Shown here: piece after piece, positions 1 through 33,811 of the stretch | How the letters are laid out: every line of letters starts with the position of its first letter | How positions within the stretch are numbered: the first letter of the stretch is position 1 | Virus record (IMG/VR): IMGVR_UViG_3300048589_001555 | Span: 1-33,811 of that record | Origin: a virus | Direction: 5' to 3' (one strand) | DNA: 33,811 bases | Program-made: the position numbers and the translations under genes | The notes under the pieces: generated by a model | The model's database searches: none | The model's input: only the letters and a program-made list of their open reading frames with translations | Told to the model about the DNA's origin: nothing

Positions 1-366
1 TCAATAGAAGCTACTGCGTTTCAATAAGCATTTGTGATTCTGCAAATTCGATTTCAACGATTTTATCGTATCGATAATGATGAGTCGCTCGTAAGCAGTA
101 CAGTCAGACAGAATCATGGTTATTTCCTGACTTGCTATTTTTGGAGCACTCTTTATCTGCTCGGAAAGCAACCAATCACCTGGAATTTCCAATGCGTTTG
201 CTATTAGGACAAAGGTTTCCAGGCTCATAATTTTACAACCGCTTTCTATATAGCTAATGTAGGTAGGAGATTTATCGATCAACTCCGAAAGCATCGCTTG
301 AGATAATTGGTTTCGCTTACGAATTTCTTTAATTCTTCGACCAATTTTGCAGTAATTCAGACCCAT
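1..366 (-). CDS. XRE-family helix-turn-helix repressor
   Basis: A 121-residue cytoplasmic DNA-binding protein with an N-terminal Cro/CI-type helix-turn-helix at about residues 9-63. The pattern 'IGRRIKEIRKRNQLSQ...SPTYISYIESG...LETFVLIANAL' is typical of XRE repressors. The C-terminal half is short, predicted helical and not recognised, so there is no LexA-like protease domain. The ATG at 366 is chosen over an upstream in-frame TTG at 396 because GGAGGT (373-378) sits 6-8 bases before it. It is divergent from the recombinase operon, as expected for an immunity repressor controlling integration and excision functions. The stop codon occupies bases 1-3, so the gene is complete. Confidence 0.85.
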   Translation of the reverse strand: MGLNYCKIGRRIKEIRKRNQLSQAMLSELIDKSPTYISYIESGCKIMSLETFVLIANALEIPGDWLLSEQIKSAPKIASQEITMILSDCTAYERLIIIDTIKSLKSNLQNHKCLLKRSSFY

Positions 367-385
367 AGATTGAACCTCCGAAAAT

Positions 386-414
386 GTTATGTTCAATTAT
401 GGACTTTTAATCAA
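386..414 (-). promoter_or_regulatory. Candidate promoter of the XRE repressor
   Basis: On the minus strand a TTGATT -35 (409-414) and CATAAC -10 (386-391) are separated by 17 bases, placing the start point just ahead of the GGAGGT of the repressor gene. Both hexamers deviate from consensus, so this is tentative. Confidence 0.35.
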
Positions 415-435
415 TAACACTTAATTGAAAGTTAA

Positions 436-464
436 TTAAATGGTCGGTTTGTTATTACATAATT
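436..464 (+). promoter_or_regulatory. Candidate promoter of the recombinase operon
   Basis: CATAAT (459-464) matches 5 of 6 bases of the -10 consensus. A poor -35 (TTAAAT, 436-441) lies 17 bases upstream, which would suit an activated or repressed promoter. The flanking sequence contains repeated TTAAT/AATTAA words that could be repressor contacts. Assigned by eye only. Confidence 0.3.
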
Positions 465-485
465 CAGATATATCATCTCGTTTCT

Positions 486-517
486 AAACCATAAGTCAAG
501 AACATGACCTATGGTTT
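486..517. repeat. 13-bp inverted repeat in the repressor/recombinase intergenic region
   Basis: Arms AAACCATAAGTCA (486-498) and TGACCTATGGTTT (505-517) are inverted copies with one mismatch (a G-T pair if RNA) around a 6-base centre. It lies in the probable 5' leader of the recombinase operon. It could be a repressor operator, a recombinase binding site, or an RNA hairpin controlling expression of the recombinase-like gene. No T-tract follows, so it is not a classical terminator. Confidence 0.6.
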
Positions 518-579
518 ATTGATGTCTTTACCTTCCATTTGTAAAATTGTATGAATGAAGAACAGATATGGAGGGGTAC

Positions 580-1188
580 GTGCCTGAATTGATTGAAGAA
601 AAAGAGAAAATCGGACTAGAAGTAATGCCTTCATTCGATTTTTCATTTTCGTGTGACAAAGAGCAAGAGCTGCGCATCTTGGAGCACAGGGCATGGCTTA
701 AAAGTATTAAGCGAGAAATGCCATTGCCAAAGCACCATTTTAAGGTCGCAATATACATTCGATATTTCAACCAGACGAAATATGATGATTACATCTCCTT
801 TCATAAGAAACAATTCTCTGATACGATTGCCCTTTGCCCAAATTGGGAATTCGTTGGATTCTATGTGGATGAAGGCGCTACCGCGCCTAATATGGAAACT
901 GCGCAGGCATGGTCACGGCTGTTAAACGACTGCAATGCTGGCAAAGTTGATTTAATTATCACTCAAAAAGCAAGCAATGTCTCCAAAAAAATCACGGAAA
1001 TAAGCTTCTGTTCAAGAATTCTTGCTGCGCTTGAAAAACCGGTTGGGATATATTTTATATCTGAAGACATCTATACTTTGGCATCATACTATCAGAGTGA
1101 TTTAAAAGACTCGTTTTTTCTTCCCTATCCCGATTGGTCTGTTCTGCCGGATGACAATTCTCAAGAGATAGGGACACTGCATGATTGA
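580..1188 (+). CDS. Serine-recombinase-like protein lacking catalytic residues
   Basis: About 202 residues. The central part aligns by eye with the resolvase domain of the next gene: 'VAIYIRYFNQ' against 'VAVYARVSTD', 'PNWEFVGFYVDEG' against 'PNWILVKIYADEG', and 'DCNAGKVDLIITQ' against 'DCRAGRIDMILTK'. The nucleophilic serine is Phe (about residue 63). The SRFARN arginines are Asn and Lys (about 133 and 136), and the conserved Arg after the DEG loop is Ala (about 108). It cannot cleave DNA by the known mechanism; a regulatory or structural partner role is inferred. GGAGG (570-574) lies 5 bases before GTG 580, which favours that start over ATG 568, whose own codon overlaps the SD. The 3' end overlaps the active recombinase by 8 bases. 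The N-terminal 50 residues are not recognised. Confidence 0.75.
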   Translation: MPELIEEKEKIGLEVMPSFDFSFSCDKEQELRILEHRAWLKSIKREMPLPKHHFKVAIYIRYFNQTKYDDYISFHKKQFSDTIALCPNWEFVGFYVDEGATAPNMETAQAWSRLLNDCNAGKVDLIITQKASNVSKKITEISFCSRILAALEKPVGIYFISEDIYTLASYYQSDLKDSFFLPYPDWSVLPDDNSQEIGTLHD

Positions 1189-3076
1189 TCAGATAAAAAA
1201 GCAGAAAGCTGAAGAACAAAAGGAAAAAGTACGTAAAAGGATTAAAACGCAGATTGATCCGAATACGTATGCTTTCATTCCAGCAAAAAAACAAGTTGAT
1301 TATTATGATAATGACATTCAACAACGCGTTGCAGTTTATGCTCGTGTTTCAACAGACAATATCCAGCAAACTTCATCATATGAGCTTCAGAAAAAGTATT
1401 ACGAAGATTTCGTTATACACCATCCGAACTGGATACTAGTAAAAATCTATGCCGATGAGGGTACTAGCGGAACATCCACTGCGAACCGGGATGAGTTTAA
1501 CAAAATGATAGCAGATTGCCGCGCTGGAAGGATAGACATGATTTTAACGAAGAGTGTTTCGCGTTTTGCGAGAAATGTCGTTGATTGCATTGGTATGGTT
1601 AGAACTCTTTCCGATTTACCGCATCCTGTTGGAGTCTTTTTTGAAAGCGAGTGTATTTTTTCACTTAAGGATGATTCCCAAATGGCGCTTTCTTTTCTGG
1701 CTACAATGGCACAGGAAGAGTCTCATATACGGAGCCGAAGCATGGAGACATCACTTCGTATGCGACTTGATGGCGGGCTGCCGTTAACGCCGAAACTTCT
1801 CGGCTACTCGCATGACACGGAAGGAAATCTTGTCATCAACCCGGATGAAGAGGCAACCGTTAAGCTTATATTCTCCATGTATCTCTATGGCTATTCAACA
1901 TCAGAAATTGCTACAACTCTTACTGAACTGGGTCGAAAAACATACCTAGGCAATATAACTTGGTCATCAAATTCAGTAGTGCAAGTATTACGAAACGAAC
2001 GTCACTGCGGCGATGTGTTGACGAGGAAAACTTTCACACCGAACTATTTAAATCATAAGGCAAAGAAAAACAGAGGGGATAGACCGCAGAGCATTTATCG
2101 GAATCATCATGAAGCCATCGTGTCAAGAGATGATTTTATCGCTGTGCAGCGACTTCTTGAAAATGCAAAGTATGGTAACAAATCAATTCTACCGGAACTT
2201 CGAGTGATTGACAGTGGTCTTCTCAAGGGATTTGTTATTGTGAACCCCCGCTGGGCGGGATTCAAGTCTACCGATTATTATGATGCTGCAATCAGCATTA
2301 AACCTGACCCGCAGGACCTATGTGAAGATACTAAATGTTTAGATCAAGAGCCAGAGATTCAATTCGAAGCAGAAGCCGGGGCTTTTGACATGCGGGGGTT
2401 TGAGATTACACGTTCGGAGATGTTTGATTCCGTTCATCGACCATACGTCATATTTCAAGACAAAAAAATCAAATTTAGCACTGCATGCATAAGAAAGTTT
2501 GATAAAAATAACCATATTGAGTTACTTGTTGATCCAATAAATATGAAATTTGCTGTCAGAACAATAGGTAAGGACAACAAATATTCAACCGTTTGTTCGA
2601 AACATGTAAATGACCTATATTATCCTAAGGAAATATCTTGTGCTGCATTTATAGATACATTGTTCGAAATATTCGGTTGGAACACAGACCTCAAATATCG
2701 GATATCGGGAGCGTTTTATCAAAAAGACGATGAAATTGTTTTTCTATTTAACATTAATGATGCTGAAGCTTTTATCAAACCAGTAATGCTGGCCATTCGA
2801 GCTGTGGAAAATGATCAAGAAGGGACGCTTGAACCATTGTCGACGTCGGGCAAAAGGGTTCGAGCTGTTCCAGAAGAGTGGGTTCATGCATTTGGCAACC
2901 TGTTTTACACCCATCAGCATATTTTTCCATTATTAGAATCCAAAGAAAGCATGGACTTGAATATTCGAGAGGAAGGGCAATTGTATGAAACAGGGGAGAA
3001 GATTTGCATGACCGGAGTAGATGAACTAAGCGAATTCATAAGTCAAGAGCTGATGAGGGGGAATACTCGAGAATGA
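1181..3076 (+). CDS. Large serine recombinase (site-specific integrase/excisionase)
   Basis: A 631-residue protein. The resolvase domain (about 48-190) keeps the nucleophile Ser57 in 'YARVST', Arg55, Arg103 and 'SRFARN' (127-132). A recombinase domain follows (about 200-330, 'LLGYSHDTEGNLVINPDEEATVK' region). Family members normally continue into a cysteine zinc ribbon and coiled coil. Here no CxxC pairs appear, and residues about 401-580 form a different module that is repeated in the next two genes. It likely catalyses integration and excision of the element by concerted double-strand cleavage and strand rotation. Its start overlaps the preceding gene and its stop overlaps the next start (ATGA), so the operon looks translationally coupled. 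Catalytic assignment is secure; the role of the C-terminal module is unknown. Confidence 0.92.
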   Translation: MIDQIKKQKAEEQKEKVRKRIKTQIDPNTYAFIPAKKQVDYYDNDIQQRVAVYARVSTDNIQQTSSYELQKKYYEDFVIHHPNWILVKIYADEGTSGTSTANRDEFNKMIADCRAGRIDMILTKSVSRFARNVVDCIGMVRTLSDLPHPVGVFFESECIFSLKDDSQMALSFLATMAQEESHIRSRSMETSLRMRLDGGLPLTPKLLGYSHDTEGNLVINPDEEATVKLIFSMYLYGYSTSEIATTLTELGRKTYLGNITWSSNSVVQVLRNERHCGDVLTRKTFTPNYLNHKAKKNRGDRPQSIYRNHHEAIVSRDDFIAVQRLLENAKYGNKSILPELRVIDSGLLKGFVIVNPRWAGFKSTDYYDAAISIKPDPQDLCEDTKCLDQEPEIQFEAEAGAFDMRGFEITRSEMFDSVHRPYVIFQDKKIKFSTACIRKFDKNNHIELLVDPINMKFAVRTIGKDNKYSTVCSKHVNDLYYPKEISCAAFIDTLFEIFGWNTDLKYRISGAFYQKDDEIVFLFNINDAEAFIKPVMLAIRAVENDQEGTLEPLSTSGKRVRAVPEEWVHAFGNLFYTHQHIFPLLESKESMDLNIREEGQLYETGEKICMTGVDELSEFISQELMRGNTRE

Positions 3077-3885
3077 ATAACAGTATCGATGATCGGCCCC
3101 ATAACATTTTAGAAAGTTGCGATTACCCTGCTGATTGTACCGACTCTGAAAACAGGATATGCAGCAATACGCAGATTTCTAAAGATGCAACAGCAACAAC
3201 GTTTCTTCAACTTGAAAAAGAATTTTATGTTCCAGCGGAAAGTAAAAGGGCTCAAATTGATGACGACGTGATCAAACTTGATGGTGAATTTGATTATGAC
3301 GGATATCAAGTGGTTCGACGTGAGTTTTTCGCACATACTAACGAGCCATCAATTGCTTTTAATGATTATAGAATCTCTGTTAATACAGCATGCTTAAATA
3401 AACTTCCTTTGACAGATAATGTACAGGTGCTTGTTAATCAAACCAATAAAATTCTTGCAATCCAACCATGTCAGGAAGAAGAACGCAACTCATTTGCATG
3501 GTGCACCCCTGGAAATGGCAGGAGGAAACCCAAGCAGATTACCTGCAGATTGTTCTTTGCCAAGATATTCACACTAATGAATTGGAACCCTGAGTATCGT
3601 TATAAGCTATTGGGGAAAATCATTCACGCAAATGATAAATATCTTCTGGCATTCGATTTGACAGCGACGGAAGTATATCAACGCGTAACGATTGAAGGAA
3701 AGAGGGCGAAAACATCCCGTACACCCGTATTTCCGGCTGAGTGGCAAAATCAATTTGGGTTGGCTTATAGTGAACACCAAAAATCGATGCAGATCGATAT
3801 TTTTGACGGGTATGCCGTGTATGCCATAAAAAGTAATGTGATTTCAAAAATTGAAATTGATTCAGTGAAGGATAAGCGGACTTAA
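3073..3885 (+). CDS. Free-standing copy of the recombinase C-terminal module
   Basis: A 270-residue protein with no catalytic domain. Residues about 71-236 resemble recombinase residues 401-580: 'GEFDYDGYQVVRREFF' against 'GAFDMRGFEITRSEMF', 'ISVNTACLNK' against 'IKFSTACIRK', 'VQVLVN' against 'IELLVD', 'MNWNPEYRYKLLGK' against 'FGWNTDLKYRISGA', and 'FPAEWQNQFGLAYSEHQ' against 'VPEEWVHAFGNLFYTHQ'. The N-terminal 70 residues look disordered. The start overlaps the recombinase stop by 4 bases (ATGA), implying coupled translation in fixed proportion. A DNA-binding or recombinase-partner role, perhaps a directionality factor, is inferred from paralogy and position only. Confidence 0.7.
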   Translation: MNNSIDDRPHNILESCDYPADCTDSENRICSNTQISKDATATTFLQLEKEFYVPAESKRAQIDDDVIKLDGEFDYDGYQVVRREFFAHTNEPSIAFNDYRISVNTACLNKLPLTDNVQVLVNQTNKILAIQPCQEEERNSFAWCTPGNGRRKPKQITCRLFFAKIFTLMNWNPEYRYKLLGKIIHANDKYLLAFDLTATEVYQRVTIEGKRAKTSRTPVFPAEWQNQFGLAYSEHQKSMQIDIFDGYAVYAIKSNVISKIEIDSVKDKRT

Positions 3886-3927
3886 GGAATAAGTTTTTTG
3901 ATTAAAAATATATGGAGGATTGGACAT

Positions 3928-4344
3928 ATGAATGTGCAGAAAGAACTCGTGGCGGCCTTAACTATAGACTTAAAAAGGAACAGATTCCGAATTCATAAGC
4001 ATACTTTACATGGACTTGGCGATCCCAGGTACATTCAATTCCTTATCAATCCTGAAGATGGTTATATTGCAATACTAGGGAGTGACAAGCCTTTGGTGGG
4101 GGGGACAGCGAATAAGGTCACTCTAGATAATGCAAACAGCAAAAAATCTGTGGAGTTTTACAGCGCAAACTTGCTTAATGGAATTTTCAAAATCTTTGGT
4201 AAGCTGGACTATCATTATAGTTATCGCTTAAGCGGTGAAATCGACCAAGTGAACCGAGTTGCGTATTATTCCATGAAAACGCTACAGAAAAATGGTCGGA
4301 GTGAAGTGGAGAATGGCGATGAAATTCAGACAACTGAAAATTGA
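3928..4344 (+). CDS. Second short paralogue of the recombinase C-terminal module
   Basis: A 138-residue protein. ATG 3928 is chosen because GGAGG (3914-3918) lies 9 bases upstream; an in-frame TTG at 3898 has no such signal. It matches the second half of the module: 'YIQFLINPEDGYIAIL' corresponds to the 'LLVDPINMKFAV' strand pair, and 'LLNGIFKIFGKLDYHYSYRLSGEI' to 'FIDTLFEIFGWNTDLKYRISGAF'. It lacks the N-terminal leader of the preceding gene and the 'PEEW...HQ' tail. Function unknown. Together with its neighbour it forms a three-member paralogous set inside one operon, suggesting a hetero-oligomeric complex on DNA. Confidence 0.65.
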   Translation: MNVQKELVAALTIDLKRNRFRIHKHTLHGLGDPRYIQFLINPEDGYIAILGSDKPLVGGTANKVTLDNANSKKSVEFYSANLLNGIFKIFGKLDYHYSYRLSGEIDQVNRVAYYSMKTLQKNGRSEVENGDEIQTTEN

Positions 4345-5284
4345 TAGCGAGTTTAAGAATCTGATCCGTCCTCTTCGCAAAGAAGAGTATAGCCTACTAG
4401 AATTGAATCTTGTAGCAGATGGGTGCCGTGATCCAATCATTATATGGAATGGGATCATTGTTGATGGGCATAATCGTTATGAAATTTGTAACAGATTGAA
4501 CATTCCCTATTCAGTAATGGAAGTAGAGTTTGAAAGCCGAGAAGCGGCTGTAATTTGGATATGCAGCAATCAGCTCGGAAGAAGAAACATTTCAGAAGAG
4601 ACACGAAAATATTTGATCGGTAGAAAATATGAAGCTGAAAAGTATATCGGAAGCCGAAAAAATACCTTTGGCCACAATCAATACACGAGATCACTCGATA
4701 CCGAAAAAACAGATCAAAATATAGATGACCACGGTTGTGATCAAAAAGAATACTGGCGGCGCACTGCATGGCGGATAGGACATGAGTATCACATATCTTC
4801 AGGAACCGTTCAAAAATATGCAAAATATAGCCAAGCTGTAAGGCTAATTGCTCAAAAAGCGCCTGAGTTAGTTCCACAAATTCTATCGGGCAACTACAAG
4901 ATATCGCATGAAAACGTCGTTGCTCTGTCAATGATGGACGCGAAAGAAGTGCAAAAGTTAAATCGAAAATTCGTGCAAGGAGCAATCCCATATATTCGAT
5001 ATAGTGAATCGCGAAAGGACTTTTCAGATGATATCCCTTGTAAATCGATTGACCAGATTCATGAACCAGCCGCAATAAAAGCTATGCCTGCGTATGATCC
5101 TGATGCCGTAGTTGTATGTCTCACGCTTACAATACCATCTTGGATAAGTTCAATTGAACGAACGAAATCGGCAGCAGACTTAGATATCATTTCCCCTGCT
5201 GCAAAATCAAAGCTTATAGAAGCTTTAGAAGAATTGCAGAGTACGGGGCGGGAGATGCTCGAAACAATAAGAGGAGAGGCTTGA
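4319..5284 (+). CDS. ParB-like N-terminal domain protein
   Basis: About 321 residues from ATG 4319, which has GGAGA (4308-4312) 6 bases upstream; in-frame starts further up overlap the SD or lack one. Residues about 10-85 form a ParB/sulfiredoxin-like domain with 'IIIWNGIIVDGHNRYEIC', the GHxR form of the ParB nucleotide-binding motif, then a helical part 'NISEETRKYLIGRKYEAEK'. A helix-turn-helix-like segment around 'GTVQKYAKYS' follows. The gene overlaps the previous one by 26 bases. ParB-fold proteins on mobile elements can act as CTP-dependent clamps, nucleases or regulators; which applies here is not visible. Being in the recombinase operon suggests DNA organisation or control of excision. 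Confidence 0.75.
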   Translation: MKFRQLKIDSEFKNLIRPLRKEEYSLLELNLVADGCRDPIIIWNGIIVDGHNRYEICNRLNIPYSVMEVEFESREAAVIWICSNQLGRRNISEETRKYLIGRKYEAEKYIGSRKNTFGHNQYTRSLDTEKTDQNIDDHGCDQKEYWRRTAWRIGHEYHISSGTVQKYAKYSQAVRLIAQKAPELVPQILSGNYKISHENVVALSMMDAKEVQKLNRKFVQGAIPYIRYSESRKDFSDDIPCKSIDQIHEPAAIKAMPAYDPDAVVVCLTLTIPSWISSIERTKSAADLDIISPAAKSKLIEALEELQSTGREMLETIRGEA

Positions 5285-6150
5285 TGTCAGATTATAATAT
5301 GTTTGTTCCAAATGTTCATTTTGAACAAATACCAATTAAAAATTTGGTTTCAAATCAAGAATATCAACGAAATCTATCACAACATCATGTTGAAAATGCT
5401 GCTGCGCATTTTGATCTTTATCAAATAAATCCTGTGAAAGTGAGTCGTCGCGACGGGGTTAATTATGTTTTCAATGGGCAGCATACTATAGAGATTGTTG
5501 CACTTATATCCGGATCACGGGAAACACCCATCTGGTGTATGATTTATGACGATCTGAATTATGAGCATGAAGCAGATATATTTGCTAATCAGATGAAGTT
5601 TGTAAGGCCATTGAAACCATATGAAGTTTTCATGGCAAATATAGAGGCAGGAAATGACAAGCAGTTAATCATCAAAGATCTCCTTGAGTCATACTCTCTA
5701 TCACTTGGACAAACTAGAAACTATGGGGTCATTTGCGCAGTCTCAACTGTTGAAGGTATTTACGAACGTTTCGGTTATCATGTCTTGGATCGTACCCTTC
5801 GCCTATGTGTAGGTGCATGGGAAGGTGATATGAATTCGTTGTCCGCAAATTTTCTCAACGGCGTTGCACGACTAGTCATTGCATTTGGCGATTCAATAAA
5901 AGATGATCAGTTTAAAGAAAAAGTCGGATATACATCTGTAAAACAACTTTCACGGACCGCTAAGGAACGTAGGCCGGGGTCACTTGGCTATGCAGAAGCG
6001 ATGCTTGTTGCGTACAATAGAAAATGCAAATTTCCACTTCGTTGGACAAAACTTTATGAAAAGAATCTTGGGACTACAGATGGACTGGATGTGGATATTG
6101 ATTCGCAGGATGTAGATGCGGATGTAATGGATGAAATCGATGATGAATAA
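5284..6150 (+). CDS. ParB-like / DUF6551-type protein
   Basis: A 288-residue protein. The N-terminal part carries 'IPIKNLVSNQEYQRNLSQHHVENAAAHFD', followed by 'YVFNGQHTIEIVAL', a variant ParB-type motif (NGQHT). It resembles the protein at 11965 ('VPLNEICIEQYQR...VDGQHRLCAM') in layout. The C-terminus is acidic (about the last 20 residues, rich in Asp). The start overlaps the previous stop (TGATG), with GGAG (5273-5276) 7 bases upstream. It is the last gene of the recombinase operon. A role in DNA binding or regulation is likely by family, but no specific function is known. The threonine in place of the usual arginine in the motif is worth noting. Confidence 0.7.
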   Translation: MSDYNMFVPNVHFEQIPIKNLVSNQEYQRNLSQHHVENAAAHFDLYQINPVKVSRRDGVNYVFNGQHTIEIVALISGSRETPIWCMIYDDLNYEHEADIFANQMKFVRPLKPYEVFMANIEAGNDKQLIIKDLLESYSLSLGQTRNYGVICAVSTVEGIYERFGYHVLDRTLRLCVGAWEGDMNSLSANFLNGVARLVIAFGDSIKDDQFKEKVGYTSVKQLSRTAKERRPGSLGYAEAMLVAYNRKCKFPLRWTKLYEKNLGTTDGLDVDIDSQDVDADVMDEIDDE

Positions 6151-6504
6151 GTACAATTTGGCTTTCAGATGTACAGGAGAAATTTGAGTAAAACGTTATA
6201 GGAAAAAGATATTATTATCAAGATGGTTGGCAATATAATTAAGATTCAGAAATCTGAGGTAATTCCTTGGTGAAAGTACAACTTGGCAAAAATCGAGGTG
6301 AGGAGGTTTGTATCATATTTTGGTGCTAACCATTTGCCTCTGGAAAACAATCATAAATGCGCCATTTGATTCAGACGAATTGGTTGGGGATGGAGTATAT
6401 AGATCAATGAAGTTGTATCCATTGACGACCGAGACTGGTTCATAGACACTCGCTCGACTAGCTAATTCTGTTAGTTCAAAGACTAGAGATGATATATATC
6501 TAAG
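6151..6504. other. Gene-poor stretch after the recombinase operon
   Basis: About 350 bases with no convincing gene. It holds two near-identical copies of AGTACAAYTTGGC (6150-6162 and 6275-6287), a strong but unused GGAGG (6302-6306), and a short open frame of about 45 codons with no usable start spacing. Its position next to a serine recombinase operon makes it a possible home for an attachment site or for ParB-like protein binding sites. No direct evidence for either. Confidence 0.4.
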
Positions 6505-6527
6505 CCCGCAGTTACTGCGGGTTTTTT
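6505..6527 (+). terminator. Rho-independent terminator
   Basis: Perfect 7-bp stem CCCGCAG/CTGCGGG (6505-6511, 6515-6521) with a TTA loop, followed by six T residues. It closes the recombinase/ParB operon, or a short transcript from the gene-poor stretch, and insulates it from the sigma factor operon. Confidence 0.9.
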
Positions 6528-6690
6528 CATTTTTGGGAATTTGCGACAGATTCTTGCTTGAAAATCGAGTAGAAATGAAAAGCGAAAAATGAGCTCGGCA
6601 CAAAATATATTATTTCAAATTTGCCGCATACCTTCCCGCTTTTGGTCTTCCCGAACATTTGGTTGTATATATGGGCGTTTTCGAACTCGT

Positions 6691-6717
6691 TATAATCCTC
6701 CGTGGAAGTTTCGGAGG
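6691..6717 (+). promoter_or_regulatory. -10 box and dyad ahead of the small ORF at 6725
   Basis: A perfect TATAAT (6691-6696) is followed directly by the inverted repeat CCTCCG...CGGAGG (6697-6702, 6712-6717) with a 9-base centre. The right arm contains the GGAGG ribosome binding site of the TTG start at 6725. No good -35 is visible at 17 bases. The dyad could be an operator over the start point, or could mask the ribosome binding site when transcription starts upstream. Confidence 0.45.
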
Positions 6718-6724
6718 ACGATGT

Positions 6725-6934
6725 TTGAGAGTTCGCGCCCGTGCAATGGTTGAATGCGAAACCGTTAATTCTTCATCGAAAAAAGCACAAAAAGACTTCA
6801 AAATAATATATTTTCGCAAAAATGGACGTTTTGCTTCCGCTTTTGAAAAGTCAGATTGTTTTATTTATATAGGGGGAGAAGAGGCAAAACTCGGACTGCA
6901 CCTTAAAAACCAAATATGGAGGACAAACCGTTGA
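6725..6934 (+). CDS. Small hypothetical protein upstream of the sigma factor
   Basis: A 69-residue ORF starting at TTG 6725, chosen because GGAGG (6713-6717) lies 7 bases upstream. The ORF stays open further upstream but without such a signal. It includes 'MVECETVNSSSKKAQKDFK', 'YFRKNGRF' and 'GGEEAKLGLHLKNQIW', a basic, probably compact beta-rich protein with no membrane segment. Its stop overlaps the TTG start of the sigma-like gene by 4 bases (TTGA), which suggests translational coupling and supports it being real. Not recognised as a named family. Confidence 0.55.
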   Translation: MRVRARAMVECETVNSSSKKAQKDFKIIYFRKNGRFASAFEKSDCFIYIGGEEAKLGLHLKNQIWRTNR

Positions 6935-7371
6935 ACTGCGAGAGCGAACAGGCTGCCGCTGGCGCTATGTTTGATGCATTTTGCAAGGAGGTCCTCCGTA
7001 ACACAGTTTTTAATTACAAACGGAAGATCAAGCGCCAGTCAAGTAGAGAAGTGATCACGCCGGATCCTGAACAATATATCTCTGCGCGGGATGCCGTCTT
7101 TGATGTATATGAAACGGATCATCTTTTTATCGAATTTGAGGGAAGTATATATCCGCTGGACAATGAAAAGCTTCATCAGTCGATGCTTACATTGCCGAAG
7201 AATCTGCTGGGTGTATTGTTGCTCAAGTTCTGGCATGGTCAGAAAGACGCGATAATCGCGAGTCACTTTGGCGTTTCAACAAGAACGATTCGTCAATGGC
7301 GTAGTCTTGCGATCGCTGAAATTCGGAAGTGGTATCAAGAAAAGGAGGTTGAATTTAGCGACACCTCGTGA
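6931..7371 (+). CDS. Sigma-70-like regulator (Tn916 Orf7 type)
   Basis: About 146 residues. GGAGG (6918-6922) lies 8 bases before TTG 6931; the upstream ATG 6916 would overlap that SD. The C-terminal half reads as sigma region 4 ('MLTLPKNLLGVLLLKFWHGQKDAIIASHFGVSTRTIRQW'), with the helix-turn-helix at about residues 105-130. The N-terminal half ('FCKEVLRNTVFNYKRKIKRQS') matches the usual start of the short sigma-like proteins of Tn916-family and other clostridial elements. With the next gene it forms the common Orf7/Orf8 regulatory pair thought to control element transcription. Calling it a true sigma factor is inference, as region 2 is not clear. Confidence 0.8.
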   Translation: MNCESEQAAAGAMFDAFCKEVLRNTVFNYKRKIKRQSSREVITPDPEQYISARDAVFDVYETDHLFIEFEGSIYPLDNEKLHQSMLTLPKNLLGVLLLKFWHGQKDAIIASHFGVSTRTIRQWRSLAIAEIRKWYQEKEVEFSDTS

Positions 7372-7413
7372 AATGAAAGAAGGGCTTCTTTCAAATCAGC
7401 CGATAGGAGAGAT

Positions 7414-7635
7414 ATGATTCTAAGTTTCGAGACAATTTGTGCCGCGGTAAAGGGAGATAAGGACGCAATAGAAGAAGTACTAAAGTACTACGATCCTTAT
7501 ATTGTTACGATGTGCACGTTCCAATCTATGGATGAGGATGGATTTGAATACACATACGTAGATCATGACGCTATCCAATTATTACAAAAACGACTCGCTG
7601 AACAAATACCAAAATGGAAGGAAATCTGCAAATGA
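7414..7635 (+). CDS. HTH-type conjugative-element regulator (Tn916 Orf8 type)
   Basis: A 73-residue protein: 'LSFETICAAVKGDKDAIEEVLKYYDPYI' at the N-terminus is the characteristic beginning of the helix-turn-helix domain found in Tn916 Orf8-like proteins (PF12645 type), and it ends 'LQKRLAEQIPKWKE'. ATG 7414 is preceded by GGAGAG (7405-7410). It directly follows the sigma-like gene, as in Tn916, where the pair regulates transfer-related transcription. In phage contexts the pair probably serves as an early regulator. Its stop overlaps the next start (ATGA). Confidence 0.8.
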   Translation: MILSFETICAAVKGDKDAIEEVLKYYDPYIVTMCTFQSMDEDGFEYTYVDHDAIQLLQKRLAEQIPKWKEICK

Positions 7636-8453
7636 TACTTTTACCCGATCTGTTCGAATTCGCTTATATGCCCAACTGGTTTGACCATCTGATTGCGCTG
7701 TCTGAGATGGCAGTGCCGGAATCATGGCGTTTTACAAATCCAAAAATACCACCTAGGAACACTGATACACCGATCCTAGAAAAATATGTCAACTACGTTT
7801 TCAGGAAACAAATCATTGACTTCAACAATTTCAATTATGTGTCCAATCCAGAATATGGGGACAGAATTTTTTACATCAGAAATGAAAACGCATGTTTTAA
7901 CACAGGCCTCTACACAAAGAACTACAAGAGCATCTTTGGATGTTTTACCCGAAATAAGCGTAAAGACGCGAAGCAAGACTGGCTATTCCGAGGGTTTTTT
8001 GACGATACTGCGCCCGATTTGAAGTTTGTGCAGCCATTGCCGGATAAGCCCGGATTGCTTGTGCCGATCATGGGCATGACTTACTTCCCCGTGTGGGACA
8101 TTCGCGTCAATGTGAACCATATTCTGTGTGATCCCGACAATTTTGCGCGGCTACCACTGGAAGTGCAGCGCGCGAAAAACCTATCGCTTCTGCTTGAAAC
8201 CGCCGTCGAGCTGGCGCGGCGCAAGGCGTCGTTTGAACCCGGCATCGTAGTGCCACAGGGATATCAGGGCAAGGTGCAGTTTTTGCTTCCGTTGTGCTTA
8301 CTGGATTCTGAACGCACAGATCTTGCCATGACGCTGACTCCAATGGACGGCTATTATCTCGGCCATACCTGCTTGACGCTGGAGATGGCTTATATGAACG
8401 CGCGGCTGATCGGCAGACCGGTCGCACCCTGGCTTCTGGAACTCGTGACCTGA
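7632..8453 (+). CDS. DUF3825-like protein
   Basis: A 273-residue protein; the start overlaps the previous stop (ATGA), with AAGGAA about 9 bases upstream. The C-terminal two thirds has the run 'FFDDTAPDLKFVQPLP', 'FPVWDIRVNVNHILCD', 'VELARRKASFEPGIVVPQGY' and 'LTLEMAYMNARLIGRPVAPWL', which resembles the DUF3825 domain. That domain often sits C-terminal to RNA/DNA-binding or NYN-type domains; here it stands nearly alone after an N-terminal region of about 90 residues. Function unknown. Codon and base use change within this gene: the first third is AT-rich, while from about 8000 onward it becomes GC-rich like the phage module. This suggests a recombination joint inside or near it. Confidence 0.65.
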   Translation: MILLPDLFEFAYMPNWFDHLIALSEMAVPESWRFTNPKIPPRNTDTPILEKYVNYVFRKQIIDFNNFNYVSNPEYGDRIFYIRNENACFNTGLYTKNYKSIFGCFTRNKRKDAKQDWLFRGFFDDTAPDLKFVQPLPDKPGLLVPIMGMTYFPVWDIRVNVNHILCDPDNFARLPLEVQRAKNLSLLLETAVELARRKASFEPGIVVPQGYQGKVQFLLPLCLLDSERTDLAMTLTPMDGYYLGHTCLTLEMAYMNARLIGRPVAPWLLELVT

Positions 8454-8507
8454 TTTTTCCGGCTGCCGCCCTCAGGGGTTAAGGATATAGCACATTAAAA
8501 CTAAATA

Positions 8508-8556
8508 GGGCCTGGCGAGCGGCGCTTTTTGTGCCGTGCCGCCGGGTCCTTTTTTT
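8508..8556 (+). terminator. Rho-independent terminator after the DUF3825-like gene
   Basis: A long GC-rich hairpin: outer arms 8508-8517 and 8540-8549 pair with two wobble pairs, inner arms flank a TTTTT loop, and a run of seven T (8550-8556) follows. It separates the DUF3825-like gene from the sigma-like gene at 8611. Confidence 0.85.
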
Positions 8557-8610
8557 CGTGCGCTCAAAAATGCGCCAATCGTCTGGCTCTGAACGAAAGG
8601 AGCCGGACAA

Positions 8611-9009
8611 ATGGAACTGGTCAATATTAAGTATCGCTTTGCTGACGGGCACATTGAGGAATTGGAGGTGGAACAAGAGATCGCGGAGGCACTAAATGAA
8701 CTGGATCGGAAGGAGTACAACAACACGCAAAAGGAGACGCGCCGCCACGTAACCTTTGACGTATCCGAGGAACTGTCATGGTTGGCGGTTGATGATCAGA
8801 GATTAGCCCGAGTGCTTGATGGTGCAACAGAGGAAACTCGGCTGCATGCAGCGATATCCAAATTGAGCACCAGACAACAGACGCTGATTCGTGATTTGTT
8901 CTTTCATCGGAAAACACAAGCTGCAATCGCAGAACAGCTTGGAATTTCACAGCAGGCTGTGAGTGATCAGTTGTCGACGATCATAAAAAAGTTAAAAAAA
9001 CTTTTATGA
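8611..9009 (+). CDS. Second sigma-70 region 4-like regulator
   Basis: A 132-residue protein with a clear sigma region 4 helix-turn-helix at about 85-125 ('ISKLSTRQQTLIRDLFFHRKTQAAIAEQLGISQQAVSDQ') and a basic tail. AAAGGAG (8597-8603) lies 7 bases before the ATG. The N-terminal half is acidic and contains 'VTFDVSEELSWLAVDDQRL', common in phage and element sigma-like proteins. It is probably a positive regulator of the replication genes downstream. Near the 3' end the codons ATA AAA AAG and TTA AAA AAA create two possible -1 slippery sites followed by an A/T-rich hairpin, so a longer frameshifted form is possible. Confidence 0.8.
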   Translation: MELVNIKYRFADGHIEELEVEQEIAEALNELDRKEYNNTQKETRRHVTFDVSEELSWLAVDDQRLARVLDGATEETRLHAAISKLSTRQQTLIRDLFFHRKTQAAIAEQLGISQQAVSDQLSTIIKKLKKLL

Positions 9010-9119
9010 GAATCCTTGTATTTTGCTTTTTTCGTGACCTACAGGTGAAGGGGTTATTTTTTGGAACCTTGACATCTGAATATCCGGTGGTCATGAGAAG
9101 CCCGCATAGTCGAGGATAA
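8985..9119 (+). other. Possible -1 frameshift extension of the sigma-like protein
   Basis: The heptamer A AAA AAG at 8985-8991 is in the correct frame for -1 slippage, and A AAA AAA follows at 8994-9000. A 7-bp A/T stem (8987-8993 with 8999-9005) overlaps the sites. A -1 shift would add 42 codons up to TAA at 9117-9119, running into the structured region that follows. The sequence permits this but does not prove it. Confidence 0.3.
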
Positions 9120-9208
9120 CGTCCCAGAGTGCGGCCCGGCGGGATGCGGGGAGCGAAGAGCTGCGCGGCGAAGAGCCGATCATGACCACCGCCCTATCTC
9201 CGGGATAG
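9081..9208 (+). ncRNA. Structured RNA candidate upstream of the helicase gene
   Basis: An 11-bp perfect stem GGTGGTCATGA (9086-9096) / TCATGACCACC (9180-9190) encloses further pairs: CCCGCAT (9101-9107) with ATGCGGG (9144-9150), and two small hairpins with the same GAAGA pentaloop (9152-9162 AGC-GAAGA-GCT; 9166-9178 CGGC-GAAGA-GCCG). Another hairpin CTATC/GATAG (9194-9208) follows. The region carries no convincing ORF and lies in the leader of the replication operon. It could be a cis-acting element or a small phage RNA. No known riboswitch class was recognised by eye. Confidence 0.6.
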
Positions 9209-9243
9209 AAGCGTCTAATAGGAGAAATATTTTAATCCGTACC

Positions 9244-9262
9244 CCTTCGGGAAGGAAACATG
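9244..9262 (+). promoter_or_regulatory. Ribosome binding site hairpin of the helicase gene
   Basis: CCTT (9244-9247) pairs with AAGG (9252-9255) around a CGGG loop, so the AAGGAA ribosome binding site of ATG 9260 is partly in a hairpin. Together with the upstream folded RNA this suggests translational control of the first replication gene. Confidence 0.45.
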
Positions 9263-10705
9263 GAAAACAAGCAATTACATATGCCCATCAGAGCGCGTCC
9301 GTATGATCATCAACGACGCGCTTCTTCATTTGCCTGCCAGATGTTTGGACTGGCAGGGCACGACCCGCCGACCAGCCGCGGAGTGGCGCTACTCATGGAG
9401 ATGGGAACCGGCAAAAGCCTAACCACGATTGCGGTCGCCGGACGGTTATTTCTCAATCGAAAGATCGAGAGGATGCTAATCGTCGCGCCGTTGTCCATCC
9501 TAGGTGTCTGGCAGGAGGAGTTTCGTAAGTTCGCTGATTTTGAGTATTCGCTCACCATATTGAACGGCAGCGAATCTAAGAAGATCGAGAAATTGCGACA
9601 AATGCCGACATCAGGTTTGCAGGTTGCGGTGATCAACTACGAATCTGCCTGGAGGTTGGAAAGGGAGCTTGCTGCCTGGGACGCCTATCTCATCGTCTGC
9701 GACGAAGGGCACAAGATCAAAACGCACAACATCACCGCAAGCAAGTGTATGCACCGTCTTGGCGCAAGAGCGCGGTATCGGATGCTGCTGACGGGGACTA
9801 TCATCACGAACAAAGCGATCGATGTGTTCAGCCCGTACAAGTTTCTAAATCCGGCGGTGTTCGGCAACAGTTTCTACGCCTTTCGTAACCGCTACTTCGA
9901 TATGGTCGGGTATGGGAATCACACTCCCGTTCTGAAAGCGAATATGGCGGAGGAACTCACGCGGCGCATCCACAGCATCGCGTTCCGCGCGACAAAGGAT
10001 GAGTGCCTCGATCTGCCGGAAACGACGGAAATCGTACGCAGGGTCGACTTGGAACCACTGGCTCAGCGACTGTACCAGCAGCTGGTTCGGGACAGTTATG
10101 CGCAGATCAAGGACGGCGAGATTACCGCCGTAAACGTGCTGACCCGCCTGCTACGGCTTTCGCAATTAACCGGCGGGTTCCTACGCGGGGACGAAGGGAA
10201 TCGCGCCGAACGGATCAGCAACGCCAAACTTGACGCGCTTTCGGACATCATCGATAGCGCGGCGCAGGAAGGTGGAAAACTCGTTATCATCGCGCGTTTT
10301 TTGCCGGAGATCGATGCCATCACCGCAATTCTGGAACGGAAGGCGATCGGTTACTCGCTGATCACCGGCGCGGTGAAGGATCGCGACGAGCAGGTGCGGC
10401 GGTTTCAAACCGATTCAGAGGTGATTGTGTTCGTCGGTCAGATTGCGACGGCAGGGTTGGGCATCACGCTCACCGCTGCCGACAAGATGGTGTTCTACTC
10501 GCTTGATTACAGCATGTCGAACTTCGAACAGACAAAAGCGCGCATTCACCGTGTAGGGCAGCGCAACCCATGTACCTATCTCTACCTCGTCGCTGAAAAC
10601 ACTGTGGATGAGAAAGTGCTCCAGGCGCTACGTGACAAAGCCGATCTGGCTAGAATCCTGATCGATGATTACCGGGCGGGAAAGAACCCGTTCGGCACAC
10701 CCTGA
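9260..10705 (+). CDS. SNF2-family DEAD/DEAH-like helicase
   Basis: A 481-residue two-domain superfamily 2 ATPase. Motif I 'LLMEMGTGKSLT' (about 45-55), motif II 'VCDEGH' (146-151), motif III 'LLTGT' (176-180) and the C-terminal helicase motifs 'GLGITLTAADKMVFYSLDYS' and 'QTKARIHRVGQ' identify the SNF2 type. It is a minimal form, usual for clostridial phages, and probably remodels or translocates on DNA during phage replication or recombination. First gene of the GC-rich replication module. Its leader carries the structured RNA and a hairpin over the ribosome binding site. The next gene follows after 10 bases. Confidence 0.93.
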   Translation: MENKQLHMPIRARPYDHQRRASSFACQMFGLAGHDPPTSRGVALLMEMGTGKSLTTIAVAGRLFLNRKIERMLIVAPLSILGVWQEEFRKFADFEYSLTILNGSESKKIEKLRQMPTSGLQVAVINYESAWRLERELAAWDAYLIVCDEGHKIKTHNITASKCMHRLGARARYRMLLTGTIITNKAIDVFSPYKFLNPAVFGNSFYAFRNRYFDMVGYGNHTPVLKANMAEELTRRIHSIAFRATKDECLDLPETTEIVRRVDLEPLAQRLYQQLVRDSYAQIKDGEITAVNVLTRLLRLSQLTGGFLRGDEGNRAERISNAKLDALSDIIDSAAQEGGKLVIIARFLPEIDAITAILERKAIGYSLITGAVKDRDEQVRRFQTDSEVIVFVGQIATAGLGITLTAADKMVFYSLDYSMSNFEQTKARIHRVGQRNPCTYLYLVAENTVDEKVLQALRDKADLARILIDDYRAGKNPFGTP

Positions 10706-10715
10706 AAGGAGAAAT

Positions 10716-11132
10716 ATGGAATCAAACGACCTGTTCGTGCTGGCTGACGAGCTGCGCGAACTAAAAGAAACAAAAAAGCGCCTAGAGGATGAGCTCAAGG
10801 CGGTCGGTTTCGATATTGACCGCGTCGACGCTGACCTTGCGAAGCGCATGATAGACGCTGAAACGCAAAACTTCACCCGCAACGGCACGATGTTCTGCCT
10901 GACCAGCACGACACGCGCGTCGGCGACCGCCGGCCGCAAGGATGAGCTGTTCGAAGCGCTACGCGCGGCGGGTTATGGCGATCTTGTCTGCGAGACCGTC
11001 AACGCCAATTCACTCTCGGCGTTCGTGAAAGAGCAGACCACGGAGAACGGGGATGCCCTGCCGCAATGGCTGGATGGTCTCGTGACCGTGTTCGAAAAAA
11101 CAACTGTGGGCGTGCGGAAAGCCGCCCGATAA
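10716..11132 (+). CDS. Conserved phage protein with coiled-coil N-terminus
   Basis: A 138-residue protein. ATG 10716 has AAAGGAG (10705-10711) 4 bases upstream; an open frame upstream overlaps the helicase and is not used. Residues 5-55 ('LADELRELKETKKRLEDELKAVGFDIDRVDADL') form a coiled coil. The rest has 'YGDLVCETVNANSLSAFVKE' and '...ALPQWLDGLVTVFEKTTVGVRK', a layout seen in hypothetical proteins beside phage SNF2 helicases. No enzymatic motif. It probably works in replication or recombination with its neighbours; exact role unknown. Confidence 0.7.
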   Translation: MESNDLFVLADELRELKETKKRLEDELKAVGFDIDRVDADLAKRMIDAETQNFTRNGTMFCLTSTTRASATAGRKDELFEALRAAGYGDLVCETVNANSLSAFVKEQTTENGDALPQWLDGLVTVFEKTTVGVRKAAR

Positions 11133-11151
11133 GAGAAAGGGATAAGACAAT

Positions 11152-11907
11152 ATGACACAGGAAACAGGAATCGTACCCAACTACAACGCTTTCGAAGAGC
11201 TTGCAAACTTCAACCTGAACGACGCGATGTCGCAGGAACTCGAAGGATTGAGCCTCTCGTTTGAGCGCATCAAGATCCCCTCGGCGGGTAGCACGGTGTT
11301 TGAACTACCGTCGGCGGATGGCGGCGAGCCAGAAACGGTGAAGGAATTCACCGGCGTGATTCTCTATCATCACCCGTTGTTTGCGTATTACCGGGACAAA
11401 TACGCGGGCGGCAACGAGCCGCCGGACTGCGGCAGTTTCGACGGCGTAACCGGCGAGGGCGATCCCGGCGGCGCGTGCGCGAAATGCCGATACAACCAAT
11501 TCGGCTCGGGCGAAGGCGGCGGCAAGGCGTGTAAGAATCGCCGTCGCATCTATATTTTGCGCGAGGGCGAGGTGTTTCCGGTTCTGCTTTCGCTGCCGAC
11601 CGGCTCGCTGAAGGAGTTTACACGGTATATTCAGCGACTCTTGAGCCGCGGTAAGAAATCGCTTGCCGTGGTGACCCGTTTCTCGCTCAAGAAAGCGGTG
11701 AACACGGGCGGTATCGCGTATTCTCAGGCGCAGTTCAATGCCGAGCGCGCGTTGACCGAAACAGAGCTGACTGCGGTGGCGAGCCTCGCGGCGCAGGTGA
11801 AGGAGTACGCAAAACACGTCGGCGGGTACTCCGTCGATCTGGACGAGTTCGTCGAGGTGCCGACGCCGTTTGACCCCGTGACTGGGGAGATCGTGGAACA
11901 GCAATAA
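11152..11907 (+). CDS. Conserved phage protein with cysteine cluster (possible ssDNA-binding)
   Basis: A 251-residue protein with a central metal-binding-like cluster (Cys at 'PPDCG', 'GACAKCRYN' and 'GKACKNRRR', about residues 88-127) followed by a beta-rich part ('RIYILREGEVFPVLLSLPTGSLKEFTRYIQRLLSRGKKS'). AGAAAGGGA precedes ATG 11152. Similar proteins occur in replication modules of Gram-positive phages. The mix of a zinc-like cluster and OB-like strands suggests nucleic acid binding, but this is inference. It lies between the coiled-coil protein and the ParB-like genes in one operon. Confidence 0.65.
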   Translation: MTQETGIVPNYNAFEELANFNLNDAMSQELEGLSLSFERIKIPSAGSTVFELPSADGGEPETVKEFTGVILYHHPLFAYYRDKYAGGNEPPDCGSFDGVTGEGDPGGACAKCRYNQFGSGEGGGKACKNRRRIYILREGEVFPVLLSLPTGSLKEFTRYIQRLLSRGKKSLAVVTRFSLKKAVNTGGIAYSQAQFNAERALTETELTAVASLAAQVKEYAKHVGGYSVDLDEFVEVPTPFDPVTGEIVEQQ

Positions 11908-11964
11908 CTACGGAACTGGGGAGCGGGCAACCGCTCCCCGATGATTTGAAGAAAGGAATTCCAG

Positions 11965-12771
11965 ATGAGTTACATGCAAAGTATCGAGCGCGTCCCGCTC
12001 AACGAAATCTGCATCGAGCAATACCAGCGAGTACTGAACAATGCGCGTGTGAAACGCATTGCCGACAATTTTGACACGGCTCGCGTCGGCGTGCTTTTGC
12101 TCTCGAAGCGCGGCGAACATAACTATGCGATCGTGGACGGACAGCATCGCCTGTGCGCCATGCGTCAGATCGGATTGCAGGAGGCGGTGTGCATCGTTGT
12201 TGTCGGTATGTCATATCAAGACGAGGCTAACTATTTTCGGATCCAGACCAAGGATGCCAACGCGCTGAACGCTTATTCGGTTTACAAAGCGGGAGTTGAG
12301 GCAAAAGACGAGCATTTCCTCCGAATCGATGCCATCCTCTCAAAAAACGGTTACGCCGTCGGCTTGAAAGCCGAACCAATGGTGATCACCGCGGTGAACA
12401 CACTCTCTCGGGTCATGACCATGCAGGGCGAGAATGCTTTGGATTTGGCCTTACAGTGCATCCGAGATGCATGGCATGGAGACTCGACGGCACTGAGGCG
12501 CGAGATGTTAGCCGGCGTTGCCGAGTTTTCGCGCCGATATGCTTCGAACCTGACGGCGAATCTGTTTAGACAACGGATCGGCAATTTACTGCCAGCGGAT
12601 CTGTTCTTTGAGTATCGTTCCAGGTGCGAGGGACGCGTCAATACAAATAGTGCGTTCAAACCGATCTATCTGCAGATCTTCTGCGGAATGCTGCGCGATT
12701 ACTACAACAAAGGCCTCGGCAGCACATCGAAATTGCGGCTGGGAACAGGGGGCGAGCCACATGGAATGTAA
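11965..12771 (+). CDS. ParB-like / DUF6551-type protein
   Basis: A 268-residue protein. It begins 'SIERVPLNEICIEQYQRVLNNARVKRIADNFD', and 'YAIVDGQHRLCAMRQIG' carries the DGQHR ParB-type motif. A helical region follows ('AYSVYKAGVEAKDEHFLRIDAILSKNGYAVG'). This organisation is that of phage ParB/DGQHR-like proteins and resembles the protein at 5284. Ribosome binding site AAAGGAA (11951-11957). The 3' end overlaps the next ParB-like gene by 11 bases. DNA-binding or regulatory role during replication is likely by context; no catalytic activity can be assigned. Confidence 0.78.
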   Translation: MSYMQSIERVPLNEICIEQYQRVLNNARVKRIADNFDTARVGVLLLSKRGEHNYAIVDGQHRLCAMRQIGLQEAVCIVVVGMSYQDEANYFRIQTKDANALNAYSVYKAGVEAKDEHFLRIDAILSKNGYAVGLKAEPMVITAVNTLSRVMTMQGENALDLALQCIRDAWHGDSTALRREMLAGVAEFSRRYASNLTANLFRQRIGNLLPADLFFEYRSRCEGRVNTNSAFKPIYLQIFCGMLRDYYNKGLGSTSKLRLGTGGEPHGM

Positions 12772-13729
12772 GACGACAGAAATTCCGATCTCATCCATCC
12801 TGGTGTCGACACGTATCCGTAAGGATACGGGGAACATTGATGCGCTAGCGATGGATCTGCAGCAGCACGGGTTGATCAACCCGATCACGGTCATGGACTG
12901 CCAGAACGGATCGTATCAGCTGATTGCAGGGCTTCGACGGTTGCAAGCGGCGCAGCAGATTGGGTTGCCGCTGATTCGTACAACAGTGCTTTCACCCATG
13001 CAAGCGGAAGAGATGCTCGCGATAGAAATTGCCGAAAACGAACAACGCCTCAATTTCACCACAGCAGAACGGTTGGAATACGCCGAAAAGATCAAGGCCA
13101 TCGAACAAGCGAAGGCGCGGGAGCGTATGGCTCTTTACGCGCGTGAAGGGTACGAGAATGATCAGGGTAGGGTCGAACGATCCTACCCTGACAAAGGTAG
13201 AGTTCGAGATGCAATTGCAAAACGCGTTGGATTTTCGAGTGGATCTCAGTTCGAACGCGCGGAAGCAGTTGCGAAGAAGCGTCCTGATCTATTGGCGAAG
13301 ATTGATTCCGGTGAGGCAAGTATATATGGCGCATACAAGGCGGTCAAAAGAGATAATGCGAAACCTGAGGCTGCAGAACCTCCCGAAAAACCAAAAACAG
13401 CGCTTGACCAAGTTGCCCGTGCTGGAATCGAGCGGCTTATGAAGAATCCACATTTTCTGGAATTACTGGAGGAGCTCGGAAATATGCGCGCGGAAGCGAC
13501 TATCGCGAAAACGCAGCTAAAACGCGCGACGGAAGCATATGACAACAAAGTCAAGCACTTTGAAAACAACGTTGACTTCTTGTCGCGTCGCGTCAGGGAA
13601 CTGGAAAAAGAGAACGCCGAGCTTCGCGCCCGGCTGGGAATGGAGGCAAGGCATGTCAAGCGAGTTGAGTTCGGCAACCCCGACGGGGTCATCGGGATTC
13701 CCTCGGATTCTGTATCTGCCAAGAACTGA
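12761..13729 (+). CDS. ParB/Spo0J-family partition-like protein
   Basis: A 322-residue protein. ATG 12761 follows AGGGGGCG at suitable spacing and overlaps the previous stop. A classical ParB order is visible: 'EIPISSILVSTRIRKDTGNIDALAMDLQQHGLINPITV', 'YQLIAGLRRLQAAQQIG' (box II-like), 'AIEIAENEQRLNFTTAERLEYAEKIKAIE', then a helix-turn-helix-like stretch ('VRDAIAKRVGFSSGSQFERAEAVAKKRPDLLAKIDSGEASIYGAYKAVK'). The last 90 residues form a coiled coil. On phages such proteins aid partition or regulate transcription. No ParA is seen nearby, which argues against an autonomous partition system. A 10-bp inverted repeat lies inside the coding sequence (13162-13191). Confidence 0.85.
   Translation: MECKTTEIPISSILVSTRIRKDTGNIDALAMDLQQHGLINPITVMDCQNGSYQLIAGLRRLQAAQQIGLPLIRTTVLSPMQAEEMLAIEIAENEQRLNFTTAERLEYAEKIKAIEQAKARERMALYAREGYENDQGRVERSYPDKGRVRDAIAKRVGFSSGSQFERAEAVAKKRPDLLAKIDSGEASIYGAYKAVKRDNAKPEAAEPPEKPKTALDQVARAGIERLMKNPHFLELLEELGNMRAEATIAKTQLKRATEAYDNKVKHFENNVDFLSRRVRELEKENAELRARLGMEARHVKRVEFGNPDGVIGIPSDSVSAKN
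13162..13191. repeat. 10-bp perfect inverted repeat inside the ParB-like gene
   Basis: TCAGGGTAGG (13162-13171) and CCTACCCTGA (13182-13191) flank a 10-base centre. The encoded residues (around 'GRVERSYPDKGRV') lie in a linker, so the DNA is free to hold a binding site. It does not match the classical parS sequence. Confidence 0.6.
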
Positions 13730-14093
13730 TCGTCCGATGATCTTCGTCTGTTCTCCGTTTGCAGGTTGTGTGCAAGGAAACGTGCAAAACGCGCGCCGAT
13801 ACTCAAGATTTGCCTACATTAGCGGGTATATGCCAATCACGCCGCATTTAATGTATCCGCGCTTTCTGGACGACAAGCAATACAAAGAACGGCTGGACGG
13901 GATGGGAATGGGTCTACGTCTTCTTGATCTCTGCGAGGAGCTATGGGTGTTTGGCGATCACTATAGCTCGGGCATGCAACGCGAAATATCGCATGCATTA
14001 GGAATGCATATGACCATTCGATTCTTCGATCGGGATTGCAAGGAGCTCAAGAATCGAGACGGTTTTAACATACGAACGGAGGAAAGTATATGA
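13653..14093 (+). CDS. DUF4406/DUF7768-like (nucleoside deoxyribosyltransferase-fold) protein
   Basis: About 146 residues. The core is 'IFVCSPFAGCVQGNVQNARRYSRFAYISGYMPITPHLMYPRFLDD', then 'RLLDLCEELWVFGDHYSSGMQREISHALGMHM', matching the small Rossmann-like family related to nucleoside 2-deoxyribosyltransferases found in many phages. It may act on nucleotides or base-modified metabolites, but the phage role is not established. ATG 13653 has a perfect GGAGG (13642-13646) 6 bases upstream although it overlaps the previous gene by 77 bases. ATG 13737 would give the bare domain but has no ribosome binding site. The stop overlaps the primase start (ATGA). Confidence 0.75.
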   Translation: MSSELSSATPTGSSGFPRILYLPRTDRPMIFVCSPFAGCVQGNVQNARRYSRFAYISGYMPITPHLMYPRFLDDKQYKERLDGMGMGLRLLDLCEELWVFGDHYSSGMQREISHALGMHMTIRFFDRDCKELKNRDGFNIRTEESI

Positions 14094-16477
14094 CTGATTT
14101 TCAACAAATTCGGAATTCCGTACAAGTTGAAGAGGTGGCTAAGTGGCTGGGAATCGAAGTTCACGGTGGGAAAGCGAGATGTCCGTTTCACAACGATCAA
14201 ACGCCCTCGCTTTCGTTCAAGGATGGGAGGTTCAAGTGCTTTGGCTGCAATGAGTCCGGGGACGCGATCGATATGGTAGCGAAGCTCCGGCATGTCAGCA
14301 CAACTGAAGCAGCGCAACTGATCACAGAGGCGTTTCGTGTCCATACATCAACGCCGTCGGCGCAGAAGAAAGCGTCAGCGACGAATCGTGCTCTGATTTC
14401 AGAGTACATCGATCATTGCATCGAGGCGTTTTCCGTTGCGCCGGATGCGCAACTGTATTTGCAATCAAGAGTTTTCACTGGGGAGAGCATGATGCGATTC
14501 CGATTTGGGTTCGACGCAAAAAGGAATGCGATTGTTATCCCATACGGCGAGAGCACGGACTACTACACCTCGAGGAGCATCAAGGATAAGCGGTTCTTCA
14601 AACCCCGTACAGAGGATGCGGGGCCAGAGCCGCTGTTTTACGAAGAATCCTTGGACCAGAAAAAACCGGTTTTCGTTGTTGAGAGCGCGTTTTGCGCATT
14701 GTCGATCTTGCAGGAGGGCGGCCATGCGGTTGCAGTATGTGGGACTGGAACACGAAAGCTGATCGATGCGCTAAGGGTACGGGATGATGTTCCACCGATC
14801 ATCGTGTGCATGGATCGAGACAGCGCGGGAGAAGAGGCCGCTGGTGTTCTTTGTGCGCAGCTCAAAGAGCAAGGGTATCGGTATATCAGCACGACGACGC
14901 CAAAGGGGTATAAAGACCCGAACGAGCTTCTGGTTGGTGACCGGGCGTTATTTCGATCATGGTTGTCGGAATGCATCGATCAGGCGAAAGACCTGCCATT
15001 CCTTTCAGAAGAGAGCAAGGCCAGCGAAATCTTCGAAATGGAATTGCTTCATACGCTGCGACCCGAGTACAATCCGCGCTATCCCTCGACGGATATCGGC
15101 AACAGCAGATTGTTTTCGGATTTCTACAAACAGGTTGCCCGGTATATTCCGGAACGAAGGATGTGGTATATCTTCAGCGGTACGCGCTGGGAGCCGGATG
15201 TTGGCGGATTGAATGCGATGGAACTGTGCAAGAAGCTGGCGGATGGCTTGATAACATATGCCCTGCGACTCCCAGACGAGCAGGTCAGGAAAGACTATAT
15301 CGACAAATGCAAGAAATGGCAGCTTCGCAGAACGCGGGAAACCATCCTCAAAGATGCGCAGAGCGATTATTGGATTCCCATACAGGAGTTCGATGCGGAT
15401 CCGTGTCTGTTCAATTGCCGGAACGGGACGCTGCACCTAAGAAGCATGGAATTTCTGCCGCACGACCCGGAGGATAAACTCACCAAGATCTCGGATGTTG
15501 CGTATGATCCCGACGTTCGGTGCGAGCGGTTTGAAGCGTTTGTAGATGAAATCATGAGCGGTGATCAGGCCAGAGCGCGATTTTTGCAGCGATCTTTGGG
15601 ATATGCGTTGACCGGAGATTCCCGGTACGAGTGTTTGTTTATTCTGTACGGCGCGACAACGCGCAACGGGAAGGGCACGCTCATGGAGAGCGTCCTTAAG
15701 GTCATGGGCGATTATGGCAGCACGGTACGGCCCGAGACGATCAGTATGAAGCAGAATGTCAGCAGTCAGAACCCGACGGAGGACATCGCACGGCTTGCAG
15801 GGATCCGGTTCGCCAACATCTCGGAACCCAGCAAGGGACTGCTGCTCAACGCGGCGCAGGTGAAGAATCTGACGGGCAACGATACGATCAACGCGCGGTT
15901 CCTTCATGAGAACAGTTTTGATTTCCGGCCGCAGTTCAAGATCTACATGAACACGAATTATCTGCCGGTTATTACAGACATAACGCTCTTTTCCAGCGGC
16001 CGAATCATGATTATCCCGTTCGAACGCCATTTTGAAGAAAATCAGCAGGATAAAACTCTGAAGCATATCTTCAGTGAAGCGGACAACCAAAGCGCGATCC
16101 TGAACTGGTTGCTGGAAGGATACCAATCTTTGGCAGTTGAGGGGCTGGCTATGCCGGAATCGGTACGCTTTGCAACAGAGCGGTACCGGCATGAGAGTGA
16201 CAAGATCGGACTGTTCATTGAGGATGAGATGGAACCGATCCCAAACGCGGAAGAGCGAACGGCTGCAGTTTACGAACGATACCGGAAATGGTGCGATGCG
16301 AACGGATGCTTTGCGGAAAATACCCGTAATTTTAAGCAAATATTGGCGATGTACGGGCGTGTGGAACGGAAGCGCCCGTATGTCGGTGGAAGCGAGACGA
16401 CGCTGCTTGTCGGATTCCGTCTGCGTTTCGACACGGGCGGATTTACCGAATACAAAGACAAGATTCCGTTCGATTAA
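14090..16477 (+). CDS. Phage primase/helicase (CHC2-TOPRIM-D5/P4 type)
   Basis: A 795-residue fusion. The CHC2 zinc finger has Cys31, His34, Cys50 and Cys53. A TOPRIM-like domain includes 'VFVVESAFCALSIL' (about 193-207) and 'IIVCMDRDSAG' (237-247). The C-terminal half is a D5_N/P4-type superfamily 3 helicase with 'FNCRNGTLHL' (441-450) and Walker A 'YGATTRNGKGT' (520-530), then 'YMNTNYLPVITD' and 'PFERHF'. It probably primes and unwinds at the phage origin. GGAGG stands 8 bases before the ATG, which overlaps the preceding stop. The two iteron-bearing repeats that follow the stop codon are the likely origin it acts on. Confidence 0.95.
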   Translation: MTDFQQIRNSVQVEEVAKWLGIEVHGGKARCPFHNDQTPSLSFKDGRFKCFGCNESGDAIDMVAKLRHVSTTEAAQLITEAFRVHTSTPSAQKKASATNRALISEYIDHCIEAFSVAPDAQLYLQSRVFTGESMMRFRFGFDAKRNAIVIPYGESTDYYTSRSIKDKRFFKPRTEDAGPEPLFYEESLDQKKPVFVVESAFCALSILQEGGHAVAVCGTGTRKLIDALRVRDDVPPIIVCMDRDSAGEEAAGVLCAQLKEQGYRYISTTTPKGYKDPNELLVGDRALFRSWLSECIDQAKDLPFLSEESKASEIFEMELLHTLRPEYNPRYPSTDIGNSRLFSDFYKQVARYIPERRMWYIFSGTRWEPDVGGLNAMELCKKLADGLITYALRLPDEQVRKDYIDKCKKWQLRRTRETILKDAQSDYWIPIQEFDADPCLFNCRNGTLHLRSMEFLPHDPEDKLTKISDVAYDPDVRCERFEAFVDEIMSGDQARARFLQRSLGYALTGDSRYECLFILYGATTRNGKGTLMESVLKVMGDYGSTVRPETISMKQNVSSQNPTEDIARLAGIRFANISEPSKGLLLNAAQVKNLTGNDTINARFLHENSFDFRPQFKIYMNTNYLPVITDITLFSSGRIMIIPFERHFEENQQDKTLKHIFSEADNQSAILNWLLEGYQSLAVEGLAMPESVRFATERYRHESDKIGLFIEDEMEPIPNAEERTAAVYERYRKWCDANGCFAENTRNFKQILAMYGRVERKRPYVGGSETTLLVGFRLRFDTGGFTEYKDKIPFD

Positions 16478-16482
16478 TTCCG

Positions 16483-16575
16483 CCGTCGCAGCTTGTCGCA
16501 GGTAAAACAGGGTATTTTTAAATGCGTTTTCGCTCTTATAGGAAGTACCTAAAAACCTGCGACAAGGTGCGACAA
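16483..16575. repeat. 93-bp repeat, copy 1
   Basis: Begins CCGTCGCAGCTTGTCGCAG and ends CTGCGACAAGGTGCGACAA. The two ends are inverted copies of each other with about one mismatch. It differs from copy 2 at three positions. Confidence 0.95.
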
Positions 16576-16613
16576 GGGTATAAAACCGGGATGAATCCGC
16601 TCGACAGACTCCT

Positions 16614-16706
16614 CCGTCGCAGCTTGTCGCAGGTAAAACAGGGTATTTTTAAATGCGTTTTCTCTCTTATAGAAAGTACCTAAAAATCTGCGACAAGGTG
16701 CGACAA
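16614..16706. repeat. 93-bp repeat, copy 2
   Basis: Same length and order as copy 1, separated from it by 38 bases. The three substitutions are in the central part and next to the right arm; the heptamers are all conserved, suggesting selection on them. Confidence 0.95.
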
Positions 16707-16716
16707 ACCTAAAAGT

Positions 16717-16730
16717 GCCCGATATCGGGC
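16717..16730. repeat. 14-bp perfect palindrome after the repeats
   Basis: GCCCGATATCGGGC followed by GTTTCTTCT. It could be a weak terminator for the primase transcript or a protein binding site at the origin. The T-tract is interrupted. Confidence 0.5.
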
Positions 16731-16769
16731 GTTTCTTCTGATCGGTACAGGAAGGAGAATTCAGCAAAT

Positions 16770-17063
16770 ATGCTGGAAAAAGATATCACGGCCGCAATCA
16801 TGCAATTTTTGAAGATGGTTCCACGATGCTTTGCCTGGAAAGAGCATGGCGGGATGTACGGGACGGCAGGCATCCCCGATGTGATTTGCTGTCTGGATGG
16901 CCGGTTCTTCGCCTTTGAGGTGAAAACGCCGGAGGGCAGCGTGACAAAGCTGCAGGAGCGCACGATTCAAAGGATTAAAGTCGCTGGGGGCCGCGCATAT
17001 GTGGTTCGGTCAGTGGACGACGTGAAAGCCGTGCTGTGGGCATATGCGGGAATCGACATTTGA
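16770..17063 (+). CDS. VRR-NUC domain nuclease
   Basis: A 97-residue single-domain protein. The PD-(D/E)xK nuclease core is visible: Glu near the N-terminus, 'GTAGIPDVIC' (about 31-40) and 'FFAFEVKTPEG' (about 46-56), followed by 'QRIKVAGGRAYVVRSVDDV'. These small VRR-NUC proteins are standard next to primase/helicase genes in clostridial phages and are thought to act as structure-specific endonucleases in replication or recombination. GAAGGAG (16751-16757) is placed a little far (12 bases) from the ATG. Next gene follows after 14 bases. Confidence 0.92.
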   Translation: MLEKDITAAIMQFLKMVPRCFAWKEHGGMYGTAGIPDVICCLDGRFFAFEVKTPEGSVTKLQERTIQRIKVAGGRAYVVRSVDDVKAVLWAYAGIDI

Positions 17064-17077
17064 CAAGGAGGGTACAG

Positions 17078-17488
17078 ATGAGCACGAAGGATTACCTTTC
17101 GCAGGCATACCGGATTGACCAGCGGATCAACAGCAAGCTGGCGCAGGTGATGTGCCTGCGTGACCTATTAAGCAAGGCGACTGGAACGTTGTCCGGTGCG
17201 CCGAAATCGGCGACACCCAACCCGCACTCCATGGAGGATACCATCGCCAAGATGGTGGATCTGGAAAACGAGATCAACGAAGACATCGACGCGCTCCTCG
17301 ATCTCAAAGCGGAGATCATGCGGCGGATCAAACGCGTGGAGAACACGGATTACCAGACAATACTGGAACTGCGATACCTGTGCTTCAAGCGCTGGGAAGA
17401 AGTTTCAGGTGAGCTTGGGTATAGCATGCAACATTTGTTCAGACTCCACGACGAAGCGTTGGAAGCGGTTGGTTTTCCTAAAAGATGA
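17078..17488 (+). CDS. DUF1492 / ArpU-like late transcription regulator
   Basis: A 136-residue protein from ATG 17078 with AAGGAGG (17065-17071) 6 bases upstream. The N-terminal half is a coiled coil ('YLSQAYRIDQRINSKLAQVMCLRDLLSKA', 'MEDTIAKMVDLENEINEDIDALLDLKAEIMRRIKRV'). The C-terminus has a sigma region 4-like helix-turn-helix ('YQTILELRYLCFKRWEEVSGELGYSMQHLFRLHDEALEAV'). This is the layout of DUF1492/ArpU-type regulators that switch on phage late genes from their position just before the packaging genes. The expected target is the region 17489-17605. Confidence 0.85.
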   Translation: MSTKDYLSQAYRIDQRINSKLAQVMCLRDLLSKATGTLSGAPKSATPNPHSMEDTIAKMVDLENEINEDIDALLDLKAEIMRRIKRVENTDYQTILELRYLCFKRWEEVSGELGYSMQHLFRLHDEALEAVGFPKR

Positions 17489-17500
17489 GAGTAAATGTGA

Positions 17501-17540
17501 TTGAATGAGAGTATCATCCTTTGATATTCTTATGATGACG
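17501..17540 (+). promoter_or_regulatory. Candidate late promoter region
   Basis: Between the DUF1492 regulator and HNH gene lies TTGAAT (17501-17506), a small dyad TATCA/TGATA (17512-17526) and TATGAT (17531-17536). TATGAT fits a -10, but the TTGAAT is 24 bases away, so an activator such as the regulator just upstream would be needed. Tentative. Confidence 0.35.
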
Positions 17541-17549
17541 AAAAAGAAG

Positions 17550-17588
17550 AGAGCCTCCGCGGATAAAAACGCGGAGGCTCTTTTGCTT
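17550..17588 (+). terminator. Rho-independent terminator before the HNH gene
   Basis: An 11-bp stem (17551-17561 with 17570-17580, extendable by one A-T pair) and an 8-base loop, followed by TTTTGCTTTT. It ends the replication transcript, or acts as an attenuator of the late operon, since the next gene starts only 26 bases after the stem. Confidence 0.88.
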
Positions 17589-17605
17589 TTCTTCGGAGGA
17601 CTGTT

Positions 17606-17962
17606 ATGCCGATGAAACCCAAGCGTCCATGCTCCTATCCGAGATGCGGCAGGCTAACGGACGGTCGGTACTGCGATGAACACAATCAGATCGCCGAGCG
17701 TCAGTACAACCGATACCTTCGTGACCCGGACACCAACAAACGTTACGGACGCGCATGGAAGAAAATCCGTGCGCGATTTTTATCACAGCATCCATTGTGC
17801 GCGCAGTGCGAAGCGGAAGGACGCTTGACGCCGGCGCAGGAAGTACATCATATCCTGCCGCTGGCAAACGGTGGAACACACGACGAGCGCAACCTCATGT
17901 CGCTATGTAAGAGCTGCCATTCGAGGATCACGATCGGATGCAGCAACACGAAATATAAATAA
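17606..17962 (+). CDS. HNH endonuclease (packaging-associated)
   Basis: A 118-residue protein. A small N-terminal Cys/His cluster ('CSYPRCG...YCDEH') precedes the HNH core: 'HPLCAQC' (62-68), 'EVHHILPLANGG' (79-90), 'NLMSLCKSCHSR' (96-107), giving the HH catalytic pair and a four-Cys zinc site. In HK97-like cos phages an HNH protein encoded next to the small terminase is needed for DNA packaging; the order HNH-TerS here matches. GGAGG (17595-17599) lies 6 bases before the ATG. Confidence 0.93.
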   Translation: MPMKPKRPCSYPRCGRLTDGRYCDEHNQIAERQYNRYLRDPDTNKRYGRAWKKIRARFLSQHPLCAQCEAEGRLTPAQEVHHILPLANGGTHDERNLMSLCKSCHSRITIGCSNTKYK

Positions 17963-18100
17963 TGCACGCGAAATGACCTTGGCGGGGTATATATATCTTG
18001 CGTGCAATTCAATTTGGTCAACGCGGTCGGGTCACGTACAAACTTTCGCGGAAGTTACAGGGGGAATAGCCCAATAAGTTTTTTACGGGAGGAAACGCAT
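17963..18100. other. HNH-TerS intergenic region, possible cos site
   Basis: A 138-base gap without an ORF. It has an inverted repeat TGCACGC/GCGTGCA (17963-17969, 18000-18006) around a GC-to-AT transition (GGGGTATATATATC). In HK97-like phages cos lies next to HNH/TerS genes, so this gap is the natural candidate. No cos sequence can be verified from one strand of a prophage. Confidence 0.3.
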
Positions 18101-18640
18101 ATGGGAAGACGAGGACCGGCGGTCGGTCAGGGCGGAAGACCACCGAAACCGCTGGCAGAGAAAGTACTGGAAGGTAACCCCGGCAAGCGCAAGCTGACCG
18201 TCGTAGAGTTTCCCAACGCAGCAGAGTTTCAGGGCGCGGAAATGCCGCAACCGAGTGCATTGCTGTCCGCAGAACAGAAGGACGGTACGATTTTACAGGC
18301 TGGGGAGATATACAAAACCACGTGGAGCTGGCTGGATAAGCGCGGATGCGCTTCGTTGGTGTCTCCGCAGGTGCTGGAACGTTATTCCATGATGGCGGCA
18401 AGGTGGATTCATTGCGAGGAAATAATCACGAAAACGGGCTACTTAGCAAAGCATCCGACTACCTCAATGGCGATTCAGTCTCCGTATGTTGCTATGAGCC
18501 AGAACTATATGGCGCAGACGAACCGGCTTTGGTATGAGATTAACCAGATCGTGAAGGATAACTGCGCGACCGACTATACGGGCGCTAATCCGCAGGACGA
18601 CGTTATGGAACGACTGCTGACGGCGCGCAAGGGGAAATAG
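18101..18640 (+). CDS. terS: Terminase small subunit, P27 family
   Basis: A 179-residue protein from ATG 18101 with GGAGG (18088-18092 region) 8 bases upstream. The N-terminus is basic and glycine-rich ('MGRRGPAVGQGGRPPKPLAEKVLEGNPGKRKL'), the P27 hallmark. A helical core ('VLERYSMMAARWIHCEEII') and 'SPYVAMSQNYMAQTNRLWYEINQI' follow. It recognises phage DNA at the packaging start and works with the large terminase, which here is separated from it by about 5 kb of modification and accessory genes. Confidence 0.9.
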   Translation: MGRRGPAVGQGGRPPKPLAEKVLEGNPGKRKLTVVEFPNAAEFQGAEMPQPSALLSAEQKDGTILQAGEIYKTTWSWLDKRGCASLVSPQVLERYSMMAARWIHCEEIITKTGYLAKHPTTSMAIQSPYVAMSQNYMAQTNRLWYEINQIVKDNCATDYTGANPQDDVMERLLTARKGK

Positions 18641-18642
18641 CC

Positions 18643-18819
18643 ATGGACGAAGTACAGGCTTTTATTCATTCGCTCAAGTATCACCGGCTGACGAGCCAGC
18701 AGCGAAAGACGCTGCGCGGGCAGGCACTTGCGGGAAATCTCATGGCGGCGCAGGCCGGCCTACGAAAAATCGAATCAAAAGGAGCTCAGCATGGTCATTC
18801 AAACGCTGCCGGCCGATAA
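18643..18819 (+). CDS. Small phage protein between TerS and methyltransferase
   Basis: A 58-residue ORF: starts 'MDEVQAFIHSLKYHRLTSQQ' and continues 'RKTLRGQALAGNLMAAQAGL'. The pattern 'LT.QQ...LRGQ.LAGN..AA..GL' is typical of short proteins that stand after the small terminase or near methyltransferases in clostridial phages. It begins 2 bases after the TerS stop and overlaps the methyltransferase start by 29 bases, so translation is probably coupled. Function unknown. Confidence 0.75.
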   Translation: MDEVQAFIHSLKYHRLTSQQRKTLRGQALAGNLMAAQAGLRKIESKGAQHGHSNAAGR

Positions 18820-20023
18820 GCTAGTACCGGCGGATTACAATCCGCGCAAAGATCTCAAGCCCGGCGATCCGGAATACGAAAAGCTAAAACGGTCCATTGT
18901 GGAATTCGGATATGTAGAACCAGTGATATGGAACAAGACTACTGGCCATGTTGTGGGTGGACACCAGCGGCTGAAGGTGCTGATCGATACCGGCGTGACC
19001 GAAGTCGAATGCGTTGTCATGGAAATGGGCGAGGAAAAAGAGAAAGCGCTCAACATTGCGCTCAACAAAATCAATGGCGAGTGGGATAAGGATAAGCTCG
19101 CACTGCTGATAACGGATTTGCAGGGCGCGGACTTCGATGTGTCTCTAACCGGCTTCGATGCCGTTGAGATTGATAAGCTGCTTAATAGCGGTATTGATGC
19201 CGAGGAAGATGGCTTCGATGTTGACGCCGAACTCGAAAAGCCTACCTTCACCAAACTTGGAGATGTATGGACGCTTGGCCGTCATAAAGTCATATGTGGC
19301 GACAGCACAAGGCCCGAAACCTATGCGGCTCTGATGGGAGGGAAACAGGCGAACCTGATCCTTACCGACCCGCCTTACGGAATCGACTATAACAAAGGAA
19401 CGGCGGGTAAAATCAAAAACGACAAGTTTGACACTGACGAGGGTTTTTATAACTTCCTCCACGACGCTTTTTCGGCGATGGCGACTTATCTCGCTACGGA
19501 TGGTGCAGCATATGTATTCCATGCCGACAGCAAAGGGCTGCCTTTTCGAAGGGCGTTTGACGATGCGGGCTTCAAGCTGTCAGGATGTTGTATCTGGGCA
19601 AAAAACACATTCACGCTCGGTCGCTCAGATTATCAATGGTGCCACGAACCCTGTCTCTATGGCTGGAAGAAGTCTGGAAAGCATAATTGGTACGGCGACC
19701 GCAAACAGTCGACAATATGGAACTTCGATAAACCAAGCCGCTCGGAGAAGCATCCGACGATGAAGCCCGTGCCGCTGCTCGCTTTGCCGATGAAAAACTC
19801 GACGCAGACCAACGGCGTGGTACTTGATCCATTTGGAGGCTCCGGCAGCACTTTAATATGCGCGGAGCAACTGGGACGCGAAGCCTGCCTGATAGAACTG
19901 GATGAAAAATTCGTGGACGTTATCGTCAACCGTTACATCGAAACCGTCGGAAGCACTGACGGCGTTTTTGTAGAACGGGATGGCAAGTCAAATTCCTATT
20001 TGGATGCGACTGCCAATGCGTAA
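18791..20023 (+). CDS. ParB-fused DNA methyltransferase (N6-adenine or N4-cytosine)
   Basis: A 410-residue fusion from ATG 18791, preceded by AAAAGGAG. The N-terminal ParB-like domain (about 1-130) has 'NPRKDLKPGDPEYEKLKRSIVEFGYVEPVIW' and 'VVGGHQRLKVL'. The methyltransferase has 'DPPY' at 193-196 before 'DPFGGSGST' at about 346-354, the beta-class order of motifs IV and I. It probably modifies phage DNA to evade host restriction, or marks packaging or regulatory sites. Target sequence unknown. This fused architecture is common in phages of Bacillota. The end of the gene is overlapped by the HNH homing endonuclease start. Confidence 0.93.
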   Translation: MVIQTLPADKLVPADYNPRKDLKPGDPEYEKLKRSIVEFGYVEPVIWNKTTGHVVGGHQRLKVLIDTGVTEVECVVMEMGEEKEKALNIALNKINGEWDKDKLALLITDLQGADFDVSLTGFDAVEIDKLLNSGIDAEEDGFDVDAELEKPTFTKLGDVWTLGRHKVICGDSTRPETYAALMGGKQANLILTDPPYGIDYNKGTAGKIKNDKFDTDEGFYNFLHDAFSAMATYLATDGAAYVFHADSKGLPFRRAFDDAGFKLSGCCIWAKNTFTLGRSDYQWCHEPCLYGWKKSGKHNWYGDRKQSTIWNFDKPSRSEKHPTMKPVPLLALPMKNSTQTNGVVLDPFGGSGSTLICAEQLGREACLIELDEKFVDVIVNRYIETVGSTDGVFVERDGKSNSYLDATANA

Positions 20024-20606
20024 CAATTACTGGTTTTCGGAGGATGGCGCCATCGGGTATGGCGATTTAAGTACGGGCGAGGTGTTCTGTTTTGATTCCG
20101 AGGACTATGGAAAAATATCGGATAGGACTTGGTACAAGTGCAATGCGAGTTCGGGCTATGTTGGCGATCGCAATGGATTCTGTATTCACAGAGTAATACT
20201 TATCGCTCCGGAAGGCTGCGAAATCGACCACATCAACCTGAATCCGCTCGATAACCGGAAAGTTAATTTGAGGTTATGTACGCATCAGCAAAACCAATGC
20301 AATAAGCCTCTTCAAAGGAATAACACCTCTGGAGTGACTGGCGTCAGCTATTTTGCGCCAAGAAAAAAATACCGTGCGCGAATTAAGTACTTTCAGCGAG
20401 AATTACATTTAGGGTATTTTCCCACATTTCTTGAGGCCACTCAAGCGAGAAATGTCGGTGTGAAAATCCTGTTCGGAGAGTTTGGGCGATGCCACAAAAC
20501 CCCGCCTCCACCAAAATGGATCGAGAATATGGTTCAAGCCAAATGCAACCGCTTCGTTGATAAGGTGGTTTTTTCTTGCCCGAAAGGAGAAGCTGCCAAT
20601 GAATAA
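20016..20606 (+). CDS. HNH homing endonuclease with AP2 domain
   Basis: About 196 residues if ATG 20016 is used; in-frame ATGs at 19980 and 20004 are alternatives and none has a strong ribosome binding site. The HNH part is 'CIHRVILIAPEGCEIDHINLNPLDNRKVNLRLC'. An AP2-like DNA-binding domain follows ('GVTGVSYFAPRKKYRARI', 'LGYFPTFLEATQARNVGVKILFGEFG'). This pair of domains marks free-standing phage homing endonucleases. It sits between two methyltransferase genes, overlaps the first by 8 bases and the second by 8, and does not visibly interrupt either. The last 35 residues are proline/cysteine rich and unlike the family. Confidence 0.88.
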   Translation: MRNNYWFSEDGAIGYGDLSTGEVFCFDSEDYGKISDRTWYKCNASSGYVGDRNGFCIHRVILIAPEGCEIDHINLNPLDNRKVNLRLCTHQQNQCNKPLQRNNTSGVTGVSYFAPRKKYRARIKYFQRELHLGYFPTFLEATQARNVGVKILFGEFGRCHKTPPPPKWIENMVQAKCNRFVDKVVFSCPKGEAANE

Positions 20607-22395
20607 GAAGTTGACGCTCGGCTCACTCTTTTCGGGGAGCGGCGGGTTTGAACTCGGCGGCTTACTCTGCGGCATTCGCCCCGTATGGGCAGCGGAGATC
20701 GAACCGTTCCCGATCCGCGTCACGACGAAGCGAATACCGCTCATCCGGCATTTGGGCGATGTGTCGCGCATCGATGGCGCGACAATCGAGCCGGTCGATA
20801 TCATCACGTTTGGCTCACCCTGCACCGACCTGTCGGTTGCGGGAAAGCGCGCGGGATTGGCGGGTTCGCAATCCGGTTTATTTCATGAAGCGATCCGGAT
20901 CGTACGTCAAATGAGGGAAGCAACGAATGGAGCATATCCAAAATACATCGTTTGGGAAAACGTCCCAGGCGCGTTCAGCAGCAACGGAGGACAGGACTTC
21001 AAAGCGGTGCTCGACGCGATCGTCGGGATCGTCGCGCCGGGAGCCGAGGTGCCTGCGACTGCGGACGGCAAGTGGTCCTACGCCGATGTATATCTGGGAT
21101 CAGGATGGAGCGTGGCATACCGCGTTGTCGACGCGCAATATTTCGGAGTCGCCCAACGCCGCCGTCGCATCTACCTTGTCGCAAGTTTTGTCGACGAACG
21201 CGCCGGAGAAATACTATTTGAGCGCGAAGGCATGCGCAGGGATTTTACGCCGTGCGCAAACCAGAGGCAAACACCTGCCGGAGATTCTTCAGGAGGCGCT
21301 GTCGCGTCAGTTGGATTCGAACCCGGCGCGCTAAGACGGATGGGCGGTCATGCATGGGCGGAAAGCACAGGTTGCCTTCGCGCGGATATGGGCGACAACC
21401 AAACGGCGGTCGCCATGGAGAATCACCCGATCGACGGACGTTGCAAGCTGGAGAAGGACGGATTGGTTCAGACGCTCGCGGCGCGCATGGGAACGGGCGG
21501 GATGAACGTTCCGCTCATCATGAACCGCGCATTCGGCGTGTGCTCCGATGGCAGCAACGCAATGCGATCGGACAACCCCGAGAGCGGATTTTACGAAGCG
21601 GCCACCGCGCGTACGCTTGACGCGAACGGCGTCAGGCCGGACTGCAATCAGGGCGGTATCGCGGTCGTCGCGTTTACTCAGAACCAGCGCGATGAGGTGC
21701 GTGATCTCGGAGGTGTCGCCGGAGCGTTATCCGCGAATGCCGGCATGAAGCAGCAGACTTATGCGCTGCAGGGCAGCATGATCGGGCGAAGCGACCGCAA
21801 CGGCCCGCAAGGCGACGGAGTGAACGAAGGCGTGTGTTTTACACTCAATACTTCCGATCATCATGCCGTGTGCTATCCCGATCGGGTCGGCTGTCTCTGC
21901 GCAAGCGATTACAAATTCCCGCAGAACCAACAAGTGGAGGACAGCAAGTATGTGGTGGAGCCGTATCAGCGTGTTTGCGGTACGATTTCACCCGGTGCGC
22001 ATCCCGGTGGGTTCAACGGGCAGGATGCATCCAATGACATGCTCGTTCCTGTGCGTTGCGTGGATGAACCGAGATACGCGGTGCGGAGATTGACGCCCGA
22101 GGAATGCGCACGCTTGCAAGGCTTCCCTGATTGGTGGTGCGCGGATCTTGGTACGGAGCATCCTTCGGAACAGGAGATCGAATGGTGGCAGGAAGTTTTT
22201 GAAACGCACCGTCGAATTACAAACTCAGCAATGAAACCGAGGTCAAAGAAGCAAATCGTGAAGTGGCTGAAAGATCCGTACACTGACGCCGCGGAGTATA
22301 AGCTTTGGGGCAACGGAGTAGCGTTGCCGTGTGTTGTGTTTATTTTGTCAGGAATTCTGTCGGAATCCGCTGTATTTCTGCAAGAAAGTGCTTGA
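20599..22395 (+). CDS. C5-cytosine DNA methyltransferase
   Basis: A 598-residue enzyme from ATG 20599 (AAGGAG 10 bases upstream). Motif I 'LGSLFSGSGGFELG', motif IV 'TFGSPCTDLSVAG' with catalytic Cys75, motif VI 'WENVPG', motif VIII 'GVAQRRRRIYLV', and motifs IX/X 'RRLTPEECARLQGFPDWW' and 'LWGNGVALPCVVFIL' are all present. An unusually long variable region of about 300 residues (200-500), with repeated patterns such as 'G.LCASDYK', 'GTISPGAHPGGFNGQ' and 'ARTLDANG', holds the target recognition part; such large inserts are typical of phage multi-target or type II-like enzymes. It likely protects phage DNA against restriction. No cognate restriction enzyme is seen. Confidence 0.95.
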   Translation: MNKKLTLGSLFSGSGGFELGGLLCGIRPVWAAEIEPFPIRVTTKRIPLIRHLGDVSRIDGATIEPVDIITFGSPCTDLSVAGKRAGLAGSQSGLFHEAIRIVRQMREATNGAYPKYIVWENVPGAFSSNGGQDFKAVLDAIVGIVAPGAEVPATADGKWSYADVYLGSGWSVAYRVVDAQYFGVAQRRRRIYLVASFVDERAGEILFEREGMRRDFTPCANQRQTPAGDSSGGAVASVGFEPGALRRMGGHAWAESTGCLRADMGDNQTAVAMENHPIDGRCKLEKDGLVQTLAARMGTGGMNVPLIMNRAFGVCSDGSNAMRSDNPESGFYEAATARTLDANGVRPDCNQGGIAVVAFTQNQRDEVRDLGGVAGALSANAGMKQQTYALQGSMIGRSDRNGPQGDGVNEGVCFTLNTSDHHAVCYPDRVGCLCASDYKFPQNQQVEDSKYVVEPYQRVCGTISPGAHPGGFNGQDASNDMLVPVRCVDEPRYAVRRLTPEECARLQGFPDWWCADLGTEHPSEQEIEWWQEVFETHRRITNSAMKPRSKKQIVKWLKDPYTDAAEYKLWGNGVALPCVVFILSGILSESAVFLQESA

Positions 22396-22452
22396 TAAGT
22401 ACAGCTTACAGAGGCATATATGTACTACCAAATTCAAGGAGGTAGACATAAA

Positions 22453-23184
22453 ATGCAGATTCATTACAACGTAACAGGCGACAAAAGGAAGGAGCTAGTC
22501 GCGATCATGCGCGACGTGCTGCAGGAAACGACCCGGTATCTTGGTGCCCCAGGCTTTAAATTTCAAGTAGGCGCGTACACGGTTGATAAGAACGGCACAG
22601 TACTTTGCCCGGATGGGTTCAACGCTGCGGAGGTGGACATGCTCATGCGCGAACTGGCACACGACGGCTTCATCGGCGAACGGGTAGGCGAAGCGGCAAA
22701 GCCCGCTGAACCCAAAACGGTCGAGCCGGATCAACTGAAAAAAGAAACACCTCACACTGTCGATCCCGACCGCCTCGCAGTCGAGCTGCCGAAGGATGGT
22801 ATGACGCCGACCGCAATGGAGAACCTAAGGCGGCTGGTCGCGAGCAAGGCGATGCTACTCAAAAAGGCGCTCGGTACGGACAGCCTCCCGATCACAGAAC
22901 ACTCTGACAGAATCGAGTTCGGGTGGTTCCGACTGACCGACGATCAAACGGAGATCTCCGCTTACTACCAGCTGGCACAGGGGCTTTGCGAACTGGCAAG
23001 AACTCAGAAACGTGTGAGCGCGACGGAACATGAAGTCGAAAACGAAAAGTACGCATTCCGCTGTTTCCTACTACGGCTTGGATTCATCGGACGGGCTTAC
23101 AAGGATTCGCGCCGAGTGCTTCTGGAAAACCTTACCGGCAACTCAGCGTTCCGAAGCGCACAGGAAGCGGGTGAGGAAGAATGA
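22453..23184 (+). CDS. Conserved phage protein ('virulence-related'-type)
   Basis: A 243-residue protein. ATG 22453 follows GGAGGT (22438-22443) at 9 bases; the ORF opens earlier at 22420 without a ribosome binding site. 'MQIHYNVTGDKRKELVAIMRDVLQETTRYLGAPGF' at the start and 'VENEKYAFRCFLLRLGFIGRAYKDSRRVLLENLTGNSAFR' at the end match a family widespread in clostridial phages and often labelled virulence-related, with no known mechanism. The middle (residues 85-120) is a Pro/Glu/Lys-rich linker. The stop overlaps the next start. Confidence 0.7.
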   Translation: MQIHYNVTGDKRKELVAIMRDVLQETTRYLGAPGFKFQVGAYTVDKNGTVLCPDGFNAAEVDMLMRELAHDGFIGERVGEAAKPAEPKTVEPDQLKKETPHTVDPDRLAVELPKDGMTPTAMENLRRLVASKAMLLKKALGTDSLPITEHSDRIEFGWFRLTDDQTEISAYYQLAQGLCELARTQKRVSATEHEVENEKYAFRCFLLRLGFIGRAYKDSRRVLLENLTGNSAFRSAQEAGEEE

Positions 23185-23420
23185 ACGGAATCCATCCAGA
23201 GCTGCTAAAACAGCTCAAAGAATATTACAAGCCTGGTACAAAAGTGAAGCTTTTGCATATGAGCGACCCCTTCACGCACATTCCACCAGGCACGACGGGG
23301 GTTGTTTCGTGTGTCGATGACGCAGGTACGATCCACACGATCTGGAGCAACGGAAGTACCCTCGGAGCGGTTTTTGGTGAGGATTCTGTGGAGAAAATCG
23401 AGGAGGACGAGCTTGAGTAG
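23181..23420 (+). CDS. DUF4314 domain protein
   Basis: A 79-residue SH3-like small beta protein: 'YKPGTKVKLLHMSDPFTHIPPGTTGVVSCVDDAGTIHTIWSNGSTLGAVFGEDSVEKI' is the DUF4314 pattern. The ATG overlaps the preceding stop by 4 bases (ATGA). Common in phage and element accessory clusters together with the preceding protein. Role unknown, probably a binding or assembly module. Confidence 0.88.
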   Translation: MNGIHPELLKQLKEYYKPGTKVKLLHMSDPFTHIPPGTTGVVSCVDDAGTIHTIWSNGSTLGAVFGEDSVEKIEEDELE

Positions 23421-23865
23421 CCGATTATTTGCTGCATATGGTGTGGGTGTGAACCGCAACGAAATGGCGAAGTATTGCCCGACCGCGAAGCTGATCGGTT
23501 CCGCGGAGCTGAAGAACTACAGACTCGCGTTTCGCGGCAGCAGAGCCGGCGCACTGGCGACGATCGAAAAGGCGAAAGGCGGGGATGTTCCCGCGCTTCT
23601 GTGGGAGACTTCACCGCAGGATGAATTAGCGCTTGATCGCTGGATTGGTGTGCCGGAATTGTATCGGAAAGCGACGATCAAAATCCGCCGTGACGGTTCT
23701 CCGCTTGATGCACTGATCTACATTTTAATCAGCGGAAAACCACAGAACAAGCCCTGCGCTTTCTATTACAGCACACTCTTGGAAGGGTACAGAGCAGCAG
23801 GGTTCGACGCGGACATTCTGAAAACGGCGGTACAGGAGGGCGACTCGGACGCATCTCGCGCATAA
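23413..23865 (+). CDS. Gamma-glutamylcyclotransferase-like (AIG2-fold) protein
   Basis: About 150 residues from TTG 23413, which has a perfect GGAGG (23402-23406) 6 bases upstream and overlaps DUF4314 by 8 bases. 'LFAAYGVGVNRNEMAKYCPTAKLIGSAELKNYRLAFRG' is the AIG2-like signature (YGxxxN), followed by 'VPALLWETSPQDELALDRWIGVPELYRKATI' and 'ALIYIL'. The Glu needed for cyclotransferase activity cannot be placed with certainty. Phage copies often accompany the DUF4314 gene and have no established role; metabolism of glutathione-like or amide compounds is possible. Confidence 0.82.
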   Translation: MSSRLFAAYGVGVNRNEMAKYCPTAKLIGSAELKNYRLAFRGSRAGALATIEKAKGGDVPALLWETSPQDELALDRWIGVPELYRKATIKIRRDGSPLDALIYILISGKPQNKPCAFYYSTLLEGYRAAGFDADILKTAVQEGDSDASRA

Positions 23866-23968
23866 ATCGCCGCAACGCCGCGTCGCGCAACGTCGCCGCC
23901 ACGGTGCGCCTCAACAGGCGGATGGGGCGGTTGCCCCAACGGCGCACGATAACCAAACCAAGCCGGAC

Positions 23969-23998
23969 ACGGAGGCTCACGCGGGCCTCCGTTTTGAT
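23969..23998 (+). terminator. Terminator or attenuator before the large terminase
   Basis: An 8-bp stem ACGGAGGC/GCCTCCGT (23969-23976, 23985-23992) with an 8-base loop and TTTGATTT. It lies 20 bases before the ATG of the terminase. A second small hairpin (TGGGGC...GCCCCA, about 23928-23942) precedes it. Likely reduces read-through from the accessory genes. Confidence 0.7.
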
Positions 23999-24018
23999 TT
24001 CATGAGGAGGAGGCGGTG

Positions 24019-25623
24019 ATGCTACGAAAACTTAAGAAGTACACGCCGACTCCATTCAAAGCGAAGAATTCTATCTACGACAAACAGGCAGCCGATCAAG
24101 CGGTAGCTTTTATCGAGTGTCTTTCTCACACGAAGGGCACTTGGGCGGGGAAGCCATTTTTGTTGATCGACTGGCAGGAGCAGATCATCCGTGATGTGTT
24201 TGGAACACTGAAACCCAGTGGCTACCGTCAATTTAACACAGCGTATATCGAAATACCAAAGAAGAATGGAAAATCAGAGCTTGCGGCCGCGATCGCGCTG
24301 CTTTTAACCTGCGGCGATAACGAAGAGCGCGCCGAGGTGTATGGTTGCGCCGCGGACCGTCAGCAGGCATCGATTGTGTTCGAGGTTGCCAAGGACATGG
24401 TGACCATGTGCCCGGCGCTGGCTAAGCGTGTGAAGATCCTCGCGTCACAGAAACGGATCGTGTACCTGCCGACCGGGAGTTATTATCAGGTGCTCAGCGC
24501 CGATGTCGCCAACAAACACGGCTTCAATACACACGGCGTCATCTTTGATGAATTACACACCCAGCCGAACCGTCGCCTCTTTGACGTTATGACCAAAGGC
24601 AGCGGCGACGCGCGGATGCAGCCGCTGTACTTTTTAATCACCACCGCGGGCGACAACACCAACTCCATCTGCTGGGAAGTGCATTCGAAAGCCAAGGACA
24701 TCCTCGATGGCAGGAAAACGGATGCGACATTCTACCCTGTGATCTACGGCACCGAAGAGAACGATTCCTGGACCGACCCGAAGGTGTGGAAGAAAGCGAA
24801 TCCGTCGCTCGGCATTACGGTGGGTATCGATAAAGTCAAAGCCGCGTGTGAAAGCGCACAGCAGAACCCCGCCGAAGAGAACGCGTTTCGTCAACTTCGG
24901 TTAAACCAATGGGTCAAACAAGCAATCCGCTGGATGCCGATGGACGCATGGGATAAATGTTCATTCCCGGTCGATCCGAAATCGCTCGAAGGCCGCATAT
25001 GCTACGGTGGTCTTGACCTCTCGTCCAGCACGGATATCACAGCATTTGTGCTAGTATTCCCGCCACTTGATGAGGATGATAAATACTTCATCTTGCCATT
25101 CTTCTGGATTCCGGAGGACAACATCGACCTGCGCGTGCGGCGCGATCATGTGAACTATGATCTTTGGAAGAAGCAGGGATTTCTGTTGACTACCGAGGGG
25201 AATGTTGTGCATTACGGATTCATAGAGACGTTCATCGAGCAGCTCGGCATGAAGTACAACATCCGGGAGATCGCGTTTGACAGGTGGGGCGCGGTACAGA
25301 TGGTGCAGAACCTCGAGGGTATGGGATTCACAGTTGTTCCGTTCGGTCAGGGGTTCAAGGATATGTCCCCGCCGACGAAGGAACTCATGAAGCTGACGTT
25401 GGAGCAGAGGATCGTGCACGGCGGTCAGCCGGTCTTGCGCTGGATGATGGACAACATCTATATCCGTATAGACCCGGCCGGGAATATCAAGCCTGACAAA
25501 GAAAAAAGCACCGAAAAAATTGACGGTGCTGTTGCAACGATCATGGCGCTGGATCGGACGTTGCGGAATGGCGGAGGCGCTAGCGAGAGCGTTTATGACG
25601 GCCGGGGTCTATTGCTGATATAA
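24019..25623 (+). CDS. terL: Terminase large subunit (HK97/Terminase_1-like)
   Basis: A 534-residue packaging motor. ATG 24019 is chosen since GGAGGAGG (24006-24013) is at the proper distance; the GTG just before it is possible. The ATPase domain has Walker A-like 'IPKKNGKSE' (about 79-87), Walker B 'GVIFDELH' (about 173-180), and coupling motif 'LITTAGD'. The nuclease domain begins 'GGLDLSSSTDITAF' with further acidic residues ('IAFDRWGA'; 'EKIDGAVATIMALDR' near the end). It cuts and pumps phage DNA into the head through the portal. Its usual direct neighbour, the portal, is separated here by an antisense zinc-ribbon gene. Confidence 0.95.
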   Translation: MLRKLKKYTPTPFKAKNSIYDKQAADQAVAFIECLSHTKGTWAGKPFLLIDWQEQIIRDVFGTLKPSGYRQFNTAYIEIPKKNGKSELAAAIALLLTCGDNEERAEVYGCAADRQQASIVFEVAKDMVTMCPALAKRVKILASQKRIVYLPTGSYYQVLSADVANKHGFNTHGVIFDELHTQPNRRLFDVMTKGSGDARMQPLYFLITTAGDNTNSICWEVHSKAKDILDGRKTDATFYPVIYGTEENDSWTDPKVWKKANPSLGITVGIDKVKAACESAQQNPAEENAFRQLRLNQWVKQAIRWMPMDAWDKCSFPVDPKSLEGRICYGGLDLSSSTDITAFVLVFPPLDEDDKYFILPFFWIPEDNIDLRVRRDHVNYDLWKKQGFLLTTEGNVVHYGFIETFIEQLGMKYNIREIAFDRWGAVQMVQNLEGMGFTVVPFGQGFKDMSPPTKELMKLTLEQRIVHGGQPVLRWMMDNIYIRIDPAGNIKPDKEKSTEKIDGAVATIMALDRTLRNGGGASESVYDGRGLLLI

Positions 25624-25626
25624 GAA

Positions 25627-25652
25627 AGGTGCATCCAGTGACGGATGCACCT
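25627..25652. terminator. Bidirectional terminator between terL and the antisense gene
   Basis: A perfect 10-bp stem AGGTGCATCC/GGATGCACCT with a 6-base loop. On the plus strand CTTTG follows; on the minus strand TTTCTTAT follows. It serves the convergent ends of the large terminase and the zinc-ribbon gene. Confidence 0.8.
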
Positions 25653-25657
25653 CTTTG

Positions 25658-25966
25658 CTATTGCCTGTTGTTTCGGAAGCAATCGCTACACATGACCGGA
25701 CGGTCGGTGCGGGGCTGGAAGGGAACCTGACAAGCCTTTCCACACTCTGCGCAAACCGCATCGTACATCTGGCGCGGCGCTCCGTCACGGTAGCCGCCAT
25801 CGCGGGAACCGCCACTCCGTGGTGCGCCCTTACGAGCGACACGGCAGGATTTGCAACGCTGCGGTTCGTTCGTAAAGCCTTTTTCGGCGAAAAATTCTTG
25901 CTCGTTGGCAGTAAAGGTGAATTCTTGTCCGCAATCTTTGCAGACGATGGTCTTGTCGTTGTACAT
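25658..25966 (-). CDS. Zinc-ribbon protein, antisense 'moron' gene
   Basis: A 102-residue protein with two CxxC pairs at each end: Cys9/12 and Cys38/41 form an N-terminal zinc ribbon ('IVCKDCGQEFTFTANEQEFFAEKGFTNEPQRCKSC'); Cys72/75 and Cys93/96 form a second ('VCAECGKACQVPFQPRTDRPVMCSDCF'). A Gly/Arg/Ser-rich linker (about 45-66) resembles RNA-binding tails. The first ribbon is of the type found in small chromosomal zinc-binding proteins of Clostridia. GAGGT lies 5 bases before the ATG. It is the only antisense gene inside the phage block, with its own promoter and terminator. It could be a cargo gene expressed in the lysogen. Confidence 0.85.
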   Translation of the reverse strand: MYNDKTIVCKDCGQEFTFTANEQEFFAEKGFTNEPQRCKSCRVARKGAPRSGGSRDGGYRDGAPRQMYDAVCAECGKACQVPFQPRTDRPVMCSDCFRNNRQ

Positions 25967-26019
25967 CTAATACCTCATTCATAATATTGCGCGATGCATA
26001 TTTACACCACACAAGTATC

Positions 26020-26048
26020 AATGTAACCCACTATTTACTAGAAGTCAA
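26020..26048 (-). promoter_or_regulatory. Candidate promoter of the zinc-ribbon gene
   Basis: On the minus strand TTGACT (26043-26048) and TACATT (26020-26025) are separated by exactly 17 bases, giving a leader of about 45 bases before ATG 25966. It lies in the gap before the portal gene. Confidence 0.55.
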
Positions 26049-26073
26049 TCATTCCAGTGCATGGAGGACGCTC

Positions 26074-27336
26074 ATGAATCCACTCAAATACTTATTCCAT
26101 TCTCGCGACAAACCGAAAGACTCTCTCAACGGAAGCCGCTACAGTTTCTTTTTCGGCGGAACGTCGAGCGGTAAGCCGGTCAACGAAACGACCGCCATGC
26201 AGATGACGGCGGTATACTCCTGTGTGAGAATTCTGTCGGAGACCGTTGCGGGCCTGCCGCTGAACGTGTACCGATACAACGACAGCGGCGGAAAAGAGAA
26301 GGCGTTCAAGCATCCGCTCTACCGTTTGTTGCACGATGAGCCGAACCCTGAGATGACGAGCTTTGCGTTTCGGGAAACGCTCATGAGCCACCTGCTCTTG
26401 TGGGGTAACGCCTACGCACAGATCATCCGAAACGCCAGAGGTGAGGTAGTCGCACTCTATCCGCTCATGCCAAACAAAATGACAGTCGACCGTGATCAAA
26501 ACGGCCGGCTTTTTTATTTGTATCAGCGCGGGTCGGAAGATCCCACTACGCTCGGAAATACGAGTCAGGTGGTACTTGCTCCTTCGGATGTGCTGCATAT
26601 CCCCGGGCTTGGGTTCGACGGCCTAATTGGCTATTCCCCAATCGCCATGGCGAAGAACGCAATCGGATTGGCTATCGCGACGGAAGAATATGGCGCAAAA
26701 TTCTTCGCCAACGGCGCAGCCCCAGCGGGTGTGTTGGAGCATCCCGGCACGATCAAGGATCCGCTGCGCGTCAAGGAAAGCTGGAACGCGGCGTATCAGG
26801 GCAGTGCGAATGCTCACAAGATCGCCGTTCTCGAAGAGGGCATGAAGTATACGGCGATCGGTATCGCGCCGGAACAGGCGCAGTTCCTAGAAACGCGAAA
26901 ATTTCAGATCAACGAAATCGCGCGCATCTTTCGTGTGCCGCCGCACATGCTGGCGGACTTGGAGAAATCGTCGTTCAGCAACATTGAGCAGCAGTCACTT
27001 GAATATGTGAAATACACCCTCGACCCATGGGTCGTGCGCTGGGAACAGAGCATGTGTCGCGCGCTGTTCAGCGAAAGCGAAAAACCGACGTATTTCATCC
27101 GTTTCAATGTGGACGGACTTCTCCGCGGCGATTACGCCTCGCGTATGAGTGGATATGCCACTGCACGCCAGAACGGCTGGATGAGTACCAACGACATCCG
27201 CGAGCTGGAAAACCTCGATCGCATCGCGCCGGAGCTCGGCGGTGATTTGTATTTGATCAATGGCGCAATGACAAAGCTTTCAGATGCAGGTTTGTTTGCA
27301 AACAGAAACACAGCTAAAAAGGAGGATTCTTCTTGA
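26074..27336 (+). CDS. Phage portal protein (HK97 family)
   Basis: A 420-residue protein from ATG 26074 (GGAGG 26063-26067, 6 bases upstream). Family hallmarks: 'AVYSCVRILSETVAGLPLNVYR', 'HPLYRLLHDEPNPEMTSFAFRETLMSHLLLWGNAYAQIIRN', 'VLHIPGLGFDGLIGYSPIAMAKNAIGLA', 'EIARIFRVPPHMLADLEKSSFSNIEQQSLEYVKYTLDPWVVRWEQ'. Twelve copies form the ring through which DNA enters and leaves the head. Its end overlaps the protease start (TTGA). Confidence 0.96.
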   Translation: MNPLKYLFHSRDKPKDSLNGSRYSFFFGGTSSGKPVNETTAMQMTAVYSCVRILSETVAGLPLNVYRYNDSGGKEKAFKHPLYRLLHDEPNPEMTSFAFRETLMSHLLLWGNAYAQIIRNARGEVVALYPLMPNKMTVDRDQNGRLFYLYQRGSEDPTTLGNTSQVVLAPSDVLHIPGLGFDGLIGYSPIAMAKNAIGLAIATEEYGAKFFANGAAPAGVLEHPGTIKDPLRVKESWNAAYQGSANAHKIAVLEEGMKYTAIGIAPEQAQFLETRKFQINEIARIFRVPPHMLADLEKSSFSNIEQQSLEYVKYTLDPWVVRWEQSMCRALFSESEKPTYFIRFNVDGLLRGDYASRMSGYATARQNGWMSTNDIRELENLDRIAPELGGDLYLINGAMTKLSDAGLFANRNTAKKEDSS

Positions 27337-28076
27337 ACCGACAAAAATTTTGGAATTGGGTGCGAAATCAAGATGACACCCGCATCTTAACCATTGATGG
27401 CGTGATTGCAGAAGAGAGCTGGTTTGACGACGATGTTACGCCGAAACTTTTCAGGGAACAGCTGAATGCAGGCACGGGAGACATCGTGATCTATGTTAAC
27501 AGCCCGGGCGGCGACTGCGTGGCGGCAAGTCAAATCTACACCATGTTGATCGAGTACAAAGGTGATGTCACCGTTAAAATCGACGGCATCGCGGCGAGCG
27601 CCGCGTCGGTGATTGCCATGGCGGGTACCGAGGTGCTCATGGCGCCGACGAGCTTACTCATGATCCATAATCCGCTGACGGTAGCCATCGGCGACACGGA
27701 GGAAATGCAGAAGGCGATCGCCATGCTGGACGAGGTCAAGGAGAGCATCATCACGGCATATGAGTTGAAAACGGGTATGTCCCGCGCAAAGCTCGCGCAC
27801 CTCATGGACGCTGAAACTTGGATGAACGCACAAAAAGCGATCGAGCTTGGCTTTGCAGATGGGATCCTGACGCGCGAAACGGGTGCGCCGGATGGCATTG
27901 CAATTAACAGCTACCAATTCAGCCGCCGGGCGGTGACGAATTCGCTGCTCAACAAGTTGGAGCATATGCGGGCTGTAAAACAATCCGCAACGGAAAAACC
28001 ACCTGACGAAACGCCTGCAGCACCGAAATATCCCGCCGAGCCGCTATTGCAGCGGCTCAATCTTTTGAAGAAATAG
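27333..28076 (+). CDS. ClpP-like head maturation protease
   Basis: A 247-residue serine protease starting at TTG 27333 with AAGGAGG upstream. The ClpP fold is seen from 'IVIYVNSPGGDCVAASQIYTML' (51-72) to 'GFADGI' (173-178). Catalytic residues: Ser89 in 'GIAASAAS', His112 in 'LLMIHNPL', and an Asp near 159 ('LMDAETWMNAQKAIELG'). It trims the capsid protein during head maturation; the tail after residue 190 may be a scaffold or linker. Placed between portal and capsid as in most HK97-like phages. Confidence 0.95.
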   Translation: MNRQKFWNWVRNQDDTRILTIDGVIAEESWFDDDVTPKLFREQLNAGTGDIVIYVNSPGGDCVAASQIYTMLIEYKGDVTVKIDGIAASAASVIAMAGTEVLMAPTSLLMIHNPLTVAIGDTEEMQKAIAMLDEVKESIITAYELKTGMSRAKLAHLMDAETWMNAQKAIELGFADGILTRETGAPDGIAINSYQFSRRAVTNSLLNKLEHMRAVKQSATEKPPDETPAAPKYPAEPLLQRLNLLKK

Positions 28077-28089
28077 AGGAGAAAAAAAC

Positions 28090-29289
28090 ATGAAACAGAT
28101 TCAGGAACTCCGCGAAAAGCGCGCCAAAGCGTGGGATGCGGCAAAAGCGTTTCTCGACACCAAACGCGGTACCGACGGCCTTCTCGCCGCCGAGGATGTA
28201 GCGACCTATGAAAAGATGGAAATCGACGTCGTAAACCTTGGTAAGGAAATCGACCGGCTGGAGCGTCAGGCTGCGTTGGATGCCGAGCTCAACAAACCCA
28301 CCGCCGATCCACTGACGAGCAAACCGGCTCAGCCCACCGCAGAACAAAAGACGGGCCGCGCGTCCGACGCATACAAAAAGGCGTTCTGGAACGCAATCCG
28401 CTCCAAGAACCCGAGACCCGAGATTCTGAACTCCCTGGTCGAAGGTACCGACAGCGAGGGTGGGTATCTCGTGCCGGATGAGTTCGAAAAGACGCTGGTG
28501 CAGAAGCTGACGGAAGCAAATGTGCTGCGCCCGCTTTGCCACGTGATCCAGACCAGCTACGGCGATCGGAAGATCCCCGTGGTCGCGTCGAAGGGAACTG
28601 CTGACTGGGTCGACGAAGAGGGTACCTACCCGCTCTCGGACGATACCTTCTCACAGGTCGTTCTCGGCGCGTATAAGCTTGCGACCATGATCAAGGTCTC
28701 CGAGGAACTGCTTTCCGACAGTGTCTTCAACATCGAAGGGTATGTTTCCGATCAATTCGGCAAACGTATCGGCGACAAGGAAGAGGACGCGTTCCTCACC
28801 GGCAACGGTGTGAGCAAGCCCATCGGCATTCTCCACACGACCGGCGGCGCGGAGATTGGCGTGACCACGGCGGGCGCGTCCGCGATTACTGGTGATGAAC
28901 TGATCGACCTCGTATACTCGCTTCGTGCGCCGTACCGCAAGGGTGCGGTGTTCGTTCTCAACGACACGACGGTCAAGCTGCTACGCAAACTCAAGGACGG
29001 CGACGGGCAGTACCTCTGGCGCCCGGGTATCACGGAAAATGCGCCGGACACGATCCTTGGACATAGGATCGTCACCAGCGAATTCATGCCGGGCGTTAGC
29101 GCGGGGAACAAGTCCATCGCGTTCGGCGACTTCTCCTATTACTGGATCGCCGATCGTCAGGGCCGTACCTTCAAGCGCTTGAACGAGCTGTACGCCACGA
29201 CCGGTCAGATCGGTTTCCTCGCTTCCCAGCGGCTCGACGGCAAGCTGATTCTGCCGGAAGCGATCAAGGTCCTGCAGCAGAAGGCGTAA
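28090..29289 (+). CDS. Major capsid protein (HK97 gp5-like)
   Basis: A 399-residue protein. The first 100 residues are a helical, charged delta-like scaffold domain ('MKQIQELREKRAKAWDAAKAFLDTKRG', 'YEKMEIDVVNLGKEIDRLERQ') expected to be removed by the adjacent protease. The HK97 fold follows: 'EGGYLVPDEFEKTLVQKLTEANVLRPLCHVIQT', 'VKVSEELLSDSVFNIEGYV', 'DAFLTGNGVSKPIGILHT', 'LRKLKDGDGQYLWRPGI', 'SIAFGDFSYYWIADRQGRTFKRLNEL'. AGAGGAG (28076-28082) precedes the ATG. Confidence 0.96.
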   Translation: MKQIQELREKRAKAWDAAKAFLDTKRGTDGLLAAEDVATYEKMEIDVVNLGKEIDRLERQAALDAELNKPTADPLTSKPAQPTAEQKTGRASDAYKKAFWNAIRSKNPRPEILNSLVEGTDSEGGYLVPDEFEKTLVQKLTEANVLRPLCHVIQTSYGDRKIPVVASKGTADWVDEEGTYPLSDDTFSQVVLGAYKLATMIKVSEELLSDSVFNIEGYVSDQFGKRIGDKEEDAFLTGNGVSKPIGILHTTGGAEIGVTTAGASAITGDELIDLVYSLRAPYRKGAVFVLNDTTVKLLRKLKDGDGQYLWRPGITENAPDTILGHRIVTSEFMPGVSAGNKSIAFGDFSYYWIADRQGRTFKRLNELYATTGQIGFLASQRLDGKLILPEAIKVLQQKA

Positions 29290-29301
29290 TGGAGGGACAA
29301 T

Positions 29302-29598
29302 ATGCAGATCATAGAAGAACCTGTGTGCGACGTGACCCGCAACTGTAAAAACTACGCGACGGATGGCGGGGATCGGTTGGTGATTGGTGGTACTCTGGAG
29401 GTTCTGGATACCGCCACCGTCACCGGTTTGCAATCAGGATACGCTACCGAGCAAACGGCTGGAAGCGTGTATCAGGCTTCGAATCAGGCAGAGAGCGCCG
29501 CAACGACCATCGCCGATCTGAAGAGCGATTTCAACGCGCTTCTCCTTAAGATGAAGGACTCCGGAATGATGGCGGCGGATGAAGTGGGTTCGTCCTGA
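29302..29598 (+). CDS. Head fiber-like protein
   Basis: A 98-residue protein. 'GGDRLVIGGTLEVLDTATVTGL' followed by Ala/Thr-rich helix 'AESAATTIADLKSDFNALLLKMKDSGMMA' is the pattern of short 'head fiber' decoration proteins encoded just after the capsid gene in clostridial phages. GGAGGGACA lies before the ATG. Surface decoration of the head is likely, but direct evidence is lacking. Confidence 0.75.
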   Translation: MQIIEEPVCDVTRNCKNYATDGGDRLVIGGTLEVLDTATVTGLQSGYATEQTAGSVYQASNQAESAATTIADLKSDFNALLLKMKDSGMMAADEVGSS

Positions 29599-29600
29599 AG

Positions 29601-29918
29601 ATGAATACACTACTGGACAAGGTCAAGGCGAACCTGATCCTTGAGCACGATGCTGACGATGAACTGCTGCAGCAATATATCGCTGCAGCAGTTTCCTACG
29701 CCGAGAGCTACCAGCATCTCACTGCCGGAACTTACGAAGTAGCTGTCATGCCGCCGACGACCGAGCAGGCCGTGATCATGCTCGCCTCCCACTTTTACGA
29801 GAGTCGGGACGGCAGCACGGGTGGGTTCTTTGCAGACAATGTACAGGCGGGGCAGCAGACATGGGACACGGTGAACACGTTGCTCCGCCTAGATCGTTTT
29901 TGGGTATTTGGCGTATGA
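29601..29918 (+). CDS. Head-tail connector (gp6-like)
   Basis: A 105-residue helical protein: 'LLDKVKANLILEHDADDELLQQYIAAAVSYAESYQHL', then 'TEQAVIMLASHFYESRDGS' and C-terminal 'LRLDRFWVF' match the HK97 gp6/DNA-packaging connector family. It forms the ring below the portal. It begins 2 bases after the previous stop and overlaps the next start (ATGA). Confidence 0.9.
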   Translation: MNTLLDKVKANLILEHDADDELLQQYIAAAVSYAESYQHLTAGTYEVAVMPPTTEQAVIMLASHFYESRDGSTGGFFADNVQAGQQTWDTVNTLLRLDRFWVFGV

Positions 29919-30247
29919 GCTTTGGCAAAATGAACACGCATATTTCCATCGCCGAGGAAACGGTGACGAAGGACGCAGAGGGGTTTGCAACCAAAACGGA
30001 CAACGTCCTCACATCCATCCGCGCGTATCGGGAAGGGCGGCACGGCTCTCAGAAATGGGTTAACCGTGCTTCCTTTTCCGAGGCGACGGACTTATTCCGC
30101 TTTCGCGTGATCCCCGGGTTGAACATAACCACCGCGCACGTGATCCTTTGCGGCGATGATCGTTTTATCATCACGTCCGTCGAGGATGTGAAGGGCAGAA
30201 GAATGTATCTTGAATTATTAACGAAAAGGGTGACTTCGGATGGCTAA
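29915..30247 (+). CDS. Head closure / head-tail adaptor protein
   Basis: A 110-residue protein ('MSFGKMNTHISIAEETVTKDAEGFATKTDNVLTSIRAYREGRHGSQKW' beginning; 'RFRVIPGLNITTAHVILCGDDRFIITSVEDVKGRRMYLELLTKRV' end) with the beta-rich layout of phage head closure proteins (gp16/SPP1-like adaptor, Phage_H_T_join). It plugs the connector after packaging. Start and stop overlap both neighbours. Confidence 0.85.
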   Translation: MSFGKMNTHISIAEETVTKDAEGFATKTDNVLTSIRAYREGRHGSQKWVNRASFSEATDLFRFRVIPGLNITTAHVILCGDDRFIITSVEDVKGRRMYLELLTKRVTSDG

Positions 30248-30668
30248 AGTAAAAATCGAGATGCCAACCCAGCTGCTCGACCAGCTCGCTGGCATGGGAA
30301 ACGCACTCGACGCGGCGATTCCCAAAGCACTCGCGGCAGGCGGAAAGGTTGTGTTGGACAAGATGAAATCGAACCTGCGCGCAGCGATCGGGCGCGGGAC
30401 GAAGATGAAATCACGCTCGACCGGTAAGCTTGCCGCTTCGCTCGGCGTATCGCCGGCAAAGCTGGATCGCGAGGGAAATTTCGATATAAAAATAGGTTTT
30501 TCCGAAAACCGCGGCGCTGTGAGCAACGCTATGCTCGCGAATGTATTGGAATTCGGCAAGCATGGCCAACCGCCGAAGCCGTTTTTGAAGCAGACAAAAA
30601 ACTCGAGCCGCAAGCCGTGCATCGAGGCGATGCAGGCGGTGTTGAAGGAGGAATTGGATATCCCGTGA
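30240..30668 (+). CDS. HK97 gp10-like tail-joining protein
   Basis: A 142-residue protein. 'LLDQLAGMGNALDAAIPKALAAGGKVVLDKMKSNLRAAIG' and 'TGKLAASLGVSPAKLDREGNFDIKIGF...LANVLEFGKHGQPPKPFLKQT' fit the HK97-gp10-like family, including the 'NVLEFG....PPKPFL' motif. It links head and tail. Overlaps the previous gene by 8 bases and the next by 4. Confidence 0.92.
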   Translation: MAKVKIEMPTQLLDQLAGMGNALDAAIPKALAAGGKVVLDKMKSNLRAAIGRGTKMKSRSTGKLAASLGVSPAKLDREGNFDIKIGFSENRGAVSNAMLANVLEFGKHGQPPKPFLKQTKNSSRKPCIEAMQAVLKEELDIP

Positions 30669-31009
30669 GTATGTTAGAAGAACTGAATACGATTGTCACG
30701 AGCGCCGGCCTCCCTGTGGAAACCGGCGTTTTCTCCAGCGTTGCGCCGAGCGAGTACATCGTGATCACGCCGATCTCAGAGCACTTTGAGCTGTTTGCTG
30801 ACAATAAGCCCGGCATGAACATCGAGGAAGCACGGCTGTCGCTCTTTTCGATGTGTAACTACGGCACGAAGAAACGACAGCTTGTTCGGCTGCTGCTATC
30901 GGCGGGTTTCTTAGTAACGGAGCGGCGGTATATCGGATACGAAGAGGAGACGGGTTACCATAACCTGATTGTCGATGTAGCGCGTGAATATGAACAGGAG
31001 GTATTGTAA
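30665..31009 (+). CDS. Tail completion / minor capsid protein
   Basis: A 114-residue protein from GTG 30665, which overlaps the preceding stop (GTGA); ATG 30671 is the alternative. GGAGG at about 30646 serves either, at a long distance. 'LEELNTIVTSAGLPVETGVFSSVAPSEYIVITPISEHFELFADNK' and 'YHNLIVDVAREYE' match the small tail terminator-like proteins placed between gp10 and the major tail protein. Function by position and size. Confidence 0.78.
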   Translation: MSMLEELNTIVTSAGLPVETGVFSSVAPSEYIVITPISEHFELFADNKPGMNIEEARLSLFSMCNYGTKKRQLVRLLLSAGFLVTERRYIGYEEETGYHNLIVDVAREYEQEVL

Positions 31010-31600
31010 ATGGCAACCATCGGTTTGGATAAACTCTACTACGCGAAGATCACCGAGGGAACAAACGGCGATGAAACATATGCTACGCCGGTTTCGCTCG
31101 CCAAGGCGATGTCCGCGGAATTAAAGATCGATATCAACGAAGCGACGCTCTACGCCGATGATGGCGCCGCCGAGGTGGTCAAGGAGTTCAAGAGCGGCAC
31201 ATTGACGCTTGGCATCGACAATATCGGCGCGGCGGTCGCAAGTGATCTGACCGGTTCACAAATTGACGACAACAAAGTTCTGGTCTCCCAGAGCGAGAAT
31301 GGCGGTCAGCCGGTCGCGATCGGTTTCCGCGCAAAGAAGAGCAACGGCAGGTTTCGATACTTCTGGCTCTACCGCGTTGTGTTCGGCATTCCCGCGACGA
31401 ACCTGCAGACCAAGGGCGACAACATCACGTTCTCAACCCCGTCGATTGAGGGAACGATCATCCGCCGAAATAAGCTGGACGGTCAGGGAAAGCACCCTTG
31501 GAAGGCCGAGGTCAATGAGGATGATACCAGCGTACCGGCGGCGACGATCTCGGGCTGGTACACGCAGGTTTACGAGCCGACGTTCGCGGCGGAGGGCTAA
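31010..31600 (+). CDS. Major tail protein (phi13-type)
   Basis: A 196-residue protein starting right after the previous stop, with an AGGAGG (30998-31003) ribosome binding site. 'GLDKLYYAKITEGTNGDETYATPVSLAKAMSAELKIDINEATLYADDGAAEVVKEFKSGTLTLGID' is the characteristic N-terminal half of phi13-family major tail proteins, and the end 'TISGWYTQVYEPTF' also fits. It forms the tube of a long non-contractile tail, so the parent phage was a siphovirus. Confidence 0.93.
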   Translation: MATIGLDKLYYAKITEGTNGDETYATPVSLAKAMSAELKIDINEATLYADDGAAEVVKEFKSGTLTLGIDNIGAAVASDLTGSQIDDNKVLVSQSENGGQPVAIGFRAKKSNGRFRYFWLYRVVFGIPATNLQTKGDNITFSTPSIEGTIIRRNKLDGQGKHPWKAEVNEDDTSVPAATISGWYTQVYEPTFAAEG

Positions 31601-31604
31601 GGAT

Positions 31605-32018
31605 ATGGAAAACGACAGAGGCGCAATGATCCAGATTGGTAACCGGGAGTATGAGATGCTCCTGACAACGCGCGCGACCAAAGAGATAGCAAAACGCTAC
31701 GGAGGCTTGGAGCATTTGGGCGAAAAGCTCATGAAAGCGGAGAATTTTGAACTGGCGTTGGATGAGGTGGTATGGCTGATCACGCTGCTGGCCAATCAGA
31801 GCACGCTTGTGCACAACCTGCTTGAGCCGGACGATAAGCGCGAACTGCTGACCGAAGAAGCGGTTGAACTGCTTACCACGCCGCTGGATCTCTCCGGCTA
31901 CAAAACCGCGATCATGGAAGCGATGGTCAGGGGCACGGCGCGCCATGTCGAAAGCGAGGAGGAATCCTCAAAAAACGTGTTGGTCGGGCAAGCGATGAAG
32001 AGCTATTTGCCCGACTGA
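31605..32018 (+). CDS. Tail assembly chaperone G
   Basis: A 137-residue helical protein from ATG 31605 (GGAGGG 8 bases upstream): 'MIQIGNREYEMLLTTRATKEIAKRYGGLEHLGEKLMKAENFELALDEVVWLITLLANQ' is typical of phage tail assembly chaperones encoded before the tape measure gene. It coats the tape measure during tail assembly. Near its end is a -1 frameshift site that gives the longer GT form. In this window its partner gene, the tape measure, is absent. Confidence 0.9.
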   Translation: MENDRGAMIQIGNREYEMLLTTRATKEIAKRYGGLEHLGEKLMKAENFELALDEVVWLITLLANQSTLVHNLLEPDDKRELLTEEAVELLTTPLDLSGYKTAIMEAMVRGTARHVESEEESSKNVLVGQAMKSYLPD

Positions 32019-32179
32019 TCTTCTACGGGGTGACCCTGTTGGGGCGTTCGGAGCGCGAGGTTTGGCTCATGCCGCTTGGCGCTCTGTTAGACCAGTGGGA
32101 GGTATATAGGCAGTATCAGGGGATTGCTTCTGCAAAAACAGAACTTTCTATCGAAGATGTTGTGCCATCGTTCCTATAG
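31605..32179 (+). CDS. Tail assembly chaperone GT (-1 frameshift product)
   Basis: The G frame to base 31976, then a -1 shift at A AAA AAC, continuing for 67 codons to TAG 32177-32179. The T part reads '...ASDEELFARLIFYGVTLLGRSEREVWLMPLGALLDQWEVYRQYQ', which is the normal T-type extension (short helical domain that recruits tail tube protein). The total is about 191 residues. The T part has no start signal of its own, so frameshift is the natural way to make it. Confidence 0.88.
31970..31976 (+). promoter_or_regulatory. -1 ribosomal frameshift site A AAA AAC
   Basis: AAAAAAC in the frame tcA AAA AAC (AAA and AAC being zero-frame codons), 14 codons before the G stop. Downstream -1 frame stays open for 67 codons with chaperone T-like content. 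Conserved G/GT frameshifting is the rule in long-tailed phages. Confidence 0.92.
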
Positions 32180-32306
32180 AAATAGTTTACTTGAGCATGT
32201 TTGATGCAAATATACGATTTTGCTTTCGATTGTATCCACTCAGCGTATATGGTAAACTTGCTCTATCTTACTATATAACGTTCATAAAAAGGAATAGGAG
32301 CACGAA
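32180..32306. other. Right junction between phage genes and the diguanylate cyclase
   Basis: An AT-rich 127-base gap. It carries TATATA (32273-32278) and the ribosome binding site of the next gene but no ORF and no recognisable phage sequence. The tape measure gene expected here is missing. This is the likely deletion or attachment junction. Confidence 0.5.
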
Positions 32307-33656
32307 ATGAAGCGTTTACGAAATACGTTTATGGATTTAGCGATTCGTATGATCGGATTTGGGCTGCTCATTGGCATCGTTTTTCCGTTTTTCATGATCC
32401 TGCTTGGAGTGCCAAAAACAATCGCGTTCAGCGGTTTGTTTCTTGCATGCTGCGTTGCCGCAGGTGTGCTCGTCGGTTTCGTGAACATCCTGATTTCTCG
32501 CGTTACGGTGAAGAACAAGTTAACTGTACTGACGACGAAAATGCGGGATGTGAAGGATTCAATTATTATGGTTTCCGAAAATGGCAGGATCGGCGACTGC
32601 AGCGCAGAGCATTGCAGCATTCCTGTCGATACGGATGATGAATTTGGACAGAGTGCGCAGGCCTTCAATGAACTGATCGAATCGTTTGAAAAATCGCTTC
32701 GCATGCTCGATGAAATTAAAACATACACAGCGGCCTTTTCCAGTCAGCTGGACTTAAACACGCTCGCGGAGTATGCACTGGATCGCGTGATGGGTGGTAC
32801 AGGAGCAGATGCTGGCGCAATTTTGATTGAAAACGAAGGCGAGATTGTCGTACTGCATTCCTTCGGCATTCAAGATGCGAAGGAAACAGCAACAGATCCT
32901 CATGTTTTAAGAGCTTTTTCAAAAGGCGAAACCATTACCATCAAGTATCCTGCAGAGATTATTGTGGAAAGCACACTGACGCGATTTCATCCAAATGAAG
33001 TCATCATAGAGCCGGTGAAGTTCAAGAGCGTTCCCCTGGCTGTAATCCTGTTGGCAAAAGCCTCGCCTTTCTGTGCAGAGAACGTGAAACAACTGGCTAT
33101 TTTCACACAGAGCCTCGCCATTGCGCTGCATAACGCTCTGGAGCATGAGCAGCTGCAGAAGCTCGCGGCGCTTGATCCGTTGACGGGTATTTTGAATCGT
33201 CGATTTGGCATGATCCGACTGCGCGAGGAATACTCCCGGTCTGTGCGGCGCAGCGTGCCGCTTGCTGTGCTGATGTTTGACATCGATCATTTTAAGCAAG
33301 TGAATGATACATATGGCCATGTTGTCGGAGACCGAGTTTTGAAAAACATTACGAACTCGATTCGTCAAGGCATTCGGGAAGGCGACATTTTGCTGCGTTA
33401 TGGTGGAGAGGAGTTCATGGTCATACTGCCCGGCGCATCAAAGAACGATGCATTTACGATTGCGGAACGTGTACGTCACATCGTTCGGGAAAGCAAGACA
33501 ACATTTGGAGAGAACCAGATTAGTGTAACAATCAGTGTCGGCCTTGACTCCATGCCGGAAACCACGATCAGCGACGAACAGGAGTTGATTACGAACTCCG
33601 ACGAAGCGCTATACCGCTCGAAGAACTCGGGCAGGGATAAAGTTACGATCCACTAA
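32307..33656 (+). CDS. Membrane diguanylate cyclase (TM-HAMP-GAF-GGDEF)
   Basis: A 449-residue protein that makes the second messenger c-di-GMP from two GTP at the membrane. Two hydrophobic segments (about 13-34 and 38-63) precede a HAMP-like linker (65-135), a GAF-like sensor (about 140-277) and the GGDEF domain with 'DPLTGILNRR' (290-299), 'FDIDHFKQVND' (324-334) and active-site 'GGEEF' (366-370). The inhibitory site RxxD is present ('REGD', 357-360), so product inhibition is expected. AGGAG precedes the ATG. It is followed by a strong terminator. Most likely a chromosomal gene, not phage cargo. Confidence 0.95.
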   Translation: MKRLRNTFMDLAIRMIGFGLLIGIVFPFFMILLGVPKTIAFSGLFLACCVAAGVLVGFVNILISRVTVKNKLTVLTTKMRDVKDSIIMVSENGRIGDCSAEHCSIPVDTDDEFGQSAQAFNELIESFEKSLRMLDEIKTYTAAFSSQLDLNTLAEYALDRVMGGTGADAGAILIENEGEIVVLHSFGIQDAKETATDPHVLRAFSKGETITIKYPAEIIVESTLTRFHPNEVIIEPVKFKSVPLAVILLAKASPFCAENVKQLAIFTQSLAIALHNALEHEQLQKLAALDPLTGILNRRFGMIRLREEYSRSVRRSVPLAVLMFDIDHFKQVNDTYGHVVGDRVLKNITNSIRQGIREGDILLRYGGEEFMVILPGASKNDAFTIAERVRHIVRESKTTFGENQISVTISVGLDSMPETTISDEQELITNSDEALYRSKNSGRDKVTIH

Positions 33657-33683
33657 TTTCTAAATTCGCATATTCTTTCATGA

Positions 33684-33703
33684 AAACGACCTTCGGGTCG
33701 TTT
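33684..33703. terminator. Small hairpin after the GGDEF gene
   Basis: An 8-bp stem AAACGACC/GGTCGTTT with a TTCG tetraloop. It lacks a clear T-tract and may be a weak terminator or an RNA-stabilising structure ahead of the strong one that follows. Confidence 0.6.
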
Positions 33704-33712
33704 CAGTCTGTC

Positions 33713-33740
33713 AAAAAAGCCCCAATATTGGGGCTTTTTT
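33713..33740. terminator. Strong bidirectional rho-independent terminator
   Basis: A 28-bp perfect palindrome: AAAAAAGCCCC followed by AATATT and GGGGCTTTTTT, with poly-T on both strands. It ends the GGDEF transcript and shields the downstream transposase-like gene, whose -10 box begins 3 bases later. Confidence 0.95.
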
Positions 33741-33742
33741 GG

Positions 33743-33748
33743 TATAAT
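33743..33748 (+). promoter_or_regulatory. TATAAT -10 box adjoining the last start codon
   Basis: A perfect -10 sequence ends 6 bases before ATG 33755. If used, the RNA would begin at or next to the start codon, giving a leaderless or nearly leaderless message. AGAGGT between them is too close for a normal ribosome binding site. No -35 is recognisable because the palindrome occupies that place. Confidence 0.5.
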
Positions 33749-33754
33749 AGAGGT

Positions 33755-33811
33755 ATGTTAACAGAGAAGAAAACGATTGAGCGGGATACGCTGGAAATCA
33801 TGTGTACTGAG
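33755..33811 (+). CDS. Partial ORF, N-terminus of a putative IS1182-family transposase
   Basis: Nineteen codons to the window end: 'MLTEKKTIERDTLEIMCTE'. IS1182-family transposases typically start 'MLT....NRDQ.EIV..DQLVP', which fits the Met-Leu-Thr start, the ERD and the EI.C pattern. The call rests on few residues and on memory of the family, so it is tentative. If correct, an insertion sequence adjoins the right edge of the degraded prophage. Confidence 0.45.
   Translation, partial: MLTEKKTIERDTLEIMCTE

What the first reader, a model, noticed from the sequence alone, without database searches (positions are those of the whole stretch)
580..3076. Catalytically dead serine recombinase coupled to an active one
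The first gene of the operon aligns with the resolvase domain of the second, but the nucleophilic Ser is Phe, the two SRFARN arginines are Asn and Lys, and the post-DEG Arg is Ala. The fold-supporting residues are kept. Losing all catalytic residues while keeping an open frame and translational coupling suggests selection for a non-catalytic partner, for example a heterodimer subunit, an orientation or directionality factor, or a decoy.
Basis: partly seen in the sequence, partly recalled or inferred. Interest (0 to 1): 0.8.

Follow-up and report, generated by a model that had tools for sequence, protein, structure and literature searches.

The report
Dead recombinase paired with live integrase
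A gut-bacterial phage carries, directly in front of its DNA-integrating enzyme, a gene for a crippled copy of that enzyme's cutting domain, and relatives keep the same pair with the same crippled residues, which suggests that the dead copy has a job of its own, probably controlling the live enzyme.

Summary
ORF1 (580/568-1188) is a serine-recombinase catalytic core without the catalytic Ser and with most active-site Arg replaced. It overlaps by 8 nt the gene of an intact large serine integrase (LSI, 1181-3076). It is not decay: in 87 full-length homologues the Ser position is never Ser (F79, Y7, W1), the replacements are themselves fixed (R68-eq N 85/87; R45-eq A/S 86/87), and median dN/dS is 0.07. 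ORF1 accompanies one LSI clade: 73 of 73 in the tree (SH-aLRT 100), and 22/22 and 19/19 in loci baited with LSI or ORF3 rather than ORF1. The sister clade has the same operon (XRE, LSI, ORF3, ORF4, ParB-like, DUF6551) without ORF1. ORF1 lacks helix E, the usual dimer helix, so a canonical heterodimer is unlikely. The LSI family lacks the zinc ribbon (0/73). Other, much diverged dead cores sit upstream of further LSIs of this family (7 of 152 distinct LSIs, beside 87 with ORF1), against 0 of 143 zinc-ribbon LSIs. Best reading: a dedicated non-catalytic regulatory partner of the LSI. Physical binding and the direction of control (activator, directionality factor, inhibitor) are inferred, untested. 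Seven literature searches found no description.

The parts
1..396 (-). XRE/Cro-type regulator, divergent from the operon
   Evidence: HTH_3 E 3e-12; an XRE gene precedes the LSI in 40 of 47 ORF1-bearing and 19 of 19 sister-clade loci with room
580..1188 (+). ORF1: catalytically dead serine-recombinase core (202 aa from GTG 580; 206 aa from ATG 568)
754..777 (+). ORF1 residues 63-70, YIRYFNQT, in place of the YxRVST nucleophile motif
   Evidence: 77 of 92 distinct homologues read YIRYFNQT, 11 read Y or F variants of it, 4 were not readable by the pattern; no Ser in 87
958..990 (+). ORF1 residues 131-141, ITQKASNVSKK, in place of the active ITKSVSRFARN-type motif
   Evidence: Q133 85/87, K134 87/87, N137 85/87
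1181..1188 (+). 8-nt start/stop overlap between ORF1 and the LSI gene
   Evidence: sequence; -7 in 61 and -3 in 12 of 84 distinct ORF1 genes with an adjacent LSI
1181..3076 (+). ORF2: large serine integrase with all catalytic residues; Resolvase aa 50-189, Recombinase aa 221-327, no zinc ribbon, beta-rich C-terminal domain
3073..3885 (+). ORF3: free paralogue of the LSI C-terminal domain
   Evidence: the LSI-CTD profile hits ORF3 homologues at about 90-100 bits
3928..4344 (+). ORF4: smaller relative of the same C-terminal domain
   Evidence: the LSI-CTD profile hits ORF4 of some loci at about 25-38 bits
4292..5284 (+). ParB-like protein of the operon
   Evidence: phrog_21315 E 1e-10, function unknown, ParB-like by gene context and recall; present in 44 of 45 and 23 of 23 loci with room
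5281..6150 (+). DUF6551, ParB-like partition protein
   Evidence: PF20188 E 1e-32; phrog_1033 E 5e-13

Best explanation
ORF1 is a dedicated non-catalytic regulatory partner (a pseudo-recombinase) of the integrase encoded by ORF2. Shown: it is a resolvase core with a re-tooled, fixed, non-catalytic active-site pocket, no helix E and no recognised DNA-binding domain; it is under strong protein-level selection, encoded by a gene overlapping the integrase gene, and present wherever its integrase clade is intact in the loci examined. Inferred: it binds the integrase in about 1:1 amount through core surfaces other than the usual helix-E dimer contact, and sets when or in which direction the integrase assembles its synapse, a task that ordinary integrases solve with the zinc-ribbon/coiled-coil module plus an RDF and that this zinc-ribbon-less family must solve otherwise. 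Whether it activates, gives direction or holds the enzyme back is not decided.
For: One clade of 73 LSIs, all with ORF1, SH-aLRT 100. In loci baited with the LSI or ORF3: 22/22 and 19/19 distinct LSIs of that clade with room have ORF1; the other LSIs with room have it in 0/19 and 0/19. Fixed replacements. dN/dS 0.069 for ORF1, 0.024 for the LSI catalytic domain, 0.081 for the rest of the LSI. Overlap of 8 or 4 nt in 73 of 84. Acidic (median pI 5.2, 85 proteins) with no domain beyond the core, so direct DNA binding is unlikely. Partial correlation of ORF1 distances with LSI parts +0.21 to +0.30, with ORF3 -0.16. Other dead or partly dead cores occur upstream of LSIs of the same family (7 of 152) but of 0 of 143 zinc-ribbon LSIs. 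LSIs of the most distant group lack ParB/DUF6551 genes recognisable by the profiles used (0 of 9 with room), and two such LSIs (L222, L227) still have dead cores, which ties dead cores to the LSI rather than to those genes.
Against: No interface was predicted or measured. Sister-clade LSIs have the same operon without ORF1, so it is not a general requirement of the family. The correlation rests on 66 linked loci with non-independent pairs. The clade-specific change in LSI helix E is suggestive only (permutation p 0.07, and one changed residue, R186, also occurs in L154, which lies outside the clade).
Confidence: 0.6

Rival explanations
1. Recombination directionality factor (a sub-case of the best explanation): ORF1 binds the integrase on attL/attR and switches it to excision.
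For: A small protein gene next to an integrase; the integrase lacks the zinc ribbon that, with its coiled coil, controls direction in other LSIs (PMC3783163, passages), so another control is needed.
Against: Co-translation with the integrase would supply it during integration too; the sister clade has the same operon without it.
Confidence: 0.2
2. Inhibitor or decoy (a sub-case of the best explanation): a core without its own helix E captures helix E or the core of the integrase and blocks active tetramers, keeping the prophage quiet.
For: Core kept, helix E lost; in Tn3 resolvase acidic helix-E residues of one subunit face the other subunit's active-site region (PMC9943657, passages), the region remodelled in ORF1.
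Against: A constitutive 1:1 inhibitor would need relief; the helix-E change of the LSI clade is not significant (p 0.07).
Confidence: 0.2
3. Architectural subunit of a mixed synaptic complex with active subunits.
For: Catalytically dead S10A Tn3 resolvase domains work at accessory sites II and III (PMC9943657, passages).
Against: ORF1 has no recognised DNA-binding domain and no helix E, the two parts such subunits use.
Confidence: 0.12
4. A leader gene that only sets the translation level of the integrase; the protein is irrelevant.
For: 8- or 4-nt overlap.
Against: dN/dS 0.07; 19 columns invariant in 71 homologues.
Confidence: 0.04
5. A function apart from the integrase, e.g. with ORF3/ORF4, the ParB-like proteins or a host target.
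For: The operon holds several other conserved proteins.
Against: ORF1 follows the LSI clade, not these genes, which are equally present without ORF1.
Confidence: 0.1

Closest known systems
Serine recombinase catalytic domain (PF00239; gamma-delta/Tn3 resolvase, TP901-1, TnpX, 3g13)
   Same: Same alpha/beta core: VIA-align Z 15.6 (2.4 A, 109 residues) to 3g13, 9.3 (2.9 A, 96 residues) to gamma-delta 1gdt.
   Different: No Ser nucleophile, R45/R68 lost, no helix E, no DNA-binding domain, new N-terminal helix 31-46 and a conserved tail.
Large serine integrases (phiC31, Bxb1, LI, SPbeta YokA)
   Same: ORF2 has the catalytic and Recombinase domains: VIA-align Z 14.7 to 9dxh over 269 residues, rmsd 16.4.
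   Different: No zinc-ribbon motif after the Recombinase domain (0 of 73; 77 of 78 other LSIs have it); a beta-rich C-terminal domain instead, with free relatives ORF3 and ORF4.
Recombination directionality factors (phiC31 gp3, SPbeta YotN, Bxb1 gp47)
   Same: Small partner proteins of an LSI.
   Different: The known ones are not recombinase-like (recalled); gp3 binds through the zinc domain (title of PMC5814800 in a search listing), which ORF2 lacks. Function of ORF1 untested.
Dead paralogue as allosteric partner (trypanosomatid deoxyhypusine synthase, PMC3663545; start of abstract in search listing)
   Same: A catalytically dead paralogue conserved with its active partner.
   Different: Unrelated enzyme; activation shown there, not here.

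Membership tests
Serine recombinase superfamily (fold) | Resolvase catalytic-core sequence and fold | tested here: met
   PF00239 E 1e-4, just under the cut-off; profile vs 3g13 E 2e-15; VIA-align Z 15.6
Catalytically active serine recombinase | Ser nucleophile and active-site arginines | tested here: not met
   No Ser in 87 of 87; R68-eq Asn in 85; R45-eq Ala/Ser in 86. R8-eq is kept in 87
Resolvase-type dimer subunit | Long helix E after the core | tested here: not met
   The model has only helix 174-178 before a low-confidence tail; the alignment has no helix-E counterpart
Large serine integrase (ORF2) | Catalytic domain plus Recombinase domain with Ser and Arg kept | tested here: met
   PF00239 E 6e-23, PF07508 E 1e-22; Y53 R55 S57 R103 R128 R131 invariant in 66
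Canonical zinc-ribbon LSI (ORF2) | Zinc ribbon with coiled coil | tested here: not met
   No Pfam zinc-ribbon hit up to E 1; Cys pattern in 0 of 73 ORF1-clade LSIs vs 77 of 78 others. The coiled coil as such was not searched
Recombination directionality factor (ORF1) | Switches the integrase to attL x attR | not testable with these tools
   needs a recombination assay

The most novel reading that the evidence does not exclude
A distinct class of serine integrase system in which control of synapsis and direction lies in free copies of the integrase's own domains: a dead catalytic core (ORF1, and separately diverged dead cores upstream of other members) and free C-terminal domains (ORF3, ORF4), in place of the zinc-ribbon/coiled-coil module and an unrelated RDF.
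Probability: 0.3. Interest if true: 0.85.

Novelty: new variant of a known kind. Interest (0 to 1): 0.66.

Why it matters
How serine integrases choose direction is a central question for phage biology and for their use as genome-engineering tools. A conserved dead partner, most simply gained once in an otherwise unchanged operon, gives a clean natural comparison (integrase with and without it), and could be a new kind of protein switch for integrases that lack the zinc ribbon.

Tried and rejected
Decay: rejected (fixed replacements, dN/dS, intact frames). Resolvase-type heterodimer through helix E: made unlikely by the missing helix. Origin of ORF1: the catalytic-domain tree puts all 35 sampled ORF1 rows in one clade (100/100) on a very long stem (2.9), next to ORF1-clade LSIs but unresolved, so duplication of the neighbour is likely but not shown; an earlier run of that tree stopped on a naming error. 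Whether the other dead cores (L114/L267, L222, L227, L268, L286) share one origin with ORF1 could not be resolved. Relatives of the L268 core in viral contigs: none; of the second L227 core: only the same contig. Helix-E co-change in the LSI: strongest window of residues 50-330, but p 0.07. Natural in-frame ORF1-LSI fusions for a complex prediction: none, except L073, which is broken. Element boundaries of the near-identical 19-20 kb elements were located roughly, att sites not determined. The fold of the LSI C-terminal part (beyond 331) was barely tested, since the catalytic and Recombinase domains fill the match list. A first zinc-ribbon pattern was too strict (3 of 132 control LSIs, not collapsed to distinct ones) and was replaced by a wider one.

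Seed bias: ORF1-baited scans used the patterns [AG][IV]YIRYFN and IITQK[VA][SK]N in genomes and [IV]YIRYFN and YF[IV]SEDI in viral contigs, so motif counts lean towards them. Checks free of it: LSI/ORF3 baits and a profile search of 400 genomes, in which 12 genomes had ORF1 at 267 bits or more and every other match scored 93 bits or less.

Full report
What is there. The window is a 33,811-base IMG/VR virus record with HK97-type structural genes: TerL 24016, portal 25987, ClpP-like protease 27333, capsid 28090. At its left end lie a divergent XRE regulator (1-396) and an operon: ORF1 (580 or 568-1188), ORF2 (1181-3076, 631 aa), ORF3 (3073-3885), ORF4 (3928-4344), a ParB-like protein (4292-5284) and DUF6551 (5281-6150). 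ORF1 and ORF2 overlap by ATGATTGA.

The residues. ORF1 aligns with the catalytic domain of ORF2 (E 4e-19, 30% over 114 aa). In 87 full-length homologues (of 95 distinct proteins; eight incomplete or broken ones were dropped) the position of the nucleophile is F79, Y7, W1 and never Ser; R68-equivalent is Asn in 85; R71-equivalent K59, R19, S6, Q2, N1; R45-equivalent A70, S16, N1. Tyr (86), R8-equivalent (87) and D36-equivalent (87) are kept, and new invariants appear: M109 87/87, K134 87/87, Q133 85/87. The lost residues were thus replaced by new, fixed ones. ORF2 keeps Y53, R55, S57, R103, R128 and R131 in all 66 aligned LSIs.

Selection. NG86 dN/dS over pairs with usable dS: ORF1 median 0.069 (35 pairs), LSI catalytic domain 0.024 (44), rest of the LSI 0.081 (28); most of the 116 pairs were saturated at silent sites and dropped out. 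Pairs are not independent.

Linkage. Of 95 distinct ORF1 proteins, 84 have the LSI next to them: 61 with an 8-nt and 12 with a 4-nt overlap, 11 with other spacings, one of which (L073) is a broken locus. Of the 11 without, L063, L070 and L072 run off the contig, L065 and L069 end within about 170 nt of it, and L044, L049, L056, L071, L074 and L075 are rearranged or decayed. LSI tree: the 73 LSIs with ORF1 form one group, SH-aLRT 100, among 116 rows. With baits other than ORF1, distinct LSIs with upstream room: those with a C-terminal-profile score above 300 have ORF1 in 22 of 22 (one search set) and 19 of 19 (one search set); those at 300 or less in 0 of 19 and 0 of 19; another 4 and 2 had no room. 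The two sets share contigs. The sister clade keeps the rest of the operon: ORF3, ParB-like and DUF6551 in 23 of 23 loci with room, against 45, 44 and 44 of 45 in the ORF1 clade. So ORF1 is one gene inserted into an existing operon, most simply by one gain; a loss in the sister clade is not excluded by the tree alone.

Structure. AlphaFold2 on 71 sequences: mean pLDDT 75; a new helix 31-46, a resolvase core 58-170 (10-residue means 82-96), then only helix 174-178 and a low-confidence tail. VIA-align: 3g13 Z 15.6, 2.4 A over 109 residues, model 55-171; 1gdt Z 9.3, 2.9 A over 96. The best matches end where helix E begins. Median pI of 85 ORF1 proteins is 5.2. LSI model: mean pLDDT 73.7, catalytic and Recombinase domains matched, C-terminal part barely tested.

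An unusual integrase family. A zinc-ribbon Cys pattern follows the Recombinase domain in 0 of 73 ORF1-clade LSIs, 0 of 26 near and 0 of 20 far relatives, against 77 of 78 other LSIs in the same loci. The LSI C-terminal profile also hits ORF3 (about 90-100 bits) and, in some loci, ORF4 (25-38 bits), so the operon carries free relatives of both ends of the integrase. In LSIs of known structure a coiled coil in the zinc domain is proposed to mediate the choice of attP with attB, and an RDF is needed for excision (PMC3783163, passages).

The pattern recurs. Among distinct LSIs with 1.1 kb or more in front of the catalytic domain, in all loci held: 143 of zinc-ribbon type had no dead core upstream (141 none, 2 with a Ser-bearing fragment); of 152 of the C-terminal-domain family, 87 had ORF1, 7 another dead or partly dead core and 58 none; 3 further LSIs fitted neither class and had none. 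L268 and L379 are the same place in one genome, so the 7 are 6 places. Types: L114 (Subdoligranulum variabile plasmid OY725878) with L267; L268; L222 with two cores in a row, the second shared with L286; L227 (re-fetched as L279) with two. The second core of L222 and that of L286 keep a Ser but lack R8 and R71. PF00239 hits L222 (4e-10, 1e-7) and L268 (4e-15); the two L227 proteins get no Resolvase hit and rest on similarity to each other (1e-16) and on hhalign to the LSIs (3e-6 and 1e-4; probabilities 88% and 57%). One origin or several: unresolved.

Coupling. Over 66 loci, partial correlations of ORF1 distances are 0.21-0.30 with LSI parts and -0.16 with ORF3. Between LSI clades the strongest 20-residue window of residues 50-330 is 182-201 in helix E (0.545 against a mean of 0.324), permutation p 0.07; R186 also occurs in L154 outside the clade. 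In Tn3 resolvase, E124, E128 and E132 of helix E face the partner's active-site region, and S10A domains serve at accessory sites (PMC9943657, passages).

Mechanism. Shown: dead, selected, coupled, clade-specific, without helix E. Inferred: it binds and controls the integrase. I favour a regulatory partner (0.6) without deciding between directionality factor and inhibitor, which are sub-cases listed among the rivals.

Literature. Seven searches of the held PMC library listed no paper on a dead serine-recombinase partner of an LSI; subscription papers and most preprints are outside it. Only passages of two papers were read; the others were seen in search listings.

Spread. Named hosts among the 67 genome loci are mostly Clostridia, such as Oscillibacter, Flavonifractor, Anaerotignum, Oribacterium and Angelakisella; a few MAGs are labelled Porphyromonadaceae or Paludibacteraceae, possibly binning errors. 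12 of 400 sampled genomes of one family have ORF1.

Noticed in passing
L237-L247 (G002 C6 about 369.3-388.2 kb and counterparts in G001, G004, G005): A roughly 19-20 kb element, about 95-98% identical, in Angelakisella, Flavonifractor, a Dysosmobacter MAG and Clostridiales CCNA10 carries this operon in its middle and a second LSI cluster near its right end.
   Followed up: partly
G002 joined coordinates 33028-37185 (L238): The second cluster holds LSIs of 555 and 544 aa on either side of a 301-aa protein that looks like an LSI without its catalytic domain, the mirror image of ORF1.
   Followed up: no
L222 1412-2577, L227 2452-3814: Two degenerate resolvase cores in a row before a 750-770 aa LSI; in L222 the second core keeps Ser but lacks R8 and R71.
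   Followed up: partly
window 1727-1786 (ORF2 residues 183-202): Helix E of ORF1-clade LSIs shows changed charges against the sister clade (186 and 193 E to R, 197 R/K to D); p 0.07 for clustering.
   Followed up: partly
window 11965-13726: A second DUF6551 gene and a ParB_N gene, overlapping, within the phage.
   Followed up: no
window 32307-33656: GAF-GGDEF diguanylate cyclase gene at the right end, cargo or host flank.
   Followed up: no
L214, L216, L221, L224-L226, L228-L231, upstream of the LSI: Several distant LSIs of the family have an ATPase gene with a P-loop (RepA/DnaB-like, naming recalled) directly upstream instead of a dead core.
   Followed up: no

Follow-up and report, generated by a model that had tools for sequence, protein, structure and literature searches.

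An operon of phages and islands in gut Clostridia as a candidate multi-subunit serine recombinase with recognition modules encoded in trans

The stretch of DNA analyzed here, which we call the window, comprises the 33,811 nucleotides of the IMG/VR virus record IMGVR_UViG_3300048589_001555. Its first gene (1–396, minus strand) encodes an XRE-type helix-turn-helix regulator (PF01381, E 2.7e-12) that is divergent from an operon of six tightly coupled plus-strand genes, A to F, which occupy positions 568–6150; in most of the loci inspected, a helix-turn-helix relative of this regulator precedes the operon. ORF A (568–1188) is a paralogue of the catalytic domain of the B protein without the catalytic serine, and ORF B (1181–3076) encodes a serine recombinase of 631 amino acids. 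Downstream are ORF C (3073–3885), a free-standing copy of the whole C-terminal module of B preceded by a disordered N-terminus, and ORF D (3898–4344), a free-standing core module. The operon is completed by two ParB-like genes, ORF E (4292–5284), a constant member with weak PHROG matches to ParB-like proteins and to a DNA methyltransferase, and ORF F (5281–6150), which carries a DUF6551 domain (PF20188, E 1.3e-32). Genes overlap by 8 bases (A/B), 4 bases (B/C), 53 bases (D/E) and 4 bases (E/F), and the gap between C and D is 12 bases long, or 42 bases if D begins at the ATG at 3928, after a GGAGG, which is probably its true start. The short overlaps and gaps from A through F bear out the original prediction that recombinase and modules belong to one coupled operon.

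The window comes from a relative of the Ca. Heliusvirales phages. Its head genes (TerL, portal, Clp protease and major capsid) encode proteins that are 52–71% identical to those of PV036453.1, with values of 71% for TerL, 69% for the portal and 65% for the capsid, and the published Heliusvirales core genes found in this incomplete contig are SNF2, TerL, portal, Clp and capsid. The A–F operon is present in 16 phage records of the PV036453.1 series, where its products are annotated 'hypothetical protein'; the assignment to the order was read in three of these 16 records. The nine published core genes of the Ca. Heliusviridae do not include the operon (PMC9226167). Elsewhere in the window, in the replication region (11965–13729), a ParB_N gene is overlapped by a second DUF6551 gene that is distantly paralogous to F. 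The right contig edge (32307–33656) carries a gene for a GAF-GGDEF protein (diguanylate cyclase), which follows the head genes, ahead of any gene for a tail tape measure protein, and may be host DNA or cargo.

The B protein carries a resolvase domain (PF00239, residues 50–189, E 6e-23) followed by a recombinase domain (PF07508, residues 221–327, E 1.1e-22), and past residue ~330 no known domain was matched in Pfam, PHROGs or NCBIfam. The best NCBIfam matches for its N-terminal half are Ccr proteins, and a Foldseek search with the whole AlphaFold model returned serine-integrase complexes, matched over the catalytic and recombinase domains only. The active-site residues of B are invariant across the 18 rows of its alignment, and 89 of its 91 distinct homologues retain the Y-R-S motif. 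Of the chains encoded in the operon, B alone has an intact serine active site.

The C-terminal module of B (residues ~398–580; positions 2372–2920) occupies the place of the zinc ribbon and probably of the coiled coil. The cysteine motif of the zinc ribbon was found in none of 99 B homologues, as opposed to 78 of the 79 neighbouring ordinary large serine recombinases (LSRs), and the replacement of the ribbon by the module, proposed at the outset, is thus upheld. In the AlphaFold model of B, long paired helices are absent beyond residue 400, where segment 534–594 is of low confidence.

Pfam, PHROGs and NCBIfam gave nothing above noise for ORFs C and D, and their relationship to B emerged from direct comparison. 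BLASTP aligned the B tail with the whole module of C (residues ~70–240) at E 5e-24 and 25% identity, the alignment stood at z = 36 in a shuffle test in which 0 of 500 shuffles reached the real score, and profile-profile comparison with hhalign gave E 1.3e-39. For D, the single sequence was unconvincing (BLASTP E 0.019, shuffle z = 2.2), but as a profile D matched the B module (98.6%, E 7.5e-16) and, with deeper alignments, C (98.2%, E 3e-14), so that the HMM-HMM comparison of B residues 398–580 is significant for both proteins. When run against 16 whole genomes, the D profile retrieved D, C, the B tail and almost nothing else; among 6,374 ORFs from all fetched loci it recovered, at E < 1e-3, 105 D, 106 C and 104 B proteins and zero others. 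This specificity, together with the shuffle test for B and C, rules out chance similarity among the modules.

The alignment of D extends over both of the bbabb repeats that make up the module (profile columns 31–150), and D lacks only a lead-in of ~30 residues and the C-terminal tail. The original prediction of three copies of one module therefore stands with regard to C, which is a whole module, and to D, which is the same module by profile; its further statement that D represents the 'second half' is wrong in detail, since D spans both structural repeats and is nearly the whole core module. D homologues are divergent, with many pairs only ~30% identical, and the median pI values of the C and D modules (9.3 and 9.2) are higher than that of the B module (8.0). 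Remoter members of the module family occur in the gut phage and plasmid records MT836086.1 (H18), MT838295.1 (H19) and OY725878.1 (H20) and in genome G190, either as proteins with 23–25% identity to C or as part of a B of about 730 residues.

The AlphaFold model of B (18 rows, mean pLDDT 68) places the two bbabb repeats at residues 422–531, and that of C (74 rows) has the same order of elements at residues 93–202, within a core (90–205) of pLDDT ~95. Structure prediction thus agrees with the proposed kinship of the B tail and C as far as the order of secondary-structure elements is concerned. Before the structural search was made, the topology of the B model had already led us to expect an AbrB/MraZ fold; MraZ is a DNA-binding protein built of two AbrB-like repeats. 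The three best solved structures for the C model were those of Mycoplasma genitalium MraZ, two of them with DNA (Z 4.8, 4.6 and 4.2; next Z 3.2), superposed over 84–86 residues with an rmsd of 3.1–3.4. A Z of 4.8 can arise by chance, and the MraZ-like fold of the module is suggestive only. The comparison of the module with five MraZ proteins by hhalign, with a thin profile, was not significant, the MraZ Pfam family (PF02381) matched none of 74 D and 74 C members, and a search of PDB sequences with the D and C profiles gave nothing meaningful. Foldseek returned no significant solved match for the C model, with clamp-like matches at low probability, and a viral library yielded uncharacterised phage proteins only.

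ORF A resembles the catalytic domain of B (BLASTP E 4e-19) and was overlooked in the original picture of a recombinase plus modules, whose module part is confirmed. In a 14-row alignment, the Y-x-R-x-S motif reads YIRYFNQT in A and SRFARN reads SNVSKK; the serine position holds an aromatic residue (F/Y) in 51 of 52 distinct homologues and S/T in none. A is an old catalytic-domain paralogue, and its catalysis is predicted to be lost. A has neither a recombinase domain nor the catalytic serine, and C and D have no catalytic domain; both halves of the recombinase thus occur as separate proteins, and about half of the loci, the 58 of 104 that include A, encode both in trans. Other proteins of this kind were seen in passing. 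Weak A-like proteins occur between D and E or after F (L071:3685–4095, L068:10177–10635), a 143-residue resolvase-domain protein with aspartate in place of the serine (YCRVDGAST) is encoded near the sharp left end of a shared element (L041:1519–1950, minus strand), and the region from G005 has a similar serine-to-aspartate protein (YCRID).

A set of 104 C-containing loci, with some near-duplicates among them, was collected from viral contigs and one-per-species genomes. C is preceded by B and followed by D throughout this set, apart from one locus whose contig begins at C and one whose contig ends there, and the recombinase-module-module synteny that the original prediction put up for survey is thus conserved in essentially every locus. 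E and F follow D in nearly all 104, and nearly all genomes searched carry one copy of each gene. The module was present in 7 genomes of a random sample of 291 from the class, indicating that the operon is widespread, yet not common. In a maximum-likelihood tree of 28 trios, the B modules form one well-supported clade, as do the D modules, and the C modules nearly do so, with one divergent row (L021) unstable; these separate clades indicate that the module duplications are older than the spread of the operon. Pairwise distances among B, C, D, E and F are correlated (mirror-tree r 0.57–0.87), as is usual for genes moving together.

Phages and islands of gut Clostridia, islands of defence genes among them, widely carry the operon, whose genes are annotated as hypothetical or left unannotated. 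Heliusvirales-type head genes were absent from the fetched regions of four elements with the operon (G001–G004). In Coprococcus comes and Blautia luti, an element of ~20 kb splits the host cpaF gene between DMLQA and INTGHDG, and its 99.3% identity in two genera points to recent movement. F ends ~0.47 kb short of one junction; the opposite end of the element has a Tn554-like tyrosine recombinase triple, and restriction genes are found in between. In Bilifractor, the same cpaF insertion carries different cargo. Restriction cargo is interchangeable in this element, which splits the Tad pilus ATPase gene (L149–L151 in G009:C49, C. comes; L152–L157 in G010:C122, B. luti; L158–L162 in G011:C12). 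In Anaerocolumna, comEC is interrupted close to its 3' end by a prophage that has F about 0.3 kb from the junction and, towards its other end, an ordinary recombinase pair. Prophages of R. torques and Kineothrix interrupt comEC at the AISGLH motif; the operon is positioned differently in them. The distance from the F end to the junction is ~8 kb in G007, and the attachment end of G008 is upstream of B.

Downstream of F, at a distance of no more than 10 kb, about 43 of the 104 loci carry an ordinary LSR pair or triple. On contigs G015, G018, G023, G024 and G025, no full serine or tyrosine recombinase besides B was detected; contigs without another recombinase include likely remnants, such as G016, with a remnant after F, and the flank of L049. 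Operons lying between host genes were considered as minimal autonomous elements and rejected, owing to the remnant after F in G016 and to insertion-sequence-like debris that follows in L049, for which no clean empty site was found. No complete element with the A–F operon as its only recombinase could be delimited. Two further candidates were discarded: the ~19–20 kb block shared by G002–G004 as a whole element, since its left end is sharp and its right side mosaic, and the GroEL gene of G015 as a split gene, since it is contiguous apart from a frame break.

Two observations concern the surroundings of the operon. Upstream there is often a variable cargo slot (L082:210–6856, L084:588–7117, L111:2–5823, L105:3204–5999), which by eye contains McrBC with two cytosine methylases, or type I or type IIG restriction genes. 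In the downstream recombinase triples, the middle gene (~301 codons, minus strand; L034:16212–17114, L041:16184–17086, L043:16154–17056 and others) encodes a recombinase domain with CxxC motifs and no catalytic domain, that is, another recombinase part as a separate protein.

The best reading of these data, to which we give about even credence, is that the products of the A–F operon make up a multi-subunit serine recombinase that serves mobile elements, in which recognition modules would be supplied in trans to one catalytic chain. It draws on the homology of the modules, the B-C-D order in 104 loci, the early duplications and the covariation of B through F, as well as on an active site kept in B and lost in A, the missing zinc ribbon of B and the basic character of C and D. 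The best solved match of C, to an MraZ partly seen bound to DNA, points in the same direction, as do the F ends that lie 0.3–0.5 kb from split host genes (cpaF in Coprococcus, Blautia and Bilifractor; comEC in Anaerocolumna) and the several contigs on which B is the sole full serine or tyrosine recombinase detected. Evidence against it is that many elements also carry LSR pairs, LSR triples or a Tn554-like tyrosine triple that could integrate them, that the ends in G007 and G008 are arranged otherwise, that the similarity to MraZ is weak and invisible by profile or Pfam, and that contigs without another recombinase include likely remnants.

How such an enzyme might work can be sketched more tentatively. 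Ordinary integrases use the zinc ribbon and the coiled coil to tell sites apart and to give direction. In a split, heteromeric recombinase, the full chain B, the dead A and the free modules C and D would form asymmetric complexes, and the subunits present could set site choice and direction in place of these built-in parts; we consider this possibility somewhat less likely than not. B keeps the N-terminal catalytic domain and PF07508, and the tandem bbabb module that it has instead of the zinc ribbon and, probably, the coiled coil would be a DNA-recognition domain, perhaps of the MraZ/AbrB-like swapped-hairpin type. C and D might bind next to the module of B on the attachment-site arms, or associate with B by contacts between modules, and one catalytic dimer would thereby read a long composite site. 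A could fill catalytic-domain positions without cutting, and site discrimination and direction would come from complexes whose subunits differ between the two sites. The ParB-like E and F may act as DNA-binding partners in the same nucleoprotein complex, which would perform integration or excision.

Alternatively, C, D and also A could be regulators derived from parts of B, with B alone acting as the recombinase; they would compete for the sites of B or cap its module, as directionality factors or inhibitors. We see this as improbable, though the strongest of the alternatives. The modules of C and D are more basic than that of B and could occupy the same DNA, and A is dead yet conserved, as expected for a dominant-negative partner. 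Since about 44% of loci have no A, this protein is not essential to catalysis. XisF provides a precedent, as it requires XisH and XisI, possibly for direction (PMC4874684). Nevertheless, two module proteins, translationally coupled to B, are retained at essentially every locus, an arrangement that fits stoichiometric subunits better than a tunable inhibitor.

Another possibility is that the elements are moved by the other recombinases, be they the LSR pairs and triples or the Tn554-like triple, and that the A–F operon resolves multimers, partitions or otherwise maintains the element. The frequent LSRs downstream of F, the Tn554-like triple at the opposite end of the cpaF element and the two ParB-like genes that end the operon would agree with such a role. 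It has to be set against the contigs without another detected full recombinase, the F ends that abut junctions between element and host, and a ParA-like partner that was not seen, and we give it a slightly smaller chance still. That C and D are functionless, decaying duplicates is very improbable: the low identity among D homologues would be compatible with decay, but both genes retain intact frames, invariant residues and a fixed order over about 100 loci from several bacterial families, and their modules fall in separate old clades.

If the multi-subunit reading is correct, the operon represents a new way to build a recombinase, from separate recognition subunits and a dead catalytic partner, whose specificity and direction could be tested by adding or removing subunits, a property useful for engineering. 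Serine integrases are regarded as single-protein machines in which site recognition is contained within one chain, and to our knowledge none of the ordinary LSRs, CcrAB or XisF-XisH-XisI has its own recognition domain as separate paralogous subunits. In the literature searched, whose coverage left out most subscription papers, we found no description of the B-module-module layout, in keeping with the original remark that it is not known from phiC31- or TnpX-type enzymes.

Several known systems nonetheless share individual traits with the operon. The module of C, as predicted, resembles MraZ in the order of its elements, and also in its basic charge; it differs in being fused to, or partnered with, a recombinase, and the two have no significant profile similarity. 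In the cyanobacterial fdxN element, the serine recombinase XisF needs two small accessory proteins, XisH and XisI (PMC4874684), whereas the small proteins here, C and D, are paralogous to the tail of the recombinase itself and have no Pfam match to XisH, XisI or any named family. CcrA and CcrB of SCCmec are, as here, serine recombinase products of neighbouring genes that act together (PMC6222049), but both are full-length recombinases, whereas here only B is, and its partners are single-domain pieces. The C-terminal part of the LI (A118-type) integrase, which reads the attachment half-site, consists entirely of the recombinase domain and a zinc ribbon into which a coiled coil is inserted (PMC3783163). 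This enzyme and other large serine recombinases (phiC31, Bxb1, TnpX) resemble B in combining PF00239 and PF07508 with an intact active site and in being borne by phages or islands; B differs from them in having no zinc ribbon, in a tandem bbabb module that is repeated in two further proteins, and in its association with a dead catalytic-domain protein.

Follow-up and report, generated by a model that had tools for sequence, protein, structure and literature searches.

Processive antitermination RNAs are known from few, seemingly unrelated examples. The pemK RNA motif was reportedly first described in an earlier published study. We found no function for the pemK RNA in print, and the available passages of PMC11701678, PMC7657543 and PMC11507696 give none. 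Likewise, no text joining the pemK RNA, canT and boxA was found in the literature searched, which mostly did without subscription papers. As described in the available parts of PMC11658703, canT of Tn916 is an orientation-specific, cis-acting, processive antiterminator, most likely an RNA, and its core is needed in cis. The predicted canT structures were found hard to interpret by their own authors, and the word 'boxA' is missing from the main text of that paper (PMC11658703). The E. coli boxA is bound by NusB and S10, according to the accessible part of PMC12691694, and passages of PMC9378689 describe HK022 put as a two-stem-loop RNA, about 70 nt long, that needs no other factors to act.

The window analysed here, i.e., the whole 33,811-nt stretch of viral DNA in IMG/VR record IMGVR_UViG_3300048589_001555, contains a conserved folded RNA ahead of a replication operon (Table 1).

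Table 1. Positions of the RNA element, its parts and the neighbouring features in the window.
Feature	Position	Strand	Evidence
Small sigma-70 region-4-like ORF, upstream	8611-9009	+	Pfam PF04545, E 4.1e-10; sigma-70-family ORF also upstream of canT in Tn916
boxA-like motif TTGACATCTGAATA, one mismatch to TTGAHAACTGMATA	9069-9082	+	sole match in the window, 0.05 expected; aligned with Clostridia rRNA-operon boxA
Closing helix, 5' strand	9085-9096	+	predicted fold; both-side changes in 7 of 12 pairs, 9 sequences
Arm P2, stem 9102-9107/9129-9134, conserved interior AGUCGAGGAUAACGUCCCAGA	9102-9134	+	predicted fold; both-side changes in 2 pairs, phage set
Arm P3: CCC/GGG, G.G mismatch, GC/GC, loop GGGAU	9135-9151	+	predicted fold; arm and mismatch also in L276, L317, L319 and L284
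Arm P4, GAAGA-loop hairpin	9152-9162	+	predicted fold; counterpart of P4 in the element RNAs of model R2
Arm P5, GAAGA-loop hairpin, loop unconserved	9166-9178	+	predicted fold; copies compared
Closing helix, 3' strand	9180-9191	+	predicted fold; both-side changes in 7 of 12 pairs, 9 sequences
SNF2-family helicase, first gene after the RNA	9260-10705	+	Pfam PF00176, E 1.6e-32; also behind the RNA in L001-L004, L063 and L196
Terminator-like hairpin, 15 pairs, the strongest in the operon; candidate antiterminator obstacle	17547-17584	+	consensus scan
Further terminator-like hairpins, coding strand	17750-17775, 23969-23992, 25627-25652	+	consensus scan

A conserved folded RNA before the helicase gene

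The initial annotation had placed a structured RNA in a gap without an ORF ahead of the replication operon, and our results agree with it. The minimum-energy fold of the plus strand of 9081-9208 has an energy of -56.4 kcal/mol (z -2.68), equalled by 5 of 200 dinucleotide shuffles, and no plus-strand ORF of at least 60 amino acids lies between 9010 and 9259. For the minus strand 26 of 200 shuffles were equally stable (z -1.15), so the plus strand is the more stable one. The RNA recurs in 11 other fetched loci (L001-L004, L063, L072, L078, L083, L096, L130 and L196), and the diverged copies re-pair the helix. Together with boxA the whole element covers 9067-9191, with an RNA domain of about 107 nt. 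Two small hairpins lie between the RNA and the helicase start, one at 9194-9208 and one just before 9260; the former is partly retained in the window clade and is missing from L063.

In the predicted fold, a closing helix of 12 bp surrounds the four arms P2-P5. The 11-bp closing stem annotated initially (9086-9096/9180-9190) is thus present but one pair short. Although the window sequence allows the 7-bp inner stem proposed with it (9101-9107/9144-9150), both prediction and conservation point to the stem of P2, with P3 following as an arm of its own. Both arms are retained in L063 and L196 through paired changes, whereas the 7-bp stem is mismatched there by inspection. The two GAAGA hairpins do exist as P4 and P5, but their identical loops differ in L002, L003, L004, L063 and L196, and we regard the twin loops as incidental.

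Among the viral contig loci whose surroundings were read (all but L262-L272), helicase-based and pattern scans gave copies in L001-L004 and L063 only, and 5 of 62 pattern stretches on bacterial genome contigs were copies (L072, L078, L083, L096 and L130). The pattern matches in L057, L061, L064, L066-L071 and L313 were judged from their sequences to be chance matches. A covariance model made from eight phage copies (R1) returned 11 RNAs over 90 sources; L063 was found at E 2.4e-9, and the next two matches had E-values of 3 and 4.7. The second diverged copy, L196, was found in a genome that also carries L130: in the Christensenella sp. UBA7703 assembly, a window-type copy is located on contig 10 (L130) and an L063-type copy on contig 14 (L196). 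Among 297 genomes of the order of this assembly, it alone was matched by R1. The contig of L078 is titled Candidatus Gracilibacteria and its RNA has an R1 score equal to that of the window; it is perhaps a mis-binned phage contig. L072, L078 and L130 were dropped from the counting set because their R1 scores equal those of L002 or the window, which left nine sequences.

L063 alone folds into the window architecture, and L196 retains the closing helix, P2 and P3. Between the window type and the L063/L196 type, seven of the 12 closing-helix pairs are changed on both sides, but covariation in the phage core is weak (2 of 17 pairs) because the core, AGUCGAGGAUAAC, is nearly invariant across the copies. 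In the nine sequences, 103 of 108 cells of the closing helix pair on the plus strand and 101 of 108 on the minus strand, so the helix alone does not reveal the strand. A.C mismatches occur in the closing helix of L004 and L096.

The RNA precedes the SNF2 helicase gene in every locus of which the downstream gene was read (the window, L001-L004, L063 and L196). In L063 and L196 a gene other than the window's sigma-like ORF comes next upstream, which indicates that the RNA goes with the helicase side. The RNA is optional, as L135 and L178 have another ORF in its place and a helicase 86% identical to that of L063; among the matches listed, small ORFs occupy this slot in most helicase relatives. 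A search of 8400-9400 gave no sigma-70 consensus promoter, and no plus-strand terminator-like site was found between the RNA and the helicase gene. Over both strands of the window, 34 terminator-like sites were counted against 23.2 (SD 4.8) expected by chance, a modest excess; with the coding-strand hairpins of Table 1, there is something to read through.

Some further features of the surroundings were noted. The sequence CGTGACCTACAGGTGAAGG at 9033-9051 matches CGTGRCNTANNNNTGARGG, which several helicase phages have behind the sigma-like ORF, whether or not they carry the RNA. It occurs in 30 of 369 loci, with the same contigs recurring in many cases, and is possibly another leader or regulator site. 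Upstream of the RNA in L063, at about 6120-6400, the palindromes CCGGAAATAAAATTTCCGG and CCGGAAATTTTATTTCCGG are possible operators. The G+C content of the window is about 0.39 at 1-8000 and above 0.5 at 8001-32000, with a step near 8 kb, and recombinase-like ORFs lie at 568-3076 in its left part; the record may hold two modules.

boxA and the relationship to the pemK RNA

Allowing at most one mismatch to TTGAHAACTGMATA, the 33.8-kb window contains the single match listed in Table 1. It agrees with the boxA of the host group with one mismatch, and it is a candidate motif in a putative transcript. In all nine copies, boxA ends 2 nt before the closing helix. The motif reads TTGACATCTGAATA in the window, L001 and L002, TTGAAAACTACATA in L003, L004 and L096, TTGACAACTACATA in L083, TTGATAACGGAATA in L063 and TTGAAAACTGAATA in L196. 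TTGACA at 9069 was rejected as a promoter element, as there is no matching -10 and the conserved motif fits boxA better. A longer pattern, CACNTTGANAACTGNATA, was found at 11 places in 7 of 196 Clostridia genomes, against 2 for the reversed pattern. Five of these places fall in the interval from 16S to 23S rRNA, about 130 nt ahead of 23S; another is the RNA of L196, and the remaining five lie elsewhere. The exact matches in L251, L255, L256, L257 and L260 lie away from any detected rRNA and are possibly other antitermination leaders; by eye, no pemK-like core was seen downstream of boxA in L251, L255, L257 and L260 (L256 ends too early).

According to the initial annotation, the RNA could not be matched to a known class, and the Rfam search that it proposed indeed gave no family at gathering score for the window. 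Against the pemK model (RF02913), the window RNA gave no match at gathering, in e-value mode or across the whole record. The matches to sR36, CRISPR-DR57, Afu_182 and ZEB2_AS1_3 were far under their cut-offs, and no tRNA or tmRNA was found. In substance, the annotation was nevertheless misleading in view of the diverged copies and the models described below. L063 scores 34.8 bits against the pemK model, exactly its gathering score of 34.8, and L196 scores 31.5 bits, 3.3 under it. As the window RNA lies under the pemK gathering score, we file it as a divergent relative and not as a member. Ahead of P2, the window does not have the leading pemK motif AUAAUGAUACU, of which GAUACU alone remains in L063 and L196. 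It also lacks the GAUAAUGAUACUC motif, which is altered by canT(S3); in L063 and L196 this motif is reduced to its 3' half. The loss of the canT(S3) site, AUAAUGAUAC, in the window is the main point against equal function.

In local alignments, L063 and L196 scored 23-27 against Tn916, L289 and L276, where shuffled sequences averaged 13-14 and none of 60 did as well in any pairing; they did not reach this level against L284 and L307. The window reached it against L276 (0/60) and nearly so against L284 (1/60), but not against Tn916 (7/60), L289 (55/60) or L307 (8/60). The likeness is visible in arm P3, which reads CCCGGC-GGGAU-GCGGGG in the window, CCCGGAC-GGAU-GUCGGGG in L276, CCCGGGC-GGAU-GUCGGGG in L317, UCCGGGC-GGAU-GCCGGGA in L319 and UCCGUGC-AGAU-GCGGGGA in L284; the G.G mismatch is common to all five. 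A covariance model built from RNAs of the mobile-element type alone (L276, L317, L319 and L284; model R2) was searched against 86 kb, and for all nine phage RNAs the RNA was the best match of its own locus. The E-values were 5e-6 for L063, 5.8e-6 for L196 and 0.002-0.016 for the window-type copies, the window itself scoring 17.3 bits (E 0.0067 in 86 kb). On 16 helicase loci without the RNA, R2 gave nothing under E 0.91. In the reverse direction, none of 13 element-type or boxA-type loci was matched by the phage model R1, and an HMM of three element P3-P4 blocks did not recover the phage RNAs.

In 28 distinct rows taken from elements and phages, each of the 13 P2-P4 pairs changed on both sides and 97% of the cells paired, compared with 68% after shuffling and 42-49% when the alignment was slid; this alignment was fitted to model R2 and to the structure, R2 was trained on four of its rows, and P2 is out of register in the rows of the window type. 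Taken as sequence evidence, these results support, with L063 and L196 as intermediates, a homology between the phage RNAs and the canT/pemK core. For the window RNA, the homology is carried by these two intermediates and a modest direct R2 score.

pemK RNAs and canT in clostridial elements

The pemK RNA was found in 121 of 391 Clostridia genomes (119 above cut-off), and the pattern GATAATGATACTYCN{25,54}GTGRAA in 23 of 391, with no match for the reversed pattern. Thirty pemK loci were fetched, 24 of which could be anchored on the motif; three of these 24 repeat the core of another. A strict boxA (at most one mismatch) was located 128-260 nt upstream of 15 of the 24 anchored RNAs, and downstream or on the other strand of none (0/24 each). 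With the three core repeats removed, 12 of 21 had it. A broad boxA pattern, chosen after the misses of the strict pattern had been seen, matched upstream in 24 of 29, compared with 4 and 6 of 29 in the controls. A helix joining the sequence after boxA to the 3' side was better than every one of 40 shuffles in six of the 15 loci with strict boxA and was poor in L357 (29/40). The first ORFs downstream of the pemK RNAs, as read from the sequences, are PemK/MazF-like, ParA-like, serine recombinase and excisionase-like.

Among 30 loci with Tn916-family Xis genes (PF09035), six have a boxA (at most one mismatch) upstream of Xis on the Xis strand. The Tn916-like element L303 (record NZ_CP007650.1) has an exact boxA at L303:1154 and a pemK RNA match of 55 bits at L303:1311-1411. 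The canT(S3) change, given in the available text of PMC11658703 as ATA at nucleotide 283 after orf8, corresponds to L303:1311-1313 and hits the first three bases of this match. The 162-bp deletion described there (L303:1257-1418; PMC11658703) takes out the whole match. The order boxA, closing helix, P2-P4 core, which we propose as the definition of a canT-type element, is found in the window (boxA at 9069-9082, helix from 9085) and likewise in Tn916. On the whole, the pemK motif is probably the core of a boxA-dependent processive antiterminator in many clostridial mobile elements, among which canT of Tn916 is the one tested, and phages of this group would have a shortened form of it, about 107 nt long, before their replication operon.

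Proposed function and comparison with known systems

Our main reading, to which we give a probability of about 0.6, is that 9067-9191, as nascent RNA, acts as a processive antiterminator and is a small phage-borne relative of the pemK RNA and of canT in Tn916. The polymerase would transcribe the leader from a promoter upstream. Given that no consensus promoter lies near the RNA and that a sigma-70-like ORF also stands before canT, transcription may enter from upstream. Judging from the motif, NusB-S10 of this host would bind the window boxA. By analogy with canT, the domain formed by the 12-bp helix and P2-P5 could then hold the NusB-S10 complex on the elongating polymerase, or touch the polymerase. 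The polymerase, now terminator-resistant, would read through terminators across the replication genes and beyond. In favour of an antiterminator we count the uniqueness of boxA and its rRNA type, the R2 matches, the pemK scores, the overlap with canT(S3) and the deletion, and the upstream boxA of the 15 anchored pemK RNAs. Against it we count the failed pemK searches of the window, the failures of R1 and the HMM, the missing GAUAAUGAUACUC, the lack of a promoter, the modest terminator-like excess, and the presence of the helicase without the RNA in L135 and L178.

The fold could instead sense a protein or metabolite and control translation or attenuation of the helicase gene only. Such a local cis-regulator would leave boxA unexplained, and related RNAs stand before genes as unrelated as those listed above for the pemK RNAs. 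The RNA does stop about 70 nt before the helicase start, the hairpins at 9194-9208 and just before the start codon in the window clade would suit this role, and Rfam types the pemK RNA as 'Cis-reg'; against it, the stretch from the RNA to the gene gave no plus-strand terminator-like site, and we consider this explanation unlikely.

The two remaining explanations appear less probable still. A small RNA or decoy that is cut loose from the leader and acts in trans, e.g., by binding a host protein or countering defence, would fit the compact fold with its long closing helix, as in many stable small RNAs, and the near-invariance of AGUCGAGGAUAAC, but neither a promoter nor a terminator of its own was found. 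Moreover, the same operon follows in all loci read, and the proven relative canT is cis-acting, according to the available text of PMC11658703; this makes a trans role improbable. A DNA site, i.e., a replication origin or a recombination or packaging signal whose inverted repeat is merely RNA-like, is at least as improbable. The greater stability of the plus strand and the location of boxA on it speak for RNA, as do the match of the four arms to the pemK RNA family and the covariation of all 13 pairs across elements and phages, although the position ahead of replication genes and the almost equal pairing of the closing repeat on both strands (103 and 101 of 108 cells) would suit a DNA site. 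If the antiterminator reading is true, an Rfam motif, a genetically proven antiterminator and the rRNA boxA are united as one widespread group, and the short phage form would suit structural and biochemical work.

Among the known systems, HK022 put would resemble the window RNA in its working, being a phage early-operon RNA that acts in cis on the polymerase. In structure the two differ: put, at about 70 nt, consists of two stem-loops and contacts the zinc-binding domain of beta', whereas the window fold is four-armed, with a closing helix and boxA. With the rRNA-operon boxA and its NusB-S10, and with lambda nut, the window RNA shares a boxA in a nascent leader before a long operon, factor binding being presumed from the motif. 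It differs from them in that its structured domain comes after boxA and that neither an N-like protein nor a boxB-like N site was identified. The pemK RNA (RF02913) shares the arms P2, P3 and P4 and the sequence around P4, but boxA and the closing helix both lie outside the 61 positions of the Rfam model. The closest counterpart, canT, is about 260 nt long, compared with about 107 nt for the window RNA, and the 5' domain between the closing helix and P2 measures about 130 nt in canT, 18 nt in L063 and 5 nt in the window. The GAUAAUGAUACUC motif of canT is absent from the window, and xis-int lies downstream of canT but the helicase operon behind the window RNA, for which antitermination is proposed by analogy. 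What canT and the window have in common is a boxA just ahead of the 5' strand of a long closing helix, the same order of arms, a core that can be aligned via L063 and L196 (score 25 against a shuffle mean of 14, 0/60), and a sigma-70-like ORF upstream, which in Tn916 is L303:379-801 with sigma-70 region 4.
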